Assembly: GCF_002750975.1 (NCBI RefSeq) | Contig: NZ_PEJS01000001.1 | Span: 3,100,001 to 3,164,000 of the forward strand | DNA from: Stenotrophomonas indicatrix | GTDB taxonomy: Bacteria > Pseudomonadota > Gammaproteobacteria > Xanthomonadales > Xanthomonadaceae | DNA: 64,000 bases | Direction: 5' to 3' | Shown here: positions 1 through 64,000 of the stretch, in pieces | Numbering within the stretch: position 1 is the first letter of the stretch | How the letters are laid out: each line of letters starts with the position of its first letter | Made by a program: the position numbers and the translations under genes | The notes under the pieces: generated by a model | What the model was told of the DNA's origin: nothing | The model's database searches: none | What the model saw: the letters and a program-made list of their open reading frames with translations, nothing else

Positions 1-918
1 ATAGATGACACGGATCAGATAGCCGCGCCTGATGACCGCCAGCAGCTGAACAAAATATGGGCGTTGATTCTCGCGGTCAGACGACTGGCCATGGAGTGCA
101 ACGCCGTCCGGCCGATCGTTACCTTGCGATCCAGTGTCTGGTCGAGGTTGATGCATGAAAACGCAGGACAGCGAGACCAAGTAGATCATATCCGTCCGCT
201 TACTGTGCAGCTACGTGCCAGCGATGAAGTGATTGTCCAAATCATTGAACGGCGTATGCGGGAGGCAATGAAAACGGTGAAAATGCCCGCTCTCACTGCG
301 TATGCACCGTTCTTTGAGGGACAGGACGTTCTGCTCCCAGGCAGTAAACAACGTCGCCGCTGGTCAGACTTCATCGCGAAGTCCGCTCGCGAGCGCCCAC
401 GTGATGCTTTGCAGTTGATCAAGAGCATGATCGAGGTGGCTGAGGACAACACCCACCCTAAGATCGGTGATGACGACGCCGATCGCGCAATGTCAATCTA
501 CTCTTCCGAGAGGGTCGACGACGTCGCGAATGAATACTCACTCGATCTCCCTTCAGTCCGAGAGTTGATCGACTCTTTCCATTCCTCCGATTTCGAGATG
601 GGGTTTGAACAGCTGCGAGACCATCTCGCTAGGTCGCTGGGCATTGCACAGATGCAACTTCGAGGATCTACGTTGCAGAACCGAGATGATCACATCATCG
701 CACTATTGGCTCTCTTACATGAAGTCGGGTTTGTCAACGCACGCATCGTGGACAAGACCAAGCCGAAAGGGTTTGCTCACAAGAACTACTCGGATGATCC
801 CAAGTTCGTTCGTTACGAAAACTGGAACAATCTCCAAGCTGCCCACTGGGAGATCCATCCGGCCTTCCGCAGCCATCTGCTAAACGTTAAGGATGCCAAA
901 GCGAGGGCTACGCGCTAG
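1..918 (+). CDS. P-loop ATPase of the Sll1717/FunZ-like type, C-terminal part (5' partial)
   Basis: The reading frame is open from the first base, so the gene begins upstream of the window. The visible N-terminal part has a tryptophan-containing helix, then IVTLRSSVWSRL, the type of late strand and arginine segment seen in P-loop ATPases of the Sll1717/FunZ or STAND-like class. The rest is helical and charged, with a possible winged-helix region near its end. The Walker motifs would lie outside the window, so the nucleotide-binding core is not seen. Such ATPases are often found among defence genes in phage-satellite islands, and the neighbours here fit that. Base composition is lower in GC than the chromosome after 7 kb. 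Family assignment is inferred from weak similarity; that it is a real protein-coding gene is much surer. Confidence 0.5.
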   Translation: MDDTDQIAAPDDRQQLNKIWALILAVRRLAMECNAVRPIVTLRSSVWSRLMHENAGQRDQVDHIRPLTVQLRASDEVIVQIIERRMREAMKTVKMPALTAYAPFFEGQDVLLPGSKQRRRWSDFIAKSARERPRDALQLIKSMIEVAEDNTHPKIGDDDADRAMSIYSSERVDDVANEYSLDLPSVRELIDSFHSSDFEMGFEQLRDHLARSLGIAQMQLRGSTLQNRDDHIIALLALLHEVGFVNARIVDKTKPKGFAHKNYSDDPKFVRYENWNNLQAAHWEIHPAFRSHLLNVKDAKARATR

Positions 919-1063
919 ATAGCCTCAGCACTGTGACACGTGGTGGCAGGCGATCCAATGAAGTGTTTGCCATCAACGAGACGGTGGCCACTTTTCCGCT
1001 CGTAGGATGGAACCTTCGCCAGTCGCTCGTCTCAGTTGTAGGTGCTGGGGAGTCGGCGGATGC

Positions 1064-1348
1064 CTACCCCATCCAGTCAAAGGGCTGCTCGATGCTGCCC
1101 TTGGCCAGCCTGTTCGCCCGTACCGCCTGGCGGTATCGCAGGATCTGGTCGACGTCATCGCGCAGCCGGGCCTCGTACCTGGACACCCACATCTCAGCGC
1201 CGGCACCCTGTTCGTAGCTGCTGCAGGGGCGGGATGTTCCGCGTGGTCCGTTCCGATGCCGGTCGAGGGTGGCCACCCAGTTGCCGTCGTCCACGCGCTG
1301 GAACATGGCCACCACCCACACCCCGTCGCACACGATCACTGTCGGCAC
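1064..1348 (-). CDS. Hypothetical protein, 94 residues
   Basis: No family is recognised. The protein begins MPTVIVCDGVWVVAMFQRVD and has a charged C-terminal half with several Arg and Asp residues and ends FDWMG. Its N-terminal block recurs as a diverged copy at about 1383-1450 (TVIVLNGVWVVALRQRVGD), and keeping the amino acids while the bases differ argues that this frame is or was coding. It is probably a small phage- or satellite-derived gene. The overlapping plus-strand frames are richer in unlikely Pro/Arg runs and look like shadows. Confidence 0.5.
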   Translation of the reverse strand: MPTVIVCDGVWVVAMFQRVDDGNWVATLDRHRNGPRGTSRPCSSYEQGAGAEMWVSRYEARLRDDVDQILRYRQAVRANRLAKGSIEQPFDWMG

Positions 1349-1382
1349 CTCACCTGGGCGACTGTCGGTCGAGACAGGCGAT

Positions 1383-1694
1383 TTAGATCCCGTCGCCTAC
1401 CCGTTGTCTCAGCGCCACCACCCACACACCGTTCAAAACGATGACCGTGGGGTCACCGCTTGGAAAGCTGGCAGCGCGTGTCGTCCAGTAGAAGTCGGGG
1501 GGGGGGGGGGCAGCGGTATGGTGGGGAGGATACGGCTGGCCCTCCCAAAGGTTGCGACAAGGGAGCGAGCTGCAGGCGTGAGCGTGTGCGGCGGCGGAGA
1601 TGCTGATGGCCGCCTTACACGCGCTGAGACGAAAATTTTGAGTTGACCACGGGAAAGAGGTAATAAAGGTAACCACACCGAAAGAACAGCTCAA
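1383..1694 (-). pseudogene. Broken second copy of the 94-residue hypothetical gene
   Basis: The last part of this frame, TVIVLNGVWVVALRQRVGDG, matches the N-terminus of the neighbouring 94-residue protein but stops two residues later. The frame upstream of the match is low-complexity and crosses the 14-G tract, so it is unlikely to be the original N-terminus. It reads as a tandem partial duplication that has decayed. Confidence 0.4.
1497..1510. repeat. Homopolymer of 14 G
   Basis: Fourteen consecutive G residues are read on the plus strand. Tracts of this length slip easily in replication and are also a common place for sequencing error. It lies in the decayed duplicate gene, so no phase-variable function can be assigned. 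Confidence 0.9.
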
Positions 1695-1935
1695 TTAGTC
1701 ATTACAATCAATGGCTTATATTTAAATAAATCAAGGTAACAATAGGGTAACCTTTGAGTAATCCCATTACCTTTTCAACAGGCAACATCAATGTTCAAAA
1801 ATTTCCTTTTAAATCAATAACATCACTTTGTCGGAGTCAGAAAATTACCTCAGACCACCCCAAAAGGTAACCGTCTTTTTTTGTTGAATATCAATCACTT
1901 ACTTGTCGTCTGGGGCCGCGTGTTACCTGGTTACC
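1657..1935. repeat. AT-rich patch with eight GGTAAC-type repeats
   Basis: Within 280 bases there are eight copies of (A)GGTAAY on either strand: about 1657, 1667, 1734, 1746, 1767 (reverse), 1844 (reverse), 1866 and the pair 1922/1929 (reverse). Several are the full palindrome-like GGTAACC. The surrounding sequence is far more AT-rich than anything else in the window and has no convincing ORF. Dense short repeats in AT-rich DNA suggest iterons of a replication origin or a multi-site operator from a satellite phage or plasmid. Function is inferred. Confidence 0.6.
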
Positions 1936-2199
1936 CCCTTCCCGTGGTCACCTGAAAAATCGGCTACGGCCGAAGGTGGCCAGAGGAGGCACCGGACGCC
2001 CCGCAAACACCCCCTATCGCGCAGGAAACCGCAGGGACAAGCCAGAGCCAGCGACACCCGGAGAACGCCATACGGTGCCGGTGCTGGGCCGTTCCGCAGG
2101 GAATGCAGAAAAAGCACCCTATGAAGTGCGCAGGCGTGGCAGGGAGACGAGTGCGCACGGAGAGCGCCGCGAGGCACTGCCATCCGCTAACATGCAGAC
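1936..2199. other. GC-rich spacer without a convincing gene
   Basis: This segment follows the AT-rich repeat patch and precedes the DprA-like gene. Overlapping ORFs of 64 to 86 codons occur on both strands, but none has a recognisable domain or a clear ribosome binding site. A promoter for the downstream defence genes probably lies here or in the repeat patch, but no strong -35/-10 pair stands out. Confidence 0.4.
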
Positions 2200-3162
2200 A
2201 TGAATGAGTCAGCTCGACCTCAAACCTCGTCGCTGTTCTTGGGCTTGACGCGAGTCAAGGGCATCGGCTTCAAAACCATGCGTGATCTTGGTGGCCCGCC
2301 AGGGGTCGCGGCTAAAGAGGCCGATGGCAGTCTATTGACGACACTGGCCGCTGCAACTGGTATCGAGCCTCCCATCCTTAAGCGCTTCGCTATGATGGAG
2401 GGCGTGGCTCTAAGGAGGCGCCTTAGAGAGGCGGGTGTCGAATTGATCACCCAGGCGGATGATCGGTATCCAGTCGCTTTCAGACAGATGAATCCCGAAA
2501 TTCAGCCACTCTGGCTTTTCTGCAGAGGGAATTTGTCACTTCTGCAGAGGCCATCCATCGCGGTGGTAGGCACGCGCGACCCCTCCACCGAAGGTGCATT
2601 CTTAACCCAGTACGCCGCAAGAACGGTACAGGAGTTTGATGTTCCTCTGGTTAGCGGGCTAGCGCTAGGCGTCGACGCAATTGCGCATGAAACCGCGATC
2701 TCCTCAGCCGTTCCCAACGTCTCGGTCTTGGGGACAGGGATTTTGCGGCCTTACCCCGCACGAAATGCCTGGATGGCAGATGCCATTGTCGATAGCGGGG
2801 GTGTTTTGATTTCCGAGTACTTCCCAGAGGCCGAGCCGGCTGCCGATCAATTTGTCTGGCGTAACCGGCTGCAGGCCGCTCTAGCGGCCTGCGTCGTCGC
2901 GACGCAATGGAAGAAATCTTCTGGCACCGCTCACACGGTCCGGTTTGCCAAGGGATTTGGCAAGCCGACCATCAATCTTGTTCCCAATGGCATGAGAGTT
3001 TCCGCCGACCACGGTGTCGCAGAACATCTCTTCACAGTACCAAGAGAGCATTCCAGCTTCACAGCATGCCTAGAATCCGCCCTCAATCATTGGCCTGGCC
3101 CGGCAAGAAGCGAGCCGCCTGAGCCTCCATCGCTGGCCGAACAGCACTCGCTATTTGGATGA
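2200..3162 (+). CDS. DprA/Smf-like protein, ShosA-type antitoxin candidate
   Basis: A 320-residue protein with the Rossmann-like DprA (SLOG) fold. Landmarks are VVGTRDPST at about residues 122-130, SGLALGVDAIAHETA at 152-166, VLGTG at 176-180, ISEYFPE at 204-210 and WRNRLQAAL at 220-228, the equivalents of the single-strand DNA binding loop region of DprA. The N-terminal 100 residues resemble the helical extension of DprA. It is not the housekeeping dprA by context: it lies in a low-GC island and is followed after four bases by a phosphoribosyltransferase gene. A DprA protein paired with a PRTase is the ShosTA arrangement described from P2/P4-type hotspots, where the DprA partner counteracts the PRTase toxin. 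The role here is inferred from that pairing. Confidence 0.75.
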   Translation: MNESARPQTSSLFLGLTRVKGIGFKTMRDLGGPPGVAAKEADGSLLTTLAAATGIEPPILKRFAMMEGVALRRRLREAGVELITQADDRYPVAFRQMNPEIQPLWLFCRGNLSLLQRPSIAVVGTRDPSTEGAFLTQYAARTVQEFDVPLVSGLALGVDAIAHETAISSAVPNVSVLGTGILRPYPARNAWMADAIVDSGGVLISEYFPEAEPAADQFVWRNRLQAALAACVVATQWKKSSGTAHTVRFAKGFGKPTINLVPNGMRVSADHGVAEHLFTVPREHSSFTACLESALNHWPGPARSEPPEPPSLAEQHSLFG

Positions 3163-3166
3163 ATCA

Positions 3167-4393
3167 ATGGCATTGAAGCTAATCCTGGTCTCCATCAAGG
3201 GGACAATCGTCAACCCGCATAATGTGGTTGAACTTCAAGTCGCAAAAGATCTCGCACGGCTAGCAGCCGATCTGCATCCGCATGGTGTTCGATTGGCCCT
3301 TTGGTCCAACCAAGCTTGGACCTGCAACAACGTGCCATTGCACCAATACATCCAGTCAATGGCGGGCGTCACGATCTACGCCCACGGCGTTCAGTGGGAC
3401 GGCTCACCTGCGAGAAAGAGGAAGGACTCCGCAGCGTCAATTCTTGCCAGCCATGGCGTACAGAGGCATGAGACCATTCTGCTTGGCGGCGGTGACGAGG
3501 ACATGATCTGCGGCGTCAATAATCGCCTGCTCCACATCCGTAGTGACTGGTATGGGCAGAGAACCGACCACGGGTTTCAAGTCAAATCTGTCGAGGAACT
3601 ACGCCGATTCTGCGGAATTTTTGGACTACGGCAATACAACCTATTCTGGCAGACCAACGGAGCAAACTGGAGCGTCTCCACGGCGGGGCCGTTCTCGACA
3701 ATGATAGCGGCATATGCACTATTCGGTTACGACGCGAGGGACGCCGCCAAGCATGGCGCCGGGCATCCAGAATTTTGGTTCTACATTACGGTGGCGTCGC
3801 TCTATTTCTCTGGGCTCATGGAGGACGTCGACCATATCTGCAGTTACCCCGGCCACACCGACACACCCAAGAAAATCACCGCGAATGGTCTCGAGAGCAT
3901 TCTTGCCAGGCTGGGTAAATGTACCCGCGCATCCTATCTTCACGATTTGATTCTGCGACACTCGACCGCAGCGAAGAGTCAACCTATCAAAGCATCTGAT
4001 AGGCTCTTCAAAAATCAGCTCAGCACCATCAGGTTGAACAAGTTCCCCCATAGCAACCTTGCGGCCAACGCGCGGAAAACGCCCATCTCGCTTAGGGGAA
4101 AGCGAGTTCTGGTCGTCGATGACATGATCACATCAGGTCGAAGCATCGAAAGCGCCCGCGCTTACATCGAGGCGGCTGGAGGACAGGTGACAATGTTCGG
4201 ATGGTTGAAGACAATCTCCGCGCCGTACATGGCCCTCAATGCCCCTATTCCGGGATTGAAGCCATACGAGATAAACACAATTACAAACGAGCCCGCATCG
4301 ACGGCGCACTCCTATCAAGCTGGGGTGATCGCACAGAATGCTGCAGCGGAACTCGACGACATGCTCAAGCGTTTCGTTGCTTGGAACATCTGA
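3167..4393 (+). CDS. Degenerate HAD - phosphoribosyltransferase fusion, ShosT-type toxin candidate
   Basis: A 408-residue protein starting at the ATG four bases after the DprA-like gene stop; a TTG twelve bases earlier is possible. Residues 1-150 look like a HAD fold: strand LILVSIKGTI, motif II ALWSNQ at 44-49 and a motif IV-like GGGDEDM at 107-113. The nucleophile motif DxDGT is replaced by VSIKGT, so both aspartates are gone and phosphatase chemistry is unlikely. After a helical linker, residues 314-326 read VLVVDDMITSGRS, a textbook PRPP-binding loop of type I phosphoribosyltransferases. The pair with the preceding gene matches ShosTA, in which the PRTase protein is the toxic, phage-responsive component. 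Substrate is not known from sequence. Translational coupling is likely. Confidence 0.75.
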   Translation: MALKLILVSIKGTIVNPHNVVELQVAKDLARLAADLHPHGVRLALWSNQAWTCNNVPLHQYIQSMAGVTIYAHGVQWDGSPARKRKDSAASILASHGVQRHETILLGGGDEDMICGVNNRLLHIRSDWYGQRTDHGFQVKSVEELRRFCGIFGLRQYNLFWQTNGANWSVSTAGPFSTMIAAYALFGYDARDAAKHGAGHPEFWFYITVASLYFSGLMEDVDHICSYPGHTDTPKKITANGLESILARLGKCTRASYLHDLILRHSTAAKSQPIKASDRLFKNQLSTIRLNKFPHSNLAANARKTPISLRGKRVLVVDDMITSGRSIESARAYIEAAGGQVTMFGWLKTISAPYMALNAPIPGLKPYEINTITNEPASTAHSYQAGVIAQNAAAELDDMLKRFVAWNI

Positions 4394-4589
4394 CACGGCC
4401 TGTGGCGACCGTATGCAGGGCGTGCGCCGGATTCTTCTCAGTGACGCCGCCCCGCAATTTCGCGTACCACAAGAGGGACCTAGTGCGCGGAGAGTGGGGA
4501 GCTAACGGTCTCCCTGAACCACCAGTCGCGCCTCCCACTCAGAAATAACCCATGCTACGCGCGCGTGAAGCGCCCACCAGGACAGACCA

Positions 4590-6107
4590 GTGATATCTCG
4601 ACCTAAGCCTAACTTCCCTGCCAATCAAAAGACCGGAAGATTAGCGGAGATTTGGGTAGACACGTATTTCACGCGCCAGGGCTGGACAACAGGTGGATAT
4701 AAGATCGACGATGGATTCGATCTGTTTGTCACACCACCCCGTTCTGAATTTGATGGGCAGTGCTTCCTTGTTCAGGTGAAGGGGCAGGCGAAGCGTCAAA
4801 AAGGCGGGGTGTTTGCGCCCGTATCAAGGGCCCGGCTTCGGGATTATGCGCGCGACGTTATGCCGGTACTGATATTCCGAGTGTTCCTGGATGACAATTC
4901 TGCCTATTGGACACACGCGCAACAGGTGGTTGAGGAGAATCCGCGCTTGGCTGTAGGAGCGGGTATTGCGCAAGTCCGGATGTCCCATAGCGCATCATCT
5001 TTTGACGAGTTCCTGCGGGTCGTGAAGCCGATATTGACGCCATCCCACAGGCGAATTAACGGCGTCCAAGAATTAATTACAAGGCGAGAAAGATATCTTT
5101 CCAGTCTCGATGAGACGCTGGATGTAACCATATCAGCGAATGGGAACGAGAGCACCATTTCAATCACGCAGAATAGTCATCCTGCGTCTCCGGCCGGTGT
5201 AACCCTGCAGGTTGGCGACGAAGAATTCCTAGCAATTCAAGAGATGACTCTATATGGCGAGTCAGCAACGATACGCAGCCAGAGTCTTCAATTCTATGGA
5301 TCACCTCTCTATGAGGAGCTAGGGCTGAATATCCCACAACCTGGCACTCTCCAGCTTTCGCCCGCCCACAAGAAAGAATGCAAACTGCGACTGTGCCCGG
5401 CCGGGACGTCCCTTTTAGGGGATGAATTGGTTTTGCCCGGCGTCCTTACCTTCGGCCGTGCAGGGCTCACGGTTCAGACTACCGAGCGCGCAACTCTGAA
5501 CGCGAAGCTTCGAGTTTCCAAAAGTGACAACGCCGTGGACGTCAAACTCACTATGGGACTCCCCGAATCCCTCTTCGCTGAGCAAATCTCGCTCAACCAG
5601 AGCATCGGGAGAATCGGGCAGTGGGCGGAGAGTTTAGAAGCTAGCGGAAGACTATCCATCGAGATATGCGCCTCAAAGCAGTCTCTCAAATTTTCGGCGC
5701 CGACAGATCATGCCAAACCACTTATTGAAGGACTTATCATTCTCGGAAAACTTCATCACATCGCGAGGATCACCAATTCAGAATACGTCCTACCCGATAG
5801 CCTCGCACTGACCACGAAAGAGGCGCAGAAAATTGATCTTGCGTATCGCCTATTCCGAGGGGAATTAGTAACTATTGAGGTACTTTCGGCCTTTGGCAGG
5901 CATTCAGATGCTGAGAAGGGGAACAGCCTTGCAGACCACGAAATCGCCTCGGAATTCTCGATAGTGGTCGGCAAAACTCTTGTGTGCAAGATCCCAATCA
6001 CTATTAACCTATACCGTTACTCAGTCGGACCTCTTGATGCTTCTGGTTGCTTCGAGCTGACACGCAGTACTGAAAGCAGATCCACCGCATCCCTCCGTTG
6101 GCAGTAG
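4590..6107 (+). CDS. DUF4365 (PD-(D/E)XK nuclease-like) domain protein
   Basis: A 505-residue protein that must start at a GTG (4590), since no in-frame ATG precedes the conserved domain. Residues 15-140 carry a DUF4365-type domain: GRLAEIWV with Glu20, a Gly-rich turn, DDGFDLFV with Asp44 and LVQVKG with Gln62 and Lys64. These are the E-D-QxK active-site residues of the PD-(D/E)XK nuclease fold. The remaining 360 residues are beta-rich and unrecognised, and could recognise a target. DUF4365 proteins are frequent in defence islands. It lies 196 bases after the PRTase gene on the same strand, so it may be a third component of that cluster or an independent single-gene defence. Low GC supports horizontal origin. 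Confidence 0.6.
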   Translation: MISRPKPNFPANQKTGRLAEIWVDTYFTRQGWTTGGYKIDDGFDLFVTPPRSEFDGQCFLVQVKGQAKRQKGGVFAPVSRARLRDYARDVMPVLIFRVFLDDNSAYWTHAQQVVEENPRLAVGAGIAQVRMSHSASSFDEFLRVVKPILTPSHRRINGVQELITRRERYLSSLDETLDVTISANGNESTISITQNSHPASPAGVTLQVGDEEFLAIQEMTLYGESATIRSQSLQFYGSPLYEELGLNIPQPGTLQLSPAHKKECKLRLCPAGTSLLGDELVLPGVLTFGRAGLTVQTTERATLNAKLRVSKSDNAVDVKLTMGLPESLFAEQISLNQSIGRIGQWAESLEASGRLSIEICASKQSLKFSAPTDHAKPLIEGLIILGKLHHIARITNSEYVLPDSLALTTKEAQKIDLAYRLFRGELVTIEVLSAFGRHSDAEKGNSLADHEIASEFSIVVGKTLVCKIPITINLYRYSVGPLDASGCFELTRSTESRSTASLRWQ

Positions 6108-6188
6108 CGCGCTGTCCGGCACGCGCTGCACAGTCGCTGCACGTTCGCCCACACCGCAGTCAAGCACTTGCATCCGTCAAGCAGGCGC

Positions 6189-6662
6189 TCAAAGCTCAAA
6201 CGCATCAAACCGAATAACCTCATGGCCCAGCCACTCGTTGATGTCCGTCATGCGTGTCTGCTGCGGCGCTAGCTCCATCGCGGCCCACACCATCGCGGCC
6301 TCGCGGATCGAGCCGAAGCCGCCACTGTTCTGCGGCACGATCCCCAGCAGCTGTGGGGGCGTCCCAAGCGATGCGAGCATGTCGTCCCGGGTGACGCTCT
6401 TGATGCCAGTGAACTCATCCTTGGCCGCCACTACGCTGACCGGGATCAGCTTCAAACCATCCTTGCTGCCGCCTGGCGAGTGGACGAACAAATTGCGGAA
6501 ATTGCCAGGGCCACGGGACTGCCGCAGCGCCTCGCGCAGATTGTCCACGTCGCCGCCCTCGGGCTGACTATCGATCAGGTACAGAATAAAACCGGCGTGC
6601 GAGCCGTTGTTGTAATACTTGCGGCGGAACAGCGTCGCCGATTCATTGAGCAGCGCAGACTA
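6189..6662 (-). pseudogene. P2-type phage portal protein, C-terminal remnant
   Basis: Reading down from about 6659, the frame gives SALLNESATLFRRKYY, then GSHAGFILY, GPGNFRNLF, VAAKDEF, TRDDMLA, PPQLLGI, GGFG and INEWLGHEVIRF, ending at a TGA at 6189. This is the C-terminal third of the gpQ/PBSX-family portal that forms the dodecameric ring at a P2-like capsid vertex. A TAG codon lies directly before it in the same frame and the N-terminal two thirds are missing, so the gene is dead. It marks a P2-like prophage that was mostly deleted. Confidence 0.85.
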
Positions 6663-6827
6663 CGCTGCCGGCTTTAGCGCTTTGCACTGCACGGCCTGAA
6701 ACACCGGGGCATCACGGACGGCGGCAACAAAGCTGCAGGCGACCACGTTACCGAAACGATGCGGCAGCGCTACGACCATGAACTGCCGGTGGTTCAACCG
6801 CCCGGCAAGAGGAACGCACTTGAGCAT
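6660..6827 (-). CDS. Small ORF of 55 codons at the island edge
   Basis: An ATG at 6827 opens a frame that ends in the TAG directly before, and in frame with, the portal remnant. The product has no recognised domain; it starts MLKCVPLAGRLNHRQF and ends in ALKPAA. It does not resemble portal sequence, so the two were joined by a deletion. It may be a short phage-edge gene or non-coding. Confidence 0.25.
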   Translation of the reverse strand: MLKCVPLAGRLNHRQFMVVALPHRFGNVVACSFVAAVRDAPVFQAVQCKALKPAA

Positions 6828-6868
6828 GGAACCACTTTAATTTTTCCGGCAATTTTTCCGGAGACACG

Positions 6869-6891
6869 AAAAAGGCGCCGCGAGGGCGCCT
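6869..6891 (-). terminator. Rho-independent terminator of tRNA-Lys
   Basis: On the minus strand a 7-bp stem (AGGCGCC with GGCGCCT) and a 5-base loop are followed by five T residues, about 17 bases downstream of the tRNA 3' end. Confidence 0.8.
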
Positions 6892-6907
6892 AAGTCGTTG
6901 AATGCAA

Positions 6908-6983
6908 TGGTGGGCCGTGATGGATTCGAACCATCGACCAAAAGATTAAAAGTCTTCTGCTCTACCGACTGAGCTAACGGCCC
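6908..6983 (-). tRNA. tRNA-Lys (anticodon TTT)
   Basis: On the minus strand the 76 bases fold as a complete tRNA: acceptor stem GGGCCGT paired with ACGGCCC, D-arm with AGCTCAGTCGGTAGAGC, anticodon loop CTTTTAA and T-arm with GGTTCGAATCC. The terminal CCA is encoded. The 3' end points at the island with the phage remnant, so this tRNA is the likely attachment site of the integrated element. The other attachment copy would lie left of the window. Confidence 0.97.
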
Positions 6984-7015
6984 ATGCAAGGCCCCGGCCT
7001 TTCGGCGGGGTGGGC

Positions 7016-7045
7016 ATTCTACCGTACTTTTCCGGGCGGGGTGAA
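7016..7045 (-). promoter_or_regulatory. Likely sigma-70 promoter of tRNA-Lys
   Basis: On the minus strand TTCACC (7045-7040) and TAGAAT (7021-7016) are separated by 18 bases, about 33 bases before the tRNA 5' end. Confidence 0.5.
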
Positions 7046-7157
7046 GCCGGGGATCTACCAGGTTGCCGACCAGCGGCCGCCACTACCCCGGCTGCGGGCC
7101 TCTAAACCTTTCCGCCACCCGCCGCATCTCACCTTCGCCCCTGCCCCGGAGCGATGG

Positions 7158-8171
7158 ATGCGCCTGCCACTGCCGCTGATGCTCGCCCTGCTGCTGCCGT
7201 TTTCCGCCGCTGCGGCATCGCCTGCACAGGTGCGGACCGACGACATCGGCCGCTTCTGGGCTACTTACAATGCGGTGCTCGCCGAGCCCGATGCCGCGCA
7301 GCGGGTGGCCCTGGTGCAGCAGCGCTACATCGAGCCCGGCAGCCCTGGCCTGCATGCGCTGATGAAGGTGCGCAACTACACCGCCGCCGAATACGCACAA
7401 GCAATGCTCGCCTGGCCGCGCTTCTGGGCCTCGGTGCGGCCGCTGACCGCCAACGCCCGGCAGGCCAGCGCTACGCTGGAGCGGGATCTGGCTGCGTTCC
7501 GCAGGCTTTACCCCGCCCTGCGCCCGGCCAGCATCACTTATGCGGTGGGCGTGCTGCGCACAGGCGGCACCACGCTGGGGGACCAGGTGCTGATCGGCGC
7601 GGAAATGGCACTCGGCGATGCAAGCGTGGATGTCAGCGAACTGCCGGAGCCGTTGCGCAGTCGCCTGCGGATTTTCTACGACAGTACACCCGGCGCGAAC
7701 AACGCGCAGAACAACCTGCACGAGTACGTGCACACCCAGCAGCGCGAGACCACGGGATCGCTCGCGCAATACGCGGTGCGTGAGGGCGTGGCCGAGTACA
7801 TTGCCGAGCGCATCAGCGGTCGCCGACCGGCGCTGCCGCTGTATGCCTACGGGCCGTTGCACGAATCGGAGATCCGCGCTCGCTTCAGAGCGGAGATGGA
7901 TGGCGATGCGCTGGACAACTGGCTGTACAACAGCGCCCGCAATGCGTTCGGGGTGAGTGATGTGGGGTACTACGCTGGTTACCGCATCGCGCAGGAGTAC
8001 ATGCGGCAGCAGCCGGATGAGCAGCCGGCGATCGCACGGATGATCGAGCTGGATTACAGCGATCCGGTTGCGGTGCGCGGCTTCATTGAAGCATCGGGTT
8101 GGCTGCAGCCTCCGCGCACCAATGAGGCTGCCGGCCAGCGGCCGGCACTACCGGAATCCCAACATTGGTAG
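7158..8171 (+). CDS. Secreted zinc metalloprotease-like protein (HExxH)
   Basis: 337 residues from the ATG at 7158, chosen because a hydrophobic signal peptide (MRLPLPLMLALLLPFSAAAA) follows it at once; the frame extends upstream without a good start. The central part has LHEYVHTQQ, an HExxH zinc motif, followed about 25 residues later by REGVAEYIAE, which offers the glutamate expected as third ligand. This layout fits the DUF2268/GldB-related group of predicted extracytoplasmic metalloproteases. The last 15 or so residues are translated from a SMAG palindrome, and the TAG stop is the TAG of a GTAG repeat head, so the C-terminus was probably extended by repeat insertion. Substrate is unknown. 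Confidence 0.7.
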   Translation: MRLPLPLMLALLLPFSAAAASPAQVRTDDIGRFWATYNAVLAEPDAAQRVALVQQRYIEPGSPGLHALMKVRNYTAAEYAQAMLAWPRFWASVRPLTANARQASATLERDLAAFRRLYPALRPASITYAVGVLRTGGTTLGDQVLIGAEMALGDASVDVSELPEPLRSRLRIFYDSTPGANNAQNNLHEYVHTQQRETTGSLAQYAVREGVAEYIAERISGRRPALPLYAYGPLHESEIRARFRAEMDGDALDNWLYNSARNAFGVSDVGYYAGYRIAQEYMRQQPDEQPAIARMIELDYSDPVAVRGFIEASGWLQPPRTNEAAGQRPALPESQHW

Positions 8172-8263
8172 CGCCGGGCCGCGCCCGGCGGACAGCGCCA
8201 ACCAAGGTTGGCACCTACCAGAATCAGACCTGCCGGGGAGGCCGGCCAGCGGCCGGCACTACC
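8130..8263. repeat. Cluster of four SMAG (GTAG-headed REP) palindromes
   Basis: Units read 8130-8152 (reverse), 8168-8191 (forward, GTAGCGCCGGGCCGCGCCCGG), 8195-8219 (reverse) and 8241-8263 (reverse). Each has a GTAG head and a GC-rich imperfect stem. They lie between two convergent genes and include the 3' end of the protease-like gene. Confidence 0.85.
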
Positions 8264-8271
8264 AGAGGCGG

Positions 8272-8937
8272 TCAGGCGTACAGCGTCGGGTCGGCTACGC
8301 CGGCTTCGGTGAAGCCCTGCGCGCGCAGGCGGCAGGCATCGCAATGCCCGCAGGCCGCGCCGCTGGCATCGGCGTTGTAGCAGGACACGGTCAGGCCGAA
8401 GTCCACGCCCAGTCGCACGCCTTCGCTGACGATCTGGCCCTTGCTGAGGAACTGCAGCGGTGCATGCACGGTGATGCCCGCGCCTTCCACGCCCGACTTG
8501 GTCGCCAGGTTGGCCAGCGCCTGGAAGGCGGCGATGAACTCGGGGCGGCAATCCGGGTAGCCGGAGTAGTCCACGGCGTTGACGCCGCAGAAGATGTCGT
8601 TGGCACCAAGCACTTCGGCCCAGCCCAGCGCCAGCGACAGCATGATGGTGTTGCGCGCCGGCACGTAGGTGACCGGGATGCCCTCGCCGCCCGCCTCGGG
8701 CACGTCGATGTCGTCGGTCAGCGCCGAGCCGCCGATGCTGCGCAGGTCCACGTCCACGGTCTTGTGCACGATCACGCCCTGGGCCTTTGCCACGCGCGCG
8801 GCAGCATCCAGCTCGGAGGTGTGGCGCTGGCCGTAACGCACGCTGAGGGCATGCACGGCGAAGCCCTGTTCCTGGGCCATGGCGATGACGGCGGCTGAAT
8901 CCATGCCGCCGGAGAGAAGCACGACTGCCTTCTTCAT
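8272..8937 (-). CDS. queC: 7-cyano-7-deazaguanine (preQ0) synthase QueC
   Basis: 221 residues, the usual length of QueC. The ATP pyrophosphatase loop SGGMDS is at residues 9-14. The zinc-binding cysteines are in the C-terminal CYNAD and CGHCDAC segments. QueC converts 7-carboxy-7-deazaguanine to preQ0 with ATP and ammonia in the cytoplasm, on the way to queuosine in tRNA. The gene lies 77 bases downstream of queE on the same strand, whose product makes its substrate, so the two probably share a transcript. Confidence 0.97.
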
Positions 8938-9014
8938 GGGTAAATCATCCGGTTGGGGGAGAAAGCCAGCACGCTGTCCCGCGCCGGAGCTACATCAGGA
9001 AACACTGCGCCGGC

Positions 9015-9716
9015 TTATCGGCCCGGCTCGTCGTTCCACAGGATTTTATGCAACTGCATCTGGAAGCGCACCGGCAGCCGGTCTTCGACGATCCAGTCGG
9101 CCAGCTGGCGGGCAGTGATCTCACCCTTGCTGGGTGAGAAGAACACCATCGTGCGCTGCACCAGCTGGTGTTCGGCGACCATGGCCTTGGCCCAGTCGTA
9201 GTCTTCGCGGTTGCAGATCACGAACTTGATCTGGTCACGCGTGGTCAGCAGCGGCAGGTTTTCCCAGCGGTTGCGCGCGACCTCGGCCGAGCCGGGGGTC
9301 TTGATGTCGACCACGCGCGACACGCGCGGATCGACGGCGCTGACGTCCAGCGCACCGGAAGTCTCCAGCGACACATCCAGGCCGGCATCGCACAGCTTCT
9401 GCAGCAGCACCAGGCAGCGCTTCTGCGACAGCGGCTCGCCGCCGGTCACGCAGACGTGGCGCACGCCCTGCGCCTGCACGTGGGCGACGATGTCGTCGAT
9501 GTCCCACCAGGTGCCGCCGTGGAAGGCGTAGGCGGTGTCGCAGTACTGGCAGCGCAGCGGGCAGCCGGTCAGGCGCACGAACACGGTCGGCCAACCGGCG
9601 GTATCGGCTTCGCCCTGCAGGGAGGTGAAGATCTCGGTGATCTTCAGGCGCGGCAGGGGCGACTGCACGATTTCGCTGGGCGTGGCGACGGCGGCGGACG
9701 GGGGAACGGCGGTCAT
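9015..9716 (-). CDS. queE: 7-carboxy-7-deazaguanine synthase QueE
   Basis: 233 residues from the ATG at 9716; a GTG 24 bases upstream is an alternative start. The radical SAM cluster motif is CPLRCQYC with cysteines at 52, 56 and 59, preceded by SLQGE, the substrate-binding region typical of QueE, and followed by VTGGEPL. QueE rearranges 6-carboxytetrahydropterin to 7-carboxy-7-deazaguanine. It stands directly upstream of queC and downstream of the tol-pal cluster, separated from cpoB by a SMAG cluster. Confidence 0.95.
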   Translation of the reverse strand: MTAVPPSAAVATPSEIVQSPLPRLKITEIFTSLQGEADTAGWPTVFVRLTGCPLRCQYCDTAYAFHGGTWWDIDDIVAHVQAQGVRHVCVTGGEPLSQKRCLVLLQKLCDAGLDVSLETSGALDVSAVDPRVSRVVDIKTPGSAEVARNRWENLPLLTTRDQIKFVICNREDYDWAKAMVAEHQLVQRTMVFFSPSKGEITARQLADWIVEDRLPVRFQMQLHKILWNDEPGR

Positions 9717-9776
9717 GGCAGGGACTTCTTGATGGGACACGTGGCGGGTGGGCTACCGTGGCCGGTAACGAACGCA

Positions 9777-9923
9777 GCCGGGCATGGCTCGGCTCTACAA
9801 CAGCAGCCGGCCGGGTATGGCCCGGCGGGTAATGCAAGCCGCCGGGCATGGCCCAGCGCTACCGGATCCGGACGGGTTTGCCGACCCGGAAACGAAAGCA
9901 GCCGAGCAAGGGCTCGGCGCTAC
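9777..9923. repeat. Cluster of SMAG palindromes between cpoB and queE
   Basis: Units are read at 9777-9798, about 9805-9829, 9838-9863 and 9901-9923, mostly in reverse orientation (stem GCCGGGCATGGCCCGGC with CTAC at the end). Stem sequences differ between units but remain self-complementary. Confidence 0.85.
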
Positions 9924-9946
9924 GGGGAACACATTGTACGCCCGCT

Positions 9947-9970
9947 CAGCGGATCAGCGGATCAGCGGAT
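9947..9970. repeat. Three tandem copies of CAGCGGAT at the end of cpoB
   Basis: Three exact 8-bp copies are found at 9947, 9955 and 9963. The cpoB stop codon (9964-9962) falls at the junction of the second and third copy. Confidence 0.9.
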
Positions 9971-10780
9971 CTGATTGCCGAGGCGGATCGACTGCAGGCG
10001 GTCCTGCGCGGTACGCGCGGCGTCCGAGCCCGGGTATTGCGCCACGACGGTCTCCAGCGTCTGCTGGGCCTGGTCGACCTTGCCCTCACCGTACTGCGAG
10101 AGGCCGACCTTGAGCAGGCCGCCAGCGGCCTTGTCGTGGGTGGGATAGCGCGAGAGCAGTTCGCGGAACTGGGACTCGGCCATCGGGAAATTGCGGGTGG
10201 CGTAATAGCTTTCACCCAGCCAGTACAGCGCATTGGGGGCGTAGACGCCGTTGGGGTACAGCTCCAGGAAGCTCAGGAACAGCTGCGCCGAATCATCGTA
10301 CTTGCCCGCCTTCAATGCGTCGAAGGCCACGTTGTAGGACGTACGCTCGTCACCGGTGACGGCCAGGCTGCCCGGGTCACCATGGACGGAAGGCGGCCGC
10401 TCGGAAGTGGCCGCCGCTGCGGGTTTTGCCGGGGCTGCAGGAGCCTTCGGTGCGCTCGCCGGAACCGCAGGCAGGGCCGGGGCGGCAGAGCCCCCTTCCA
10501 ACCGGTTCAGGCGGCTGTCCAGATCCAGGTACTGATCCTGGGCCGTCTGCTTGAGCTGGGCGTTGTCGTGCTGGAGTTGCTCGATCGAGGCCTGCAGGCT
10601 GGTGACCTGCTGCCGCAGCTGATTGATCTGGTTCAACAGGTCCTGGTTGGCACTGTTGTTGTACATCTGCTGCTCGAGCGAACCGACGCGGTCGGCCAGG
10701 CTCTGACGTTGTGCATGCGCCGGTGCGGCAGCCACGAGGGCTGCCGCAACGACCAGCATCAGTTTGATGCCAAGGCGCAT
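9962..10780 (-). CDS. cpoB: Cell division coordinator CpoB (YbgF)
   Basis: 272 residues: a signal peptide (about 1-23, cleavage after AHA), a coiled-coil of about residues 27-95 rich in Gln and Leu that trimerises in the family, an Ala/Pro linker to about 140, and TPR repeats to the end (SYNVAFDALKAGKYDDSAQLF, LYWLGESYYATRNF). CpoB is periplasmic, binds TolA and PBP1B and coordinates outer membrane constriction with peptidoglycan synthesis. It is the last gene of the tol-pal block, three bases after pal. Confidence 0.95.
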   Translation of the reverse strand: MRLGIKLMLVVAAALVAAAPAHAQRQSLADRVGSLEQQMYNNSANQDLLNQINQLRQQVTSLQASIEQLQHDNAQLKQTAQDQYLDLDSRLNRLEGGSAAPALPAVPASAPKAPAAPAKPAAAATSERPPSVHGDPGSLAVTGDERTSYNVAFDALKAGKYDDSAQLFLSFLELYPNGVYAPNALYWLGESYYATRNFPMAESQFRELLSRYPTHDKAAGGLLKVGLSQYGEGKVDQAQQTLETVVAQYPGSDAARTAQDRLQSIRLGNQIR

Positions 10781-10783
10781 GGA

Positions 10784-11302
10784 TTACTGCGCGGTGTAGA
10801 CGATTTCGACGCGACGGTTCTGCGACCAGCAGGACTCGTTCGACTCGGTGCAGACCGGACGCTCTTCACCGTAGGAAACGACGGTCAGCTGCGAAGCCGA
10901 GCCACCGTTGGCCTGCAGTGCCGAGTTGACGCCGTTGCCACGACGCTCGCCCAGGGCCTGGTTGTACGCGCGCGAACCGCGCTCGTCGGTGTGGCCCTGC
11001 AGGGTGATGCGCGAGGACGGACGGTCACGCAGGTACTTGGCGTGGCAAGCCATGATGGCCTGGAATTCCGGCTTCACGTCTTCCTTGTCCAGGTCGAAGT
11101 AGACAACGCGCTGGCGCAGGCAGGCATCGGTGTCCAGGTCGCCCGGGCCGTACAGGCCGGAGGTGGACGGACCGGTCGGGGTGGTGGTCGAGGTGCCGGT
11201 ATCGACCGGAGCCGGGGCTTCTTCCTTGACCTTCTTCGAGCAACCGGCCAGGACGGCCACAGACAGCAGGGAAACAAGCAGAACGCGGGTGGACTTGTTC
11301 AT
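10784..11302 (-). CDS. pal: Peptidoglycan-associated lipoprotein Pal
   Basis: 172 residues. The lipobox is LAGC with the lipidated cysteine at residue 21. After a Pro/Thr-rich linker comes an OmpA-like domain with GHTDERGSRAYNQALGERR, the diaminopimelate-binding region that anchors the outer membrane to peptidoglycan. The partner TolB is encoded directly upstream and CpoB directly downstream. Confidence 0.97.
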   Translation of the reverse strand: MNKSTRVLLVSLLSVAVLAGCSKKVKEEAPAPVDTGTSTTTPTGPSTSGLYGPGDLDTDACLRQRVVYFDLDKEDVKPEFQAIMACHAKYLRDRPSSRITLQGHTDERGSRAYNQALGERRGNGVNSALQANGGSASQLTVVSYGEERPVCTESNESCWSQNRRVEIVYTAQ

Positions 11303-11366
11303 GGCGATACCTTTGTGGCTCCTAAGCCGATGAGGGGTTCAATACAGAGAAAATATTAACACTCTT

Positions 11367-12686
11367 TTAGCGCTGGGTACGGTATGGGGACCATGCCGGC
11401 TCGCGCACATCACCGTCTGCCAGAACCAGGCGCTGGCGCACTCGCGCATCGGCCGAGACGGCGTACAGCACACCACGACCACCCTCACGGGCGGCATACA
11501 GCACCATGCTCGCGTTGGGCGCAAAGCTCGGCGATTCGTCCAGCGAACCCGGCGACAGCGTGCTCCAGCGGGGCGAACCCAGCGAGCTGTCCATCAGGGC
11601 GATCTTGTAGCTGTTGCCCGAACCCTGGGCGACGGCGATCTTCTTGCCGTCGTAGGACACCGAGGGCTTGGCGTTGTAGTTGCCCTGGAAGGTCACGCGC
11701 TCGGCGCTGCCACCACCGGCACCGACCTTGTAGACCTGCGGACGGCCGCCGCGGTCGGAGGTGAAGTACACCGCGCTGCCGTCCGGCGCCCAGGTCGGCT
11801 CGGTATCGATGGCGAAGTGGTTGGTCAGCTGGGTCAGCTGCTTGCTGCCCAGATCCATCACGTAGATCTCCGGGTTGCCCGAACGCGACAGGGTCAGGGC
11901 CAGCTTGCGGCCGTCCGGCGAGAAGGCCGGGGCGCTGTTGATGCCGCGGAAGCTGGTGACCAGCTCACGGGCGCCGGTGGAGATGTTCTGGATGTAGATG
12001 GCCGAGTTGCCACGTTCGAAGCTGACGTAGGCCAGCTTGTTGCCATCCGGGCTCCACGACGGCGACAGCAGCGGCTCGGCCGAACGCACGATGGTCTGCG
12101 GGTTGAAGCCGTCCGAATCGGCCACCATCAGCGCGTAGCGCATGGCGTCGCCCTTGCCGCTGGCGGTCACGTAGGCGATGCGGGTCCAGAAGGCACCACG
12201 GACACCGGTGATCTTCTCGTAGATGGCGTCGGCCATCTGGTGGGCAACGTCGCGCATGGCATTGCCACGTGCGGTCATCGCCAGGCCCAGCAGGCGCTCG
12301 CCCTTGGGCACGTCGAACAGTTCGTACTCGACGCGGTAGGCGCCGGCACCGGCGTCCATGACCCGGCCGACGACGATGTAGTTCTGCTTCAGCGCGCGCC
12401 AGGTGGCGAACTGGATGTCACCGCCACGGATCGGCTTTTCGACGATCTGCGCTTCGGGCAGCGTGCGGAACTGGCCCGAACGTTCGAGGTCGGCACGGAC
12501 CACGCCGGCGACGTCGGTCTGCGGAGCACCGGCTGCACCCTGGTAGGGCATCGGCACGATGGTGATCGGGAGGGCGGAGGCATTGCCGCCGATGATGTCG
12601 ATATCCAGCCCCTTCTGCTGCGCGACGGCAGCAAAGGGCAGCAACAGGGCCGCAAACACGGCAAGCCAGCGAGGCATCTTCTTCAT
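11367..12686 (-). CDS. tolB: Tol-Pal system protein TolB
   Basis: 439 residues from the ATG at 12686, which gives a normal signal peptide (MKKMPRWLAVFAALLLPFA); the frame is open 63 bases further upstream but without a signal-like start. The N-terminal domain (to about 165) is followed by a beta-propeller with repeated SPDG-type blades: SPSWSPDGNKLAYVS, APAFSPDGRKLAL, EPTWAPDGSAVYFTS and SPSFAPNASMVLYAA. TolB is periplasmic and shuttles between Pal and TolA. It has its own 249-base leader after tolA, so it may have its own promoter. Confidence 0.97.
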   Translation of the reverse strand: MKKMPRWLAVFAALLLPFAAVAQQKGLDIDIIGGNASALPITIVPMPYQGAAGAPQTDVAGVVRADLERSGQFRTLPEAQIVEKPIRGGDIQFATWRALKQNYIVVGRVMDAGAGAYRVEYELFDVPKGERLLGLAMTARGNAMRDVAHQMADAIYEKITGVRGAFWTRIAYVTASGKGDAMRYALMVADSDGFNPQTIVRSAEPLLSPSWSPDGNKLAYVSFERGNSAIYIQNISTGARELVTSFRGINSAPAFSPDGRKLALTLSRSGNPEIYVMDLGSKQLTQLTNHFAIDTEPTWAPDGSAVYFTSDRGGRPQVYKVGAGGGSAERVTFQGNYNAKPSVSYDGKKIAVAQGSGNSYKIALMDSSLGSPRWSTLSPGSLDESPSFAPNASMVLYAAREGGRGVLYAVSADARVRQRLVLADGDVREPAWSPYRTQR

Positions 12687-12935
12687 GGAGCGCTCAAATA
12701 GGGGGAACCGGAACGAGGGATAACAAAACGGCAGTGAACCGCTTCGCAATCATGAACCAAGGGTACGTGAATTCCTGGTCAGTGCCAGCCGGGTCTCTCA
12801 CATGCCGTTAACGTCGCGGCCACCTTTCGTGCGAATGACGCGTCCCAAGCATGGCGTGGACGGGCCCGCACGATCCAGAGCTAAAGGCGTCATTGGATGA
12901 CGGGACAGCCCCAAAGGGCTGCCCTGCCCCGCGCC

Positions 12936-13991
12936 TCAGCGATCCTGGGCGGTGAACGTGAAGTTGATCGTGCGTGCGAATACCTGCTCGAAACCGCGGT
13001 ACGGCAGCGGCTGGGCGTTGAGCACGGCGGCCTCGATCGAGCGCTTGCCGGCTTCATCGAACGGGCAGCCGGCGCTGACCGTGGCGCTGCGGACGGTACC
13101 GCCCGGCAACTGGTTGATGGTGATCTGGCAGCGTTGGCCCAGCGGCACGCTGTCCGGACGCACCCACTGCGCCAGCACCTTGGCCTGGATGGCCGCCGCG
13201 TATTTGGCAGACAGATCATCACTGCTGCCACCACCACCGGCAGCCGGCTGTGCGGCACCACTGGCACCGGCAGCGGCCGTGCCTGCGGCATTGCGCGCAG
13301 CGGCGACCTCGCGCAGCTTCCGCTCGGCCAGCTTGGCTTCCTTTTCGGCCTGCTCGCGGCGGGCGCGGATGTCGGCGATCTTCTTCTGCTTCTCGGCCTC
13401 AGCCTTGTCAGCGGCCAGGCGTTCCTGCTCGGCCTGCTTCTTCTTGGCGTCCGCTTCCTGCTGCTTGGCCAGACGCAGCTTCTGCTCGGCCTCTTCCTGG
13501 CGCTTGCGCTCGGTCAGGTCGATCTGCTCTTGGCGGCGCTTGGCTTCCTGCTCCTGCTTGGCCTTTTCCTGCGAGATCGCCAACGCGCTGACCGCGTCCT
13601 GGTCCTTGGTATCGGGCTGCGCCACGCGCTCCTGCGCCTGTTGCTGCTGCGGCGTCGGTGCGTCCTGCGGGCGCGGCTCTTCAATCGGCTGCGGCGGCGG
13701 GATGGTGTCTTCCGGCACCGGGATCGGTTCGGCCACCGGCGGCGGCAGGTCTTCCAGCTTTTCCGACTGGCGCAGGGCCTGGCGGGCGGCGGCGGCTTCG
13801 GACGCGGACAGCGCCAGGCTGGCCTCGACCGAGGGATCACCTGCGGCGGCATCGGTATTGCGCTGCGGTGACCACAGCCAGGCGCCGATGAAGATCAACG
13901 CGACCAGCAGGTGCACCAGCACGGCCAGCACCATCGGCTGGCCCCAGCCGGGTTCCTGCTTGTGCGGTGGCGGCAGGGCGTCAGCGTGCAT
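12936..13991 (-). CDS. tolA: Cell envelope integrity protein TolA
   Basis: 351 residues: one transmembrane helix at about residues 20-41 (MVLAVLVHLLVALIFIGAWL), a periplasmic domain of about 200 residues dominated by Ala, Lys, Glu and Gln forming a long helix, and a C-terminal TonB-like domain from about 250 that contacts TolB and Pal (KYAAAIQAKVLAQWVRPD). It transmits the proton-motive force from TolQR to the outer membrane. The start overlaps the end of tolR by 11 bases, which indicates translational coupling. Confidence 0.95.
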   Translation of the reverse strand: MHADALPPPHKQEPGWGQPMVLAVLVHLLVALIFIGAWLWSPQRNTDAAAGDPSVEASLALSASEAAAARQALRQSEKLEDLPPPVAEPIPVPEDTIPPPQPIEEPRPQDAPTPQQQQAQERVAQPDTKDQDAVSALAISQEKAKQEQEAKRRQEQIDLTERKRQEEAEQKLRLAKQQEADAKKKQAEQERLAADKAEAEKQKKIADIRARREQAEKEAKLAERKLREVAAARNAAGTAAAGASGAAQPAAGGGGSSDDLSAKYAAAIQAKVLAQWVRPDSVPLGQRCQITINQLPGGTVRSATVSAGCPFDEAGKRSIEAAVLNAQPLPYRGFEQVFARTINFTFTAQDR

Positions 13992-14409
13992 CGGTGGCCA
14001 GGCCTACCTTGTCCACGTTGGCGCGCTTGATCACGTCCATCGCCGCGATGACCTTTTCATAGGCCACGGCACGGTCGGCGGCGACGATCACGCGCACTCC
14101 CTTGTCCTGCGCGGCGATGCCGGACAGGTGGCCCTGCAGTTCCTCGGCAGTGACGGCCGTGGGTTCCTTGGCGTCGGGCAGCTTCAGGCTGAGCTGGCCG
14201 TCCTGGCGCACCGAGACGATCACCGGGTCCTGCTTGCTTTCCAGCGCCTTGGCGTTGGAATTGGGCAGGTCGACATCGAAGCTCAGGGTGAGCAGTGGCG
14301 CGGTGACCATGAAGATGATCAACAGCACCAGCATGACGTCGATATAGGGAACGACGTTGATTTCCGATTTCAGCTTGCGGCGCTTGCGGCGACCGATGGC
14401 AGCGGACAT
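13981..14409 (-). CDS. tolR: Tol-Pal system protein TolR
   Basis: 142 residues of the ExbD/TolR family. A single transmembrane helix at about 20-40 contains the PYIDVMLVLLIIFMV segment, with Asp24 as the proton-pathway residue. The periplasmic domain follows. It works with TolQ as the proton-driven motor of the Tol system. It is 24 bases downstream of tolQ and overlaps tolA. Confidence 0.97.
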   Translation of the reverse strand: MSAAIGRRKRRKLKSEINVVPYIDVMLVLLIIFMVTAPLLTLSFDVDLPNSNAKALESKQDPVIVSVRQDGQLSLKLPDAKEPTAVTAEELQGHLSGIAAQDKGVRVIVAADRAVAYEKVIAAMDVIKRANVDKVGLATDAR

Positions 14410-14433
14410 GGCTTGGACTCCCGGGTCTGGCGC

Positions 14434-15213
14434 TTACTCGTCGCCAGCGCTCTGGCGCTGCAGGATCGAGCTGAACTCGTCGGCGAAGGTCTCGAAACGC
14501 ACCGACATGCGCTCCACGCGGGTGGTGAAGCGGTTGTAGGCCCACACTGCCGGGATCGCCACGAACAGGCCGATGGCAGTGGCGAACAGCGCTTCGGAGA
14601 TGCCCGGGGCGACGGCGGCGATACCGGCCTGGGCGCCGCTGCTGATCATGTCGTGCATGGTCACCATGATGCCGAACACGGTACCCACCAGGCCCACGTA
14701 CGGGGCGGTCGAGCCGATGTTGGCCAGCAGTTCCAGGTTGCGCTCGAGCTGGTCGACTTCGCGGGTGTAGGTGGTGCGCATGGCGCGCTGGGCACCTTCC
14801 AGCTGGGCACGGCCATCCAGCCGGCGCTTGTCGCGCAGGCGGGTGTACTCGCGGAAACCGGCTTCGAAGATGGCTTCCAGGCCGCCGACATTGCGGCTGC
14901 GGTCGGTGGCCGAGCTGTACAGCTTGCCCAGGTCGGCACCGGACCAGAAGCGGTTCTCGAACTCGTCGGCTTCGCGGGTGGCCTGCTTGAAGATGCGGGC
15001 CTTGCGGAAAATGATCACCCAGCTGACGAACGAGCCGACCAGCAGCGCCAGCACGATGATCTTCACCGGCAAGCTGGCCTTGGCCATCAGTTCGAGGTAG
15101 TTGATGCCGCCGCCGGTGGTGGCCTGGGCAAGGGTCTGGGTCGCGGCATTGCTGACGTCAGCCGGCAAAGCCTCGGTGACCGTGGCCTGCAGGGCCAGGA
15201 GCGTTGCGATCAT
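14434..15213 (-). CDS. tolQ: Tol-Pal system protein TolQ
   Basis: 259 residues from the ATG at 15213, preceded by a GAGGAA ribosome binding site; an ORF extension of 27 codons upstream is not needed. It is a MotA/TolQ/ExbB channel protein with three transmembrane helices: about 50-72, and two close together in the second half around APYVGLVGTVFGIMVTM and LFATAIGLFVAIPAVWAYN. It forms the inner membrane motor with TolR. The gene begins ten bases after ybgC ends. Confidence 0.96.
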   Translation of the reverse strand: MIATLLALQATVTEALPADVSNAATQTLAQATTGGGINYLELMAKASLPVKIIVLALLVGSFVSWVIIFRKARIFKQATREADEFENRFWSGADLGKLYSSATDRSRNVGGLEAIFEAGFREYTRLRDKRRLDGRAQLEGAQRAMRTTYTREVDQLERNLELLANIGSTAPYVGLVGTVFGIMVTMHDMISSGAQAGIAAVAPGISEALFATAIGLFVAIPAVWAYNRFTTRVERMSVRFETFADEFSSILQRQSAGDE

Positions 15214-15223
15214 CCGTTGTTCC

Positions 15224-15661
15224 TCAAGAGTTCTGTTCGGATTCGGGGTGGAGGTGGGGTTGCAGCGCGGCAAGGACGGCATCGTCCATGCCACGCGGGC
15301 GGAAACTGGCCGCGTCCAGTGCGGCGATGCGGACCTGTGCGGACAACAGCAGCTGGCCGTCGCGCAGGACCTGCTGGTCGAAGACCATGCTGGCCTTCTT
15401 CAGCTGGACCAGGGTGGCGCTTACCTGCAGCTGGTCATCCAGCCGTGCCGGCTTGATGAAATCCATCTGCATGGAGCGCACCGCGAAGACCATGCCGTGC
15501 TCGGACCGCATGCGCTCCTGGCCGTAGCCCAGCGCGCGCATCCATTCGGTCCGGGCCCGTTCCATGAAGGCCACGTAGCGGGCGTGGTAGACCACCCCGC
15601 CAGCGTCGGTATCTTCCCAGTAAATGCGTGTCGGCCAACTGAATCGCGGTTCAACCGACAT
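15224..15661 (-). CDS. ybgC: Acyl-CoA thioesterase YbgC (Tol-Pal associated)
   Basis: 145 residues, a hotdog-fold thioesterase with the signature [15 protein letters not shown] near residue 16, which includes the catalytic aspartate. It is the usual first gene of the tol-pal operon. The chosen ATG at 15661 overlaps the last codons of ruvB by 11 bases; one five codons earlier is possible. Confidence 0.95.
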
Positions 15662-16691
15662 CGGGGACCTCGGCAAACAGGTCCTGTGGCGGGTTCTTCG
15701 GCTTCAGGCCCATGTGCCGGTAGGCCTTGTGGGTCGCCATGCGGCCACGCGCGGTGCGCACCAGGAAGCCCTGCTGGATCAGGTACGGCTCGACCACGTC
15801 TTCCAGCGTGCCACGCTCTTCGGACAGCGCCGCGGCGAGCGACTCGATGCCCACCGGGCCACCGTCGAAGTAATCGACCATGGTCTTCAGCAGCCGGCGG
15901 TCAAGCTCGTCGAAGCCTTCCGGGTCGACCTTGAGCATCTGCATTGCGGCCTGGGCCACGGGCTGGTCGATGTGGCCACCGGCCTTGACCTGGGCGTAAT
16001 CGCGCACGCGGCGCAGCAGGCGGTTGGCGATACGCGGGGTGCCACGCGCGCGGCGCGCGATCTCCCCTGCCCCGTCGGCGGTGCAGTCGATGGCCAGGAT
16101 CGCGGCCGAGCGGCGCACGATGCGGGTCAGTTCTTCGACGCTGTAGAACTCCAGGCGCTGGACGATGCCGAAGCGGTCGCGCAGCGGCGCGGTCAACAGG
16201 CCGGCGCGGGTGGTGGCGCCGATCAGGGTGAACGGCGGCAGGTCGATCTTGATCGAGCGCGCCGCAGGGCCCTCGCCGATCATGATGTCGATCTGGAAAT
16301 CTTCCATCGCCGGATACAGCACTTCTTCCACCACCGGCGACAGGCGATGGATCTCGTCGATGAACAGCACATCGTGCGGCTGCAGGTTGGTCAGCAGCGC
16401 GGCCAGATCGCCGGCCTTCTCGATCACCGGGCCGGAGGTCACGCGCAGGGCCACGCCCAGTTCGTTGGCGATGACGTGGCTGAGGGTGGTCTTGCCCAGG
16501 CCGGGGGGGCCGAAGATCAGGACGTGGTCCAGCGCGTCGCCACGACCCTTGGCGGCCTGGATGTAGATCTCCATCTGCTCGCGCACCGGCACCTGGCCGA
16601 GGTAATCGGCAAGTCGCTTGGGTCGGATGCTGGCGTCGGCGGCGTCATCCTCGCGGGTGGCGCCGGCGGCGATGATGCGGTCGTCGGTCAT
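15651..16691 (-). CDS. ruvB: Holliday junction branch migration helicase RuvB
   Basis: 346 residues, full length. AAA+ landmarks are Walker [10 protein letters not shown], Walker B LFIDEIH, sensor I GATTRAG and the [12 protein letters not shown] arginine-finger region; the C-terminal winged helix contains [13 protein letters not shown]. It drives branch migration with RuvA. Unlike the contiguous ruvAB of many bacteria, it is separated from ruvA by kup and a composite repeat. Its end overlaps ybgC. Confidence 0.98.
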
Positions 16692-16718
16692 GTGCTGATT
16701 ATGCGGTAAAAGCGGGGA

Positions 16719-17036
16719 GATTCGGCCGGGCTGCGCCCGGCACCCGCTACATGCAACGTCAACGTCAACGTCAAAAGCGGGTTTGCTGCGGGATGGCGGG
16801 GTGGGTCCGGTTGCGGGGGACGCCGTAAACCCATCCATGGGGGCTTGGCCGCGGCATCCATGCCGCGGACACCCCCGCAACCGGACCCACCCCGCCTTCG
16901 ACAGATCTCCGCGATCTGACGGAATGGCATTGCCTGCTCCTGGTAGGTGTCGACCTTGGTCGACACGGCATGGCCTGCTATTGGTGGGTGTCGACCTTGG
17001 TCGACCCGGTAGATCCACGCCATGCGTGGATGGAGC
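16719..17036. repeat. Composite repeat element, copy A (long cruciform plus SMAG units)
   Basis: In order: a SMAG unit (16724-16750), three AACGTC hexamers (16755-16772), a perfect 25-bp inverted repeat with arms 16795-16819 and 16872-16896 around a 52-base core, a CAGATC/GATCTG hairpin (about 16909), two GTCGACCTTGGTCGAC units (16942-16966 and 16983-17007) and a GTAGATCCACGCCATGCGTG unit (17008-17031). The core holds hairpins CCCATCCATGGG (16830-16841) and CCGCGGCATCCATGCCGCGG (16849-16868). Closely similar copies lie at 36.3 and 47.9 kb. Confidence 0.9.
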
Positions 17037-17087
17037 TGAGGAGCAGAGTGGGCTCGGCTTCTGGCGCGCGGCGCCTCCGCAAGTGGA

Positions 17088-17110
17088 GCCCCCTTGTTGT
17101 TCAAGGGGGC
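17088..17110. repeat. 9-bp hairpin downstream of kup
   Basis: GCCCCCTTG pairs perfectly with CAAGGGGGC around a TTGTT loop. There is no T-run on either side, so termination is not obvious. Confidence 0.6.
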
Positions 17111-17150
17111 GCGCCGACAGGCGGGGGGTTAAGGCGGAATGCGGGCGGGG

Positions 17151-17213
17151 CCCACGATTTGCGCAGCAAATCGTGGGACGTAGCGCAGGTGGAGATTAGA
17201 TCTCCACCTGCGC
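17151..17213 (-). terminator. Two tandem perfect hairpins at the end of kup
   Basis: A 13-bp perfect stem (17183-17195 with 17201-17213) has the kup stop codon TAA in its 5-base loop. It is followed on the minus strand by a 12-bp perfect stem (17151-17162 with 17166-17177) with a 3-base loop. Neither has a T-run. They may attenuate transcription or protect the 3' end of kup mRNA; this role is inferred. Confidence 0.5.
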
Positions 17214-19115
17214 GCCCAGCTCGACCAGGCGGTTGCCCGGAATCCGGAAGAAGCCCGTCGCCGGGGCGGCGTTCCTGTGCATCAGCGCGAACAGCTTGTC
17301 GCGCCAGATCGGCATGCCACGGTTGGCGGTGGCGACGATGGTCTCGCGGCTGGCGAAGAAGGTGGTGTCCATCGGGTCGAAGTAGATGCCACCGTGGTCG
17401 CACGAGCGCATCAGCGCCAGCGGTACGTCGGGGGTCTCCATGAAGCCGAAACGCACGTAGACCCGATAGAACTCATCGCCCACCGATTCGATCTTCAGGC
17501 GCTGCCCTTCCGCCGCGTACGGCACCGGCAGGGTCACCACATGCAGGAACACGTTGCGCTCGTGCAGCACCTTGTTGTGCTTGAGGTTGTGCATCAGCGC
17601 ATGCGGGGCCACGGTCGGGTCGGCGGTGAGGAACACCGCGGTGCCGGGTACGCGTACCGGCGGCGCCAGCATCAGGCCCGGCAGGAAGGTGTCGATGCGG
17701 ATGCCGTCCTTGCGGATCTCGTCGCGCAACAGTTCGCGGCCACGGCGCCAGGTGCGCATCATGGTGAACAGGAAGATGCCCAGCACCACCGGGAACCAGG
17801 CGCCCTGCAGCAGCTTGGCGCCGTTGGCGATGACAAAGCCCAGATCGATGATGAAGAACACCACGCACAAGGGCAGGATCCAGTTGCGTGCCTTGGGCCA
17901 CAGCGAACGTGCAACCAGGGCCAGCAGCAGGGTATCGATCAGCATGGTGGCCGACACCGAGATGCCGTAGGCCACGGCCAGGTTGGACGAGCTGCGGAAG
18001 GCCAGCACCAGGCCGATCACCATCACCGCGATGCCCCAGTTGATGCCGGGGATGTAGATCTGGCCGATGGTGTCGTGCGAGGTGTGCTTGATGCGCATGC
18101 GCGGGATGTAGCCCAGCTGCATGGCCTGGCGCGAGACCGAGAACGCACCGGTGATCACCGACTGCGAGGCGATCACCGCCGCCATCGTGGCCAGGATGAT
18201 CATCGGGTACAGCGCCCACGACGGCACCGCCTCGAAGAACGGGTTCTTCACCGCCTCGGGATGGTTGAGCACCAGCGCGCCCTGCCCCAGGTAGTTCAGC
18301 ACCAGGCAGGGCAGCACGAAGAAGTACCAGGCGTGGCGGATCGGCTTGGCACCGAAGTGGCCCATGTCGGCGTACAGCGCCTCGCCACCGGTCACCGCCA
18401 GCACCACCGCGCCGAGGATGAAGATGCTGTGCCAGCCGTGCTCCATGAAGAAGCGGATCGCCCACCACGGGTTGAACGCCTTCAGCACTTCCGGCGCGTC
18501 GACGATGTTGTAGATGCCGATCGCGGCCAGCGAAATGAACCAGATCGAGGTGATCGGGCCGAACAGCTTGCCGATCTTCGCGGTACCGAAACGCTGCACC
18601 GCGAACACGGCCAGCAGCACCACCACGGTGATCGGCACGATGAAGGCGTGCAGCCCCGGCGCGGCAACCTCCAGGCCTTCAACTGCACCCAGCACCGATA
18701 TCGCCGGGGTGATCACGCCATCGCCGAAGAACAGCGAGGCGCCGAAGATGCCGAGGATGCCGACCACGTAGGCCGAGCGCGACCCGTTGCGCAGCGTGCG
18801 CTGGGTCAGCGCCATCAGCGCCATGATGCCGCCCTCGCCATCATTGTCGGCGCGCATGATGATGGTCACGTACTTCAGGGTGACCACGATGTTCAGCGCC
18901 CAGAACGCCAGCGACAGCACGCCCAGCACGGTGTCGTGGTCGCTGTTGAGCCCGTAGTGCGGCGAGAACGCCTCCTTCAGGGTGTACAGCGGGCTGGTGC
19001 CGATATCGCCGAAGACCACGCCGATCGCACCGATGATCAGCGCCAGGCCCCCGGCGGGGGGAGCGTGACCATGGCCACCATGGGCGGCGGTGTGCGGGGT
19101 TTGACTGCTGGACAT
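17196..19115 (-). CDS. kup: Low-affinity potassium transporter Kup
   Basis: 639 residues from the ATG at 19115; the longer frame upstream has no supporting start. After a His-rich N-terminus come about 12 membrane helices beginning [24 protein letters not shown], the hallmark of KUP/HAK transporters, with [15 protein letters not shown] and a C-terminal cytoplasmic domain of about 180 residues. It takes up K+ by proton symport. It lies between ruvA and ruvB, 49 bases after ruvA, so it is probably transcribed with ruvCA. Confidence 0.95.
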
Positions 19116-19164
19116 GGGGCTCCTGGCGAAGCTCAGGGTGTAATGGGGAAGGAAACGGAGCGGC

Positions 19165-19758
19165 TCAGCGCAGCGCCGATTGCAGGGCCTTGCGGATGAC
19201 CATGGCCACTTCGTCGCCCTCGTTGAAGGCCTCGCGCGCCATCCGCGCCGCCTCGGCGGGCTTGTAGCCCAGCTGCTGCAGGGCCACGGTGGCATCAGAC
19301 AGCGGATCGGCCGGGGCCGGGCCACTGCCGGTCGGCAGTGCGCCACCGGCACCGAACTGCGCCGCGCGGTCACGCAGTTCCAGCACCATGCGCTCGGCGG
19401 TCTTCTTGCCGATGCCCGGGATGCGGGTCAGCGCGGTGATGTCACCGGCCTGGACCATGCGGGCGAATTCTTCGACGGTGACCCCGGACAGCACGGCCAG
19501 CGCGATCTTCGCGCCGATGCCGCTGACCTTCTGCACGTCGCGGAACAGGCGGCGCTCGCCTTCGCGCAGGAAGCCGTACAGCGAGACGCTGTCTTCCTTC
19601 TGCGAATAATGGGTGTACAGCGTGACCTCACGGCCCAGCTCGGGCAGGTCGTAGAAGGTGCTCATCGGCGCCTCCAGCTCGTAGCCCACCCCGTTGACGT
19701 CCACCACCAGCCACGGCGGCGCCTTGTAGGCGACGATTCCGCGCAGTCGACCGATCAT
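19165..19758 (-). CDS. ruvA: Holliday junction branch migration complex subunit RuvA
   Basis: 197 residues, typical length. It starts [12 protein letters not shown] with the OB-fold, then two helix-hairpin-helix motifs ([15 protein letters not shown] and [16 protein letters not shown]) and a C-terminal UBA-like domain that contacts RuvB ([19 protein letters not shown]). It binds the junction as a tetramer. It follows ruvC by 13 bases. Confidence 0.98.
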
Positions 19759-19771
19759 TGCGTGCAGCTCC

Positions 19772-20293
19772 TCATTTGCGGCCCCACGCCTGGCGGGCAG
19801 TCAGCCCCAGGCGGTTGGCCGTTGCCCTTACGTGGGCGTGGGTGATCGCCACGGCCAACGCGTCGGCCGCGTCGGCCTGCAGCTTGGTTTTCAGGTTGAG
19901 CATGAGCCCGACCATGTGTTGAACCTGTTGCTTTTCGGCGCCGCCACGACCGACCACCGCCAGCTTGATCTCGCTGGCAGCGTATTCGTGCACCGGCAGG
20001 TCGCGCAGCACCACCGCCGAAATCGCCGCGCCACGGGCCTGGCCCAGCTTCAGCGCCGAATCGGGGTTGCGCGCCATGAACACCTTTTCGATGGCCACTT
20101 CCTGCGGCTGGAACTCCAGGCACAGCTCGGCCAGGCCCAGCACCAGCAGCTTCATGCGCTGCGGGAAGTCATCGGCACCGAGCAGCACCAGCGGCTGGTG
20201 ATGCACGTGGCTGACCCGGCCGCTGGCATCGACATCGATGATGCCGACCCCGGTCCGTTGTGAACCCGGGTCGATGCCGAGAATGCGGGTCAT
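19772..20293 (-). CDS. ruvC: Crossover junction endodeoxyribonuclease RuvC
   Basis: 173 residues from the ATG at 20293, exactly the usual size; an alternative start three codons upstream is less likely. RNase H-like fold with Asp7 in LGIDPGS, the Glu of AIEKVF and the two acidic residues of [12 protein letters not shown] near 140. It resolves Holliday junctions. First gene of a ruvC-ruvA-kup unit. Confidence 0.97.
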
Positions 20294-20422
20294 GCGGCAC
20301 ACGCGCGCAGGCCGCTGATCCGGGAAGGACGCATGCGGCGGTGATGGCTGGAAACGTCTGGGGTCATCATGGTCCGCATTGTCCGCTCACCGGCCGCCAA
20401 AGGCGACCGGCGCAGCGTCCGT

Positions 20423-21154
20423 TCAGGCGTAGGCGTCCGCGCCGAGATCGGCGTTGGAGTACACGTCCTGCACGTCGTCGAGGTCTTCCAGCATGTCCAG
20501 CAGCTTCTTGACCTGCAGGACGGTGTCGCCCTCGACCTTGATGTCGTTGTCGGCACGGAAGGTCAGCTCGGCATGATCCGGCGTGCGGCCAGCCGCCTGC
20601 ATCGCATCCTTGACTGCGTGGAAGCTGTCCGCGGCGGTGAGCACGTCGATCGCGCCATCCTCCGGGTAGACCACGATGTCATCGGCACCGGCCTCGATGG
20701 CCGCTTCGGAGATGGCGTCCTCATCGGCGCCGGCGCCGTAGTGCAGCACGCCCACGCGCTTGAACATGAAGCTGACCGAGCCTTCGGTGCCCATGTTGCC
20801 GCCGCACTTGCTGAACGCATGGCGGACATCGGCCACGGTGCGCACGCGGTTGTCGGTCAGGCAATCGACGATGACGGCCACGCCACCGGGCGCGTAGCCC
20901 TCGTAGCGGATCTCTTCGTACTCGACGCCTTCCAGTTCACCGGTGGCCTTCTTGATGGCGCGCTCGATCACGTCCTTGGACATGTTCGCGGTCAGCGCCT
21001 TGTCCACGGCTACACGCAGGCGCGGGTTGTTGTTGGGGTCGCCTCCACCGCCGCGGGCAGCCACGCCGATCTCACGGATGATCTTGGTGAAAATCTTGCC
21101 GCGCTTCGCGTCAGACGCGTTCTTGCGGTTCTCGATGGAGGGGCCTCTACCCAT
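20423..21154 (-). CDS. yebC: YebC/TACO1 family protein
   Basis: 243 residues from the ATG at 21154 ([19 protein letters not shown]), the conserved N-terminus of the family. Three domains are expected; conserved segments include [18 protein letters not shown] [32 protein letters not shown] and [12 protein letters not shown]. Family members were annotated as transcription regulators and more recently as translation factors that relieve ribosome stalling. It is upstream of ruvC, as in many gammaproteobacteria, with a 129-base spacer. Confidence 0.95.
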
Positions 21155-21248
21155 GGGTCTTTCCGTACGTGCGTTGATGGATAAGGCCGCGGATTCTACC
21201 TGATCGGGCCCGCTGACCGTGTCGAGGACGGATGGATGCCGCTGCGCT

Positions 21249-21312
21249 CGCCGGGCATGGCCCGGCGCTACCGGGGGTGCACCGCCGTGGTAGCGCCGGG
21301 CCATGCCCGGCG
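21249..21312. repeat. Inverted pair of SMAG palindromes
   Basis: One reverse unit (21249-21272) and one forward unit (21289-21312, GGTAGCGCCGGGCCATGCCC) with matching stems lie back to back between yebC and a hydrolase gene. As a pair they can also fold together. Confidence 0.9.
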
Positions 21313-21319
21313 AACCGCC

Positions 21320-21952
21320 TTACGCGGCGGCAGCGTCCCGGCCATGGTCGAACTGGCCATGGCGGAGGAAATGCGCGGTCTGCCGCGCGGCATCGGGCGA
21401 CACCACCAGGCCGCTGTGGCTGGTGCGCACCACGCAGTGGTCGGCCAGCCCCGGCAGGCGGGTCTCGGCCAGCGCCACGGTACCGTCGGAATCGTCATCC
21501 AGCGCCCCGAGCAGGCTGCCCAGCCCATGTGGCACAGAGCCGGCGATCAGGCCGACGGCTGCCTTGCCCTGCCAGTCCGGCAGCCCGTCCAGCAGCAGCT
21601 CGCTGCTGCGGCCCAGGGCCAGGCCCCAACCATGTTCGGACAACGAGCGCGCAGTACCACTGCCCCGCAGTGGCGAGCCCAGGCAGACCACGCGCTGCAC
21701 GGGCAACTGCGGCTGCCGGCGCAGGGCTTCCAGCGCCAGCAGGCCACCCAGGCTGTGCCCGACCAGCGACAGCGGGCCTGCATCTGCCAGCCGCTCCAGC
21801 AACTGCGGCACGGCCACATCGGGACCGCCAAATACGGACGAGTAGCCAAAGGTATGGACCTGGAAGCCGCGCGCGCGCAGGCGCCAGGCCAGCGGCCCGA
21901 CCCAGGCACGGGCATTCCAGATGCCATGCAACAACAGAACGGGGGGAGTCAT
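21320..21952 (-). CDS. Alpha/beta hydrolase
   Basis: 210 residues from the ATG at 21952 (MTPPVLLLHGIW). It has the oxyanion strand VLLLHGIW at the N-terminus and the nucleophile elbow SLVGHSLGG near residue 65. Late aspartate and histidine candidates are in DDDSDGTVAL and LADHCVVRTSHSGLV. It resembles small cytoplasmic or lipase-like serine hydrolases; the substrate is unknown. It stands alone between a SMAG pair and a GNAT gene. Confidence 0.8.
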   Translation of the reverse strand: MTPPVLLLHGIWNARAWVGPLAWRLRARGFQVHTFGYSSVFGGPDVAVPQLLERLADAGPLSLVGHSLGGLLALEALRRQPQLPVQRVVCLGSPLRGSGTARSLSEHGWGLALGRSSELLLDGLPDWQGKAAVGLIAGSVPHGLGSLLGALDDDSDGTVALAETRLPGLADHCVVRTSHSGLVVSPDAARQTAHFLRHGQFDHGRDAAAA

Positions 21953-22029
21953 GTGCAACAGCCTGGCGGTCAGCGGGGCGGAACTACGGTGATTGAACAG
22001 AAGCCAGGGGCAAGCGGCGGTGAACGGTT

Positions 22030-22551
22030 TCAGGCCGGATGCGGCAAACGGCGCAGGATGAACTCAAGATCGTTGGTATCGCCCACCGGGAACAGGTACT
22101 CGCCGGCCTTTTCAAAACCATACCGGGCGTAGAAGCGCTGCGCGCCGAAGTTTTCCGACCACACGCCCAGCCACAGCGTGCGCGGGCCGTCGTGCTCCAG
22201 CCAGGCCAGCGCGGTTTCCAGCAGGCGGCTGCCCCAGCCGCAGCTCTGCTGCGTCTTGATCAGGTACAGGCGCTTGAGCTCACCGTCACCGGGCTTCACC
22301 TCCGGATGCGGCAACCCACAGGGGCCGGCGGCGGCATGGCCGACCGCCTCCCCGTCCAGCTCCAGCAGCCACACCGCGTAATCGGGGTGGGCCAGGATCG
22401 TGCGCTGACGCTCGACCGTGTAGGCCTCGTCGATGAAGTCCTGCAGGTCCTGCGGCGGATACAGATGGCCGAAGGTTTCGGTGAACGTGCGTGCGGCCAG
22501 CGCCGACAGGGTCGGCGCGTCGTCCACAGTGGCGCGGCGGATCGAATACAT
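22030..22551 (-). CDS. GNAT family N-acetyltransferase
   Basis: 173 residues from the ATG at 22551 (MYSIRRATVDDAPTLSALAA), chosen because the GNAT fold starts at once with the beta1 strand. The acetyl-CoA binding region is KRLYLIKTQQSCGWGSRLLE, a slightly unusual Q/R-x-x-G-x-G/A, and the C-terminal strand YGFEKAGEYLFPVG is typical. It acetylates an unknown small molecule or protein N-terminus. Confidence 0.9.
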   Translation of the reverse strand: MYSIRRATVDDAPTLSALAARTFTETFGHLYPPQDLQDFIDEAYTVERQRTILAHPDYAVWLLELDGEAVGHAAAGPCGLPHPEVKPGDGELKRLYLIKTQQSCGWGSRLLETALAWLEHDGPRTLWLGVWSENFGAQRFYARYGFEKAGEYLFPVGDTNDLEFILRRLPHPA

Positions 22552-22583
22552 GGGTCGAGTTGACGTCAGGACCACGGTTCGGG

Positions 22584-22919
22584 TCAAGCCCGTTCCGCCG
22601 GCTCCTTGTCGTCTTCTTCCTCTTCCTCTTCTTCGTATTCCTCGTCGTCCTCTTCTTCCTCGCCGTCTTCCTCTTCTTCGCCTTCCTCGTCCTCGTCGTA
22701 CTCTTCCTCTTCGTCGTCTTCGTAATCCTCGACGCCGAAGTCTTCACCGTCCCAGCGGCCTTCGCCGTCGGCGACGAAGGTCAGGGCCATGGCCGACGGG
22801 TTGGTACCGACACGGACCAGCCAACCACCGAAGACACGTGCACGCTCGGTGACCAGGTTGGCCTCGGAGCCTTCATTGCCCAGCTTTTCCCACTCCAGCG
22901 AAAACGCAAACTCGGTCAT
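22584..22919 (-). CDS. Small protein with a polyacidic C-terminal tail
   Basis: 111 residues. The first 65 residues look folded (MTEFAFSLEWEKLGNEGSEA... GGWLVRVGTNPSAMALTFVAD) and the last 45 are almost only Glu and Asp, with a few Tyr and Gly. No named family is recognised. Acidic tails of this kind mimic nucleic acid or bind basic proteins, but no function can be given. It follows aspS by 16 bases on the same strand and is probably cotranscribed. The plus-strand frame opposite it, rich in Leu and Phe, is an artefact of the repeated GAA/GAG codons. Confidence 0.75.
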   Translation of the reverse strand: MTEFAFSLEWEKLGNEGSEANLVTERARVFGGWLVRVGTNPSAMALTFVADGEGRWDGEDFGVEDYEDDEEEEYDEDEEGEEEEDGEEEEDDEEYEEEEEEEDDKEPAERA

Positions 22920-22935
22920 TGCCTGGATCTCCTGA

Positions 22936-24687
22936 TCAGTTTTTCTTGGGGCGAACCTGGATGTGCACTTCGGCCAGCTGCTCGTCGACGATCGGCGACG
23001 GCGCGTCGGTCATCAGATCCTGCGCACCGGTGGTCTTCGGGAACGGGATGACGTCGCGGATCGACTCGGTGCCGGCCATCAGCGCGGCGATGCGGTCGAT
23101 GCCGAAGGCGATGCCACCGTGCGGCGGCGCGCCGTAGTTCAGCGCGTCGAGCAGGAAGCCGAACTTGGCGCGGGCTTCTTCGGCACCGATGCCTAGCAGT
23201 TCGAACACCGCGCTCTGCATGTCGGGGCGGTGGATACGGATCGAACCGCCGCCGATTTCATTGCCGTTGAGCACCATGTCGTAGCCGCGCGAAACGGCGG
23301 TCTTGGCGTGCGCGCGCAGGTCGGCGATGTCGTCCACGGCCGGCGCGGTGAAGGGGTGATGCAGGGCGACGTAGCGCTGCGCTTCCTCGTCCCATTCGAA
23401 CATCGGGAAGTCGGTGACCCACAGCGGCGCCCAGCTGTCGGCGACCAGACCGAAGTCCTTGCCGGCCTTCAGGCGCAGCGCGCCCATGAAGTCGGACACC
23501 TTGTTGTAGCCGCCAGCACCGAAGAACACGATGTCGCCGTTGCCGGCGCCGACATGGGCGACCAGGGCGGCGAAGCCCTCTTCACTGAAGAACTTCTGGA
23601 TCGGCGAGCTGATTTCACCGTTCTCGCCCACCTTGATGTAGGCCAGGCCCTTCGCACCGTACTTGGCGGCGTGCGCGGCGTACTCGTCGATCTGCTTGCG
23701 CGACAGGCTGGCACCACCGGGGATGCGCAGGGCGGCGACGCGGCCATCGGCATCATTGGCAGCAGCGGTGAACACCGGGAATTCGCTGGTCTTGACCAGC
23801 TCGGCCACGTCCACCAGTTCCAGCGCGATGCGCAGGTCCGGCTTGTCCGAACCATAGCGACGCATCGCCTCGGCCCAGGTCATGCGCGGGAAGCTGGCAT
23901 CCAGTTCGACGTCGACCACTTCCTTGAAGATGGCGCGGATCATGTCTTCGACGAAGTCCTGCACGTCGCGCTCGCGGACGAAGGCGAACTCCATGTCCAG
24001 CTGGGTGAATTCCAGCTGGCGGTCGGCACGCAGGGCCTCATCGCGGAAGCAGCGCGCGATCTGGTAGTAGCGGTCGAAGCCGGCCACCATCAGGATCTGC
24101 TTGAACAGCTGCGGGCTCTGCGGCAGGGCATAGAACTCGCCCGGGTGCATGCGCGCCGGCACCAGGAAGTCGCGTGCACCTTCCGGGGTGGCCTTGGTCA
24201 GGATCGGCGTTTCGATGTCCTGGAAGCCCTTCTCGTCCAGGTGGCGGCGCAGGGCCTGCACCAGCTTGATGCGGGTGCGCTGCATGCGCTGCATCTCCGG
24301 ACGGCGCAGGTCCAGGTAGCGGTACTTCAGGCGGGTTTCTTCGCCCGGGTTCTCGTGGGCGTGGAACGGCAGCGGCGCGGCCTTGTTCAGCACGGTGATG
24401 GCGGTGGCGATCACTTCCACCTTGCCCGTGCGCAGCTTGTCGTTGACCGCGTGGCGGGCACGTACCACGCCTTCCACCTGCAGCACGTCCTCATAGCCCA
24501 GCGAGGCGGCCACGGCGAACACTTCGGCGTTGTCGAGCTCCACCGTCACCTGCACGATGCCTTCATGATCGCGGAGATCGATGAAGCAGACGCCGCCCTG
24601 GTTACGGGCCACGTCGGTCCAGCCGGCGAGGGTGACAGTCTGGCCAATCAGGGTCTCATCGACCAGGCCGCAGAAGTGGGTACGCAT
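22936..24687 (-). CDS. aspS: Aspartate--tRNA ligase
   Basis: 583 residues, bacterial-type class II synthetase. The N-terminal OB-fold anticodon domain ([18 protein letters not shown]) is followed by the catalytic core with motif 2 [18 protein letters not shown], the bacterial GAD insertion in the middle, and motif 3 GIAFGIDRI. It charges tRNA-Asp; whether it is discriminating against tRNA-Asn cannot be told from this window alone. Confidence 0.98.
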
Positions 24688-24847
24688 GGGGGGAAAGCTC
24701 CGCTGGAGAACGCCGGCGCCTGATGGGGGCCGGAAAGCCTCTTATTCTGCGGCCGACGCCCCGGCCGGGGCAAATGCGGACGGTCACGCGGGCTTGATCG
24801 CCCCCGTCCTTATAGTCGCGCACCTACTCCCGTATGGGGATGTCGCC

Positions 24848-25600
24848 ATGAAACCGCAGTCCCTGGCCAGCCTGGCCGTGATCCTTGGCACCTTTACCGC
24901 GCTCGCCCTGCACTCCGCCCCTGCCGCCGCGCAGGACGGGGTGGTCCGCTGCGAGAGCCAGAACAACCGCGAACGCGTCTGCAACACCGGCTGGCGCGAT
25001 GCCCGGCTGGTCCGCCAGCTGTCCGGCTCGGCCTGTGTGGAAGGCCGAACCTGGGGCACCCGCAATGGCAGCATCTGGGTCAACAACGGCTGCCGCGCCG
25101 AATTCACCCAGGGCCGAGGCGGCTGGGGTGGCGGCAACGGCGGCGGTTGGGGTGGTGGCAACGGCAACAGCGGCACCGTGCGCTGCGAAAGCCAGGACAA
25201 CCGCGAACGCAGCTGCCCGGTGGGCTGGCGCAATGCACGCGTGGTCCGGCAGATCTCCGGCACGCAGTGCGTGGAAGGCCAGAACTGGGGCGTGCGCAAC
25301 GGCGCGATCTGGGTCAACCGCGGCTGCCGCGCCGAGTTCGCCGAGGCCCGCGGTGGCTGGGGCGGCGGCAATGGTGGGGGCAATGGCGGCGGTTGGGGTG
25401 GTGGCAACAGCAACTACACCGTGACCTGCAGCAGCAACAACAACCGCCAGCAGAGCTGCAACTGGGATGAACGCCAGGGCCGGCCTGTGCTGCAGCAGCA
25501 GCTGTCCGGCAGCGCCTGCCAGGAAGGCCGGACCTGGGGCTACTCGCGCGGCAATGTGTGGGTCAGCAACGGCTGCCGGGCGCGCTTCGGCACGCGTTGA
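24848..25600 (+). CDS. Secreted protein with three DUF3011 repeats
   Basis: 250 residues: signal peptide (1-29, cleavage after AAAQ or nearby), then three DUF3011 units at about 31-86, 109-164 and 190-247. Each has four cysteines with a near constant pattern (35, 45, 63, 82; 113, 123, 141, 160; 194, 204, 224, 243) and the core RQLSGSACVEGRTWG or similar, ending WVNNGCRAEF. Gly/Trp/Asn-rich linkers separate them. The first two units are most alike. The product is probably periplasmic or extracellular with disulphides; function unknown. Confidence 0.85.
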   Translation: MKPQSLASLAVILGTFTALALHSAPAAAQDGVVRCESQNNRERVCNTGWRDARLVRQLSGSACVEGRTWGTRNGSIWVNNGCRAEFTQGRGGWGGGNGGGWGGGNGNSGTVRCESQDNRERSCPVGWRNARVVRQISGTQCVEGQNWGVRNGAIWVNRGCRAEFAEARGGWGGGNGGGNGGGWGGGNSNYTVTCSSNNNRQQSCNWDERQGRPVLQQQLSGSACQEGRTWGYSRGNVWVSNGCRARFGTR

Positions 25601-25601
25601 G

Positions 25602-25680
25602 GGGTAGCGCCGGGCCATGCCCGGCGAGCGCAGTGGCAGGGTCTCCGCTTGAAAGCCGCCGGGCATGGCCCGGCGCTACC
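25602..25680. repeat. Inverted pair of SMAG palindromes
   Basis: Forward unit 25602-25627 and reverse unit 25655-25680 have the same stem (GCCGGGCCATGCCCGGC). They begin directly after the stop of the DUF3011 gene and separate it from a convergent gene. Confidence 0.9.
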
Positions 25681-25712
25681 GGGCTGTCCGCGGCAGCATG
25701 CCAGGGGGCCGA

Positions 25713-26354
25713 TCAGGGTGCCGGCGCCGCTGCATCACCCCAGGGCGCCGGCGGTAGCGCGACCGGCTTGCTGAGATCGAACTCGACCCGGAAACGGCGC
25801 CCTTCCGGGCGCGTCAGCTCATAGACGAAACGCTGGTCCGGCTCGATCTCCATCGCCCAGGTGTTGTGGGTTGAAGCCAGCATGTCGGCACGGCGGAACA
25901 TCGCCACCGATTCGCCATCTGCGGGGAACTGCTGGCGTCCGGCGGTGCCCGGCGGCTTGCTGTCACCGCCGTACAGGGTGATCGCATCGGGACTGCCATC
26001 GGCGTGGCGATGGTCGTGCTTCAGGCGCAGCCCGTGCTCGGTGCGGGTCAACACCCAGGTGCGCGAATGATCATCGCCGACGTGGAACGGGATGCGCAGC
26101 TCATGGCCCGGGTCGGCGCAGCCCCGCACGTGCATCACCAGCTTCTGCCCGGCGAAGGGGTCTTTACCGGTAGGGGCCGGCGTGTCTTCCACCACCTTGC
26201 CCTCGTACGCCTGGCCACAATGGGCAGCGACCGCGGCCATGAAGGCGTCGGCCGGCGCGGTCGACAGATCGTGGTTGACCGTATGCGATGGCTGCGAGCA
26301 GGCGGCGAGGCCGAGCAGGGCGAAGGCGGAAGCAACAGCGGCGATCGGTTTCAT
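25713..26354 (-). CDS. Putative lipoprotein, unknown function
   Basis: 213 residues with a lipoprotein signal (MKPIAAVASAFALLGLAAC, lipidated Cys19). The mature part has HVRGCADPGHELRIPFHVGDDHSRTWV, GLRLKHDHRHADG and a YELTRPEGRRFRVEFDLSKPV end. Several His and Asp residues cluster, but no known metal site is recognised. It resembles envelope lipoproteins seen in Xanthomonadaceae; no function assigned. The final residues are Pro/Ala-rich. Confidence 0.75.
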   Translation of the reverse strand: MKPIAAVASAFALLGLAACSQPSHTVNHDLSTAPADAFMAAVAAHCGQAYEGKVVEDTPAPTGKDPFAGQKLVMHVRGCADPGHELRIPFHVGDDHSRTWVLTRTEHGLRLKHDHRHADGSPDAITLYGGDSKPPGTAGRQQFPADGESVAMFRRADMLASTHNTWAMEIEPDQRFVYELTRPEGRRFRVEFDLSKPVALPPAPWGDAAAPAP

Positions 26355-26410
26355 GCCCCAACCCTAACGGCCATGGCCGATGCGCGCAAACCGCACTCCC
26401 TGGATCCACC

Positions 26411-27625
26411 TCAGCGCTCGGCTGCAGGGGCGACGGCAACCACGTCCGTCGCCGCCACCGGCGCATCTTCGCCCTGCCCTGCCGGCTCCTGCTCGACCGG
26501 ATCGACATCGAACGGCGTGCGGAACACCAGCGAAGGCAGCAGCGTGGTCAAGGCCGCATACAGCAGCAGCGCGCCGAACAGCACCGCGGGAATCTGGAAG
26601 CGATCGCGCATGATCGCGGCCAGCACCAAGGTGAAGATCAGCGTCGGTGCCAGCGCCAGCGATACGCGCAGGCTGCTGCGGAAGCTCTCGCCGAACATCA
26701 CGCGGCGCTGCAGCCAGACCACCGCGATGCGCAGCGGCAGCACCACCAGGGTGATGACGATGCCCAGCCCCAGTGCCTCCCAGCTCAGCGCTTCGCTGGG
26801 CACCTTGGTGCCGGCGTTGAAGAAGTAGAACGGCACGAAGAACGAGGCGAACAGACGCAGCGCATGCAGGTTTTCGTGCGAGGCCAGCAGCGGCATGCGC
26901 TGGTGCAGCAGGCGCGCGACCAGGCCGGCAATGAAGGCGCCGACCAGGTAGTACACGCCCAGCAGGTAGGTGATGTACGCCGCCACCATGCCCACCATCA
27001 CCAGCAGCGAGAATTCCGAGCCCGGCGCATGCGGCGCGACCCAGCGACCGAGCGCGATGAACAGCAGCGGCAGGCCGATCATCATCGCCAGCAGGGCCAG
27101 GCTGGACAGCGCCATGTGCCCGGGGTCGCCAGCCTGCAGCACGATGAACAACGCCGCCAGGGCCAGCAGTTCACCGGCGATGGCCTTGCTGGTGACCCAG
27201 AACCGCTCGTCCTCGCTCAGCCCCAGCCGCGACAGCGAATCCATGATGAAACCGGTGGAGGGGGTCAGCAGCGCAAGCGCCAGCAACCCGGCCGCTTGCC
27301 ATGGCAGGCCGGCGTAACGCCAGGCCAGCCAGCCGACGCCGAACAGGGTCGCACTGCGGATCAGCAGATGCGCCAGCAGCGGCCACATGCCGCGCCGCAG
27401 GGCCTGCAGGTCAACTTCCAGGCCGGCGAACAGGAACAGTGAGGAGATGCCCAGCGTGGCCAGCAGCGCGATGACCGCGTCGTGCGCCTGGTCGCCCAGC
27501 CAGAGCATGCCGATGATGCCGAACAGCAGGCAGGTCAGCGGCGCCGGCAGGCTGAACCGCTGCAGCGCGCGCGGGATGACCAACAGCGCGAAGATCAGCA
27601 GCAGGTAGACCAGTTCATGGCTCAT
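26411..27625 (-). CDS. CPA2 family cation:proton antiporter (KefB-type membrane domain)
   Basis: 404 residues, nearly all membrane: about 11 to 12 helices in the Na+/H+ exchanger fold, with the cross-over region PSTGFIMDS near residue 120 and FVPFYFFNAGTKV in the second half. It lacks the RCK/TrkA-N nucleotide-binding domain found in the other antiporter of this window (34.5 kb). Ion specificity (K+ or Na+) cannot be told. Confidence 0.85.
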   Translation of the reverse strand: MSHELVYLLLIFALLVIPRALQRFSLPAPLTCLLFGIIGMLWLGDQAHDAVIALLATLGISSLFLFAGLEVDLQALRRGMWPLLAHLLIRSATLFGVGWLAWRYAGLPWQAAGLLALALLTPSTGFIMDSLSRLGLSEDERFWVTSKAIAGELLALAALFIVLQAGDPGHMALSSLALLAMMIGLPLLFIALGRWVAPHAPGSEFSLLVMVGMVAAYITYLLGVYYLVGAFIAGLVARLLHQRMPLLASHENLHALRLFASFFVPFYFFNAGTKVPSEALSWEALGLGIVITLVVLPLRIAVVWLQRRVMFGESFRSSLRVSLALAPTLIFTLVLAAIMRDRFQIPAVLFGALLLYAALTTLLPSLVFRTPFDVDPVEQEPAGQGEDAPVAATDVVAVAPAAER

Positions 27626-27731
27626 CGGGGGGACTTCCGTGTGGATCGAACGCGCGCAGGATGCGGGTTCGATCCGGATCGGGCAAGCCGGACACGGCTG
27701 AAAGTGTCCTCTCCTTTCGGCAGAGCGCCCT

Positions 27732-28646
27732 TCAGCGGATCAGCCCATCTGCAATCCGCCCGACCTGCGCAAGTACCGCCGCGCGCTGTTCGAAGCTGAT
27801 CGTGCCCGCCTGCAGATAGGCGGTCAGGACCCAGGGCGAACCGCCCTGCACCGGCCACAACACGGCGATGTCGTTGCGGGCGTCTTCGCCATTGCTGCCG
27901 GTCTTGTCGCCCACCCGCCAACGCTTGCCCAGGCCCGCACGAAGGCAGGCATCGCCGGTTTCGTTGTCGATCAGCCAGTCGGCCAGCTGCTGGCGTGAGG
28001 CAGGCCTGAGTGCATTGCCCAGCACCAGACGCTGCAGCGTCGATGCAATGGCCGCCGGCGTAGTGGTGTCGCGGGGATCATCAATGGCGAAGCTGTTCAG
28101 TTCCGGCTCCAGGCGATCGCTGCGGGTGATCGTGTCGCCGCTGGCGCGCAGGAACGCGGTGACTGCTGGCGGCCCGCCGATCGCTGCGAACAACAGGTTG
28201 GCGGCGGTGTTGTCGCTGGTGATCAACGTGGCCCGGCACAGGTCACGCACGGTCAGGTCCTTGCCGACGTGGCGGCGGGTGACCGGCGCGTGCTCCAGGA
28301 GGTCCTGGGTCCGCACCGGCAGGCGCCGGTCCAGCAGTGCCGCATCGCGCTCGGCCTGCTTGAGCACCGTGGCGGCCAGCACGCTCTTGAAGGTGCTGCA
28401 CAGCGGGAAGCGTTCGTCCTGGCGATGGCCGAGGCGGCGACCACCAGCGCTGTCGAGCAGGGTTACGCCGAGTCGACCGCTGCACGCCTTTTCCAGTGCG
28501 GCGAAGTCGGCGGCGGCAGCGATGGCGGCATCGACCGGTGTGGCGGGCACGGTGGCGGGTGCGGCAGCCCGGGCCAGCAGCGGCAACGCAAGGGTGGACG
28601 CGACTGCGGCACTACTGAACTGCAGGAATCGACGACGGGCAAGCAT
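27732..28646 (-). CDS. blaL2: Class A beta-lactamase, L2 family
   Basis: 304 residues. The N-terminus MLARRRFLQFSSAAVAS is a twin-arginine signal, as in L2 enzymes. Active-site motifs are all present: STFK at 84-87, SDN at 144-146, the omega-loop glutamate in EPELN at 180-184 and KTG at 248-250. L2 is the inducible serine cephalosporinase of S. maltophilia, exported to the periplasm. It is divergent from ampR with a 174-base shared control region, so it is expected to respond to muropeptides. This gene is the strongest taxonomic marker in the window. Confidence 0.95.
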   Translation of the reverse strand: MLARRRFLQFSSAAVASTLALPLLARAAAPATVPATPVDAAIAAAADFAALEKACSGRLGVTLLDSAGGRRLGHRQDERFPLCSTFKSVLAATVLKQAERDAALLDRRLPVRTQDLLEHAPVTRRHVGKDLTVRDLCRATLITSDNTAANLLFAAIGGPPAVTAFLRASGDTITRSDRLEPELNSFAIDDPRDTTTPAAIASTLQRLVLGNALRPASRQQLADWLIDNETGDACLRAGLGKRWRVGDKTGSNGEDARNDIAVLWPVQGGSPWVLTAYLQAGTISFEQRAAVLAQVGRIADGLIR

Positions 28647-28722
28647 GCGGAATCCTCGTGGAAGCTGTCCCGATTATTGAAAGGGTGGGCAAAGGCGACC
28701 AGCGCGTTTTTTCAGCGTCAGT

Positions 28723-28739
28723 CATGAGATTAATTCATG
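28723..28739. promoter_or_regulatory. Dyad in the blaL2-ampR intergenic region, candidate AmpR site
   Basis: CATGA-N7-TCATG forms a 17-bp dyad around an AT-rich centre (GATTAAT), containing LysR-type T-N11-A spacing. It lies about 77 bases before blaL2 and 82 before ampR, in the most AT-rich part of the shared region. Binding by AmpR is inferred. Confidence 0.5.
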
Positions 28740-28820
28740 CATGACGCATTAAACCCTTTATTTATCCAACGCCCATGGCAAGGCGCTACCATCAGCCATC
28801 ATCCTGCCTCACACGTCCCC

Positions 28821-29684
28821 ATGCTGCACCCCACCCTTTCGCTGAATGCGTTGCGCGCCTTCGAAGCGGCTGCCCGGCACCAGAACTTCACCCGCGCCGC
28901 GCTGGAACTCTGCGTCAGCCAGGCGGCGCTGAGTCACCAGATACGCGGACTGGAGGACCGGCTGGGTATCCGCCTGTTCCACCGCCTGCCCCGCGGCGTG
29001 GCGTTGACCGAGGAAGGAGCAGCCCTGTACCCGGTGCTCAATGAATCCTTCGAGCGCATTTCAGCCAGCATCGCCCGCTACACCGGTGGCCCGGCGCGGG
29101 AAGTGCTGACGATCGGCGTGGTCGGCACCTTCGCCACCGGCTGGCTGCTGCCGCGGCTGGCCGCGTTCGATGCGGCCCACCCGGATATCGAACTGCGGCT
29201 GCAGACCCACAACAACCGCATCGACCTGGCCGGTGAAGGCCTGGACCTGGCGATCCGTTTCGGCGATGGCGACTGGCAGGGACAGGCCTGCACGGCGATC
29301 CTGGACGCGCCGTTCGCGCCGTTGTGCGCGCCGGCACTGGCGCGGCGGCTGAAGCATCCGCGCGACCTGGCGGCCTTGCCGCTGCTGCGTTCGTACCGCA
29401 GCGACGAATGGCCACGCTGGCTGCAGATGGCCGGGGCCAACGGCGTGGAAGCACGCGGACCGGTGTTCGATTCGTCCTTGACGCTGGCGGTAGCTGCGGC
29501 CGGTGGCGCAGGCGTTGCCCTGCTGCCGCTGCGCATGTTCGAAGCGGACCTGGCCGAGGGCCGGCTGCTGCAGCCGTTTGCCACCACGCTGGAGCTGGGT
29601 CGCTACTGGCTGACCCGTCTGCGCTCGCGTGCCGAACGGGAACCGGCCAAGCGGTTCCGCGAATGGCTGCAGGCGCAGGGATGA
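28821..29684 (+). CDS. ampR: LysR-type regulator AmpR
   Basis: 287 residues from the ATG at 28821 (MLHPTLSLNALRAFEAAARH), the usual AmpR start and length; the frame extends 28 codons upstream. The HTH is FTRAALELCVSQAALSHQIRGLE. The effector domain has GVVGTFATGWLLPRLAAF. AmpR senses cell wall fragments and UDP-MurNAc-pentapeptide and controls blaL2 (and in S. maltophilia also L1). Divergent orientation to the bla gene supports the call. Confidence 0.95.
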   Translation: MLHPTLSLNALRAFEAAARHQNFTRAALELCVSQAALSHQIRGLEDRLGIRLFHRLPRGVALTEEGAALYPVLNESFERISASIARYTGGPAREVLTIGVVGTFATGWLLPRLAAFDAAHPDIELRLQTHNNRIDLAGEGLDLAIRFGDGDWQGQACTAILDAPFAPLCAPALARRLKHPRDLAALPLLRSYRSDEWPRWLQMAGANGVEARGPVFDSSLTLAVAAAGGAGVALLPLRMFEADLAEGRLLQPFATTLELGRYWLTRLRSRAEREPAKRFREWLQAQG

Positions 29685-29699
29685 AACACGCGCGCCGCG

Positions 29700-29768
29700 G
29701 GTAGCGCCGGGCCATGCCCGGCGCGCGCAGCGGTTGGAAGAAGCCGCCGGGCATGGCCCGGCGCTACC
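29700..29768. repeat. Inverted pair of SMAG palindromes
   Basis: Forward unit 29700-29723 and reverse unit 29743-29768 have identical stems, between the convergent ampR and ABC-F genes. Confidence 0.9.
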
Positions 29769-29775
29769 GATGGAA

Positions 29776-31641
<1,866 letters not shown>

Positions 31642-31975
31642 GGGGGGAGGCGTCCATATAACCGAATGGAATGTGCTGGTAAGCACTGTTCCTGCGACGC
31701 AATTCTAACGTTAACGAATACTTGACGCGCCCCGGGATGCGCGACGGCCGACGTTCCTCTCTCCCACGTCCTGTCCGCGCGCCTCCCGGGCCCCTTCCCC
31801 GTCACCGCCTGTCGCAGCTAAATGGTTGCTGCTGCAACATTTTTTCTGATGACCGGCATTTGACAGGCACTGAATATCCCGTTAATTCCTGTATTGCGCA
31901 CCGCAACAACCGTCGTCCGCCTCACCCCCGTGATGTCGATTCCGGTGCCATCCCGCCAACCGGAGCCCCCTCCCG
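31642..31975. other. Divergent intergenic region, ABC-F to TonB-dependent receptor
   Basis: 334 bases without an ORF. A good -35 hexamer TTGACA at 31860-31865 in the plus direction lies about 110 bases before the receptor start, with AT-rich sequence (TAATTC) 17 bases on as a poor -10. No repeat or riboswitch-like structure is seen. Confidence 0.4.
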
Positions 31976-34363
31976 ATGACCCGCAAGACCAGCCTGATCG
32001 CCGCCGCCGTCGCTGTCGCACTCGGTGGTTCTCCGTTCGTTGCCGCCGCCCAGCAGGCCGGCACCGCCGCCAACACCCTGGATACGGTGATCGTCACCGG
32101 CACCCGCGTGGCCGACCGCACGGTCGCCGAATCGCAGTCGCCGATCGACATCATCACCCCCGAGATCCTGCAGTCCACCGGTACCGGTGAGCTGGCCACC
32201 GCGCTGTCGCGCGCGCTGCCGTCGCTGAACTTCCCGCGCCCCGCGCTGACCGACGGCACCAGCGGTGTGCGCCCGGCACAGCTGCGCGGCCTGTCCCCGG
32301 ACCAGGTGCTGGTACTGGTCAACGGCAAGCGCCGCCACACCTCGGCGATGATCAACGTCAACGGCAGCATCGGCCGCGGTTCGTCGGCGGTGGACATCAA
32401 CGCGATTCCGATCGCCGCCATCGAGCGCGTCGAGGTGCTGCGCGACGGCGCCTCGGCGCAGTACGGTTCGGATGCCATCGCCGGCGTCATCAACATCGTG
32501 CTGAAGGGCAGCGGCAGTGGCGGCAGCCTGGCCGTCGACTACGGCCAGTACTCGGCTGGCGACGGCAACAAGTACCAGCTGTCCGGCGATACCGGCGTGG
32601 AATTCGGCAACGGCCGTGGCCGCGTGCACGTGGCCGGCCAGATCAGCCAGCAGGACGAGAGCGACCGCGCCGGCCCCTATCGCGGCACCACGCCGAATAC
32701 CGTCAACTACCCGTCCGTGGGCCAGACCACCTTCATCGTCGGCGACCCGCGCGTGGACGCCACTGCGGCGTCGGCCAATGCCAGCTTTGATTTCAGCGAC
32801 CACGTGACCGGCTATGCGAGCGCGCTGCTCAGCAACCGCGACATCACCTCGTTCGCGTTCTACCGTTCGCGCAACCACAACGGACAGACCGCGCTGCTGG
32901 CGCAGACCTACCCCGACGGCTTCGTGCCGGAGATCAACCAGTACTCCAAGGACCGCTCGCTGGTGGCCGGGGTCAAAGGCAACACCGACAACGGCTGGAC
33001 CTGGGACCTGAGCCTGAACCACGGCGAGAACACCCTGGATTTCCACACCCGCAACAGCATCAACTACAGCCTGGGCGCGACCAGCCCGCGTTCGTTCTAC
33101 GACGGCACGCTGAAGTACCAGCAGGACATCTTCAACGCCGACCTGACCAAGTCGCTGGACTGGGGCCTGGCCTATCCGGTCACGCTGTCCTTCGGCGGTG
33201 AGTACCGTCGCGAGAAGTGGGACCAGAGCCCGGGCGAGCTGAATTCCTACACCGGCACCGGTGCGCAGGGCTTCGGCGGCTTCACCCCGACCAACGAAGT
33301 GCATACCGACCGCCACAACTACGCAGTCTACGCGGGCCTGGAAGCGGACCTGAGCGAGAAGTTCTCCGCCGGTGTCACTGGTCGTTACGAGGATTACTCG
33401 GACTTCGGCGACCGCTTCTCCGGCAAGCTGTCGGCGCGCTATGCCTTCACCGACAAGGTGGCGCTGCGTGCTACCGCCTCCAGCGGTTTCCGCGCACCGT
33501 CGCTGGCCCAGCAGGGCTACCAGGCGGTGACCAGCCAGTTCCTCAACGGCGTGTTCGTTGAACGCGGCACCTTCCCGACCACCAGCCCGGCCGCACAGGC
33601 ACTGGGCGCGTCGCCGCTGAAAGCCGAAACCTCCACCTCCTACAGCTTGGGCCTGGTGCTGCAGCCGGTGGATCGCCTGTACATCACCGTCGACGCGTAC
33701 CAGATCGACATTGACGACCGCATCGCGTTGTCGTCCAGCATCAGCACCAATGCCGCCAGCAGCGCGCTGCTGACCACGCTCGGCCTGCCGCAGGTGACTG
33801 CGTTCTCGTACTTCACCAACGGCCTGGACACCCGCACCCGCGGCGTCGACTTCGTGTCCAGCTACACCGTGCCGTTCAGCGCCAGCAGCCTGGAACTGAC
33901 CGCGGCCTACAGCTACAACGACACCGAAGTGCAGCGCGTGGGTGGCACGCCGGCGGTGTTCGGCACACTGGGCCTGACCCAGTCGCTGATCGGCCGCGAT
34001 GAAATCGGCCGCATCGAGGACAGTTATCCGCGTGACAAGACGATCCTGAGTGGCACCTGGCGTTCGGATCACTGGGAACTGGGCCTGGCGGCGACCCGCT
34101 ACGGCGAGTTCACGGTGCGCAACTCGGCCACCGCCGCGCGCGACCAGACCTACGGCGACAAGTGGGTGCTGGATGCCTCGGCCAGCTACAAGCCGAGTGC
34201 GAACTGGACGCTGACGGTGGGCGCCGACAACCTGCTGGACGAGTACCCGGATCGCACCGAGGACCTGCAGAACTCGACCTTCGGCATGCTGCCGTACAGC
34301 AACTACTCGCCGTTCGGCTTCAATGGCGCGTATGTGTACGGGCGGATCAAGTACAACTGGTAA
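31976..34363 (+). CDS. TonB-dependent outer membrane receptor
   Basis: 795 residues: signal peptide (1-25), TonB box-like DTVIVTGTR at about 36-44, plug domain with LRGLSPDQVLVLVNGKRRHTS and VEVLRDGASAQYGSDAIAGVINIVLKG, then a beta-barrel ending in a conserved aromatic (VYGRIKYNW). It is paralogous to the receptor at 51.5 kb, with the same plug signature. The substrate is unknown; no transport or regulatory genes are next to it, and no N-terminal signalling extension is present. Confidence 0.92.
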   Translation: MTRKTSLIAAAVAVALGGSPFVAAAQQAGTAANTLDTVIVTGTRVADRTVAESQSPIDIITPEILQSTGTGELATALSRALPSLNFPRPALTDGTSGVRPAQLRGLSPDQVLVLVNGKRRHTSAMINVNGSIGRGSSAVDINAIPIAAIERVEVLRDGASAQYGSDAIAGVINIVLKGSGSGGSLAVDYGQYSAGDGNKYQLSGDTGVEFGNGRGRVHVAGQISQQDESDRAGPYRGTTPNTVNYPSVGQTTFIVGDPRVDATAASANASFDFSDHVTGYASALLSNRDITSFAFYRSRNHNGQTALLAQTYPDGFVPEINQYSKDRSLVAGVKGNTDNGWTWDLSLNHGENTLDFHTRNSINYSLGATSPRSFYDGTLKYQQDIFNADLTKSLDWGLAYPVTLSFGGEYRREKWDQSPGELNSYTGTGAQGFGGFTPTNEVHTDRHNYAVYAGLEADLSEKFSAGVTGRYEDYSDFGDRFSGKLSARYAFTDKVALRATASSGFRAPSLAQQGYQAVTSQFLNGVFVERGTFPTTSPAAQALGASPLKAETSTSYSLGLVLQPVDRLYITVDAYQIDIDDRIALSSSISTNAASSALLTTLGLPQVTAFSYFTNGLDTRTRGVDFVSSYTVPFSASSLELTAAYSYNDTEVQRVGGTPAVFGTLGLTQSLIGRDEIGRIEDSYPRDKTILSGTWRSDHWELGLAATRYGEFTVRNSATAARDQTYGDKWVLDASASYKPSANWTLTVGADNLLDEYPDRTEDLQNSTFGMLPYSNYSPFGFNGAYVYGRIKYNW

Positions 34364-34365
34364 GC

Positions 34366-34395
34366 GGTAACGGGCGCGCCGGGCCCTGCCCGGCG
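34366..34395. repeat. Degenerate SMAG palindrome
   Basis: GGTAACGGGCGCGCCGGGCC and the complementary CCTGCCCGGCG form a damaged unit directly after the receptor gene. Confidence 0.6.
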
Positions 34396-34405
34396 GGTTC
34401 ATCCG

Positions 34406-34445
34406 GGGTCAGATCCCTTTTCCTCCAGGAAAAGGGATCTGACCC
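34406..34445. terminator. 19-bp perfect hairpin, likely bidirectional terminator
   Basis: A perfect 19-bp stem with a 2-base loop (arms 34406-34424 and 34427-34445, starting GGGTCAGATCCCTTTTCCT) lies after the TonB receptor gene and before the ybaL start. It is followed by TATTT. Its symmetry and length suggest a dispersed repeat used as terminator or a mobile palindrome. Confidence 0.6.
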
Positions 34446-34521
34446 TATTTGCTCCAAAGGTTTGCCGCATTTGGCTCATTAGGTGAAAATCGGGGCATCC
34501 CCCTGATTTCTGCGAGAGCCG

Positions 34522-36222
34522 ATGCACCATGACACCGACCTGATCAACATCGTTGCCGTTGGTCTCGGGCTCGCCTTCATCTTCGGCGCGCTGGCCAACA
34601 AGCTCCGCTTGTCTCCTCTGGTCGGTTACCTGGTTGCTGGCATCTGCGTCGGGCCGTTCACGCCGGGCTTCGTTGCCGACCAGGCCCTGGCCAACCAGCT
34701 GGCCGAGCTGGGCGTGATGCTGCTGATGTTCGGCGTCGGCCTGCACTTCTCGCTGAAGGACCTGATGGCGGTCAAGGCCATCGCCATTCCCGGTGCGATC
34801 GGCCAGATCCTGGTCGCTACCCTGCTCGGCTGGGGCCTGGCGGCATTGATGGGCTGGCCGGTCATCCACGGCGTGGTGTTCGGTTTCGCGCTGGCCACGG
34901 CCAGTACCGTAGTGCTGCTGCGCGCGATGGAAGAGCGCCGCCTGCTGGAAACCCAGCGCGGCAAGATCGCGGTCGGTTGGCTGATCGTCGAGGACCTGGC
35001 CTGCGTGCTGGCACTGGTGATGATGCCGGTGATGGCCGGTGTGTTCGGGCCCGACGCGGCCAATGAACACCACACCCTCGGCAGCGTGCTGGCCAGCATC
35101 GGCTGGACGTTCGTGCAGCTGGGCCTGTTCGTGGCGGTGATGCTGGTGGTCGGCCGCCGGGTCATTCCGTGGATCCTGGAGCGCATTGCCGGTACCGGCT
35201 CGCGCGAACTGTTCACCCTGTCGGTGCTGGCGATCGCGCTGGGCGTGGCGTTCGGCTCGGCGATGCTGTTCGGTGTGTCCTTCGCGCTGGGCGCGTTCTT
35301 CGCCGGCATGCTGCTCAATGAATCGGAACTCAGCCACAAGGCGGCCAGCGATTCCCTGCCGCTGCGCGACGCGTTCGCGGTGCTGTTCTTCGTCTCGGTG
35401 GGCATGCTGTTCAATCCCGGCATCCTGATCGAGCACCCGTGGCAGGTGCTGGCCACCGCCGGCATCATCATGTTCGGCAAATCGGCGGCGGCGTTCTTCA
35501 TCGTGCGCGCGTTCGGCCACCCCACCGGCACCGCGTTGACGATCTCGGCCAGCCTGGCGCAGATCGGCGAGTTCGCCTTCATCATCGCCGGCCTCGGCGT
35601 GACCCTGAAGATCCTGCCACCGACCGGCCAAGCGCTGGTGCTGGCCGGCGCGCTGATCTCGATCATGCTCAACCCGCTGGTGTTCGGCCTGCTCGACCGC
35701 TGGCTGCTGAAGCACCAGGAAACCACGCCCACCGCGGTGGAGACCGAGCTGCCACCGGGGCCGTCGCTGGACCTGCACGACCATGCCATCGTCATCGGCT
35801 ATGGCCGCGTCGGCAGCGCGCTGGCGCAGGTGCTGCGCGACCGTGGCGTGCCGGTGATGATCATCGACGACAACAAGGAACACGTGGCCGAGGCGCATGC
35901 CGCCGGCCTGCCCGGCATCCGCGGCAGCGCCGCCTCGGACAAGGTGCTGGCCGAAGCCCATCCCGAGCGCGCGAAGATCGCGGTGCTGGCGATCCCGCAG
36001 CCGCTGGAAGCCGGGGAGACCTTGGCCAAGCTGCGTGCGATCAACCCCAACCTGACCCTGCTGGCGCGCGCGCACAGCGATGCCGAAGTGAAGCATCTGC
36101 TTGAACACGGTGCCGACGGCACGGTGATGGCCGAGCGCGAGCTGGCCTACTCGCTGGCGGAAATGGTGATGGCTACCCCGCCGTACCGCAGTCTTGGGCA
36201 GCACAGCATCCCGGTGGTGTGA
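34522..36222 (+). CDS. ybaL: YbaL-type CPA2 cation:proton antiporter
   Basis: 566 residues: about 12 membrane helices to residue 400 in the Na+/H+ exchanger fold (MHHDTDLINIVAVGLGLAF, FALATASTVVLLRAMEE) and a cytoplasmic RCK/TrkA-N domain from about 415 with the Rossmann loop VIGYGRVGSALAQVL. It resembles E. coli YbaL/KefB. It probably exports K+ in exchange for protons, gated by nucleotides. It stands alone. Confidence 0.9.
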   Translation: MHHDTDLINIVAVGLGLAFIFGALANKLRLSPLVGYLVAGICVGPFTPGFVADQALANQLAELGVMLLMFGVGLHFSLKDLMAVKAIAIPGAIGQILVATLLGWGLAALMGWPVIHGVVFGFALATASTVVLLRAMEERRLLETQRGKIAVGWLIVEDLACVLALVMMPVMAGVFGPDAANEHHTLGSVLASIGWTFVQLGLFVAVMLVVGRRVIPWILERIAGTGSRELFTLSVLAIALGVAFGSAMLFGVSFALGAFFAGMLLNESELSHKAASDSLPLRDAFAVLFFVSVGMLFNPGILIEHPWQVLATAGIIMFGKSAAAFFIVRAFGHPTGTALTISASLAQIGEFAFIIAGLGVTLKILPPTGQALVLAGALISIMLNPLVFGLLDRWLLKHQETTPTAVETELPPGPSLDLHDHAIVIGYGRVGSALAQVLRDRGVPVMIIDDNKEHVAEAHAAGLPGIRGSAASDKVLAEAHPERAKIAVLAIPQPLEAGETLAKLRAINPNLTLLARAHSDAEVKHLLEHGADGTVMAERELAYSLAEMVMATPPYRSLGQHSIPVV

Positions 36223-36224
36223 GG

Positions 36225-36590
36225 GTGCGGCCGGGCTGCGCCCGGCACCCGCTGTGGTGCCGGCCGCTGGCCGGCAACCTCAACAGCCACAGCCGAAGCA
36301 GAAGCGGGGTTCCTGTGGGATGGCGGGGTGGGTCCGGTTGCGGGGGACGCCGTGAATCCATCCCTGGAGGCTTGGCCGCGGCATCCATGCCGCGGACACC
36401 CCCGCAACCAGACCCACCCCGCCTTCGACAGATTTCAGCGAGCTGCGGGTACGGCGTTCGGTGCCGCTGTTGGTAGGTGTCGACCTTGGTCGACACAGTA
36501 GATCCACGCCATGCGTGGATGGATCTCCATCGGAATCGAATATTTCGACAGTGCATCAAAATGCGTCCACGCACGGCGTGGATCTACCTG
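36225..36590. repeat. Composite repeat element, copy B
   Basis: A SMAG unit after the ybaL stop, then the long cruciform with arms 36322-36346 and 36399-36423 (24 of 25 pairs), the TTCGACAGAT trailer, a GTCGACCTTGGTCGAC unit (36472-36496), a GTAGATCCACGCCATGCGTG unit (36497-36520) and a reverse version (36561-36588). The first core hairpin is diverged (CCATCCCTGG), the second is the same as in copy A. Confidence 0.9.
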
Positions 36591-36604
36591 GGTTGGCTGC
36601 CCCC

Positions 36605-36640
36605 AAAAAAATCCCCGGCCGACCCGCATCGGCCGGGGAT
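36605..36640 (-). terminator. Rho-independent terminator of the sulfhydrylase gene
   Basis: A 12-bp perfect stem (ATCCCCGGCCGA with TCGGCCGGGGAT, loop of 6) is followed on the minus strand by seven T residues, about 94 bases past the stop codon of the metY-like gene. Confidence 0.85.
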
Positions 36641-36733
36641 GATATCGCCACGCCCTTGGAGAGCGTCTCTACCGTAACGCTTTCCTGCAGTGGTGGTGAT
36701 CGCCTCTGGCGATGACGACCAAGCCAGCAGGCA

Positions 36734-38020
36734 TCAGCCGTCCGCCAACGCCTGTTCCAGGTCCGCGCGCAGATCGCCGATGTGCTCGATGCCGATCGAC
36801 AGCCGCACGGTGTCCTCGCTGACCCCGGCCCTGGCCAGTTCGGCCGCATCCAGCTGGCGATGGGTGGTCGAGGCCGGGTGGGTGGCCAGTGACTTGGCAT
36901 CGCCCAGGTTCACCAGCCGGGTGAACAGTTTCAGGGCATCGAGGAAGCGGGCGCCGGCAACGCGCCCGCCCGGCAGTCCGAAGGTCAGCACACCGGAGCC
37001 ATGGCCGCCCAGATAACGCTGCGCCGCCGCGTGTTCGGGGTCGTCGGCCAGCCCGGCATAACGCACCCACGCCACCTTCGGATGCGCGCGCAGGTACTGC
37101 GCCACAGCCAGCGCATTGGCGTTGATCCGCTCCATGCGCAGCGCCAGGGTCTCGATGCCCTGCAGGATCAGGAAGGCGTTGAACGGTGACAACGCTGCGC
37201 CGGTATTGCGCAACGGCACTACCCGCGCACGGCCGATGTAGGCCGCCGCGCCGAGCGTTTCGGTATAGACCACGCCGTGATAGCTCGGATCGGGCTGGTT
37301 CAAGCGGGCGAAGCGTTGCGGCTGTGCCGTCCAGTCGAAGCGGCCGGAATCGACGATCGCCCCGCCCAGGCTGGTGCCGTGGCCACCGAGGTACTTGGTG
37401 AGCGAGTGCACCACGATGTCGGCGCCATGTTCGAACGGGCGCAGCAGGAATGGCGTGGCCACCGTGTTGTCGACGATCAACGGCACGCCGGCCGCATGCG
37501 CGACCTCGGCGATGGCGGCGATGTCGGTGACGTTGCCGCGCGGGTTGCCGATCGATTCGACGAACACCGCCTTGGTGCGTTCATCGATCAGCGCGGCGAA
37601 CGCGGACGGATCTGCCGGATCTGCGAAACGCGCCTGGATGCCGTACTGCGGCAGCGTGTGCGCCAGCAGGTTGAGGCTGCCGCCATACAGCGCACTGGCA
37701 GCGACGATGTTGTCGCCGGCCTCGGCAATGGTCTGGATCGCGTAGGTGATCGCGGCCTGCCCGGAAGCCAGTGCCAACGCGCCGATGCCCCCTTCCAGCG
37801 CCGCAACGCGCTGCTCCAGCACATCGGTGGTGGGGTTCATGATGCGCGTATAGATGTTGCCCGGCACCTTCAGGTCGAACAGATCCGCCCCGTGCTGGGT
37901 GTCATCGAATGCGTAGGCCACGGTCTGGTAGATCGGCACCGCCACCGCGCGGGTGGTCGGCTCGGGGCGGTAGCCGCCGTGCACGGCCAGGGTTTCCAGT
38001 TGCCACTGTGGATCGCTCAT
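36734..38020 (-). CDS. metY: O-acetylhomoserine sulfhydrylase (Cys/Met metabolism PLP enzyme)
   Basis: 428 residues from the ATG at 38020 (MSDPQWQLETLAVHGGYRP). PLP-dependent trans-sulfuration family: PLP lysine in VHSLTKYLGGHG, VPIYQTVAYAFDD at the N-terminus, and PASTTHRQL in the C-terminal domain. The length over 420 and SYHGVVY insert fit O-acetylhomoserine sulfhydrylase rather than cystathionine synthase or lyase. It makes homocysteine from O-acetylhomoserine and sulfide. Single gene, divergent from the response regulator. The O-succinyl-using variant cannot be excluded. Confidence 0.88.
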   Translation of the reverse strand: MSDPQWQLETLAVHGGYRPEPTTRAVAVPIYQTVAYAFDDTQHGADLFDLKVPGNIYTRIMNPTTDVLEQRVAALEGGIGALALASGQAAITYAIQTIAEAGDNIVAASALYGGSLNLLAHTLPQYGIQARFADPADPSAFAALIDERTKAVFVESIGNPRGNVTDIAAIAEVAHAAGVPLIVDNTVATPFLLRPFEHGADIVVHSLTKYLGGHGTSLGGAIVDSGRFDWTAQPQRFARLNQPDPSYHGVVYTETLGAAAYIGRARVVPLRNTGAALSPFNAFLILQGIETLALRMERINANALAVAQYLRAHPKVAWVRYAGLADDPEHAAAQRYLGGHGSGVLTFGLPGGRVAGARFLDALKLFTRLVNLGDAKSLATHPASTTHRQLDAAELARAGVSEDTVRLSIGIEHIGDLRADLEQALADG

Positions 38021-38200
38021 TGCGCCAGGCTCCATCCGGGGAAACGCCCACCATAGGCCAGCCATCGACCGCCATTGAGAGCCCCTGGCGATGACGCCAG
38101 TACCGGCGGTTATCAGGTTGCCCGGGATTCAGGCAGTCGTCATGGGCCATTGCTAGGCTTCGCCGCCGGGCCCTTTGCCCCGGACAAGGACGCCCTACCC

Positions 38201-38935
38201 ATGCAGCCCTCCCCGTGGACTCCCGCCGCCGGCAACCCGACCCAGGTGCTGCTGGTCGAGGACGACCGCCGCCTGGCCGAGCTGGTCAGCGACTACCTGA
38301 GCGAACATGGATTTGCCGTGCAGCACGTGCCGCGTGGCGACCTGGCCAGCGCGGCCTGCCGCCAGCACGCGCCGGAACTGGTGGTGCTGGACCTGATGCT
38401 GCCTGGCCTCGGTGGCATCGATGTGTGCCGGCAGATCCGCAGTTTTTCCGACGTGCCGATCCTGATGCTGACGGCGTGCGAGGACGATATCGAACAGGTG
38501 CTGGGCCTGGAGTCCGGCGCCGATGACTATGTGCACAAGCCGATCGAGCCGCGCCTGCTGCTGGCGCGCCTGCGTGCGCTGCTGCGCCGTCGCCATGGCA
38601 GCGGCCCTGTCGGCGTGCCGTGCAGACTGATGCATGGCGAACTGCTGATCGATCGCGTGCAGCGCGAGGTCCACCTGCATGGGCAGCCCGTAGAGCTGGG
38701 CACCACCGAATTCGAGATCCTCTGGCTGCTGGCCAGCCAGCCTGGGCAGATCCTGTCGCGCGACCAGATCCTGCAGGCGGCGCGCGGCATCGGTTTCGAT
38801 GGCCTGGACCGCAGCGTGGATGTCTGCATCGGCAAGCTGCGCCGCAAGCTGGGCGATGACGCGCGCGAACCGCGCCGGATCAAGACCGTGTGGGGCCGCG
38901 GTTACCAGTTCAATCCCTCGGCCTGGTCGGCGTGA
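38201..38935 (+). CDS. OmpR-family response regulator, RstA-like
   Basis: 244 residues from the ATG at 38201, preceded by AAGGA. Receiver domain with acidic pocket VEDD at 19-22, phosphoacceptor Asp64 in VVLDLMLPG and DDYVHKP with the conserved Lys. C-terminal winged helix from about 145 with GTTEFEILWLLASQPGQILSR-type recognition region and RGYQFNPSAW end. The following sensor gene overlaps it. The pair resembles RstA/RstB; regulated genes may include the MipA-type porin downstream. Confidence 0.88.
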   Translation: MQPSPWTPAAGNPTQVLLVEDDRRLAELVSDYLSEHGFAVQHVPRGDLASAACRQHAPELVVLDLMLPGLGGIDVCRQIRSFSDVPILMLTACEDDIEQVLGLESGADDYVHKPIEPRLLLARLRALLRRRHGSGPVGVPCRLMHGELLIDRVQREVHLHGQPVELGTTEFEILWLLASQPGQILSRDQILQAARGIGFDGLDRSVDVCIGKLRRKLGDDAREPRRIKTVWGRGYQFNPSAWSA

Positions 38936-40221
38936 AGCGCCTGTTCCTGTGGTTGTGGTTCGTCACGGGCGGCTGCCTGCTGGTGTCGGTGTTCAGCCTC
39001 AACCACCTGCTGGACCGCATCTACACGCCCCTGCAGGAACGAGTCTTCGTCGAACAGGTGCGCGGACAGGTGTATGCGCTGCGCAGCGGACTGGCCGGCC
39101 TGGACCGCCAGCAGCAACAGCAGCGCCTGCTGCAGTGGCAGCCGCATTACGGCATTGCGCTGTCACTGCTGGATGCACCGCCCGTGCTCGATGACGAAGA
39201 GCGCAGTGCCCTGCGCGGGGACGGCTTCATCGTCCGTGAGCGCTACCAGCAGGTGCTGCTGCCTATCGAGGGGACTGACGGACCCTGGCTGCAGCTGCGC
39301 CTTCCCGGCGAGGTGCAGATGACCCTGTACATGACCGCCGCCGCCTACCTGTGCATCCTGCTGCTGGTCGGCGCCTGCCTGTATGCCTGGGTACGCCTGC
39401 TGTGGCGCGACCTGGAAGCGCTGCGGGGTCATGCCGATCGCATCGGTGCCGGCGACCTGCAGGCGCGTGCGCAGGTATCGCCACGTTCGCAGATCCGGGT
39501 CATCGTCGAGCATTCCAACCGCATGGCCGCGCGCGTGGCCGAACTGGTGCAACGGCAGCGCGATCTTACCCATGCCATTTCCCACGAGCTGCGCACGCCG
39601 ATCGCACGCCTGGCCTTCGGCCTGGATCTGATGCAGGACAGCAACGACCCGGCGCGGCGGGCACACCTCGCTGCCGGCCTGCATGGTGATCTGGCCGAGC
39701 TCAACCGGTTGGTCAGCGAACTGCTGGCCTATGAGCGGCTGGAGCATCCCAACGACGCCGAGCCCATGCAGCGGATCGAGGCGAACGACTGGCTGCAGGC
39801 CTGCATGGAAGATGCACGGCGCGATGCCGAGCGCGCGGGCCTGGTGCTGCAGGTCTGGCCCAGCGCGCTGCCACGCGTGGATGCCGAGCCACGCCTGCTG
39901 CAGCTGGCCCTGAGCAACCTGGTCGGCAACGCGATGCGCTATGCACGCACCCGTGTGGAGGTGTCACTGGTCAGCGTGGCCGGCAAGGCCTGCCTGCGCG
40001 TGGATGACGATGGCCCCGGCATTGCCGAAGGCGATCGCGAGAAGGTGTTGCGCCCGTTCACCCGCCTGGATGACAGCCGCAGCCGCGACACCGGCGGCTT
40101 TGGTCTTGGCCTGGCCATCGCCGGGCGCATCGCGGTTCGTCACCACGGCGAGCTGCGCGTGGGACGCGCGACCCTGGGCGGTGCACGCCTGGAAATGCAC
40201 TGGCCACTGGCTGCCAGCTGA
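38932..40221 (+). CDS. Sensor histidine kinase, RstB-like
   Basis: 429 residues starting at a GTG that overlaps the regulator's stop (GTGA). Membrane helices at about 5-24 and 132-154 enclose a periplasmic domain of about 105 residues. HAMP follows, then the dimerisation helix with His218 in ISHELRTPIARL and the ATPase domain with N-box NLVGNAMRY, G1 DDDGPGIA and G2 GGFGLGLAI. Sequence between HAMP and end resembles RstB. The stimulus is unknown; in enterics it is acidic pH or Mg2+ via PhoP. Confidence 0.88.
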   Translation: MKRLFLWLWFVTGGCLLVSVFSLNHLLDRIYTPLQERVFVEQVRGQVYALRSGLAGLDRQQQQQRLLQWQPHYGIALSLLDAPPVLDDEERSALRGDGFIVRERYQQVLLPIEGTDGPWLQLRLPGEVQMTLYMTAAAYLCILLLVGACLYAWVRLLWRDLEALRGHADRIGAGDLQARAQVSPRSQIRVIVEHSNRMAARVAELVQRQRDLTHAISHELRTPIARLAFGLDLMQDSNDPARRAHLAAGLHGDLAELNRLVSELLAYERLEHPNDAEPMQRIEANDWLQACMEDARRDAERAGLVLQVWPSALPRVDAEPRLLQLALSNLVGNAMRYARTRVEVSLVSVAGKACLRVDDDGPGIAEGDREKVLRPFTRLDDSRSRDTGGFGLGLAIAGRIAVRHHGELRVGRATLGGARLEMHWPLAAS

Positions 40222-40238
40222 ACGCCACGGGCCGCGCT

Positions 40239-40252
40239 TACAGTTGCTTACA
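40239..40252 (+). promoter_or_regulatory. RstA-box-like site upstream of the mipA-like gene
   Basis: TACAGTTGCTTACA matches the enteric RstA box TACATNTNGTTACA except at two positions. It lies 111 bases before the porin start, directly after the sensor gene. Function is inferred. Confidence 0.4.
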
Positions 40253-40362
40253 ACTCCCGCACAACTGCGGACGGATTGGTCGGTGGCATCCCGCCACGCT
40301 GTCGACCCAGCAGCACGCGCCGGATGCGCGCACTGCATTTCCTCCCACTGTAGAGAGTTGCC

Positions 40363-41163
40363 ATGTCCCACCGTCGCCGTTTCCCCACCCTGCTCGGCCT
40401 GGCCCTGCTGCCCTTGTTCGCAACGTCCACAGCGCATACCAAGGAGGATCAATGGACCTTCGAGCTGGCCGCCGGTGGCGGCGTTGCCCCGCGCTATAGC
40501 GGCAGCGAGGAATTCCAGGCCGCACCGACGCTGTCGTTCGACGTGACTTCGCCGGGCGGCTGGTTTCTGGGTACCAGCGGTGCGGGTTGGGGCACGGCGA
40601 TCGGCGAACACACCCGCGTGCGTGCCTACGTCGGCGGCAGCGGCAGCCGACGCGAGAAGAACTCGATCCTCGGCGGCTCGGACTTCCTGCGTGGCATGGG
40701 CGATATCGATACCCGGCCCCTGGTCGGCCTGGCGGCTGGCTATACGCTGGGTGAGGCGGTGTTGAGTGGTTCCTGGCAGTACACGCTGAAAGACGATGAC
40801 AAGGGCGACAACGGCCTTGCCACCCAGCAGATCCACCTGAACCTGGAGATGCCGCTGTTCGATCTGGCCGGTGGCGTGGTCAGCGGCAGCGTCTCCACCG
40901 ACTACGGCAACCGCGGCTATATGCAGACCTGGTACGGCGTCAGCCCCGACCAGGCCGCACGTACCGGTTTCGCCCAGCACAAGCCCAAGGCCGGCCTGGT
41001 CAGCGCCGGGCTGGGCATGAAATGGAGCCATCGCGCTGGTCGCAATGGCAACTGGTACATCGCCGTGGAAGGCACCCGCCTGCTCGGCGACGCCGCCGAC
41101 AGCCCTATCGTGCAGAAGGCCAACCAGTTCGGGTTGATGACCGGGTATACGCACCGGTTCTGA
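40363..41163 (+). CDS. MipA/OmpV family outer membrane protein
   Basis: 266 residues with a signal peptide (1-25, ending ATSTAHT). The mature part has alternating polar and aromatic residues of a beta-barrel, with the family's AAGGGVAPRYSGSEEF start and GLMTGYTHRF end. MipA/OmpV proteins are outer membrane channels or scaffolds linked to murein enzymes. It is 141 bases after the sensor kinase and may be a target of that system. Confidence 0.9.
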   Translation: MSHRRRFPTLLGLALLPLFATSTAHTKEDQWTFELAAGGGVAPRYSGSEEFQAAPTLSFDVTSPGGWFLGTSGAGWGTAIGEHTRVRAYVGGSGSRREKNSILGGSDFLRGMGDIDTRPLVGLAAGYTLGEAVLSGSWQYTLKDDDKGDNGLATQQIHLNLEMPLFDLAGGVVSGSVSTDYGNRGYMQTWYGVSPDQAARTGFAQHKPKAGLVSAGLGMKWSHRAGRNGNWYIAVEGTRLLGDAADSPIVQKANQFGLMTGYTHRF

Positions 41164-41247
41164 GCATGGCCGGCGAGCGCCGGACACCGACGTTCGCGCT
41201 GGCAAAGAGACGGGGCGCTGCGATCATGCAGCGCCCCGTGGCACGCA

Positions 41248-43833
<2,586 letters not shown>

Positions 43834-43883
43834 TGCGAAACCTCATCGGTCATCTTGGCCGGCCCGCGCCGGCGATGCTGGAA

Positions 43884-43911
43884 AGATGCGGTTGCCCCAC
43901 CCCGTTTCAAG
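43884..43911 (-). promoter_or_regulatory. Sigma-32 type promoter of clpB
   Basis: On the minus strand CTTGAAA (43911-43905) and CCGCATCT (43891-43884) are separated by 13 bases, seven of eight matches to the sigma-32 -10 element CCCCATNT, ending 50 bases before the clpB start. Confidence 0.75.
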
Positions 43912-44013
43912 GGTGGCTGCGACTGCATTCGAAGGCCAGTCAGCCTGTGGCCAGCATGCCGGAAGCGGTGTTGTCGGCGCGTTGATCCGGATCAGATCCG
44001 CACGCTGGAGGCC

Positions 44014-44829
44014 TCAATGGGTGATCGCGGCCCGGATCGCCCGCAGCTGCTGCTTGACCGCCCGCGCCTGCGCCACGTCCATGCGCAGCAAGGCCTTCTG
44101 CCCGATCGAGCGCGACTGCAGGGTGGCATCGGCGAAGCGGTAGCGGCCGCGCTCATCGCGCTGCAGCAGTGGCGCCTGGGCCAGCTCCGGGGTGTCCAGC
44201 AGGTGGTCGATCACCGTTACCAGGCGATCATTGAAATACCCGTCAGGACGGCCCAGATCGACATACGCCTGCTGGATCAACGGATAGAAGCGCTTGTACG
44301 CGTGGGTCGCCGCCGCCGGGTCGAGCGCAGTGAAGGCCTGCACATAGGGCGCATAGCGCGCTGCATTGGCCGCGGCGATGCGTTCGCCGCCCTCGCCCGG
44401 CTCCACCTGCAGGCTGCCCGGTAGCGGCCGGAAGGCCAGCGCGGTAGGCGGCACACTGGCCTTGTCCAGGTTGTCGACCTGGGTGACCAGGCGCTGGATC
44501 AGGTGATCGCGCAACAGCGCAGTCAACGCGCCCTCGCCCTTGAACAGTCCGCTCAATGTGCTCCAGGCGGCGGCATCGCTGTCGGCCAGGTTCGGCAACG
44601 CAGGATCGGCGGCGGCCTCGGAATCCAGCGGATGCTTGATCGGAGAGGGTGCGGGTTCCTGCGTAGCAGCGGGCTTCGGTGCGGCGACGGCCGAGGTCGG
44701 CGCGGATTGCTCCGGCACCGCTACGCCATCTGCCAGGTGCTGCAACTGGTCGCGGAACAACCACGTGCCCGCGCCGCCCACCACCACCACGCCCAGAACC
44801 CAGGGCCAGACCGCTTTTCCACTCTGCAT
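44014..44829 (-). CDS. DUF3014 domain protein
   Basis: 271 residues: one N-terminal membrane anchor ([18 protein letters not shown]), a Pro/Ala-rich linker to about residue 70 and a DUF3014 domain ([35 protein letters not shown]... [11 protein letters not shown]... [13 protein letters not shown]). The domain should face the periplasm. No function is known for the family. It is transcribed on the minus strand, downstream of nothing obvious. Confidence 0.85.
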
Positions 44830-44978
44830 GATGCAGAACCTCGCTTTTCACCTGCATGGACAAGGTGTGACTGCCCTGATTCGGCGGGGTTCCCCAGCCA
44901 TTCCGCTGCCGTTGTGGTTCACGCCTGCTTTGCGCGGTACGCGCGACCCTGCTGTTCCTGTTGGGTGGAGAAGCCTTC

Positions 44979-45689
44979 ATGCAGTACGCGTTGTACTACT
45001 GGACCGGCATCCAGGGCCGTGGCGAGTTCGTGCGGCTGGCGCTGGAAGATGCCGGCGCCGATTACGTGGACATGGCGCGTGTGCACGGCGACGCCGTGAT
45101 GCAGCCGTTCCTCGATGGCCACAGCGAAGGTGCGCAGCCTTTCGCGCCACCGTTCCTGAAGGCGGGGCGACAGGTCATCGCGCAGGTCGCGGCCATTCTC
45201 GATTTCCTCGGCCCGACGCTGGATCTGGTTCCGCAGGCCGCCTCGCGGCGCATGCAGGCGCTGCAGTTGCAGCTGACCATCGCCGATCTGGTGGCCGAAG
45301 TGCACGACACCCACCATCCGATCGCCGCGTCGAAGTACTACGAAGACCAGAAGACCGAGGCCAGGGCGCGCGCGGCAGCGATGCGCGATGAGCGCCTGCC
45401 GAAATTCCTTGGCTACTTCGAGCAGGTGCTGAAGGCCAATGGCGGTCGCCACCCGCTGCGCGAACACTCCTACGTGGACCTGTCGCTGTTCCAGTTGCTG
45501 AGCGGGCTGGACTATATGTTCCCACGCCGCATGCAGGCGCTGTGGCCGACGTTGCCACTGCTGCGCGCGCTGAAGGATCGGGTGGAACAACGGCCAGGCA
45601 TCGCCGCCTATCTCGCTTCGGAACGGCGGCTTGCCTTCAACACCAACGGCATCTTCCGGCATTACCCGGAACTGGATGGCGAGAAGTAG
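44979..45689 (+). CDS. Glutathione S-transferase
   Basis: 236 residues from the ATG at 44979, with GGAGAAG before it. The thioredoxin-like N-terminal domain begins MQYALYYWTGIQGRGEFVRL and has the cis-Pro region PPFLK; the helical C-terminal domain contains the N-capping SYVDLSLFQLL. It resembles sigma-like or class-unknown bacterial GSTs with a Tyr near residue 6 or 7. Its stop codon TAG is the TAG of a SMAG head, so the last residues may have changed through repeat insertion. Confidence 0.85.
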   Translation: MQYALYYWTGIQGRGEFVRLALEDAGADYVDMARVHGDAVMQPFLDGHSEGAQPFAPPFLKAGRQVIAQVAAILDFLGPTLDLVPQAASRRMQALQLQLTIADLVAEVHDTHHPIAASKYYEDQKTEARARAAAMRDERLPKFLGYFEQVLKANGGRHPLREHSYVDLSLFQLLSGLDYMFPRRMQALWPTLPLLRALKDRVEQRPGIAAYLASERRLAFNTNGIFRHYPELDGEK

Positions 45690-45746
45690 CGCCGGGCCAT
45701 GCCCGGCGGCAGCGCAACCCAACGCCGGGCATGGCCCGGCGCTACC
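45686..45746. repeat. Inverted pair of SMAG palindromes
   Basis: Forward unit 45686-45708 begins with the GTAG that holds the GST stop codon; the reverse unit is 45722-45746. They end just before the convergent permease gene stop. Confidence 0.9.
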
Positions 45747-45748
45747 GG

Positions 45749-47356
45749 TCAATGGGCGTTTTCAGCCAGCGGCTTCACCGCCTGCTTCTGCAGCGACAGC
45801 AGCCCCAGCAGGATGGCCAGCGCCACATAGGCACCGGCGAACTGCCAGCTGATGACGCGGGCCAGGCCCTGCAGATCCCACGGCAGGTAGATGCCGCCGC
45901 GCGGATCCACCGAATGGATCAGGCCGAACAGGGTGAGCGCCGCCGCCACCAGCAGGAAGCCGCAGGCGCGGCGCAGACGGCCATCGACCATCGCTGCGAC
46001 GGTGGCGATCCACAGCATCGAAGTGATGATGAAGCCGTTGCCCAGCGCGAAGATCACCGCCAGCTCCGGCAGGCCGTGGCCATCGACGTGGGTCAGCAGC
46101 GCGCCCATCTGCTCGGCCGGAATCCAGCCCGGCGCCTTGATCGCCAGCAGGTAGGCCGCCGACGGCAGGAAGCCCAGCACCATCGCACCGGCATGCTGGC
46201 GCGGGGTGGCCTGGAAGGCCTGGGTGGTGATGTCGATCGACACGTACACGATGATCGGCGCCAGTACCGCCAGCGGCAGCCACTGGACCAGCCCGGAAAT
46301 GATGCCGAGCATGCCGCCGATGCCGACGAACAGGCCGGTCAGCAGCGTGTAGCCGCTGCGCGCGCCCATGTGCTTGTAGGCCGGCTGGCCGATGTACGGG
46401 GTGGTCTGCGCAACGCCACCGCAGACGCCGGCGACCAGCGTGGCCACCGCCTCCACCAGCAGGATGTCGCGGGTGCGGTAGTCATCGCCGGCCGCGCGCG
46501 CGCTTTCGGATACGTTGATGCCACCGACCACCATCAGCAGGCCGAACGGCAACAGCAGCGGCAGGTAGGTCATCGCGGTCGGCAGGCCCTCGATGAAGCC
46601 CAGCGTCGGCAGCGGCAGCACCACCTGCGGCGGCACCCAGGCCGGAATCTGGAAGCCGGGCACACCCAGGCCGGCCAGGCCGAGCCCGTAATACAGCACG
46701 GTACCGAACACGAAGGCCAGCAGCACACCGGGGCCGCGCAGCGGCAGCTTGCCCTTGGCGATCAGCACGTACAGCAGCAGGCCCAGCGTGGTGAAGCCCA
46801 CCAGCGGCGAGCGCAGGGTTTCCAGCAACGGCAGCAGGCCCATCAGCACCAGTGCGATGCCTGCGATGGAACCCAGCAGCGCAGCGCGCGGCAGCGCGCG
46901 GGTCACCGCTTCACCGAAGAAGGACAGGATCAGCTTGAGCACGCCCATGATGACCAGCGAGGCCATGCCCAGCTGCCAGGTGGCGATGGCGGCGGCATGC
47001 GGGTCCAGGCCCTGCTGCTTGAAGGCCAGGAAGGCCGGGCCCAGCACCAGCAGCGCCATGCCGATGCTGGTCGGTGCATCCAGGCCCAGCGGCATGGCGG
47101 TGACGTCGTCGCGCCCGGTACGCGCGGCCAGGCGCCGTGCCATCAGGGTGTACAGCAGGTTGCCGACCAGCACGCCCAGGGCGGTGCCGGGGAACATGCG
47201 GCCGAAGACCACGTCGGCGGGGAACTGGAACATCCCGACCAGCGCCATGGCGATGAAACCGAGGATGGAGAGGTTGTCGACGACCAGGCCGAAGAAGCCA
47301 TTGAAGTCGCCAGCGACGAACCAGCGGCGCGGCGCGGTGGAAGCGGGAGCGGACAT
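45749..47356 (-). CDS. NCS2-family nucleobase permease
   Basis: 535 residues from the ATG at 47356 (MSAPASTAPRRWFVAGDFNG). About 12 to 14 hydrophobic segments with the xanthine/uracil permease layout: VVDNLSILGF at the start, GIALVLMGLLPLLETL, VVGGINVSESARAAGDDY and GGVAQTTPYIGQPAYKHMGARSGYT in the middle. Those last segments resemble the AzgA/adenine-type subgroup. It imports a purine or pyrimidine base with protons; the exact substrate cannot be told. Confidence 0.85.
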   Translation of the reverse strand: MSAPASTAPRRWFVAGDFNGFFGLVVDNLSILGFIAMALVGMFQFPADVVFGRMFPGTALGVLVGNLLYTLMARRLAARTGRDDVTAMPLGLDAPTSIGMALLVLGPAFLAFKQQGLDPHAAAIATWQLGMASLVIMGVLKLILSFFGEAVTRALPRAALLGSIAGIALVLMGLLPLLETLRSPLVGFTTLGLLLYVLIAKGKLPLRGPGVLLAFVFGTVLYYGLGLAGLGVPGFQIPAWVPPQVVLPLPTLGFIEGLPTAMTYLPLLLPFGLLMVVGGINVSESARAAGDDYRTRDILLVEAVATLVAGVCGGVAQTTPYIGQPAYKHMGARSGYTLLTGLFVGIGGMLGIISGLVQWLPLAVLAPIIVYVSIDITTQAFQATPRQHAGAMVLGFLPSAAYLLAIKAPGWIPAEQMGALLTHVDGHGLPELAVIFALGNGFIITSMLWIATVAAMVDGRLRRACGFLLVAAALTLFGLIHSVDPRGGIYLPWDLQGLARVISWQFAGAYVALAILLGLLSLQKQAVKPLAENAH

Positions 47357-47490
47357 GGAAGGGGCGGTGGGGGTGGGGACCGCCGATGGTAGGCCCAGCG
47401 GGGCCGGCGCGCCAATTCCCGAGTGGAATGATGGGTTCCAGCCAACGGCGGAGCCCCTCGTGGTTGGTCGCTGAAAGCAGCCTATCGGAG

Positions 47491-47600
47491 TGGGTCGTGC
47501 GGGGTGGGCTGCGCAGGACACGCCGTAAACCCGTCCATGGGGGCTCGATGGCGCCATCCATGGCGCCAACGGTCCTGCGCAGCCCACCCCGCCCGGCCAC
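47491..47600. repeat. Composite repeat element, copy D (variant stems)
   Basis: Perfect 21-bp arms 47499-47519 and 47572-47592 surround a 52-base core, as in copy A. The arm sequence (GCGGGGTGGGCTGCGCAGGAC) differs from the others in its inner half but stays fully paired. Core hairpins are CCCGTCCATGGG (47530-47541) and TGGCGCCATCCATGGCGCCA (47549-47568), with the CATCCATG loop conserved and the stem changed on both sides. Confidence 0.9.
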
Positions 47601-47699
47601 GGACAGTTTCCTGCGGGCGCCAGCCACGGAAGAGAATCAAAAGATCAAAAGCAGAAGCCGGTCGCTGCGCTCTCAGGCGCCGGATCGCAGGCATCTGCG

Positions 47700-48070
47700 T
47701 GGTTGCCGGCCAGCGGCCGGCACTACCGACAGACATCCACGCATGGCGTGGATCTACTGTGTCGACCAAGGTCCCACTAGCAACAGGCCATGCCATTCCA
47801 ACAGATCGCGGAAATCTGTCGAAGGCGGCGTGGGTCCGGTTGCGGGGGTGTCCGCGGCATGGATGCCGCGGCCAAGCCCCCAAGGGTGAGGGCGCTTTGC
47901 TTGCGAAGCACTGCTTCGCAAGCGCCAGAACGCACAGCCGCCAGCGGCTGGGCCGGTCTGGGGGTTTACGGCGTCCCCCGCAACCGGACCCACCCCGCCA
48001 TCCCACCGATACCCCGCTTTTGACGTTGACGTTGACGTTGATTCGGCGGGTGCAGGGCGCAGCCCTGCAT
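47700..48070. repeat. Composite repeat element, copy C (reverse orientation, enlarged core)
   Basis: Reverse-oriented copy with arms 47824-47848 and 47975-47999 (24 of 25 pairs). Reading the minus strand, it carries the three-fold AACGTC run (48039-48022), the same core opening ACGCCGTAAACCC, an enlarged first hairpin region that includes a perfect 11-bp hairpin (47900-47922), the unchanged CCGCGGCATCCATGCCGCGG hairpin, the trailer TTCGACAGAT and GTAGATCCACGCCATGCGTG. The GTCGAC unit has lost a few bases. Confidence 0.88.
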
Positions 48071-48083
48071 CAGACGCCAACCC

Positions 48084-49802
48084 TCACTTCTTCAGGAAGT
48101 TGTCCACCAGCAGATGCTTCACGTCGTCGATGCGACCACTCAGTACCGCCTTGGCCGCATACAACGCCGTGCCTGCCACCTGCTTGGCCTCGATCTGCGG
48201 CGGCATCACCAGCTCCGCGCGACTGGTATGTACATCCAGCAGCGCCGGCCCACGCTGGGCCAGGAAATCCTGCACTGCTTCTTCCAGGTCCTCGCTGCGG
48301 GTCACCGTGCGGCCATGGAAGCCGATCACCTCGGCCAACCGGCCGAAATCCGGGTTCTTCAGGTCGGTGTAGTTGTCCAGCAGCCCTTCCACCTTCTGCT
48401 CCAGCTCGACGAAATTCAGCGAGCCGTTGTTGAACACCACCACCTTGATCGGAAGGTTCTCCTGCACCGCGGTCAGCAGGTCGCCCAGCAACATCGCCAA
48501 CCCACCATCGCCGGACAACGAAATCACCTGCCGCCCCGGGAAGGCCTTCTGCAGACCCAGCGCCTGCGGCATCGCGTTGGCCATCGTGCCGTGCAGCAGG
48601 CTGGTCAGCGTGCGGCGCCGGCCGTTCACCCGGATGTGCCGCAGCACCCACACCATCGGCGAGCCACCATCCGCGGTGAACAGCGCATCGTCGGTAGCGT
48701 ACTTCGACAGCAGCGCGGTCAGGTGCTGCGGATGGATCAGTTCGCCTTCGCCGGGTTGTTCCTCCTGCTCGCGCTTCTTCAGCGCCTTGTCGCGGTGCTC
48801 GATGCATTCGTCCAGGAAACTGCTGTCTTCGCGCGGGGGCAGCATCGGCAGCAGCGCGTCCAGCGTCGGTGCGATATCACCGACCACGCCCAGGTTCACC
48901 GGATGGCGGCGACCGAGGTGGCTGCCGTCGCGGTCGACCTGGATGATCGTGGCCTTGTCCGGATAGAACTGGCCCCAGGCGAAATCCGCGCCGAGCAGCA
49001 GCAGCGTGTCGCACTCCATCAACGTGTGGAACCCGGATTCGATGCCGAAGACTCCGGTCATGCCCATGTTGTACGGGTTGTCCGGTTCGACGAAATCCTT
49101 GGCGCGCGAGGTGTGCGCCACCGGTGCCTGCAGGCGCCGCGCCAGTTCCAGCAGCTGCGCATGTGCCCCCTGGCAACCGGCGCCGGCATAGATGCCGATG
49201 CGCTTGCCCTGGCCCAGCAGTTCGGCGATGTGCTGCAGCTCGGCATCGGAGGGGCGCAGCACCGGCTGGGTGTGATGCACCGAGAACGGCACATCGTGCT
49301 TCACTTCCGCTTCGCTGATGTCGGCCGGCAGGATCACCACCGCCACACCGCGGCGGCTGATCGCCGCCTGGCAGGCCAGCGCTACCACGCGCCTTGCCTG
49401 GGCCGGGCTGTGCACCTGTTCGCAGAACACGGTGCAGCTGCCGTACACCGCCTTGAAATCCACTTCCTGCGGGAACTCCATGCCCAGTTCGCTGGTGACC
49501 ACCTGGCTGGCGATAAGCACCATCGGCGCGCGGTTGCGGTTGCTCTCGAAGATGCCGTTGATGAAGTGCAGACCGCCAGGACCGCACGAACCCGCGCAGG
49601 CGGTCAGCTGGCCACTGATCAATGAATCGGCACCGGCCGCGAACGCCGCGACCTCTTCATGGCGGACATGCACCCACTCGATCTCACTGCGATGCAGTGC
49701 GTCGGTGACATGGTTCAGGGTGTCGCCGACGATGCCATAACAACGGCGGACGCCCGCCTGCTGCAGGGTATCGACGACGATCTCGGCAACGCGCTTGCTC
49801 AT
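48084..49802 (-). CDS. poxB: Pyruvate dehydrogenase (quinone) / thiamine-dependent oxidase PoxB
   Basis: 572 residues from the ATG at 49802 (MSKRVAEIVVDTLQQAGVRR). ThDP enzyme: HEEVAAFAAGADSLISG with the cofactor-activating Glu, GSCGPGGLHFINGIFE, a middle FAD-binding domain, and the GDGGLAMLLGDLLTAVQ...FNN motif for ThDP-Mg. The C-terminal end (KAVLSGRIDDVKHLLVDN) fits PoxB, which binds membranes there and passes electrons from pyruvate to ubiquinone, giving acetate and CO2. Confidence 0.93.
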   Translation of the reverse strand: MSKRVAEIVVDTLQQAGVRRCYGIVGDTLNHVTDALHRSEIEWVHVRHEEVAAFAAGADSLISGQLTACAGSCGPGGLHFINGIFESNRNRAPMVLIASQVVTSELGMEFPQEVDFKAVYGSCTVFCEQVHSPAQARRVVALACQAAISRRGVAVVILPADISEAEVKHDVPFSVHHTQPVLRPSDAELQHIAELLGQGKRIGIYAGAGCQGAHAQLLELARRLQAPVAHTSRAKDFVEPDNPYNMGMTGVFGIESGFHTLMECDTLLLLGADFAWGQFYPDKATIIQVDRDGSHLGRRHPVNLGVVGDIAPTLDALLPMLPPREDSSFLDECIEHRDKALKKREQEEQPGEGELIHPQHLTALLSKYATDDALFTADGGSPMVWVLRHIRVNGRRRTLTSLLHGTMANAMPQALGLQKAFPGRQVISLSGDGGLAMLLGDLLTAVQENLPIKVVVFNNGSLNFVELEQKVEGLLDNYTDLKNPDFGRLAEVIGFHGRTVTRSEDLEEAVQDFLAQRGPALLDVHTSRAELVMPPQIEAKQVAGTALYAAKAVLSGRIDDVKHLLVDNFLKK

Positions 49803-49911
49803 GGGACTACAGCCTTGCAAGGGGGAACCCCGAGGCTAGTCCCGGTGAAGTGATGCTCCCGTGGGCAAGAGGCCGATCACCTTGTCGTGCAAACTCCGGG
49901 CAGGGCTGCCG

Positions 49912-50772
49912 TCAATCGTTGACGTTGATCCACCCCGTCACCACGCCGCGCTTCGGGTTGCGGTAGCGCACCTGCAGCCAACCATCCTGCTCATCCAGCA
50001 TCTCCACGCGATCACCCTGCACCAGGTAGCGCTGCGTGCTGGACGCACCGGGATGATCGAACAGGAACAGGCGCGCAGGCAGCACGCTCGCCATCAGCCC
50101 CACCAGCGGCGCACCGCTTGCTGGTGCGCCGAGCCCGTCGCCGATGGCGCTTTCCAGCACCTTGCCGGAGGGATCGTAGGTGCGCCACACCGCCAGTGGC
50201 CCTTGGTTCTCGGTCTCTTCCCAGTGCAGCGCCCGGTTCAGCGTATCGCCCAACATCAACACGCTCTCACCGCGGTACAGATAGAGCTGCGGTCCGTTGA
50301 AGCGATACACGTCGGTGTACCACATCGGCCCGCTGCGGCAGCTGGCGGTCAGCGTGCGCGTGGCGGCGTCGGCGGTAAGGCCCATCAGGTCACCGCACTG
50401 GTCGTGTCCATGGGTCACCGCCTTCAGTGCGCGGAACTCACCGCTGCCCACGTCGAAGCGGTAGACCGCAACGGCCTCATTGACCATGCCCACCGCCGCG
50501 CGCGCAACCAGCTCGGGACGCCCGTCGAAATCGAGATCCTCTGCGCTCACGCGCGAATGTCCCTCGGCATCCGGCGCGCCAGGCAGGCGCTGCCGTTTAC
50601 CTGCCGGCTGCAGGAGCACGGCAAGCATGCCGTCCTCCTGTACCTCTACCGCCGCCTGCACGCCCGCTGCCGGCGAAAACCGCAGCGGGCCCCGGTCCTC
50701 GTCCTGCGCCTGTGCCGCCGGCGCCAACAGACCGGCCAGCATCACCGCCATCAGCACATCCCTGGGTGTCAT
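49912..50772 (-). CDS. Secreted protein with a C-terminal SH3-like domain
   Basis: 286 residues. The ATG at 50772 is chosen because AGGGA stands about 7 bases before it; an ATG six bases upstream is an alternative. Signal peptide (MLAGLLAPAAQAQ) to about residue 25. The mature part has DLDFDGRPELVARA, a beta-hairpin repeat similar to XAC2610-type periplasmic proteins, and the end LVQGDRVEMLDEQDGWLQVRY...GWINVND fits a bacterial SH3 domain. Function unknown; it could bind peptidoglycan. Confidence 0.7.
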   Translation of the reverse strand: MTPRDVLMAVMLAGLLAPAAQAQDEDRGPLRFSPAAGVQAAVEVQEDGMLAVLLQPAGKRQRLPGAPDAEGHSRVSAEDLDFDGRPELVARAAVGMVNEAVAVYRFDVGSGEFRALKAVTHGHDQCGDLMGLTADAATRTLTASCRSGPMWYTDVYRFNGPQLYLYRGESVLMLGDTLNRALHWEETENQGPLAVWRTYDPSGKVLESAIGDGLGAPASGAPLVGLMASVLPARLFLFDHPGASSTQRYLVQGDRVEMLDEQDGWLQVRYRNPKRGVVTGWINVND

Positions 50773-50808
50773 CGTCATTCCCTGCAGCGCCACAGTGGCG
50801 CGTCCAGG

Positions 50809-51285
50809 TCAGAACGATACGTCAACCGCCTGCCGCGACCACAGTACCGACTGGTGCCTGGTCTGCTGCTTCCACGCCAGACGGATCGCTTCGATGTCGG
50901 CGCGGCGCTGCGGGCTGTCCTCGTGCAGCACCACCAGCACCTTGGTGCGCAGGCGGTTCGGGGAGGCATCGCCACGGAACAGCCACTGGCCGTAGGCATC
51001 GAACACGGTCAGGCCGTCCGGGAAGCGCGGCGTCACTTCCTTGTCCAGGAACGCGCGCCACTGCGCGTCGCTGATGGTGTCGGCCTGCGGGCGGTCACCG
51101 GCGCCCTGCTCTTCGCCCACGCCGAAATAAAGCTCGCTGCGCACCCAGCCGTGGCCGCTGGACGGACGCGCGGCGTCGCCCTGCAGGTCGGCGGTGGTGG
51201 CATAGGCGCTGGGCGCCTTGGAGGACAGGCTGGCGCAGCCACTGGTGGCCAGCAGCACGGCGAAGACAAGGCCAAGGTGTTTCAT
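50809..51285 (-). CDS. DUF3574 lipoprotein
   Basis: 158 residues from the ATG at 51285 (MKHLGLVFAVLLATSGC), with lipidated Cys17. The mature domain has RSELYFGVGEEQGAG, AFLDKEVTPRFPDGLTVFDAYGQW and TKVLVVLHE, the DUF3574 pattern. No function is known. It lies 36 bases upstream of the SH3-type gene on the same strand, so the two probably form an operon. Confidence 0.85.
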   Translation of the reverse strand: MKHLGLVFAVLLATSGCASLSSKAPSAYATTADLQGDAARPSSGHGWVRSELYFGVGEEQGAGDRPQADTISDAQWRAFLDKEVTPRFPDGLTVFDAYGQWLFRGDASPNRLRTKVLVVLHEDSPQRRADIEAIRLAWKQQTRHQSVLWSRQAVDVSF

Positions 51286-51524
51286 CGGGAACAGCGCTCC
51301 GGGAAGGGGAAAAAGCACGACGAAGGGGCACGGAGGGTACACCTGCGCCTCGGTTGCGGCTGCAACCAATGCCCTCATGCGGGCAGGGCATGAAGTGATG
51401 CGATGGGAGCCGGGACTTGCATCGCACCGCCTCCTCACGCCAAGATAATATATCGCTTCATCCGGATGGATGTAAGTGAAACTATCTCCCCCCCCTTCCC
51501 CACGTCGTTGCTGCTGGAGTCCGC

Positions 51525-53957
51525 ATGTCCACCCGCCTGTCCGCGTCGCCGCTCGGCCTCGCCATCGCGCTCGCCCTGTCCCCCGCCCTGGCTTCGGCCC
51601 AGGACGCCGCCACCAACCTGGACACGGTGATCGTCACCGGCACCCGCGCCGCCGACCGCACCGTGCTTGAATCCACCTCGCCGGTGGACGTGCTGACCGC
51701 CGAGGACATCCGCAAGGCCGGCGTGGTCAATGGCGAGCTGGGCAGCGCCCTGCAGGCCCTGCTGCCCTCGTTCAACTTCCCCCGCCAGTCCAACTCCGGC
51801 GGCGCCGACCACGTGCGCGCCGCGCAGCTGCGCGGTCTGTCGCCGGACCAGGTGCTGGTGCTGGTCAACGGCAAACGCCGCCACCACACCGCGCTGGTCA
51901 ACACCGACAGCAAGATCGGCAAGGGCACCACGCCGGTCGACTTCAACGCAATTCCGGTCAGCGCCATCAAGCGCATCGAAGTACTGCGCGATGGCGCCGG
52001 TGCGCTGTACGGCTCTGACGCCGTGGCCGGCGTGATCAACGTGATCCTCGACAACGGCGGCGACGGCGGCGAGATCGAAGCCAGCTACGGCGCCAACCAC
52101 ACCGACCTCAAGCCGATCGGCCGCACCCTCACCGACGGCCAGACGGGCAACCTCAGTGCCAAGGTCGGCACCTCGCTGGGCGAAGACGGCGGCTTCCTGC
52201 GCGTCGGCCTGGAATACAAGAAGCGCAACGGCACCAACCGCGCCGGCTTCGACCAGATTCCGCCGTGGGACCAGACCGAGGCCAATCTTGCCCTGCAGGG
52301 CAAGCGCAACTACGTGCTCGGCGATGGCGCCAGCAAGGACATCAATCTGTGGCTGAACACCGAGATTCCGGTGGGCAAGACCGCGACGTTCTATGCGTTC
52401 GGTACCTTTAACCAGCGTGATACCGAAGGCGCGAACTACTTCCGCTATCCCGATGGCGATGCCAACTGGAAGGAGGTCTACCCCAATGGCTACCGGCCGA
52501 TCTCCGAAGGCGAGAACCGCGATGTGCAGGCGGTGGCCGGTATCCGTGGGCAGTGGGGTGAATGGAGTTATGACGGCAGCCTGGATTACGGCCAGAACGA
52601 CTTCACCTATCGTCTGCGCGATTCGCTGAATGCCTCGCTGGGCCCGACCAGCCCGACCCGCTTCAAGACCGCGGACTACGAGTACGCGCAGACCGTGGGC
52701 AACGTCGACCTGAGCCGCGTGTTCTCGCAGAGCGACAGCATCAGCCACACCCTGGGCCTGGGCGCCGAAGCCCGCCACGAGCGCTACCAGACCCGTCCAG
52801 GCGACCCGGCCAGCTACGCCGCCGGCCCGTACACCGATCGTCCGACCGGCTCGCAGGCAGGCGGTGGCCTGACTCCGCAGGACGCGGCAACCCTGTCACG
52901 CGATGTGGCCAGCGCCTACGCCAGCCTGTCCAGCCAGTTCGGCGAAAAATTCTCCACCGACCTGGCCGCGCGCTACGAGCACAGCGATGACTTCGGCGGC
53001 GAACTGACCGGCAAGCTCGGCCTGCGCTACGAGTTCACCCCGGCATTCGCCCTGCGCGGCGCGATCTCCAACAATTTCCGCGCACCGTCGCTGGCGCAGA
53101 TCGGCTACGAATCCACCTCCACCGGTTACAACGCCGGCGGTCAGCTGGTGCAGGGCCGCCTGCTCTCGGTCAACAACCCCATCGCCCGTGGCCTGGGGGC
53201 GCAGGACCTGAAGCCGGAGAAGTCGCTGAACACCTCGCTCGGCTTCACCAGCCGCATCGGCGAGCACTTCGACCTGTCGCTGGACTTCTTCCAGATCGAC
53301 ATCGACGACCGCATCGCACTGTCCGAGAGCATCACCGGCGATGCGCTGACCGATTACGTGGCCACCAACTACGGCGTCGGCGGCCTGCAGAGCGCCAGCT
53401 TCTTCGTCAACGCCGCCGACACGCGCACCCGCGGCGCCGAGCTGGTGAGCAACTGGCGGCAGTCGCTGGGCGATGGCCAGCTGCTGTTGACCGGCACCTA
53501 CGCCTACACCAAGACCACGCTGAAGAACGTGCTGGCCACACCGGCGCAGCTGCAGGCGCTGGACCCGGACTACGTGCTGTTCGGCATCGAAGAGACCAAT
53601 ACGCTGACCGACGCCACCCCGCGCACCCGTGGCAGTTTCTCAGCGGCTTGGAGCAACGACCGCTGGTCGCTGAGCAGCCGGGTGAACCGCTACGGCAGCG
53701 CGACCCGCGTATTCAACTTCGGTGATGGCTACATTCCCCGCCAGACCTACCAGGCCGAGTGGCAGCTGGATGCGGAAGTGGAATACCGCATCACCCCGCA
53801 GTGGAGCGTGGCCATCGGTGGGCAGAACCTGACCGACAACTACCCGGATCGCTCCAACGAGGACATCCACTACTTCGGCAACCTGCCCTACGACGTGCTG
53901 TCGCCGATAGGCAGCAACGGTGCGTACTACTACGGTCGCGTGCGCTACACGTTCTGA
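51525..53957 (+). CDS. TonB-dependent outer membrane receptor
   Basis: 810 residues: signal peptide (1-25), TonB box-like DTVIVTGTR, plug with LRGLSPDQVLVLVNGKRRHHT and VLRDGAGALYGSDAVAGVINVILDN, and a barrel ending in YYGRVRYTF. It is clearly paralogous to the receptor at 32 kb, over the whole length. A TATATC-like AT-rich segment and the short dyad CATCCGGATG lie just upstream and may be control sites. Substrate unknown. Confidence 0.92.
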   Translation: MSTRLSASPLGLAIALALSPALASAQDAATNLDTVIVTGTRAADRTVLESTSPVDVLTAEDIRKAGVVNGELGSALQALLPSFNFPRQSNSGGADHVRAAQLRGLSPDQVLVLVNGKRRHHTALVNTDSKIGKGTTPVDFNAIPVSAIKRIEVLRDGAGALYGSDAVAGVINVILDNGGDGGEIEASYGANHTDLKPIGRTLTDGQTGNLSAKVGTSLGEDGGFLRVGLEYKKRNGTNRAGFDQIPPWDQTEANLALQGKRNYVLGDGASKDINLWLNTEIPVGKTATFYAFGTFNQRDTEGANYFRYPDGDANWKEVYPNGYRPISEGENRDVQAVAGIRGQWGEWSYDGSLDYGQNDFTYRLRDSLNASLGPTSPTRFKTADYEYAQTVGNVDLSRVFSQSDSISHTLGLGAEARHERYQTRPGDPASYAAGPYTDRPTGSQAGGGLTPQDAATLSRDVASAYASLSSQFGEKFSTDLAARYEHSDDFGGELTGKLGLRYEFTPAFALRGAISNNFRAPSLAQIGYESTSTGYNAGGQLVQGRLLSVNNPIARGLGAQDLKPEKSLNTSLGFTSRIGEHFDLSLDFFQIDIDDRIALSESITGDALTDYVATNYGVGGLQSASFFVNAADTRTRGAELVSNWRQSLGDGQLLLTGTYAYTKTTLKNVLATPAQLQALDPDYVLFGIEETNTLTDATPRTRGSFSAAWSNDRWSLSSRVNRYGSATRVFNFGDGYIPRQTYQAEWQLDAEVEYRITPQWSVAIGGQNLTDNYPDRSNEDIHYFGNLPYDVLSPIGSNGAYYYGRVRYTF

Positions 53958-53970
53958 TTGCTGCGAACAA

Positions 53971-54076
53971 CGTGCCGACCAACGGTCGGCACCCACCGGG
54001 ACGCGATGGATCGCTGCGGGTGGGTGCGCCGGCACCCACCGGGTGGGTGCGGACCGTTGGTCCGCACCAGCCGTAG
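53971..54076. repeat. Cluster of SMAG-like palindromes before otsB
   Basis: Hairpins GTGCCGACCAACGGTCGGCAC (53972-53992), GGGTGGGTGCGCCGGCACCCACC (about 54018-54040) and GGTGCGGACCGTTGGTCCGCACC (about 54045-54068), ending in CCGTAG. They separate the receptor gene from the trehalose operon. Confidence 0.8.
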
Positions 54077-54111
54077 CCTGACCTCGACCCCGCGTACACG
54101 CCGCCGCTGGC

Positions 54112-54882
54112 ATGGTGGTCGCCATGGCTGAACCGCTCCCCCTGCGTCCGCCACCTCCATTGCTGGACGACGCCTGCGCGTTGTTCCTCGATGTGGATGG
54201 CACCCTGATCGAATTCGCTGCACGCCCCGACGCCGTGCAGCTTCTCCCCGATGTGCGTGAAGCCATCGGCCGCATCAGCGATCGGCTGGAAGGTGCCGTG
54301 GCACTGGTCAGTGGTCGCCCGCTTGAACAGCTGGACCAGTTGTTCGCGCCGCTCAAGCTTCCCGCTGCGGGCCTGCATGGCCACGAACTGCGTGCGCAGG
54401 ACGGGCACGTGATACGCGATGAGCATGGTGACGACACCGCCGACTGGCTGCATGCGCTTCATCAACAAGCCATGCGTTTCGCCCATGGCCACCCCGGCGT
54501 ACTGGTCGAGAACAAGGGCGTAGGCCTGGCCCTGCACTGGCGTGGCGCGCCGCATGCAGCCAACGATGTGCGCGCCTTCGCCGACCGCCACGTGCGCGGC
54601 CGTGCCAGCTATCGCCTGCAGCCGGGCGACCATGTCGTCGAATTCGTCCCGGTGGCTACCAACAAAGGCCGAGCCGTACGTCGGCTGATGCAGTACCTGC
54701 CGTTCCGTGGTCGTCTGCCGGTGTTCCTCGGCGATGACCTGACCGATGAATTCGGCTTCGATGCGGCCAATGGCCTGCATGGCTGGAGCGTGTTGATCGG
54801 CGAACGTGAACCCAGTGCAGCGGTGTTCGCGCTGCCCGACATACGCAGCGTGCACGCCTGGCTGCGTGAGAATGCGTATTGA
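54112..54882 (+). CDS. otsB: Trehalose-6-phosphate phosphatase
   Basis: 256 residues (start at 54112, or 54124). HAD-family: motif I LFLDVDGTLIEF with both Asp, motif II ALVSGRP, Lys in NKGRAVRRLM and motif IV GDDLTDEFGF. It removes the phosphate from trehalose-6-phosphate. It is first in an otsB-GH15-otsA operon, with the stop overlapping the following frame. Confidence 0.95.
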   Translation: MVVAMAEPLPLRPPPPLLDDACALFLDVDGTLIEFAARPDAVQLLPDVREAIGRISDRLEGAVALVSGRPLEQLDQLFAPLKLPAAGLHGHELRAQDGHVIRDEHGDDTADWLHALHQQAMRFAHGHPGVLVENKGVGLALHWRGAPHAANDVRAFADRHVRGRASYRLQPGDHVVEFVPVATNKGRAVRRLMQYLPFRGRLPVFLGDDLTDEFGFDAANGLHGWSVLIGEREPSAAVFALPDIRSVHAWLRENAY

Positions 54883-54908
54883 CCCCGGCCCCCACGGCCG
54901 CAACCGAG

Positions 54909-56702
54909 ATGTACCGCGTGATGACCCAACCCGATCTTGATCTGGGCGTGGTCGGCAACGGCAGCTTCGGCGCCCTGGTCGACAAACACGCCCGTGTTGT
55001 ATGGAGTTGCCTGCCGACCTTCGACGGCGACCCGACCTTCTGTGCCCTGCTCAGCCCCAACCAGCAGACCGGCGGCGACTTCGCCATCGAGCTGGAAGAC
55101 TTCGCCGGCAGCGAACAGGAATACCTCACCAATACCGCGATCCTGCGCACCGTGCTGCGCGATGCGCATGGCGGCGCGCTGGAAATCCTCGATTTCGCCC
55201 CGCGCTGGCGCCAGAACGATCGTTTCTACCGGCCGGTCAGCCTGATCCGCCAGGTGCGCCCGTTGTCCGGCAGCCCGCGCATCGTGATCCGTGCCCGCCC
55301 ACTGGCCGACTGGGGCGCGCGCGTGCCCGAGTCCACCTGGGGCAGCAACCACGTGCGCTGGATCCTGCCCGAGCACGTGCTGCGCCTGACCACCGACGTT
55401 CCTGTGCGCTTCGTGCGTGATGGCCTGCCGTTCGTGCTCAACCATCCCATCCACCTGATCCTGGGCGTGGATGAATCGCTCAACCGCTCCATCAGCGGCT
55501 ACGTGCAGGAAGCCTTCCAGCGCACCCGCGACTACTGGCGCGAATGGGTGCGGTACCTGTCCATCCCGCTGGAATGGCAGGACGCGGTGATCCGCAGTGC
55601 GATCACCCTCAAACTCTGCCAGTACGAGGACAGCGGCGCGATCATCGCAGCGATGACCACCTCGATTCCCGAAGCACCCGGCAGCGTGCGCAACTGGGAC
55701 TACCGCTACTGCTGGCTGCGCGATGCCGCCTTCGTGGTGCGCGCGTTGAACCGTCTGGGCGCCACCCGCACGATGGAGCAGTTCCTCGGCTACATCTTCA
55801 ACCTGGCCACCACCGACGGCACCCTGCAGCCGCTGTACGGCATCGGCTTCGAAGCCAAGCTGGACGAGGACGAAGTGCCCAGCCTGTCCGGCTACCGCGG
55901 CATGGGCCCGGTGCGGCGCGGCAACCTGGCCTGGGTACAGCGCCAGCACGATGTATACGGCAGCGTGGTGCTGGCCTCCACTCAGCTGTTCTTCGACCGT
56001 CGCCTGCAGGATCCGGGTGACAGCCACACCTTTGCCCGGCTCGAACCGCTGGGTGAACAGGCGTTCGCACTGCACGACGTGCCCGATGCCGGCCTGTGGG
56101 AATTCCGCGGCCGCACCGAAGTGCATACCTACACCAGCGCGATGTGCTGGGCCGCGTGCGATCGCCTGTGCAAGATCGCCGTGCGCCTGAAGCGTGATGA
56201 CCGTGCACAGTACTGGCGCGAGCGTGCCGATACCATCCACGCACGCATCATGGAGAAAGCCTGGAGCGAGGAGCTCGGCCACTTCACCGATACCTTCGAT
56301 GGCCATCGCCTGGATGCCTCGTTGCTGCTGCTGGCCGACATCGGCTTCATCGACGCCAACGACGCACGCTTCGTCGCCACCGTCGAGGCCATCGGCCGCG
56401 ACCTCAAGCACGGCAACGCGCTGTACCGTTACATCGCCCCGGATGATTTCGGCGAACCGGAAACCAGCTTTACCATCTGCACGTTCTGGTACATCGATGC
56501 GCTCGCTGCAATCGGCCGCATGGATGAGGCGCGCGACATGTTCGAATCACTGTTGCAGCAACGCAACCATCTGGGCCTGTTGTCGGAGGACCTTGCCTTC
56601 GACGGTGGTGAAGCCTGGGGCAACTTCCCGCAGACCTACTCGCATGTCGGCCTGATCACTGCGGCGATGCGCCTGTCGCGTTCCTGGCAGGAGGCCTCAT
56701 GA
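54909..56702 (+). CDS. Glycoside hydrolase family 15 protein, possible trehalase
   Basis: 597 residues from the ATG at 54909; starts at 54921 (ATG) or 54879 (TTG, overlapping the otsB stop) are possible. An N-terminal beta-domain (DLDLGVVGNGSFGALVDKHARVVW) precedes an (alpha/alpha)6 barrel with YRYCWLRDAAFVVRAL, the family's catalytic-side WxRD block, and GLLSEDLAFDGGEAWGNFPQTYSH, which should hold the catalytic glutamates. No signal peptide is seen, so it is cytoplasmic. GH15 includes bacterial trehalases and glucoamylases; position between otsB and otsA points to trehalose. Its stop overlaps otsA (ATGA). Confidence 0.85.
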   Translation: MYRVMTQPDLDLGVVGNGSFGALVDKHARVVWSCLPTFDGDPTFCALLSPNQQTGGDFAIELEDFAGSEQEYLTNTAILRTVLRDAHGGALEILDFAPRWRQNDRFYRPVSLIRQVRPLSGSPRIVIRARPLADWGARVPESTWGSNHVRWILPEHVLRLTTDVPVRFVRDGLPFVLNHPIHLILGVDESLNRSISGYVQEAFQRTRDYWREWVRYLSIPLEWQDAVIRSAITLKLCQYEDSGAIIAAMTTSIPEAPGSVRNWDYRYCWLRDAAFVVRALNRLGATRTMEQFLGYIFNLATTDGTLQPLYGIGFEAKLDEDEVPSLSGYRGMGPVRRGNLAWVQRQHDVYGSVVLASTQLFFDRRLQDPGDSHTFARLEPLGEQAFALHDVPDAGLWEFRGRTEVHTYTSAMCWAACDRLCKIAVRLKRDDRAQYWRERADTIHARIMEKAWSEELGHFTDTFDGHRLDASLLLLADIGFIDANDARFVATVEAIGRDLKHGNALYRYIAPDDFGEPETSFTICTFWYIDALAAIGRMDEARDMFESLLQQRNHLGLLSEDLAFDGGEAWGNFPQTYSHVGLITAAMRLSRSWQEAS

Positions 56703-58063
56703 GCCGTCTTGTCATCGTATCCAACCGCGTGGCTGTGCCCGGCGAGAACCGTGCCGGCGGCCTCGCCGTGGGCCTGCTGGCGGCACTGAAGGAACGCGGC
56801 GGATTGTGGTTCGGCTGGAGTGGCAAGAGCGTGCGCGAGGCCAGTGGCGCGCTGCACGAGCAGCGCGATGGTGACATCCAGTACGTCACCATGGACCTGG
56901 CCAAGCGCGATGTGGATGGCTACTACAACGGCTTCGCCAATCGCACGTTGTGGCCACTGCTGCACTTCCGCCTGGACCTGGTCGATTACGACCGCGGCAC
57001 CCGCGAGACCTACCACAGGGTCAATGCACTGTTCGCCGACAAGCTGGCCCCACTGCTGCGCGAAGACGACATCGTCTGGATCCACGACTATCACCTGATT
57101 CCGCTCGGCGCGATGCTGCGCGAGCGCGGCATCGGCTGCCGCATCGGCTTCTTCCTGCACATCCCGATGCCCTCGGCCGACCTGCTGCAGGCCATGCCCG
57201 ATCATCTGCGGCTGTTCTCGGCGCTGTATGCCTATGATCTGGTCGGCTTCCAGACCCAGCGCGATGCCGATCGCTTCCAGACCTACCTGCGCCTGTTCGG
57301 CGGTGGCCGGGTACTGGAAAACGGCAATCTCGAAGCACCCGGCGGACGTCACTTCCGTGCCGCGGCATTCCCCATCGGCATCGACACCGAGCTGATCGCC
57401 CGCCAGGCCAGCACCGCAGCCAGCAAGGCGGCCGTGAAGAACCTGCGCAGCAGCCTGCGCGACCGCCAGCTCGCCATCGGCGTGGATCGCCTGGACTATT
57501 CCAAGGGCCTGCCCGAACGGTTCCTCGGCTTCGAACGCTACCTGCAGCGCCATCCCGACCAGCGCGGCTCGCTCACCTACCTGCAGATCGCACCGGTCTC
57601 GCGCGGCGATGTCACCGAGTACCGGCAACTGCGCAGCCAGCTGGAGCAGATCGCCGGCCACATCAATGGTGGCCATGCCGAGCCGGATTGGACACCGCTG
57701 CGCTACGTCAACCAGAACTTCACCCACGCCACGCTGACCGGCTTCTATCGTGCCGCCGCTGTCGGTCTGGTCACCCCGTTGCGAGATGGCATGAACCTGG
57801 TCGCCAAGGAATACGTTGCCTCGCAGGATCCGGAAGATCCCGGCGTACTGGTGCTGTCCCTGCTGGCCGGCGCCGCCGATGAAATGAAGCAGGCGCTGCT
57901 GGTCAATCCGCATGATCTGGACGGCGTGGCCGATGCCATCGCCACTGCGGCGACGATGTCGCTGCACCGGCGCAAGGAGCGTTGGCACGCGATGATGGAA
58001 CACCTGCGCACCTACGACATCAACCACTGGCGCCGCAGCTACCTCGAAGTCCTGGAAGGTTGA
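56699..58063 (+). CDS. otsA: Trehalose-6-phosphate synthase
   Basis: 454 residues, GT20 family, with RLVIVSNRV at the N-terminus, [28 protein letters not shown] and [13 protein letters not shown], which together bind UDP-glucose and glucose-6-phosphate. It makes trehalose-6-phosphate. It overlaps the GH15 gene by four bases, so the three genes are translationally coupled. Confidence 0.97.
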
Positions 58064-58069
58064 CCGCCC

Positions 58070-58135
58070 ACGCCGGGCATGGCCCGGCGCTACATTGATC
58101 CGGGCACAGGGTTGCGCCGGGCCACGCCCGGCGGC
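58070..58135. repeat. Pair of SMAG palindromes
   Basis: Reverse unit 58070-58093 and forward-like unit 58111-58135 (GCGCCGGGCCACGCCCGGCG) lie between the convergent otsA and DUF393 genes. Confidence 0.85.
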
Positions 58136-58137
58136 GC

Positions 58138-58563
58138 TTAATCGAGGAAGCGCGCCGCCTGTTCCGGCGTCGGCAGGAAGCAGGCGTCATGGCGCCCGAA
58201 CCAGCGATAGCGGTTGCGTGCCAGCACGCGGTAGGCGCCATCGCGCCAGCGGCGTGGCAGCACGCGCAGTACGGCCGCCAGGCGCCAGCCACCACCCAGT
58301 GCCGCCAGCACGCGCAGGATCGCATCGGTATCGGTCCACGCGCCCTGCCCGTCCAACAGCAGGAACGAGGTCGGGTCGTGCGCGTCCAGGCCGTGCGCGC
58401 GCAACATCGCGCTGCCCTGCGCGCCCTGCATCGCCGCGAAGCGAAAGCGTTCCTGCCGGTCGAACCGCAGCAGGAAACGCACCCAGCGGCTGCACAACGC
58501 GCAGACGCCATCGAAGACGATCACGCCGCCAGGCTCTACACCCGCAGCGCGATCACCGCGCAT
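58138..58563 (-). CDS. DUF393 thiol-disulfide oxidoreductase-like protein
   Basis: 141 residues from an ATG at 58563 that overlaps the pgeF stop (ATGA). The motif DGVCALCSRWVRFLL has the CxxC redox pair and RFRFAAMQGAQG, SFLLLDGQGAW and RWFGRHDACFLPTPEQAARFL fit the family. It is probably a cytoplasmic redox protein. Coupling with pgeF suggests coexpression. Confidence 0.85.
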   Translation of the reverse strand: MRGDRAAGVEPGGVIVFDGVCALCSRWVRFLLRFDRQERFRFAAMQGAQGSAMLRAHGLDAHDPTSFLLLDGQGAWTDTDAILRVLAALGGGWRLAAVLRVLPRRWRDGAYRVLARNRYRWFGRHDACFLPTPEQAARFLD

Positions 58564-59330
58564 CAGTCCATCCACACCAGCGTCGCCATCCGGCCAGTGC
58601 GGCGGTCGCGACGGTGCGAGTACAGATCCGCATCGGCCATGGTCGAGACCGTGCCGCCGTGGATGTTGCCCAGCTCCATGCCCGCGGCCTGCAGGCGCTG
58701 TCGCGCCAGCGCGAACAGATCCACTTTCCAGTGACCGGGGCGGGTCGCCACGAAGGCCGCCGCAGCGGCCGCGTCGTGTCCGACGAAGGCGTGGTACACC
58801 TCTTCGCCGATCTCGTAGTCGGCCGGTCCCGCTGCCGGGCCCAGCCACGCGCGCAGCTGCGCCGGTGGCGTCTGCATGGCGGCCACGGTGGCCTCCAGCA
58901 TGCCGTCGGCCAGGCCACGCCAACCTGCATGGGCGGCCCCCACCTCGCTGCCATCGACAGCGGCGAACACCACCGGCAGGCAGTCCGCGGTGAGGATCGC
59001 CAGCACAACCCCGGGCACCGAGGTCACCGCGGCATCGGCCACCGGTTCGCTGGCGCCCTCCACCGGCGGCGCGCCGAAACGCAGCACGGTGCTGCTGTGC
59101 ACCTGGCGCAGCCAATGCGGCGCCGATGGCAGTGCCAGGCCCTGCTGCAGCAGCTGCCGGTTGTGCTCGACGTTGGCTGGGGTGTCACCGTCGGCCGCAT
59201 GCCGGTTGCCCAGGTTGAACTGGGCGAACGGCGCTGGCGAGATACCCGCGCCATGCCGGCGCGTGGTCAGTGCATGCACGCCCGGGGGCGCCGGCCAATC
59301 AGCCTGCAGCAGCGGCAGCGCGGTAGTCAT
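58563..59330 (-). CDS. pgeF: Polyphenol oxidase / purine nucleoside phosphorylase PgeF
   Basis: 255 residues of the YfiH/LACC1 family: LTADCLPVVFAA, GAAHAGWRGLADGMLEATVAAM and WLGPAAGPADYEIGEEVY with the conserved His and Cys of the zinc site. Enzymes of this family act on purine nucleosides (deaminase and phosphorylase) and help peptidoglycan fidelity in E. coli. The start overlaps the rluD stop by one base (TAATG). Confidence 0.93.
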   Translation of the reverse strand: MTTALPLLQADWPAPPGVHALTTRRHGAGISPAPFAQFNLGNRHAADGDTPANVEHNRQLLQQGLALPSAPHWLRQVHSSTVLRFGAPPVEGASEPVADAAVTSVPGVVLAILTADCLPVVFAAVDGSEVGAAHAGWRGLADGMLEATVAAMQTPPAQLRAWLGPAAGPADYEIGEEVYHAFVGHDAAAAAAFVATRPGHWKVDLFALARQRLQAAGMELGNIHGGTVSTMADADLYSHRRDRRTGRMATLVWMD

Positions 59331-60319
59331 TACCAGCGGTCCCGCTCGCGCTCGGCGAAGGCCGCGCTGTCTTCGCGCAGCACCTTCATCAGGTGCAGCA
59401 TGTCGGCCGGCGCCGGCGCGGTGTTGCGCACCGGCTCACCACTGATCGGATGCACGAACTCCAGGGTCTCTGCATGCAGGGCCTGGCGCTTGAAGCCGCG
59501 CAGCGCGGCCACCAGCTCGTCGCTGGCCCCCTTGGGCAGCTTCAGCGCACCGCCGTACAGCTGATCGCCCACGATCGGGTGCCGCAGGTGCGCCATGTGC
59601 ACGCGGATCTGGTGGGTACGCCCGGTTTCCAGGCGGCATTCCAGCGCGGTATGCGCACGGAAGCGCTCGCGCAGGCGGTAATGGGTCACCGCTTCCTTGC
59701 CATCCTCGCGCACGCCCATCTTCAGGCGGTCGCGCGGGTGGCGATCGATCGGCGCATCTGCGGTACCACCGGCCACCAGCGCGCCCATCACCACGGCCAG
59801 GTACTGGCGGTGCACGTCACGGGCGGCCAGCTGCTCGACCAGTGCGGTCTGCGCTTCCAGCGTGCGGGCCACGACCATCACGCCGCTGGTGTCCTTGTCC
59901 AGGCGATGCACGATGCCCGCGCGCGGCAGCACCGCCACCGACGGGTCGCGGTACAGCAGCGCATTGACCAGGGTACCGCTGTGGTTGCCGGCACCGGGGT
60001 GCACGACCAGGCCGACCGGCTTGTTGATCACCAGCAGGTGCTCGTCCTCGAACAGCACGTCCAGCGGGATGTCTTCCGGCTCGGCGCTGGTCTGGGTTTC
60101 CAGCACCACCTGCAGGGTGACCACCTCGCCGCCGCGCAGTGCGTCGCGCGGGCGTGCCTGCGCGCCGTCCAGCAGGACGTCGCCGGCCTTGATCCACTCG
60201 GTCAGGCGGGAACGGGAATATTCGGGGAACAGCTCGGCCACGACCGCGTCGAAACGACGGCCGGCGGAGGTGTCGGGGACAACGGCCTGGCGGGCCGATT
60301 CGGAGGGTTGTTCAGACAT
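59330..60319 (-). CDS. rluD: 23S rRNA pseudouridine synthase RluD
   Basis: 329 residues from the ATG at 60319 ([20 protein letters not shown]). S4 RNA-binding domain first ([18 protein letters not shown]), then the catalytic domain with [18 protein letters not shown], where the Asp is the catalytic nucleophile, and [20 protein letters not shown]. It modifies positions in helix 69 of 23S rRNA. Gene pair rluD-pgeF divergent from bamD is the usual gammaproteobacterial order. Confidence 0.95.
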
Positions 60320-60432
60320 GGCAGGGGGCATCTTTGAAATTTTGGGGTCCCGGCGAACCGGTTTCAGTCGCTGGACAGGACACTAGGCTATCATCGACCC
60401 TTCGTATTCCAGCCGCGTCCCGCATTGACCCC

Positions 60433-61317
60433 ATGATCCGACGCTCCGTCCTGCTCTCCGCGCCCGTCCGCCTGACCGCCCTCCTGCTGGTGCTGGTCAT
60501 CGTCGCCACTGGCTGCAACCGCGGCACCAAGGGCGATCGCCCTGATGAAGGCACCCCGGTCGAACAGCTCTACGAAAAGAGCCACAAGCTGATGCAAGGC
60601 GGCAACTGGAGCGGCGCCGAAGCCAGCTTCCGTCGCCTGGTGGCACAGTATCCCTACGGCCCGTACACCGAGCAGGCGATGATCGAATCGGCCTACGCCC
60701 AGTACAAGGCCGGCAAGCACGATGACGCGGTGTCCAGCATCGACCGCTTCATCCGTACCTACCCGACCCACCGCAACATCGCGTACCTGTACTACCTGCG
60801 CGGCCTGGCCAATTCCAATCGCAATACGGTATTCCTGCGTCGCGTATGGTCGCTGGACGCAAGCCGCCGCGATCTGTCCACGCCGCACCAGGCGTATTCA
60901 GACTTCAACATCGTGGTCGACCGCTACCCCAACAGCCGCTACGCCGCCGATGCGCGCCAGCGGATGCTGGTGCTGCGTGACGTATTCGCCCAGCACGAGC
61001 TCGACAATGCCCTGTACTACGTGCGTCGCGGCGCCTGGGTCTCGGCTGCCGGCCGCGCCAACTACCTGCTGGAAAACTACCCGCAGAGCGCATTCCAGAA
61101 CGATGCCGTGGCGGTGCTGGCCGAGTCCTACACCCACCTGGGCAACAAGACCCTGGCCGACGACGCCCGCCGCGTCCTGCAGCTGAACCAGCCGGACCAC
61201 CCGTGGCTGGAAGGCAAGTGGCCGAAGTACCCGTGGATGATCCGCAAGCTGAACCCGTTTGCCGGCGAAAAGTCCGCCGCCACCGGCCAGCGCAACGCGC
61301 GACTGGAAAAGAAGTAA
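60433..61317 (+). CDS. bamD: Outer membrane assembly lipoprotein BamD
   Basis: 294 residues from the ATG at 60433. Lipobox VATGC with Cys near residue 21. Tetratricopeptide repeats follow: YEKSHKLMQGGNWSGAEASFRRLVAQYP, YAQYKAGKHDDAVSSIDRFIRTYP, then AYSDFNIVVDRYPNSRYAADARQRM. BamD is the essential partner of BamA in inserting beta-barrel proteins. It is divergent from rluD and has its own terminator. Confidence 0.97.
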   Translation: MIRRSVLLSAPVRLTALLLVLVIVATGCNRGTKGDRPDEGTPVEQLYEKSHKLMQGGNWSGAEASFRRLVAQYPYGPYTEQAMIESAYAQYKAGKHDDAVSSIDRFIRTYPTHRNIAYLYYLRGLANSNRNTVFLRRVWSLDASRRDLSTPHQAYSDFNIVVDRYPNSRYAADARQRMLVLRDVFAQHELDNALYYVRRGAWVSAAGRANYLLENYPQSAFQNDAVAVLAESYTHLGNKTLADDARRVLQLNQPDHPWLEGKWPKYPWMIRKLNPFAGEKSAATGQRNARLEKK

Positions 61318-61324
61318 GAAAAGA

Positions 61325-61350
61325 GGCCCCGCACGGGGCCTTTTTTTTTG
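61325..61350 (+). terminator. Rho-independent terminator of bamD
   Basis: Stem AGGCCCC with GGGGCCT, loop GCAC, and a run of nine T, beginning eight bases after the stop codon. Confidence 0.95.
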
Positions 61351-61471
61351 CCTGGCGTCACCGCTAGGAATGCTACGAACCGGCGATCATTGCGACTTCC
61401 ATCGCAGTCGGCGCGGAGCGCAGCTCCCAGAATGCGGCGCAAAGGCCATCCCGGCCTGCATGGAGCGCCAC

Positions 61472-62671
61472 ATGTCCTCACCGTCCCTGCGGTTCCGACT
61501 CCGCCCGACCCTGCTGGTCACTGCCCTGCTTGCGCTGGCCGCCAGTCCCCTTGTCGCGCTGGCGGCGGAGCCGGGTGACCTGCTCTCGGCCGCGCCCTAC
61601 CGCGCCAGCTGGGTGCCCTCCAAGGCCGCCCAGGCCTACAAGCTGGCCTACCGCACCCCCGATCATCACGGACGCCTGGCCGAGGCGACGGGGCTGGTCT
61701 ATCTGCCCGCAGGGCCTGCGCCAGCAGGTGGCTGGCCGGTCGTATCCTGGGCCCACGGCACCCAGGGCATCGCCGACCACTGCGCGCCTTCGGTATCCGG
61801 CCCCTATCAGCCCGAGCGCGATGGCCGCTTCCTCGACCAGTTCCTGGCACAGGGCTATGCCGTTCTCGCCGCCGACTACCAAGGCCTGGGCAGCCCGGGT
61901 GACCACGCCTACCTGCACGTGCGCACCTCCGCGCGCAACGCCATCGATCTCATCAAGGCCAGCCGCCATTTCCTCGGCAATGCCACGCTGTCACCGCGTT
62001 GGGTATCGGTGGGCCATTCGCAGGGCGGCGCTGCCGCGCTCACTGCCGGCCATCTGGCACCGTCCTATGGACCCTCGCTGCAGTACCGCGGCAGCTTCAC
62101 CACCGGCACACCCACGGCCGTCGAACTGACCGCGCTGGTGATGAAGCCGGACAGCCGCACGCCGAATCCGGGCGCGCTCAATGCCTATCACGCCTACCTC
62201 CTCGATGGCCTGCTGCAGGTGGAGCCGCGTATCGCACGCGTACTCAGCGATGAAGGCCATGCACGGGTCGCGCTGGCGCGCCAGCAGTGCCTGGGCCCGC
62301 TGGCGGCCACCCTGGAAGGGGCGAACACGGGAGAAATGTTCAGCGCACCGTTGACCTCGGTGCCGGGCATCTGGGCGCTGCTGCATGACTATCTGGGCGT
62401 GCCACGGCGGGGCTTCAGCCAGCCGTTGATGCTGGGCCACGGCAGCGAGGATCGCGACGTGCCCTATCTCACCACCCTGCTGTATGCCGTCGGTCTGGCC
62501 CTGCGCGGCGAACCGGTGGCATTCCGCCGATACCCGGTCGACCATCGCGGCACGCTGGACGCAGCGGCGGCCGATGGCCTGGCATTCGTGCGTGCGCGGC
62601 TGGGGGACAGCCAATTTGACGAGGCCGCCGAAACCGCCGGCCTGGAGCAGCTGCTCAACGAAGCCCGGTAG
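61472..62671 (+). CDS. Secreted lipase-like alpha/beta hydrolase
   Basis: 399 residues from the ATG at 61472, with GGAG six bases before it; an ATG four codons upstream is possible. Signal peptide to about residue 32 (LLVTALLALAASPLVALAAE). The nucleophile elbow is VSVGHSQGGAAAL; the late Asp in GHGSEDRDVPY and His in YPVDHRG complete a triad. It resembles the secretory lipase (LIP) family. The stop TAG is the TAG of a SMAG GTAG head. The substrate is unknown. Confidence 0.8.
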   Translation: MSSPSLRFRLRPTLLVTALLALAASPLVALAAEPGDLLSAAPYRASWVPSKAAQAYKLAYRTPDHHGRLAEATGLVYLPAGPAPAGGWPVVSWAHGTQGIADHCAPSVSGPYQPERDGRFLDQFLAQGYAVLAADYQGLGSPGDHAYLHVRTSARNAIDLIKASRHFLGNATLSPRWVSVGHSQGGAAALTAGHLAPSYGPSLQYRGSFTTGTPTAVELTALVMKPDSRTPNPGALNAYHAYLLDGLLQVEPRIARVLSDEGHARVALARQQCLGPLAATLEGANTGEMFSAPLTSVPGIWALLHDYLGVPRRGFSQPLMLGHGSEDRDVPYLTTLLYAVGLALRGEPVAFRRYPVDHRGTLDAAAADGLAFVRARLGDSQFDEAAETAGLEQLLNEAR

Positions 62672-62775
62672 ATCCACGCCGTGCATCGATGGGCGATACA
62701 CCCGGTTGCCGGCCAGCGGCCGGCACTACCGATGGATCCATCGAACATTGGTAGCGCCGGGCCATGCCCGGCGAC
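62667..62775. repeat. SMAG palindromes between the lipase-like gene and nadE
   Basis: Units 62667-62693 (GGTAGATCCACGCCGTGCAT, imperfect), 62705-62730 (reverse) and 62750-62775 (forward, GGTAGCGCCGGGCCATGCCC). The first includes the lipase stop codon. Confidence 0.85.
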
Positions 62776-62781
62776 CGGCCC

Positions 62782-64000
62782 TCAGCTCTTGTAGCCGTTG
62801 CTGATCGGGTAGCGGCGCTCACGCCCGAACGCGCGGCGCGAGACCTTCGGGCCCGGCGCGGCCTGGTGCCGCTTCCACTCGCTGATCCGCACCAGCCGCA
62901 GCACACGATCCACCACCGCCGCGTCATAGCCTGCAGCGACGATCTCCGTGCGCGACTGCTCCTGGTCGATGTAGCGGTACAGGATGCCGTCCAGCACGTC
63001 GTAGGCCGGCAGTGAATCCTGGTCGGTCTGGTTTTCGCGCAGTTCGGCCGAGGGCGGGCGGCTGATCACCGCCGGCGGGATCACCGGCGCACCGCCAACG
63101 GTGTTGCGCCACTTGGACAGGCCGAACACCTCGGTCTTGTACAGGTCCTTCAGCGGCGCGTAACCCCCGCACATGTCGCCATAGATGGTGGCGTAGCCGA
63201 CCGCGTACTCGCTCTTGTTGCCGGTGGTCAGCAGCAGGCCACCGAACTTGTTGGCCAGTGCCATCAGGATCACGCCACGGCTGCGCGACTGCAGGTTCTC
63301 CTCGGTCACATCCGGCGTGGTGCCCTCGAACATCGGTGCCAGCGCCTGCATCAGGCCCTGGAACGCCGGCTCGATGGAAACGGCTTCCAGCTTCACGCCC
63401 AGCGCCTGGCACTGCTCGGCGGCCAGGTCGTTGGACATGCCGGCGGTATAGCGCGACGGCAGGCGCACCGCCGTCACGTTCTCCGCGCCCAGTGCATCGA
63501 CCGCCATGGCCAGCACGATCGCCGAGTCGATGCCACCGGACAGACCCAGCCACACCTTCTTGAAACCGTTCTTGCTGCAGTAGTCCTGGATGCCGCGGGT
63601 CACCGCGCGCCACGCCAGCGCATCCATGCTCTCGTCGCCGTCGTCCATCCATACCTGCGGCAGGAAGCGGCGGGTAGCGCCGTCGTAGTCCACCACCAGC
63701 CACTGGTCGACGAAGGCCGCCGCGGCCGGGTGCACTGTGCCATCGCCATCGGCCACCACCGATGCACCATCGAACACCAGCGCGTCCTGGCCGCCCACCA
63801 CGTTGAGGTAAGCGATGGCCGCGCCGCTTTCGCGGGTGCGTGCAGCCAGCACGGCGTCACGCTGGGCATGCTTGCCGCGCTCGTACGGCGAGGCATTGGG
63901 CACCACCACCAGCTGCGCGCCGGCACGCACCGTATCGGCCAGCGGCTCGGCGAACCACAGGTCCTCGCAGATCAGCAGGCCGACCGGGATGCCGTCGACC
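62782..64000 (-). CDS. nadE: NAD+ synthase, glutamine-hydrolysing (5' partial)
   Basis: The gene runs off the right edge; about 405 C-terminal residues are seen. The nitrilase-type glutaminase domain is cut but shows LLICEDLWF with the catalytic cysteine. The synthetase domain has the PP-loop LGLSGGIDSAIVLAMA, LPSRYTAGMSN, TTGNKSEYAVGY and YGDMCGGYAPLKDLYKTEV. It amidates nicotinic acid adenine dinucleotide to NAD+ using glutamine and ATP. Confidence 0.96.
   Translation of the reverse strand, partial: VDGIPVGLLICEDLWFAEPLADTVRAGAQLVVVPNASPYERGKHAQRDAVLAARTRESGAAIAYLNVVGGQDALVFDGASVVADGDGTVHPAAAAFVDQWLVVDYDGATRRFLPQVWMDDGDESMDALAWRAVTRGIQDYCSKNGFKKVWLGLSGGIDSAIVLAMAVDALGAENVTAVRLPSRYTAGMSNDLAAEQCQALGVKLEAVSIEPAFQGLMQALAPMFEGTTPDVTEENLQSRSRGVILMALANKFGGLLLTTGNKSEYAVGYATIYGDMCGGYAPLKDLYKTEVFGLSKWRNTVGGAPVIPPAVISRPPSAELRENQTDQDSLPAYDVLDGILYRYIDQEQSRTEIVAAGYDAAVVDRVLRLVRISEWKRHQAAPGPKVSRRAFGRERRYPISNGYKS

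Follow-up and report, generated by a model that had tools for sequence, protein, structure and literature searches.

The window, by which we mean the whole 64,000-nt stretch of Stenotrophomonas indicatrix DNA analysed here, contains copies A, B, C and D of a self-pairing element, of which copy D is the main subject. In copy D, bases 47499-47519 pair with bases 47572-47592 without a mismatch, making a 21-bp arm around a 52-nt core. The features are as follows:

47499..47519, + strand: 5' arm of copy D, from the arm pairing
47520..47571, + strand: 52-nt core of copy D, a three-way junction in the predicted fold
47522..47544, + strand: hairpin H1 of copy D, made of a GCC/GGC stem, the bulge GTAAA (47525-47529), a CCC/GGG stem and the hexaloop GTCCAT (47533-47538)
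47546..47571, + strand: hairpin H2 of copy D, made of CG/CG, an A.A mismatch, TGGCGCC/GGCGCCA and the hexaloop ATCCAT (47556-47561)
47572..47592, + strand: 3' arm of copy D, from the arm pairing
47602..47611, + strand: 3' flank motif GACAGTTTCC, which also adjoins many other copies of the same genome
16795..16896, + strand: copy A, with 25-bp arms
36322..36423, + strand: copy B, with 24 of 25 arm pairs
47823..48004, - strand: copy C, the inverted partner of copy D, with its core interrupted in the H1 loop by about 80 nt (about 47882-47961)

Folded as single-stranded DNA, copy D reached -46.7 kcal/mol, against -22.1 kcal/mol (SD 2.9; z = -8.57) for shuffled sequences, and none of 200 shuffles equalled it. 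Beyond 21 bp the arm of copy D is broken, whereas pairing extends over 25 bp in copy A and over 24 of 25 positions in copy B. A first-pass annotation had claimed that the inner half of the arm differs between copies D and A and still pairs perfectly over 21 bp in D, and that the H2 stem changes on both sides, from CCGCGGC/GCCGCGG in A to TGGCGCC/GGCGCCA in D, at the same hairpin offsets and the same core length; both claims were confirmed. It had also described the loops of the two copies as the same, which is correct for loop 2 (ATCCAT in both) but not for loop 1, which reads ATCCAT in A and GTCCAT in D. On the reverse strand the H1 and H2 hexaloops of copy D read ATGGAC and ATGGAT, respectively. 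Hairpin-rich insertions of about 80-100 nt, such as that of copy C, were also seen in the H1 or H2 loops of copies at other loci (L388, L029, L036, L043 and L044), as if another small element targeted hairpin tips. Elsewhere in the window, the low-complexity direct repeats at 22588-22751 (family D1) are probably an acidic tract of a protein encoded on the - strand.

The 4.56-Mb genome gave at least 46 matches by blastn (best 40 of 130 candidates scored) and at least 148 copies by the covariance model R1 at E ≤ 0.001 (best 150 of 5174 candidates scored); follow-up counts were made on sequence taken from 145 of these 148 places. Among the 45 pairs of neighbours less than 1 kb apart, 44 were convergent and one was same-direction, and the gap was 154-215 nt in 38 of the 45. 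Quick gene calls placed 101 groups in intergenic positions, one of them flagged for an overlapping gene call. By the same calls, the outer gene ran towards the element in 41 of 57 single elements, the surroundings of single elements were convergent in 22 cases versus divergent in 5, and pairs lay between convergent (14), tandem (22) or divergent (6) genes. The widest-spaced pair (L132), inspected as a candidate version of the element with a gene of its own between inverted copies, encloses an aldolase-like gene, named by impression. In the left flanks of many copies (for example L022, L024 and L026), hexamer arrays of the (GCAACN)n type adjoin the element. The spacers of convergent copies repeatedly contain a palindrome centred on GGGGTCAGATCC (centres of L380-L389; flank of L003). 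Within the genus, the element was found with stricter filters in 31 of 41 genomes, this one included, at 1 to at least 105 matches per genome, and many named Stenotrophomonas records carry the same arms and cores. The arms within one genome share a family likeness.

The first-pass annotation had suggested a covariation test on many genomic copies, and we ran one on 51 distinct copies of this genome over 35 pairs. Standard pairs were formed by 97.5% of the 1785 cells as against 72.0% in shuffles, and both sides had changed in 26 of the 35 pairs. The covariation score was 0.608 versus 0.154, a value attained in none of 500 shuffles, in which the relatedness of the copies remains. When the partners were slid along each other, pairing fell to 40-47%. 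The number of further pair types was unexceptional in this set, being reached by 34 of 500 shuffles. From these results we conclude that the arm differences on the two sides are correlated.

Part of this change is by blocks. Two orthologous loci showed this in their left-hand copies, where the arm-core-arm cassette varies from strain to strain within the same flanks: the alleles keep the flanks and the outer arm and have cassettes of either the D or the A type, so that part of the difference between D and A is block replacement. The left-hand alleles had 39 both-sided paired, 15 one-sided and 3 both-sided unpaired cells at locus 1 (10 alleles) and 48, 14 and 11 such cells, respectively, at locus 2 (10 alleles). 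The arms of the right-hand orthologous copies were nearly constant, with few changes that were mostly one-sided (1 both-sided paired versus 14 one-sided in the 10 alleles of locus 1, and 8 versus 13 in the 11 alleles of locus 2), and this counts against a reading in which the structure is selected. Between copies with identical cores, isolated single-position differences of the arms were both-sided and paired in 127 cases, both-sided and unpaired in 7 and one-sided in 165, these counts being pairwise and non-independent. Deletion derivatives were seen at these two orthologous loci (L214, L215, L217, L396 and L398), that of L215 lying between short direct repeats, and the element is therefore lost as well as gained. 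The element is certainly a structured family with real compensatory change, and the earlier proposal that structure, not sequence, is selected or copied was supported in both of its words: the cassette swaps speak for copying, and the paired single changes, together with stems that covary between genera around fixed loops, speak for selection.

Outside the genus, a strict pattern of the element matched 30 of 369 genomes of the class, with up to 240 matches in one genome (G249), and the reversed control of this pattern gave no match among those listed. A loop-free pattern matched 18 of 398 genomes of the phylum and its reversed control 12 of 398, which is the chance background; 13 of the 18 genomes had the expected loops and all of these were Gammaproteobacteria, while the other five genomes, of which three lie outside the class, resemble chance matches. 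The named contigs among the matches listed belonged to Xanthomonas, Methylomicrobium, Methylotuvimicrobium, Methylomonas, Nitrococcus, Zobellella, Ectothiorhodospira, Marinobacter, Haliea, Saccharospirillum, Alteromonas, Microbulbifer and Thioalkalivibrio, among others, and the matches of the one actinobacterial record listed were without the structure. An arm score of at least 12 was reached by 137 of 181 distinct pattern elements, most arms being 25-31 bp long; the mismatch count excluded the remaining 44, among which are some chance matches, copies with insertions and truncated copies. Outside Stenotrophomonas, 78 distinct inner 12-mers were present in 96 elements, and the arms were unrelated between genera, yet paired with themselves. 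Searches of plasmids with a 94-nt query and of phages with a 54-nt query gave no blastn match. Three IMG/VR contigs matched the pattern, two of them YPAL-like with short arms.

A second covariance model, R2, was built from 49 elements, 46 of other loci and 3 of the window. In this set 95.7% of the cells were paired and the covariation score was 0.689 versus 0.186 in shuffles. Pairs changed on both sides numbered 19 versus 17.0 in shuffles, a count reached by 7 of 500, and further pair types were fewer than in shuffles (reached by 486 of 500); neither of these two measures is exceptional. R2 identified the family in 74 of the 369 class genomes and in 65 of 271 genera. In some lineages missed by the first pattern, the GCC/GGC stem itself changes in pairs, for example to GCG/CGC or GCT/AGC. 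Between genera, then, the stems covary, including the three-pair H1 stems, and the loops stay fixed. By reading of 92 loci, close pairs in other genera were convergent in 11 cases, divergent in 4 and same-direction in 5, a count that excludes two self-pairs with overlap and one tandem array of six copies. The array (L240, G582:C1:94445-95607) holds six same-direction copies with a period of about 227 bp.

The mismatches that remain in the arms gave strong evidence of strand polarity. With the strand as read for copy D called forward and the opposite strand of the element called reverse, the forward-strand arms of 126 copies of this genome had 40 A.C and 9 G.T mismatches, and those of the 137 elements had 170 A.C and 31 G.T. 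The other mismatches of the 137 elements were skewed as well (C.T 66 versus A.G 8, C.C 20 versus G.G 1 and T.T 18 versus A.A 6). Over the inner 18 bp, the 96 elements from outside Stenotrophomonas had 81 A.C and 14 G.T, and 24 further elements found by the model had 19 A.C and 5 G.T, with no skew between A.G (5) and C.T (4). Within H1 and H2 of the copies of this genome no polarity was seen (G.T 2 and A.C 1 in H1, G.T 9 and A.C 3 in H2). Folding of the forward strand predicts that G.T should be commoner; since A.C prevailed, the strand that folds is probably the reverse one, opposite to copy D as read. G.T is the better wobble in single-stranded DNA too. The RNA of the reverse strand folded lower in 112 of the 137 elements (mean of -77.7 versus -73.0 kcal/mol), and its minimum-energy fold kept the H1 hexaloop, open or closed by an end pair, in 81 of 137.

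This polarity did not depend on the direction of the neighbouring genes. In this genome the ratio of A.C to G.T was 11:1, 11:3, 4:1 and 14:4 for the several settings of flanking genes. In other genera, gene calls by a quick script on 108 of the 137 elements showed no orientation bias with respect to mRNA (sense 23, that is ++, and antisense 19, that is --), the remainder being +- (22), -+ (12), undecided (7) or inside crude ORFs that we took as spurious (25). The selected strand is therefore a property of the element and not of the host mRNA, and there is no clear sign that selection acts on read-through mRNA, single-stranded DNA being possible. Together the mismatches point to selection acting on one single strand, either RNA or single-stranded DNA.

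On the reverse strand both hexaloops read ANGGAN, and where the core is 52 nt long a spacing of 20 nt separates the two GGA triplets. Loop 1 was A.GGA. in 136 of 137 elements of the pattern set, for part of which the pattern itself constrained this loop, and loop 2 was A.GGA. in 86 of the 87 elements of that set with a 52-nt core. Among the 24 further elements, found with a model that favours such loops without forcing them, the two reverse-strand loops were A.GGA. in 24 of 24 and 23 of 24, and within this group the genomes missed by the pattern had the expected loops in 8 of 8. The positions that vary are the two N of ANGGAN. Passages of PMC7652899 report that RsmE contacts the A and the GGA of ANGGAN hexaloops and that CsrA bridges sites 10-63 nt apart. 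With two ANGGAN hexaloops 20 nt apart on the reverse strand, CsrA/RsmA is the most likely ligand of an RNA form, and by this resemblance of form it is a plausible candidate; the conserved bulge GTRAA and the junction are not accounted for by CsrA. A CsrA gene was found in 69 of 74 carriers versus 244 of 295 non-carriers (Fisher p = 0.028, kinship ignored), and among high-quality genomes in 60 of 61 versus 220 of 253 (Fisher p = 0.006, kinship ignored). The carriers with no CsrA match were G008, G069, G100 and G343, which are 67-88% complete, and G196, which is 98% complete. A passage of PMC7694677 reports no homologue of the classical sponge RNAs in Xanthomonas. The literature matches listed contained no link between YPAL/RU-2 and CsrA/RsmA, which is weak evidence that none is in print.

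A search of papers for 15-letter strings of the core showed that the RU-2 sequence of Y. pestis CO92, as printed in Table 1b of PMC2759123, contains the same core on the opposite strand, and we hold strongly that the core of the element is that of YPAL/RU-2. YPAL is described in excerpts of PMC2229807 as intergenic, multi-copy and of near dyad symmetry, and as mobile, with target duplications of 3-26 bp at or next to dyad symmetry. Comparison of L380 with L397 showed that one Stenotrophomonas composite also sits inside a REP-like palindrome, where a 10-bp direct repeat may have arisen by target duplication or have been left by a deletion between repeats. As to the mobiliser, a Y1 transposase (PF01797) was found in 29 of 34 carriers, this genome included, and was absent from G239, which has 20 pattern copies; a reverse transcriptase (PF00078) was found in only 13 of the 34 and not in this genome. 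Both were rejected as universal mobilisers, and no single one of these enzymes explains mobility among the 34 carriers.

We put at about one in two the probability that copy D is a YPAL-type, probably non-autonomous mobile element that is selected as a single-stranded hairpin and whose RNA may bind CsrA. Under this reading, copy D belongs to a family of dispersed non-coding repeats found throughout the Gammaproteobacteria, with a core shared with Yersinia YPAL/RU-2 (Rfam Ysr224). The sequences show that a three-way-junction core of 52-53 nt with two hexaloop hairpins stands on a stem, usually of 20-30 bp, in which any letters serve provided that they pair, and that one locus holds different arm-core-arm cassettes in different strains. 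The selected form would be an RNA or a single-stranded DNA hairpin bound by a protein that recognises the tips of both loops, these tips being presented by the outer stem, with CsrA/RsmA as the candidate ligand of the RNA form.

It is possible, though on balance doubtful, that a trans-acting transposase or recombinase seizes the hairpin of one strand as single-stranded DNA, as Y1 enzymes do with REPs, in which case ANGGAN would be the bases read by the enzyme and CsrA would be irrelevant. The preference for G.T as a wobble holds for such DNA as well, and the independence of polarity from gene direction, the lack of orientation bias in other genera, the dispersal of the copies, the locus with a 10-bp direct repeat in a REP-like palindrome and the mobility of YPAL with variable target duplications (excerpts of PMC2229807) agree with it. 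However, no enzyme was found, PF01797 being absent from G239 and present in only 29 of 34 carriers, there was no clean insertion among the loci compared, and the loops match the determinants of CsrA position by position. A mutational origin by quasipalindrome correction, in which one arm is corrected from the other during replication and paired changes need no selection of the fold, agrees with the pairing of about 97% of the arm cells and with the cassette exchange and deletion derivatives at orthologous loci. Such a DNA mechanism predicts equal numbers of A.C and G.T, whereas 170 and 31 were found, and the three-pair H1 stems covary between genera around fixed loops; we consider it unlikely.

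A role in 3' untranslated regions, with paired copies acting as a bidirectional terminator or as a stabiliser of mRNA, has been proposed for YPAL (PMC2229807). The direction of the outer gene towards single elements (41 of 57), the excess of convergent over divergent surroundings (22 versus 5) and the convergence of 44 of 45 close pairs are what this role would lead one to expect. However, a transcript reaching the first copy from the outer gene would contain that copy's non-preferred strand, polarity is independent of gene direction, the reverse-strand loops are left unexplained, and one copy in another genus (L440) sits beyond a terminator-like hairpin, so that we regard this role as very improbable.

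The preferred reading of a mobile, single-stranded hairpin would bring together, as a single structural family, a palindromic repeat of Yersinia, an sRNA listed in Rfam and the unnamed repeats of many genera of Gammaproteobacteria. It also names the strand that probably folds and offers a ligand that can be tested. Beyond what the first-pass annotation contained, the analysis added the opposite strand as the probable folding strand, the core of YPAL/RU-2/Ysr224 and the ANGGAN loops on that opposite strand. We suggest only tentatively that in about one fifth of the Gammaproteobacteria there is a mobile family of RNAs or hairpins which, as it spreads, preserves a two-loop site for the CsrA/RsmA dimer, either as CsrA decoys dispersed over the whole genome or as a selfish element exploiting CsrA; to date such a family would have been recognised only in Yersinia, as a repeat, and in Rfam, as an sRNA. 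If CsrA binds, a repeat family that in some genomes exceeds 100 copies would place a large hidden burden on a global regulator, or feed into it, in a branch for which no homologue of the classical sponge RNAs is reported.

Among known systems, the closest is YPAL/RU-2, which has core sequence and structure in common with the element, and the element shares with YPAL, which lies between genes close to stop codons or to dyad symmetry, an intergenic setting (by quick gene calls) and, at one locus, dyad symmetry. RU-2 is a unit of 168 nt, whereas the element is an arm-core-arm unit of about 94-104 nt whose arms and flanks differ from those of RU-2, with a variable stem mostly of 20-30 bp and, often, convergent pairs with SMAG-type REPs between them; in L047, an IMG/VR contig whose flank matches, the core has only 6 bp immediately on either side of it. 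The best Rfam match of copy D was Ysr224 (RF02770; E = 1.1e-4, 29.6 bits), which also matched L430 (E = 4.4e-5, 29.4 bits) and L281 (E = 0.02, 20.2 bits), all below the gathering score of 70, so that none is a member by Rfam's rule. The core aligned with Ysr224 nearly letter by letter; the strand that the Ysr224 model describes is the other one, not the reverse one, a point against the preferred reading. Excerpts of PMC12112432 describe Ysr224 as multi-copy transcripts in Y. ruckeri. For L281, a plant miRNA model (MIR1883, 40.7 of 128 bits) outscored Ysr224, presumably on the stem alone. At gathering score, the only Rfam match in the window was a tRNA, and in eight loci from other genera the only one was a TPP riboswitch.

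SMAG and other REPs are, like the element, intergenic palindromes, and lie in the same intervals (PMC2613905, in part). REPs measure 20-40 bp and bear a tag, GTAG or CGTC, on one of their ends, according to excerpts of PMC3733652; the element has a three-way junction and neither tag at its ends. The TwoAYGGAY motif (Weinberg 2010), listed for human gut, Gammaproteobacteria and Clostridiales in the part of PMC2864571 consulted, has two AYGGAY loops judging by its name; it was absent from the Rfam matches of three elements at E ≤ 10, its model perhaps being outside the set searched. The CsrA/RsmA sites of CsrB, RsmZ and mRNA leaders resemble the element in having ANGGAN hexaloops on hairpins, and its 20-nt spacing is within the 10-63-nt range. 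Families of the CsrB/RsmZ type gave no Rfam match in the window at gathering score, nor in three elements at E ≤ 10, and the element differs from CsrB and RsmZ hairpins in its dispersal, its conserved bulge and its long outer stem. Most CsrA SELEX hairpins have four or fewer contiguous pairs (PMC7652899, in part), as against seven in H2 here. A MITE of a DDE element was rejected, the arms being unrelated between genera where conserved terminal inverted repeats would be expected. The attC sites of integrons have conserved R and L boxes and a variable tip, and in the element this anatomy is reversed, with a conserved tip on a variable base.
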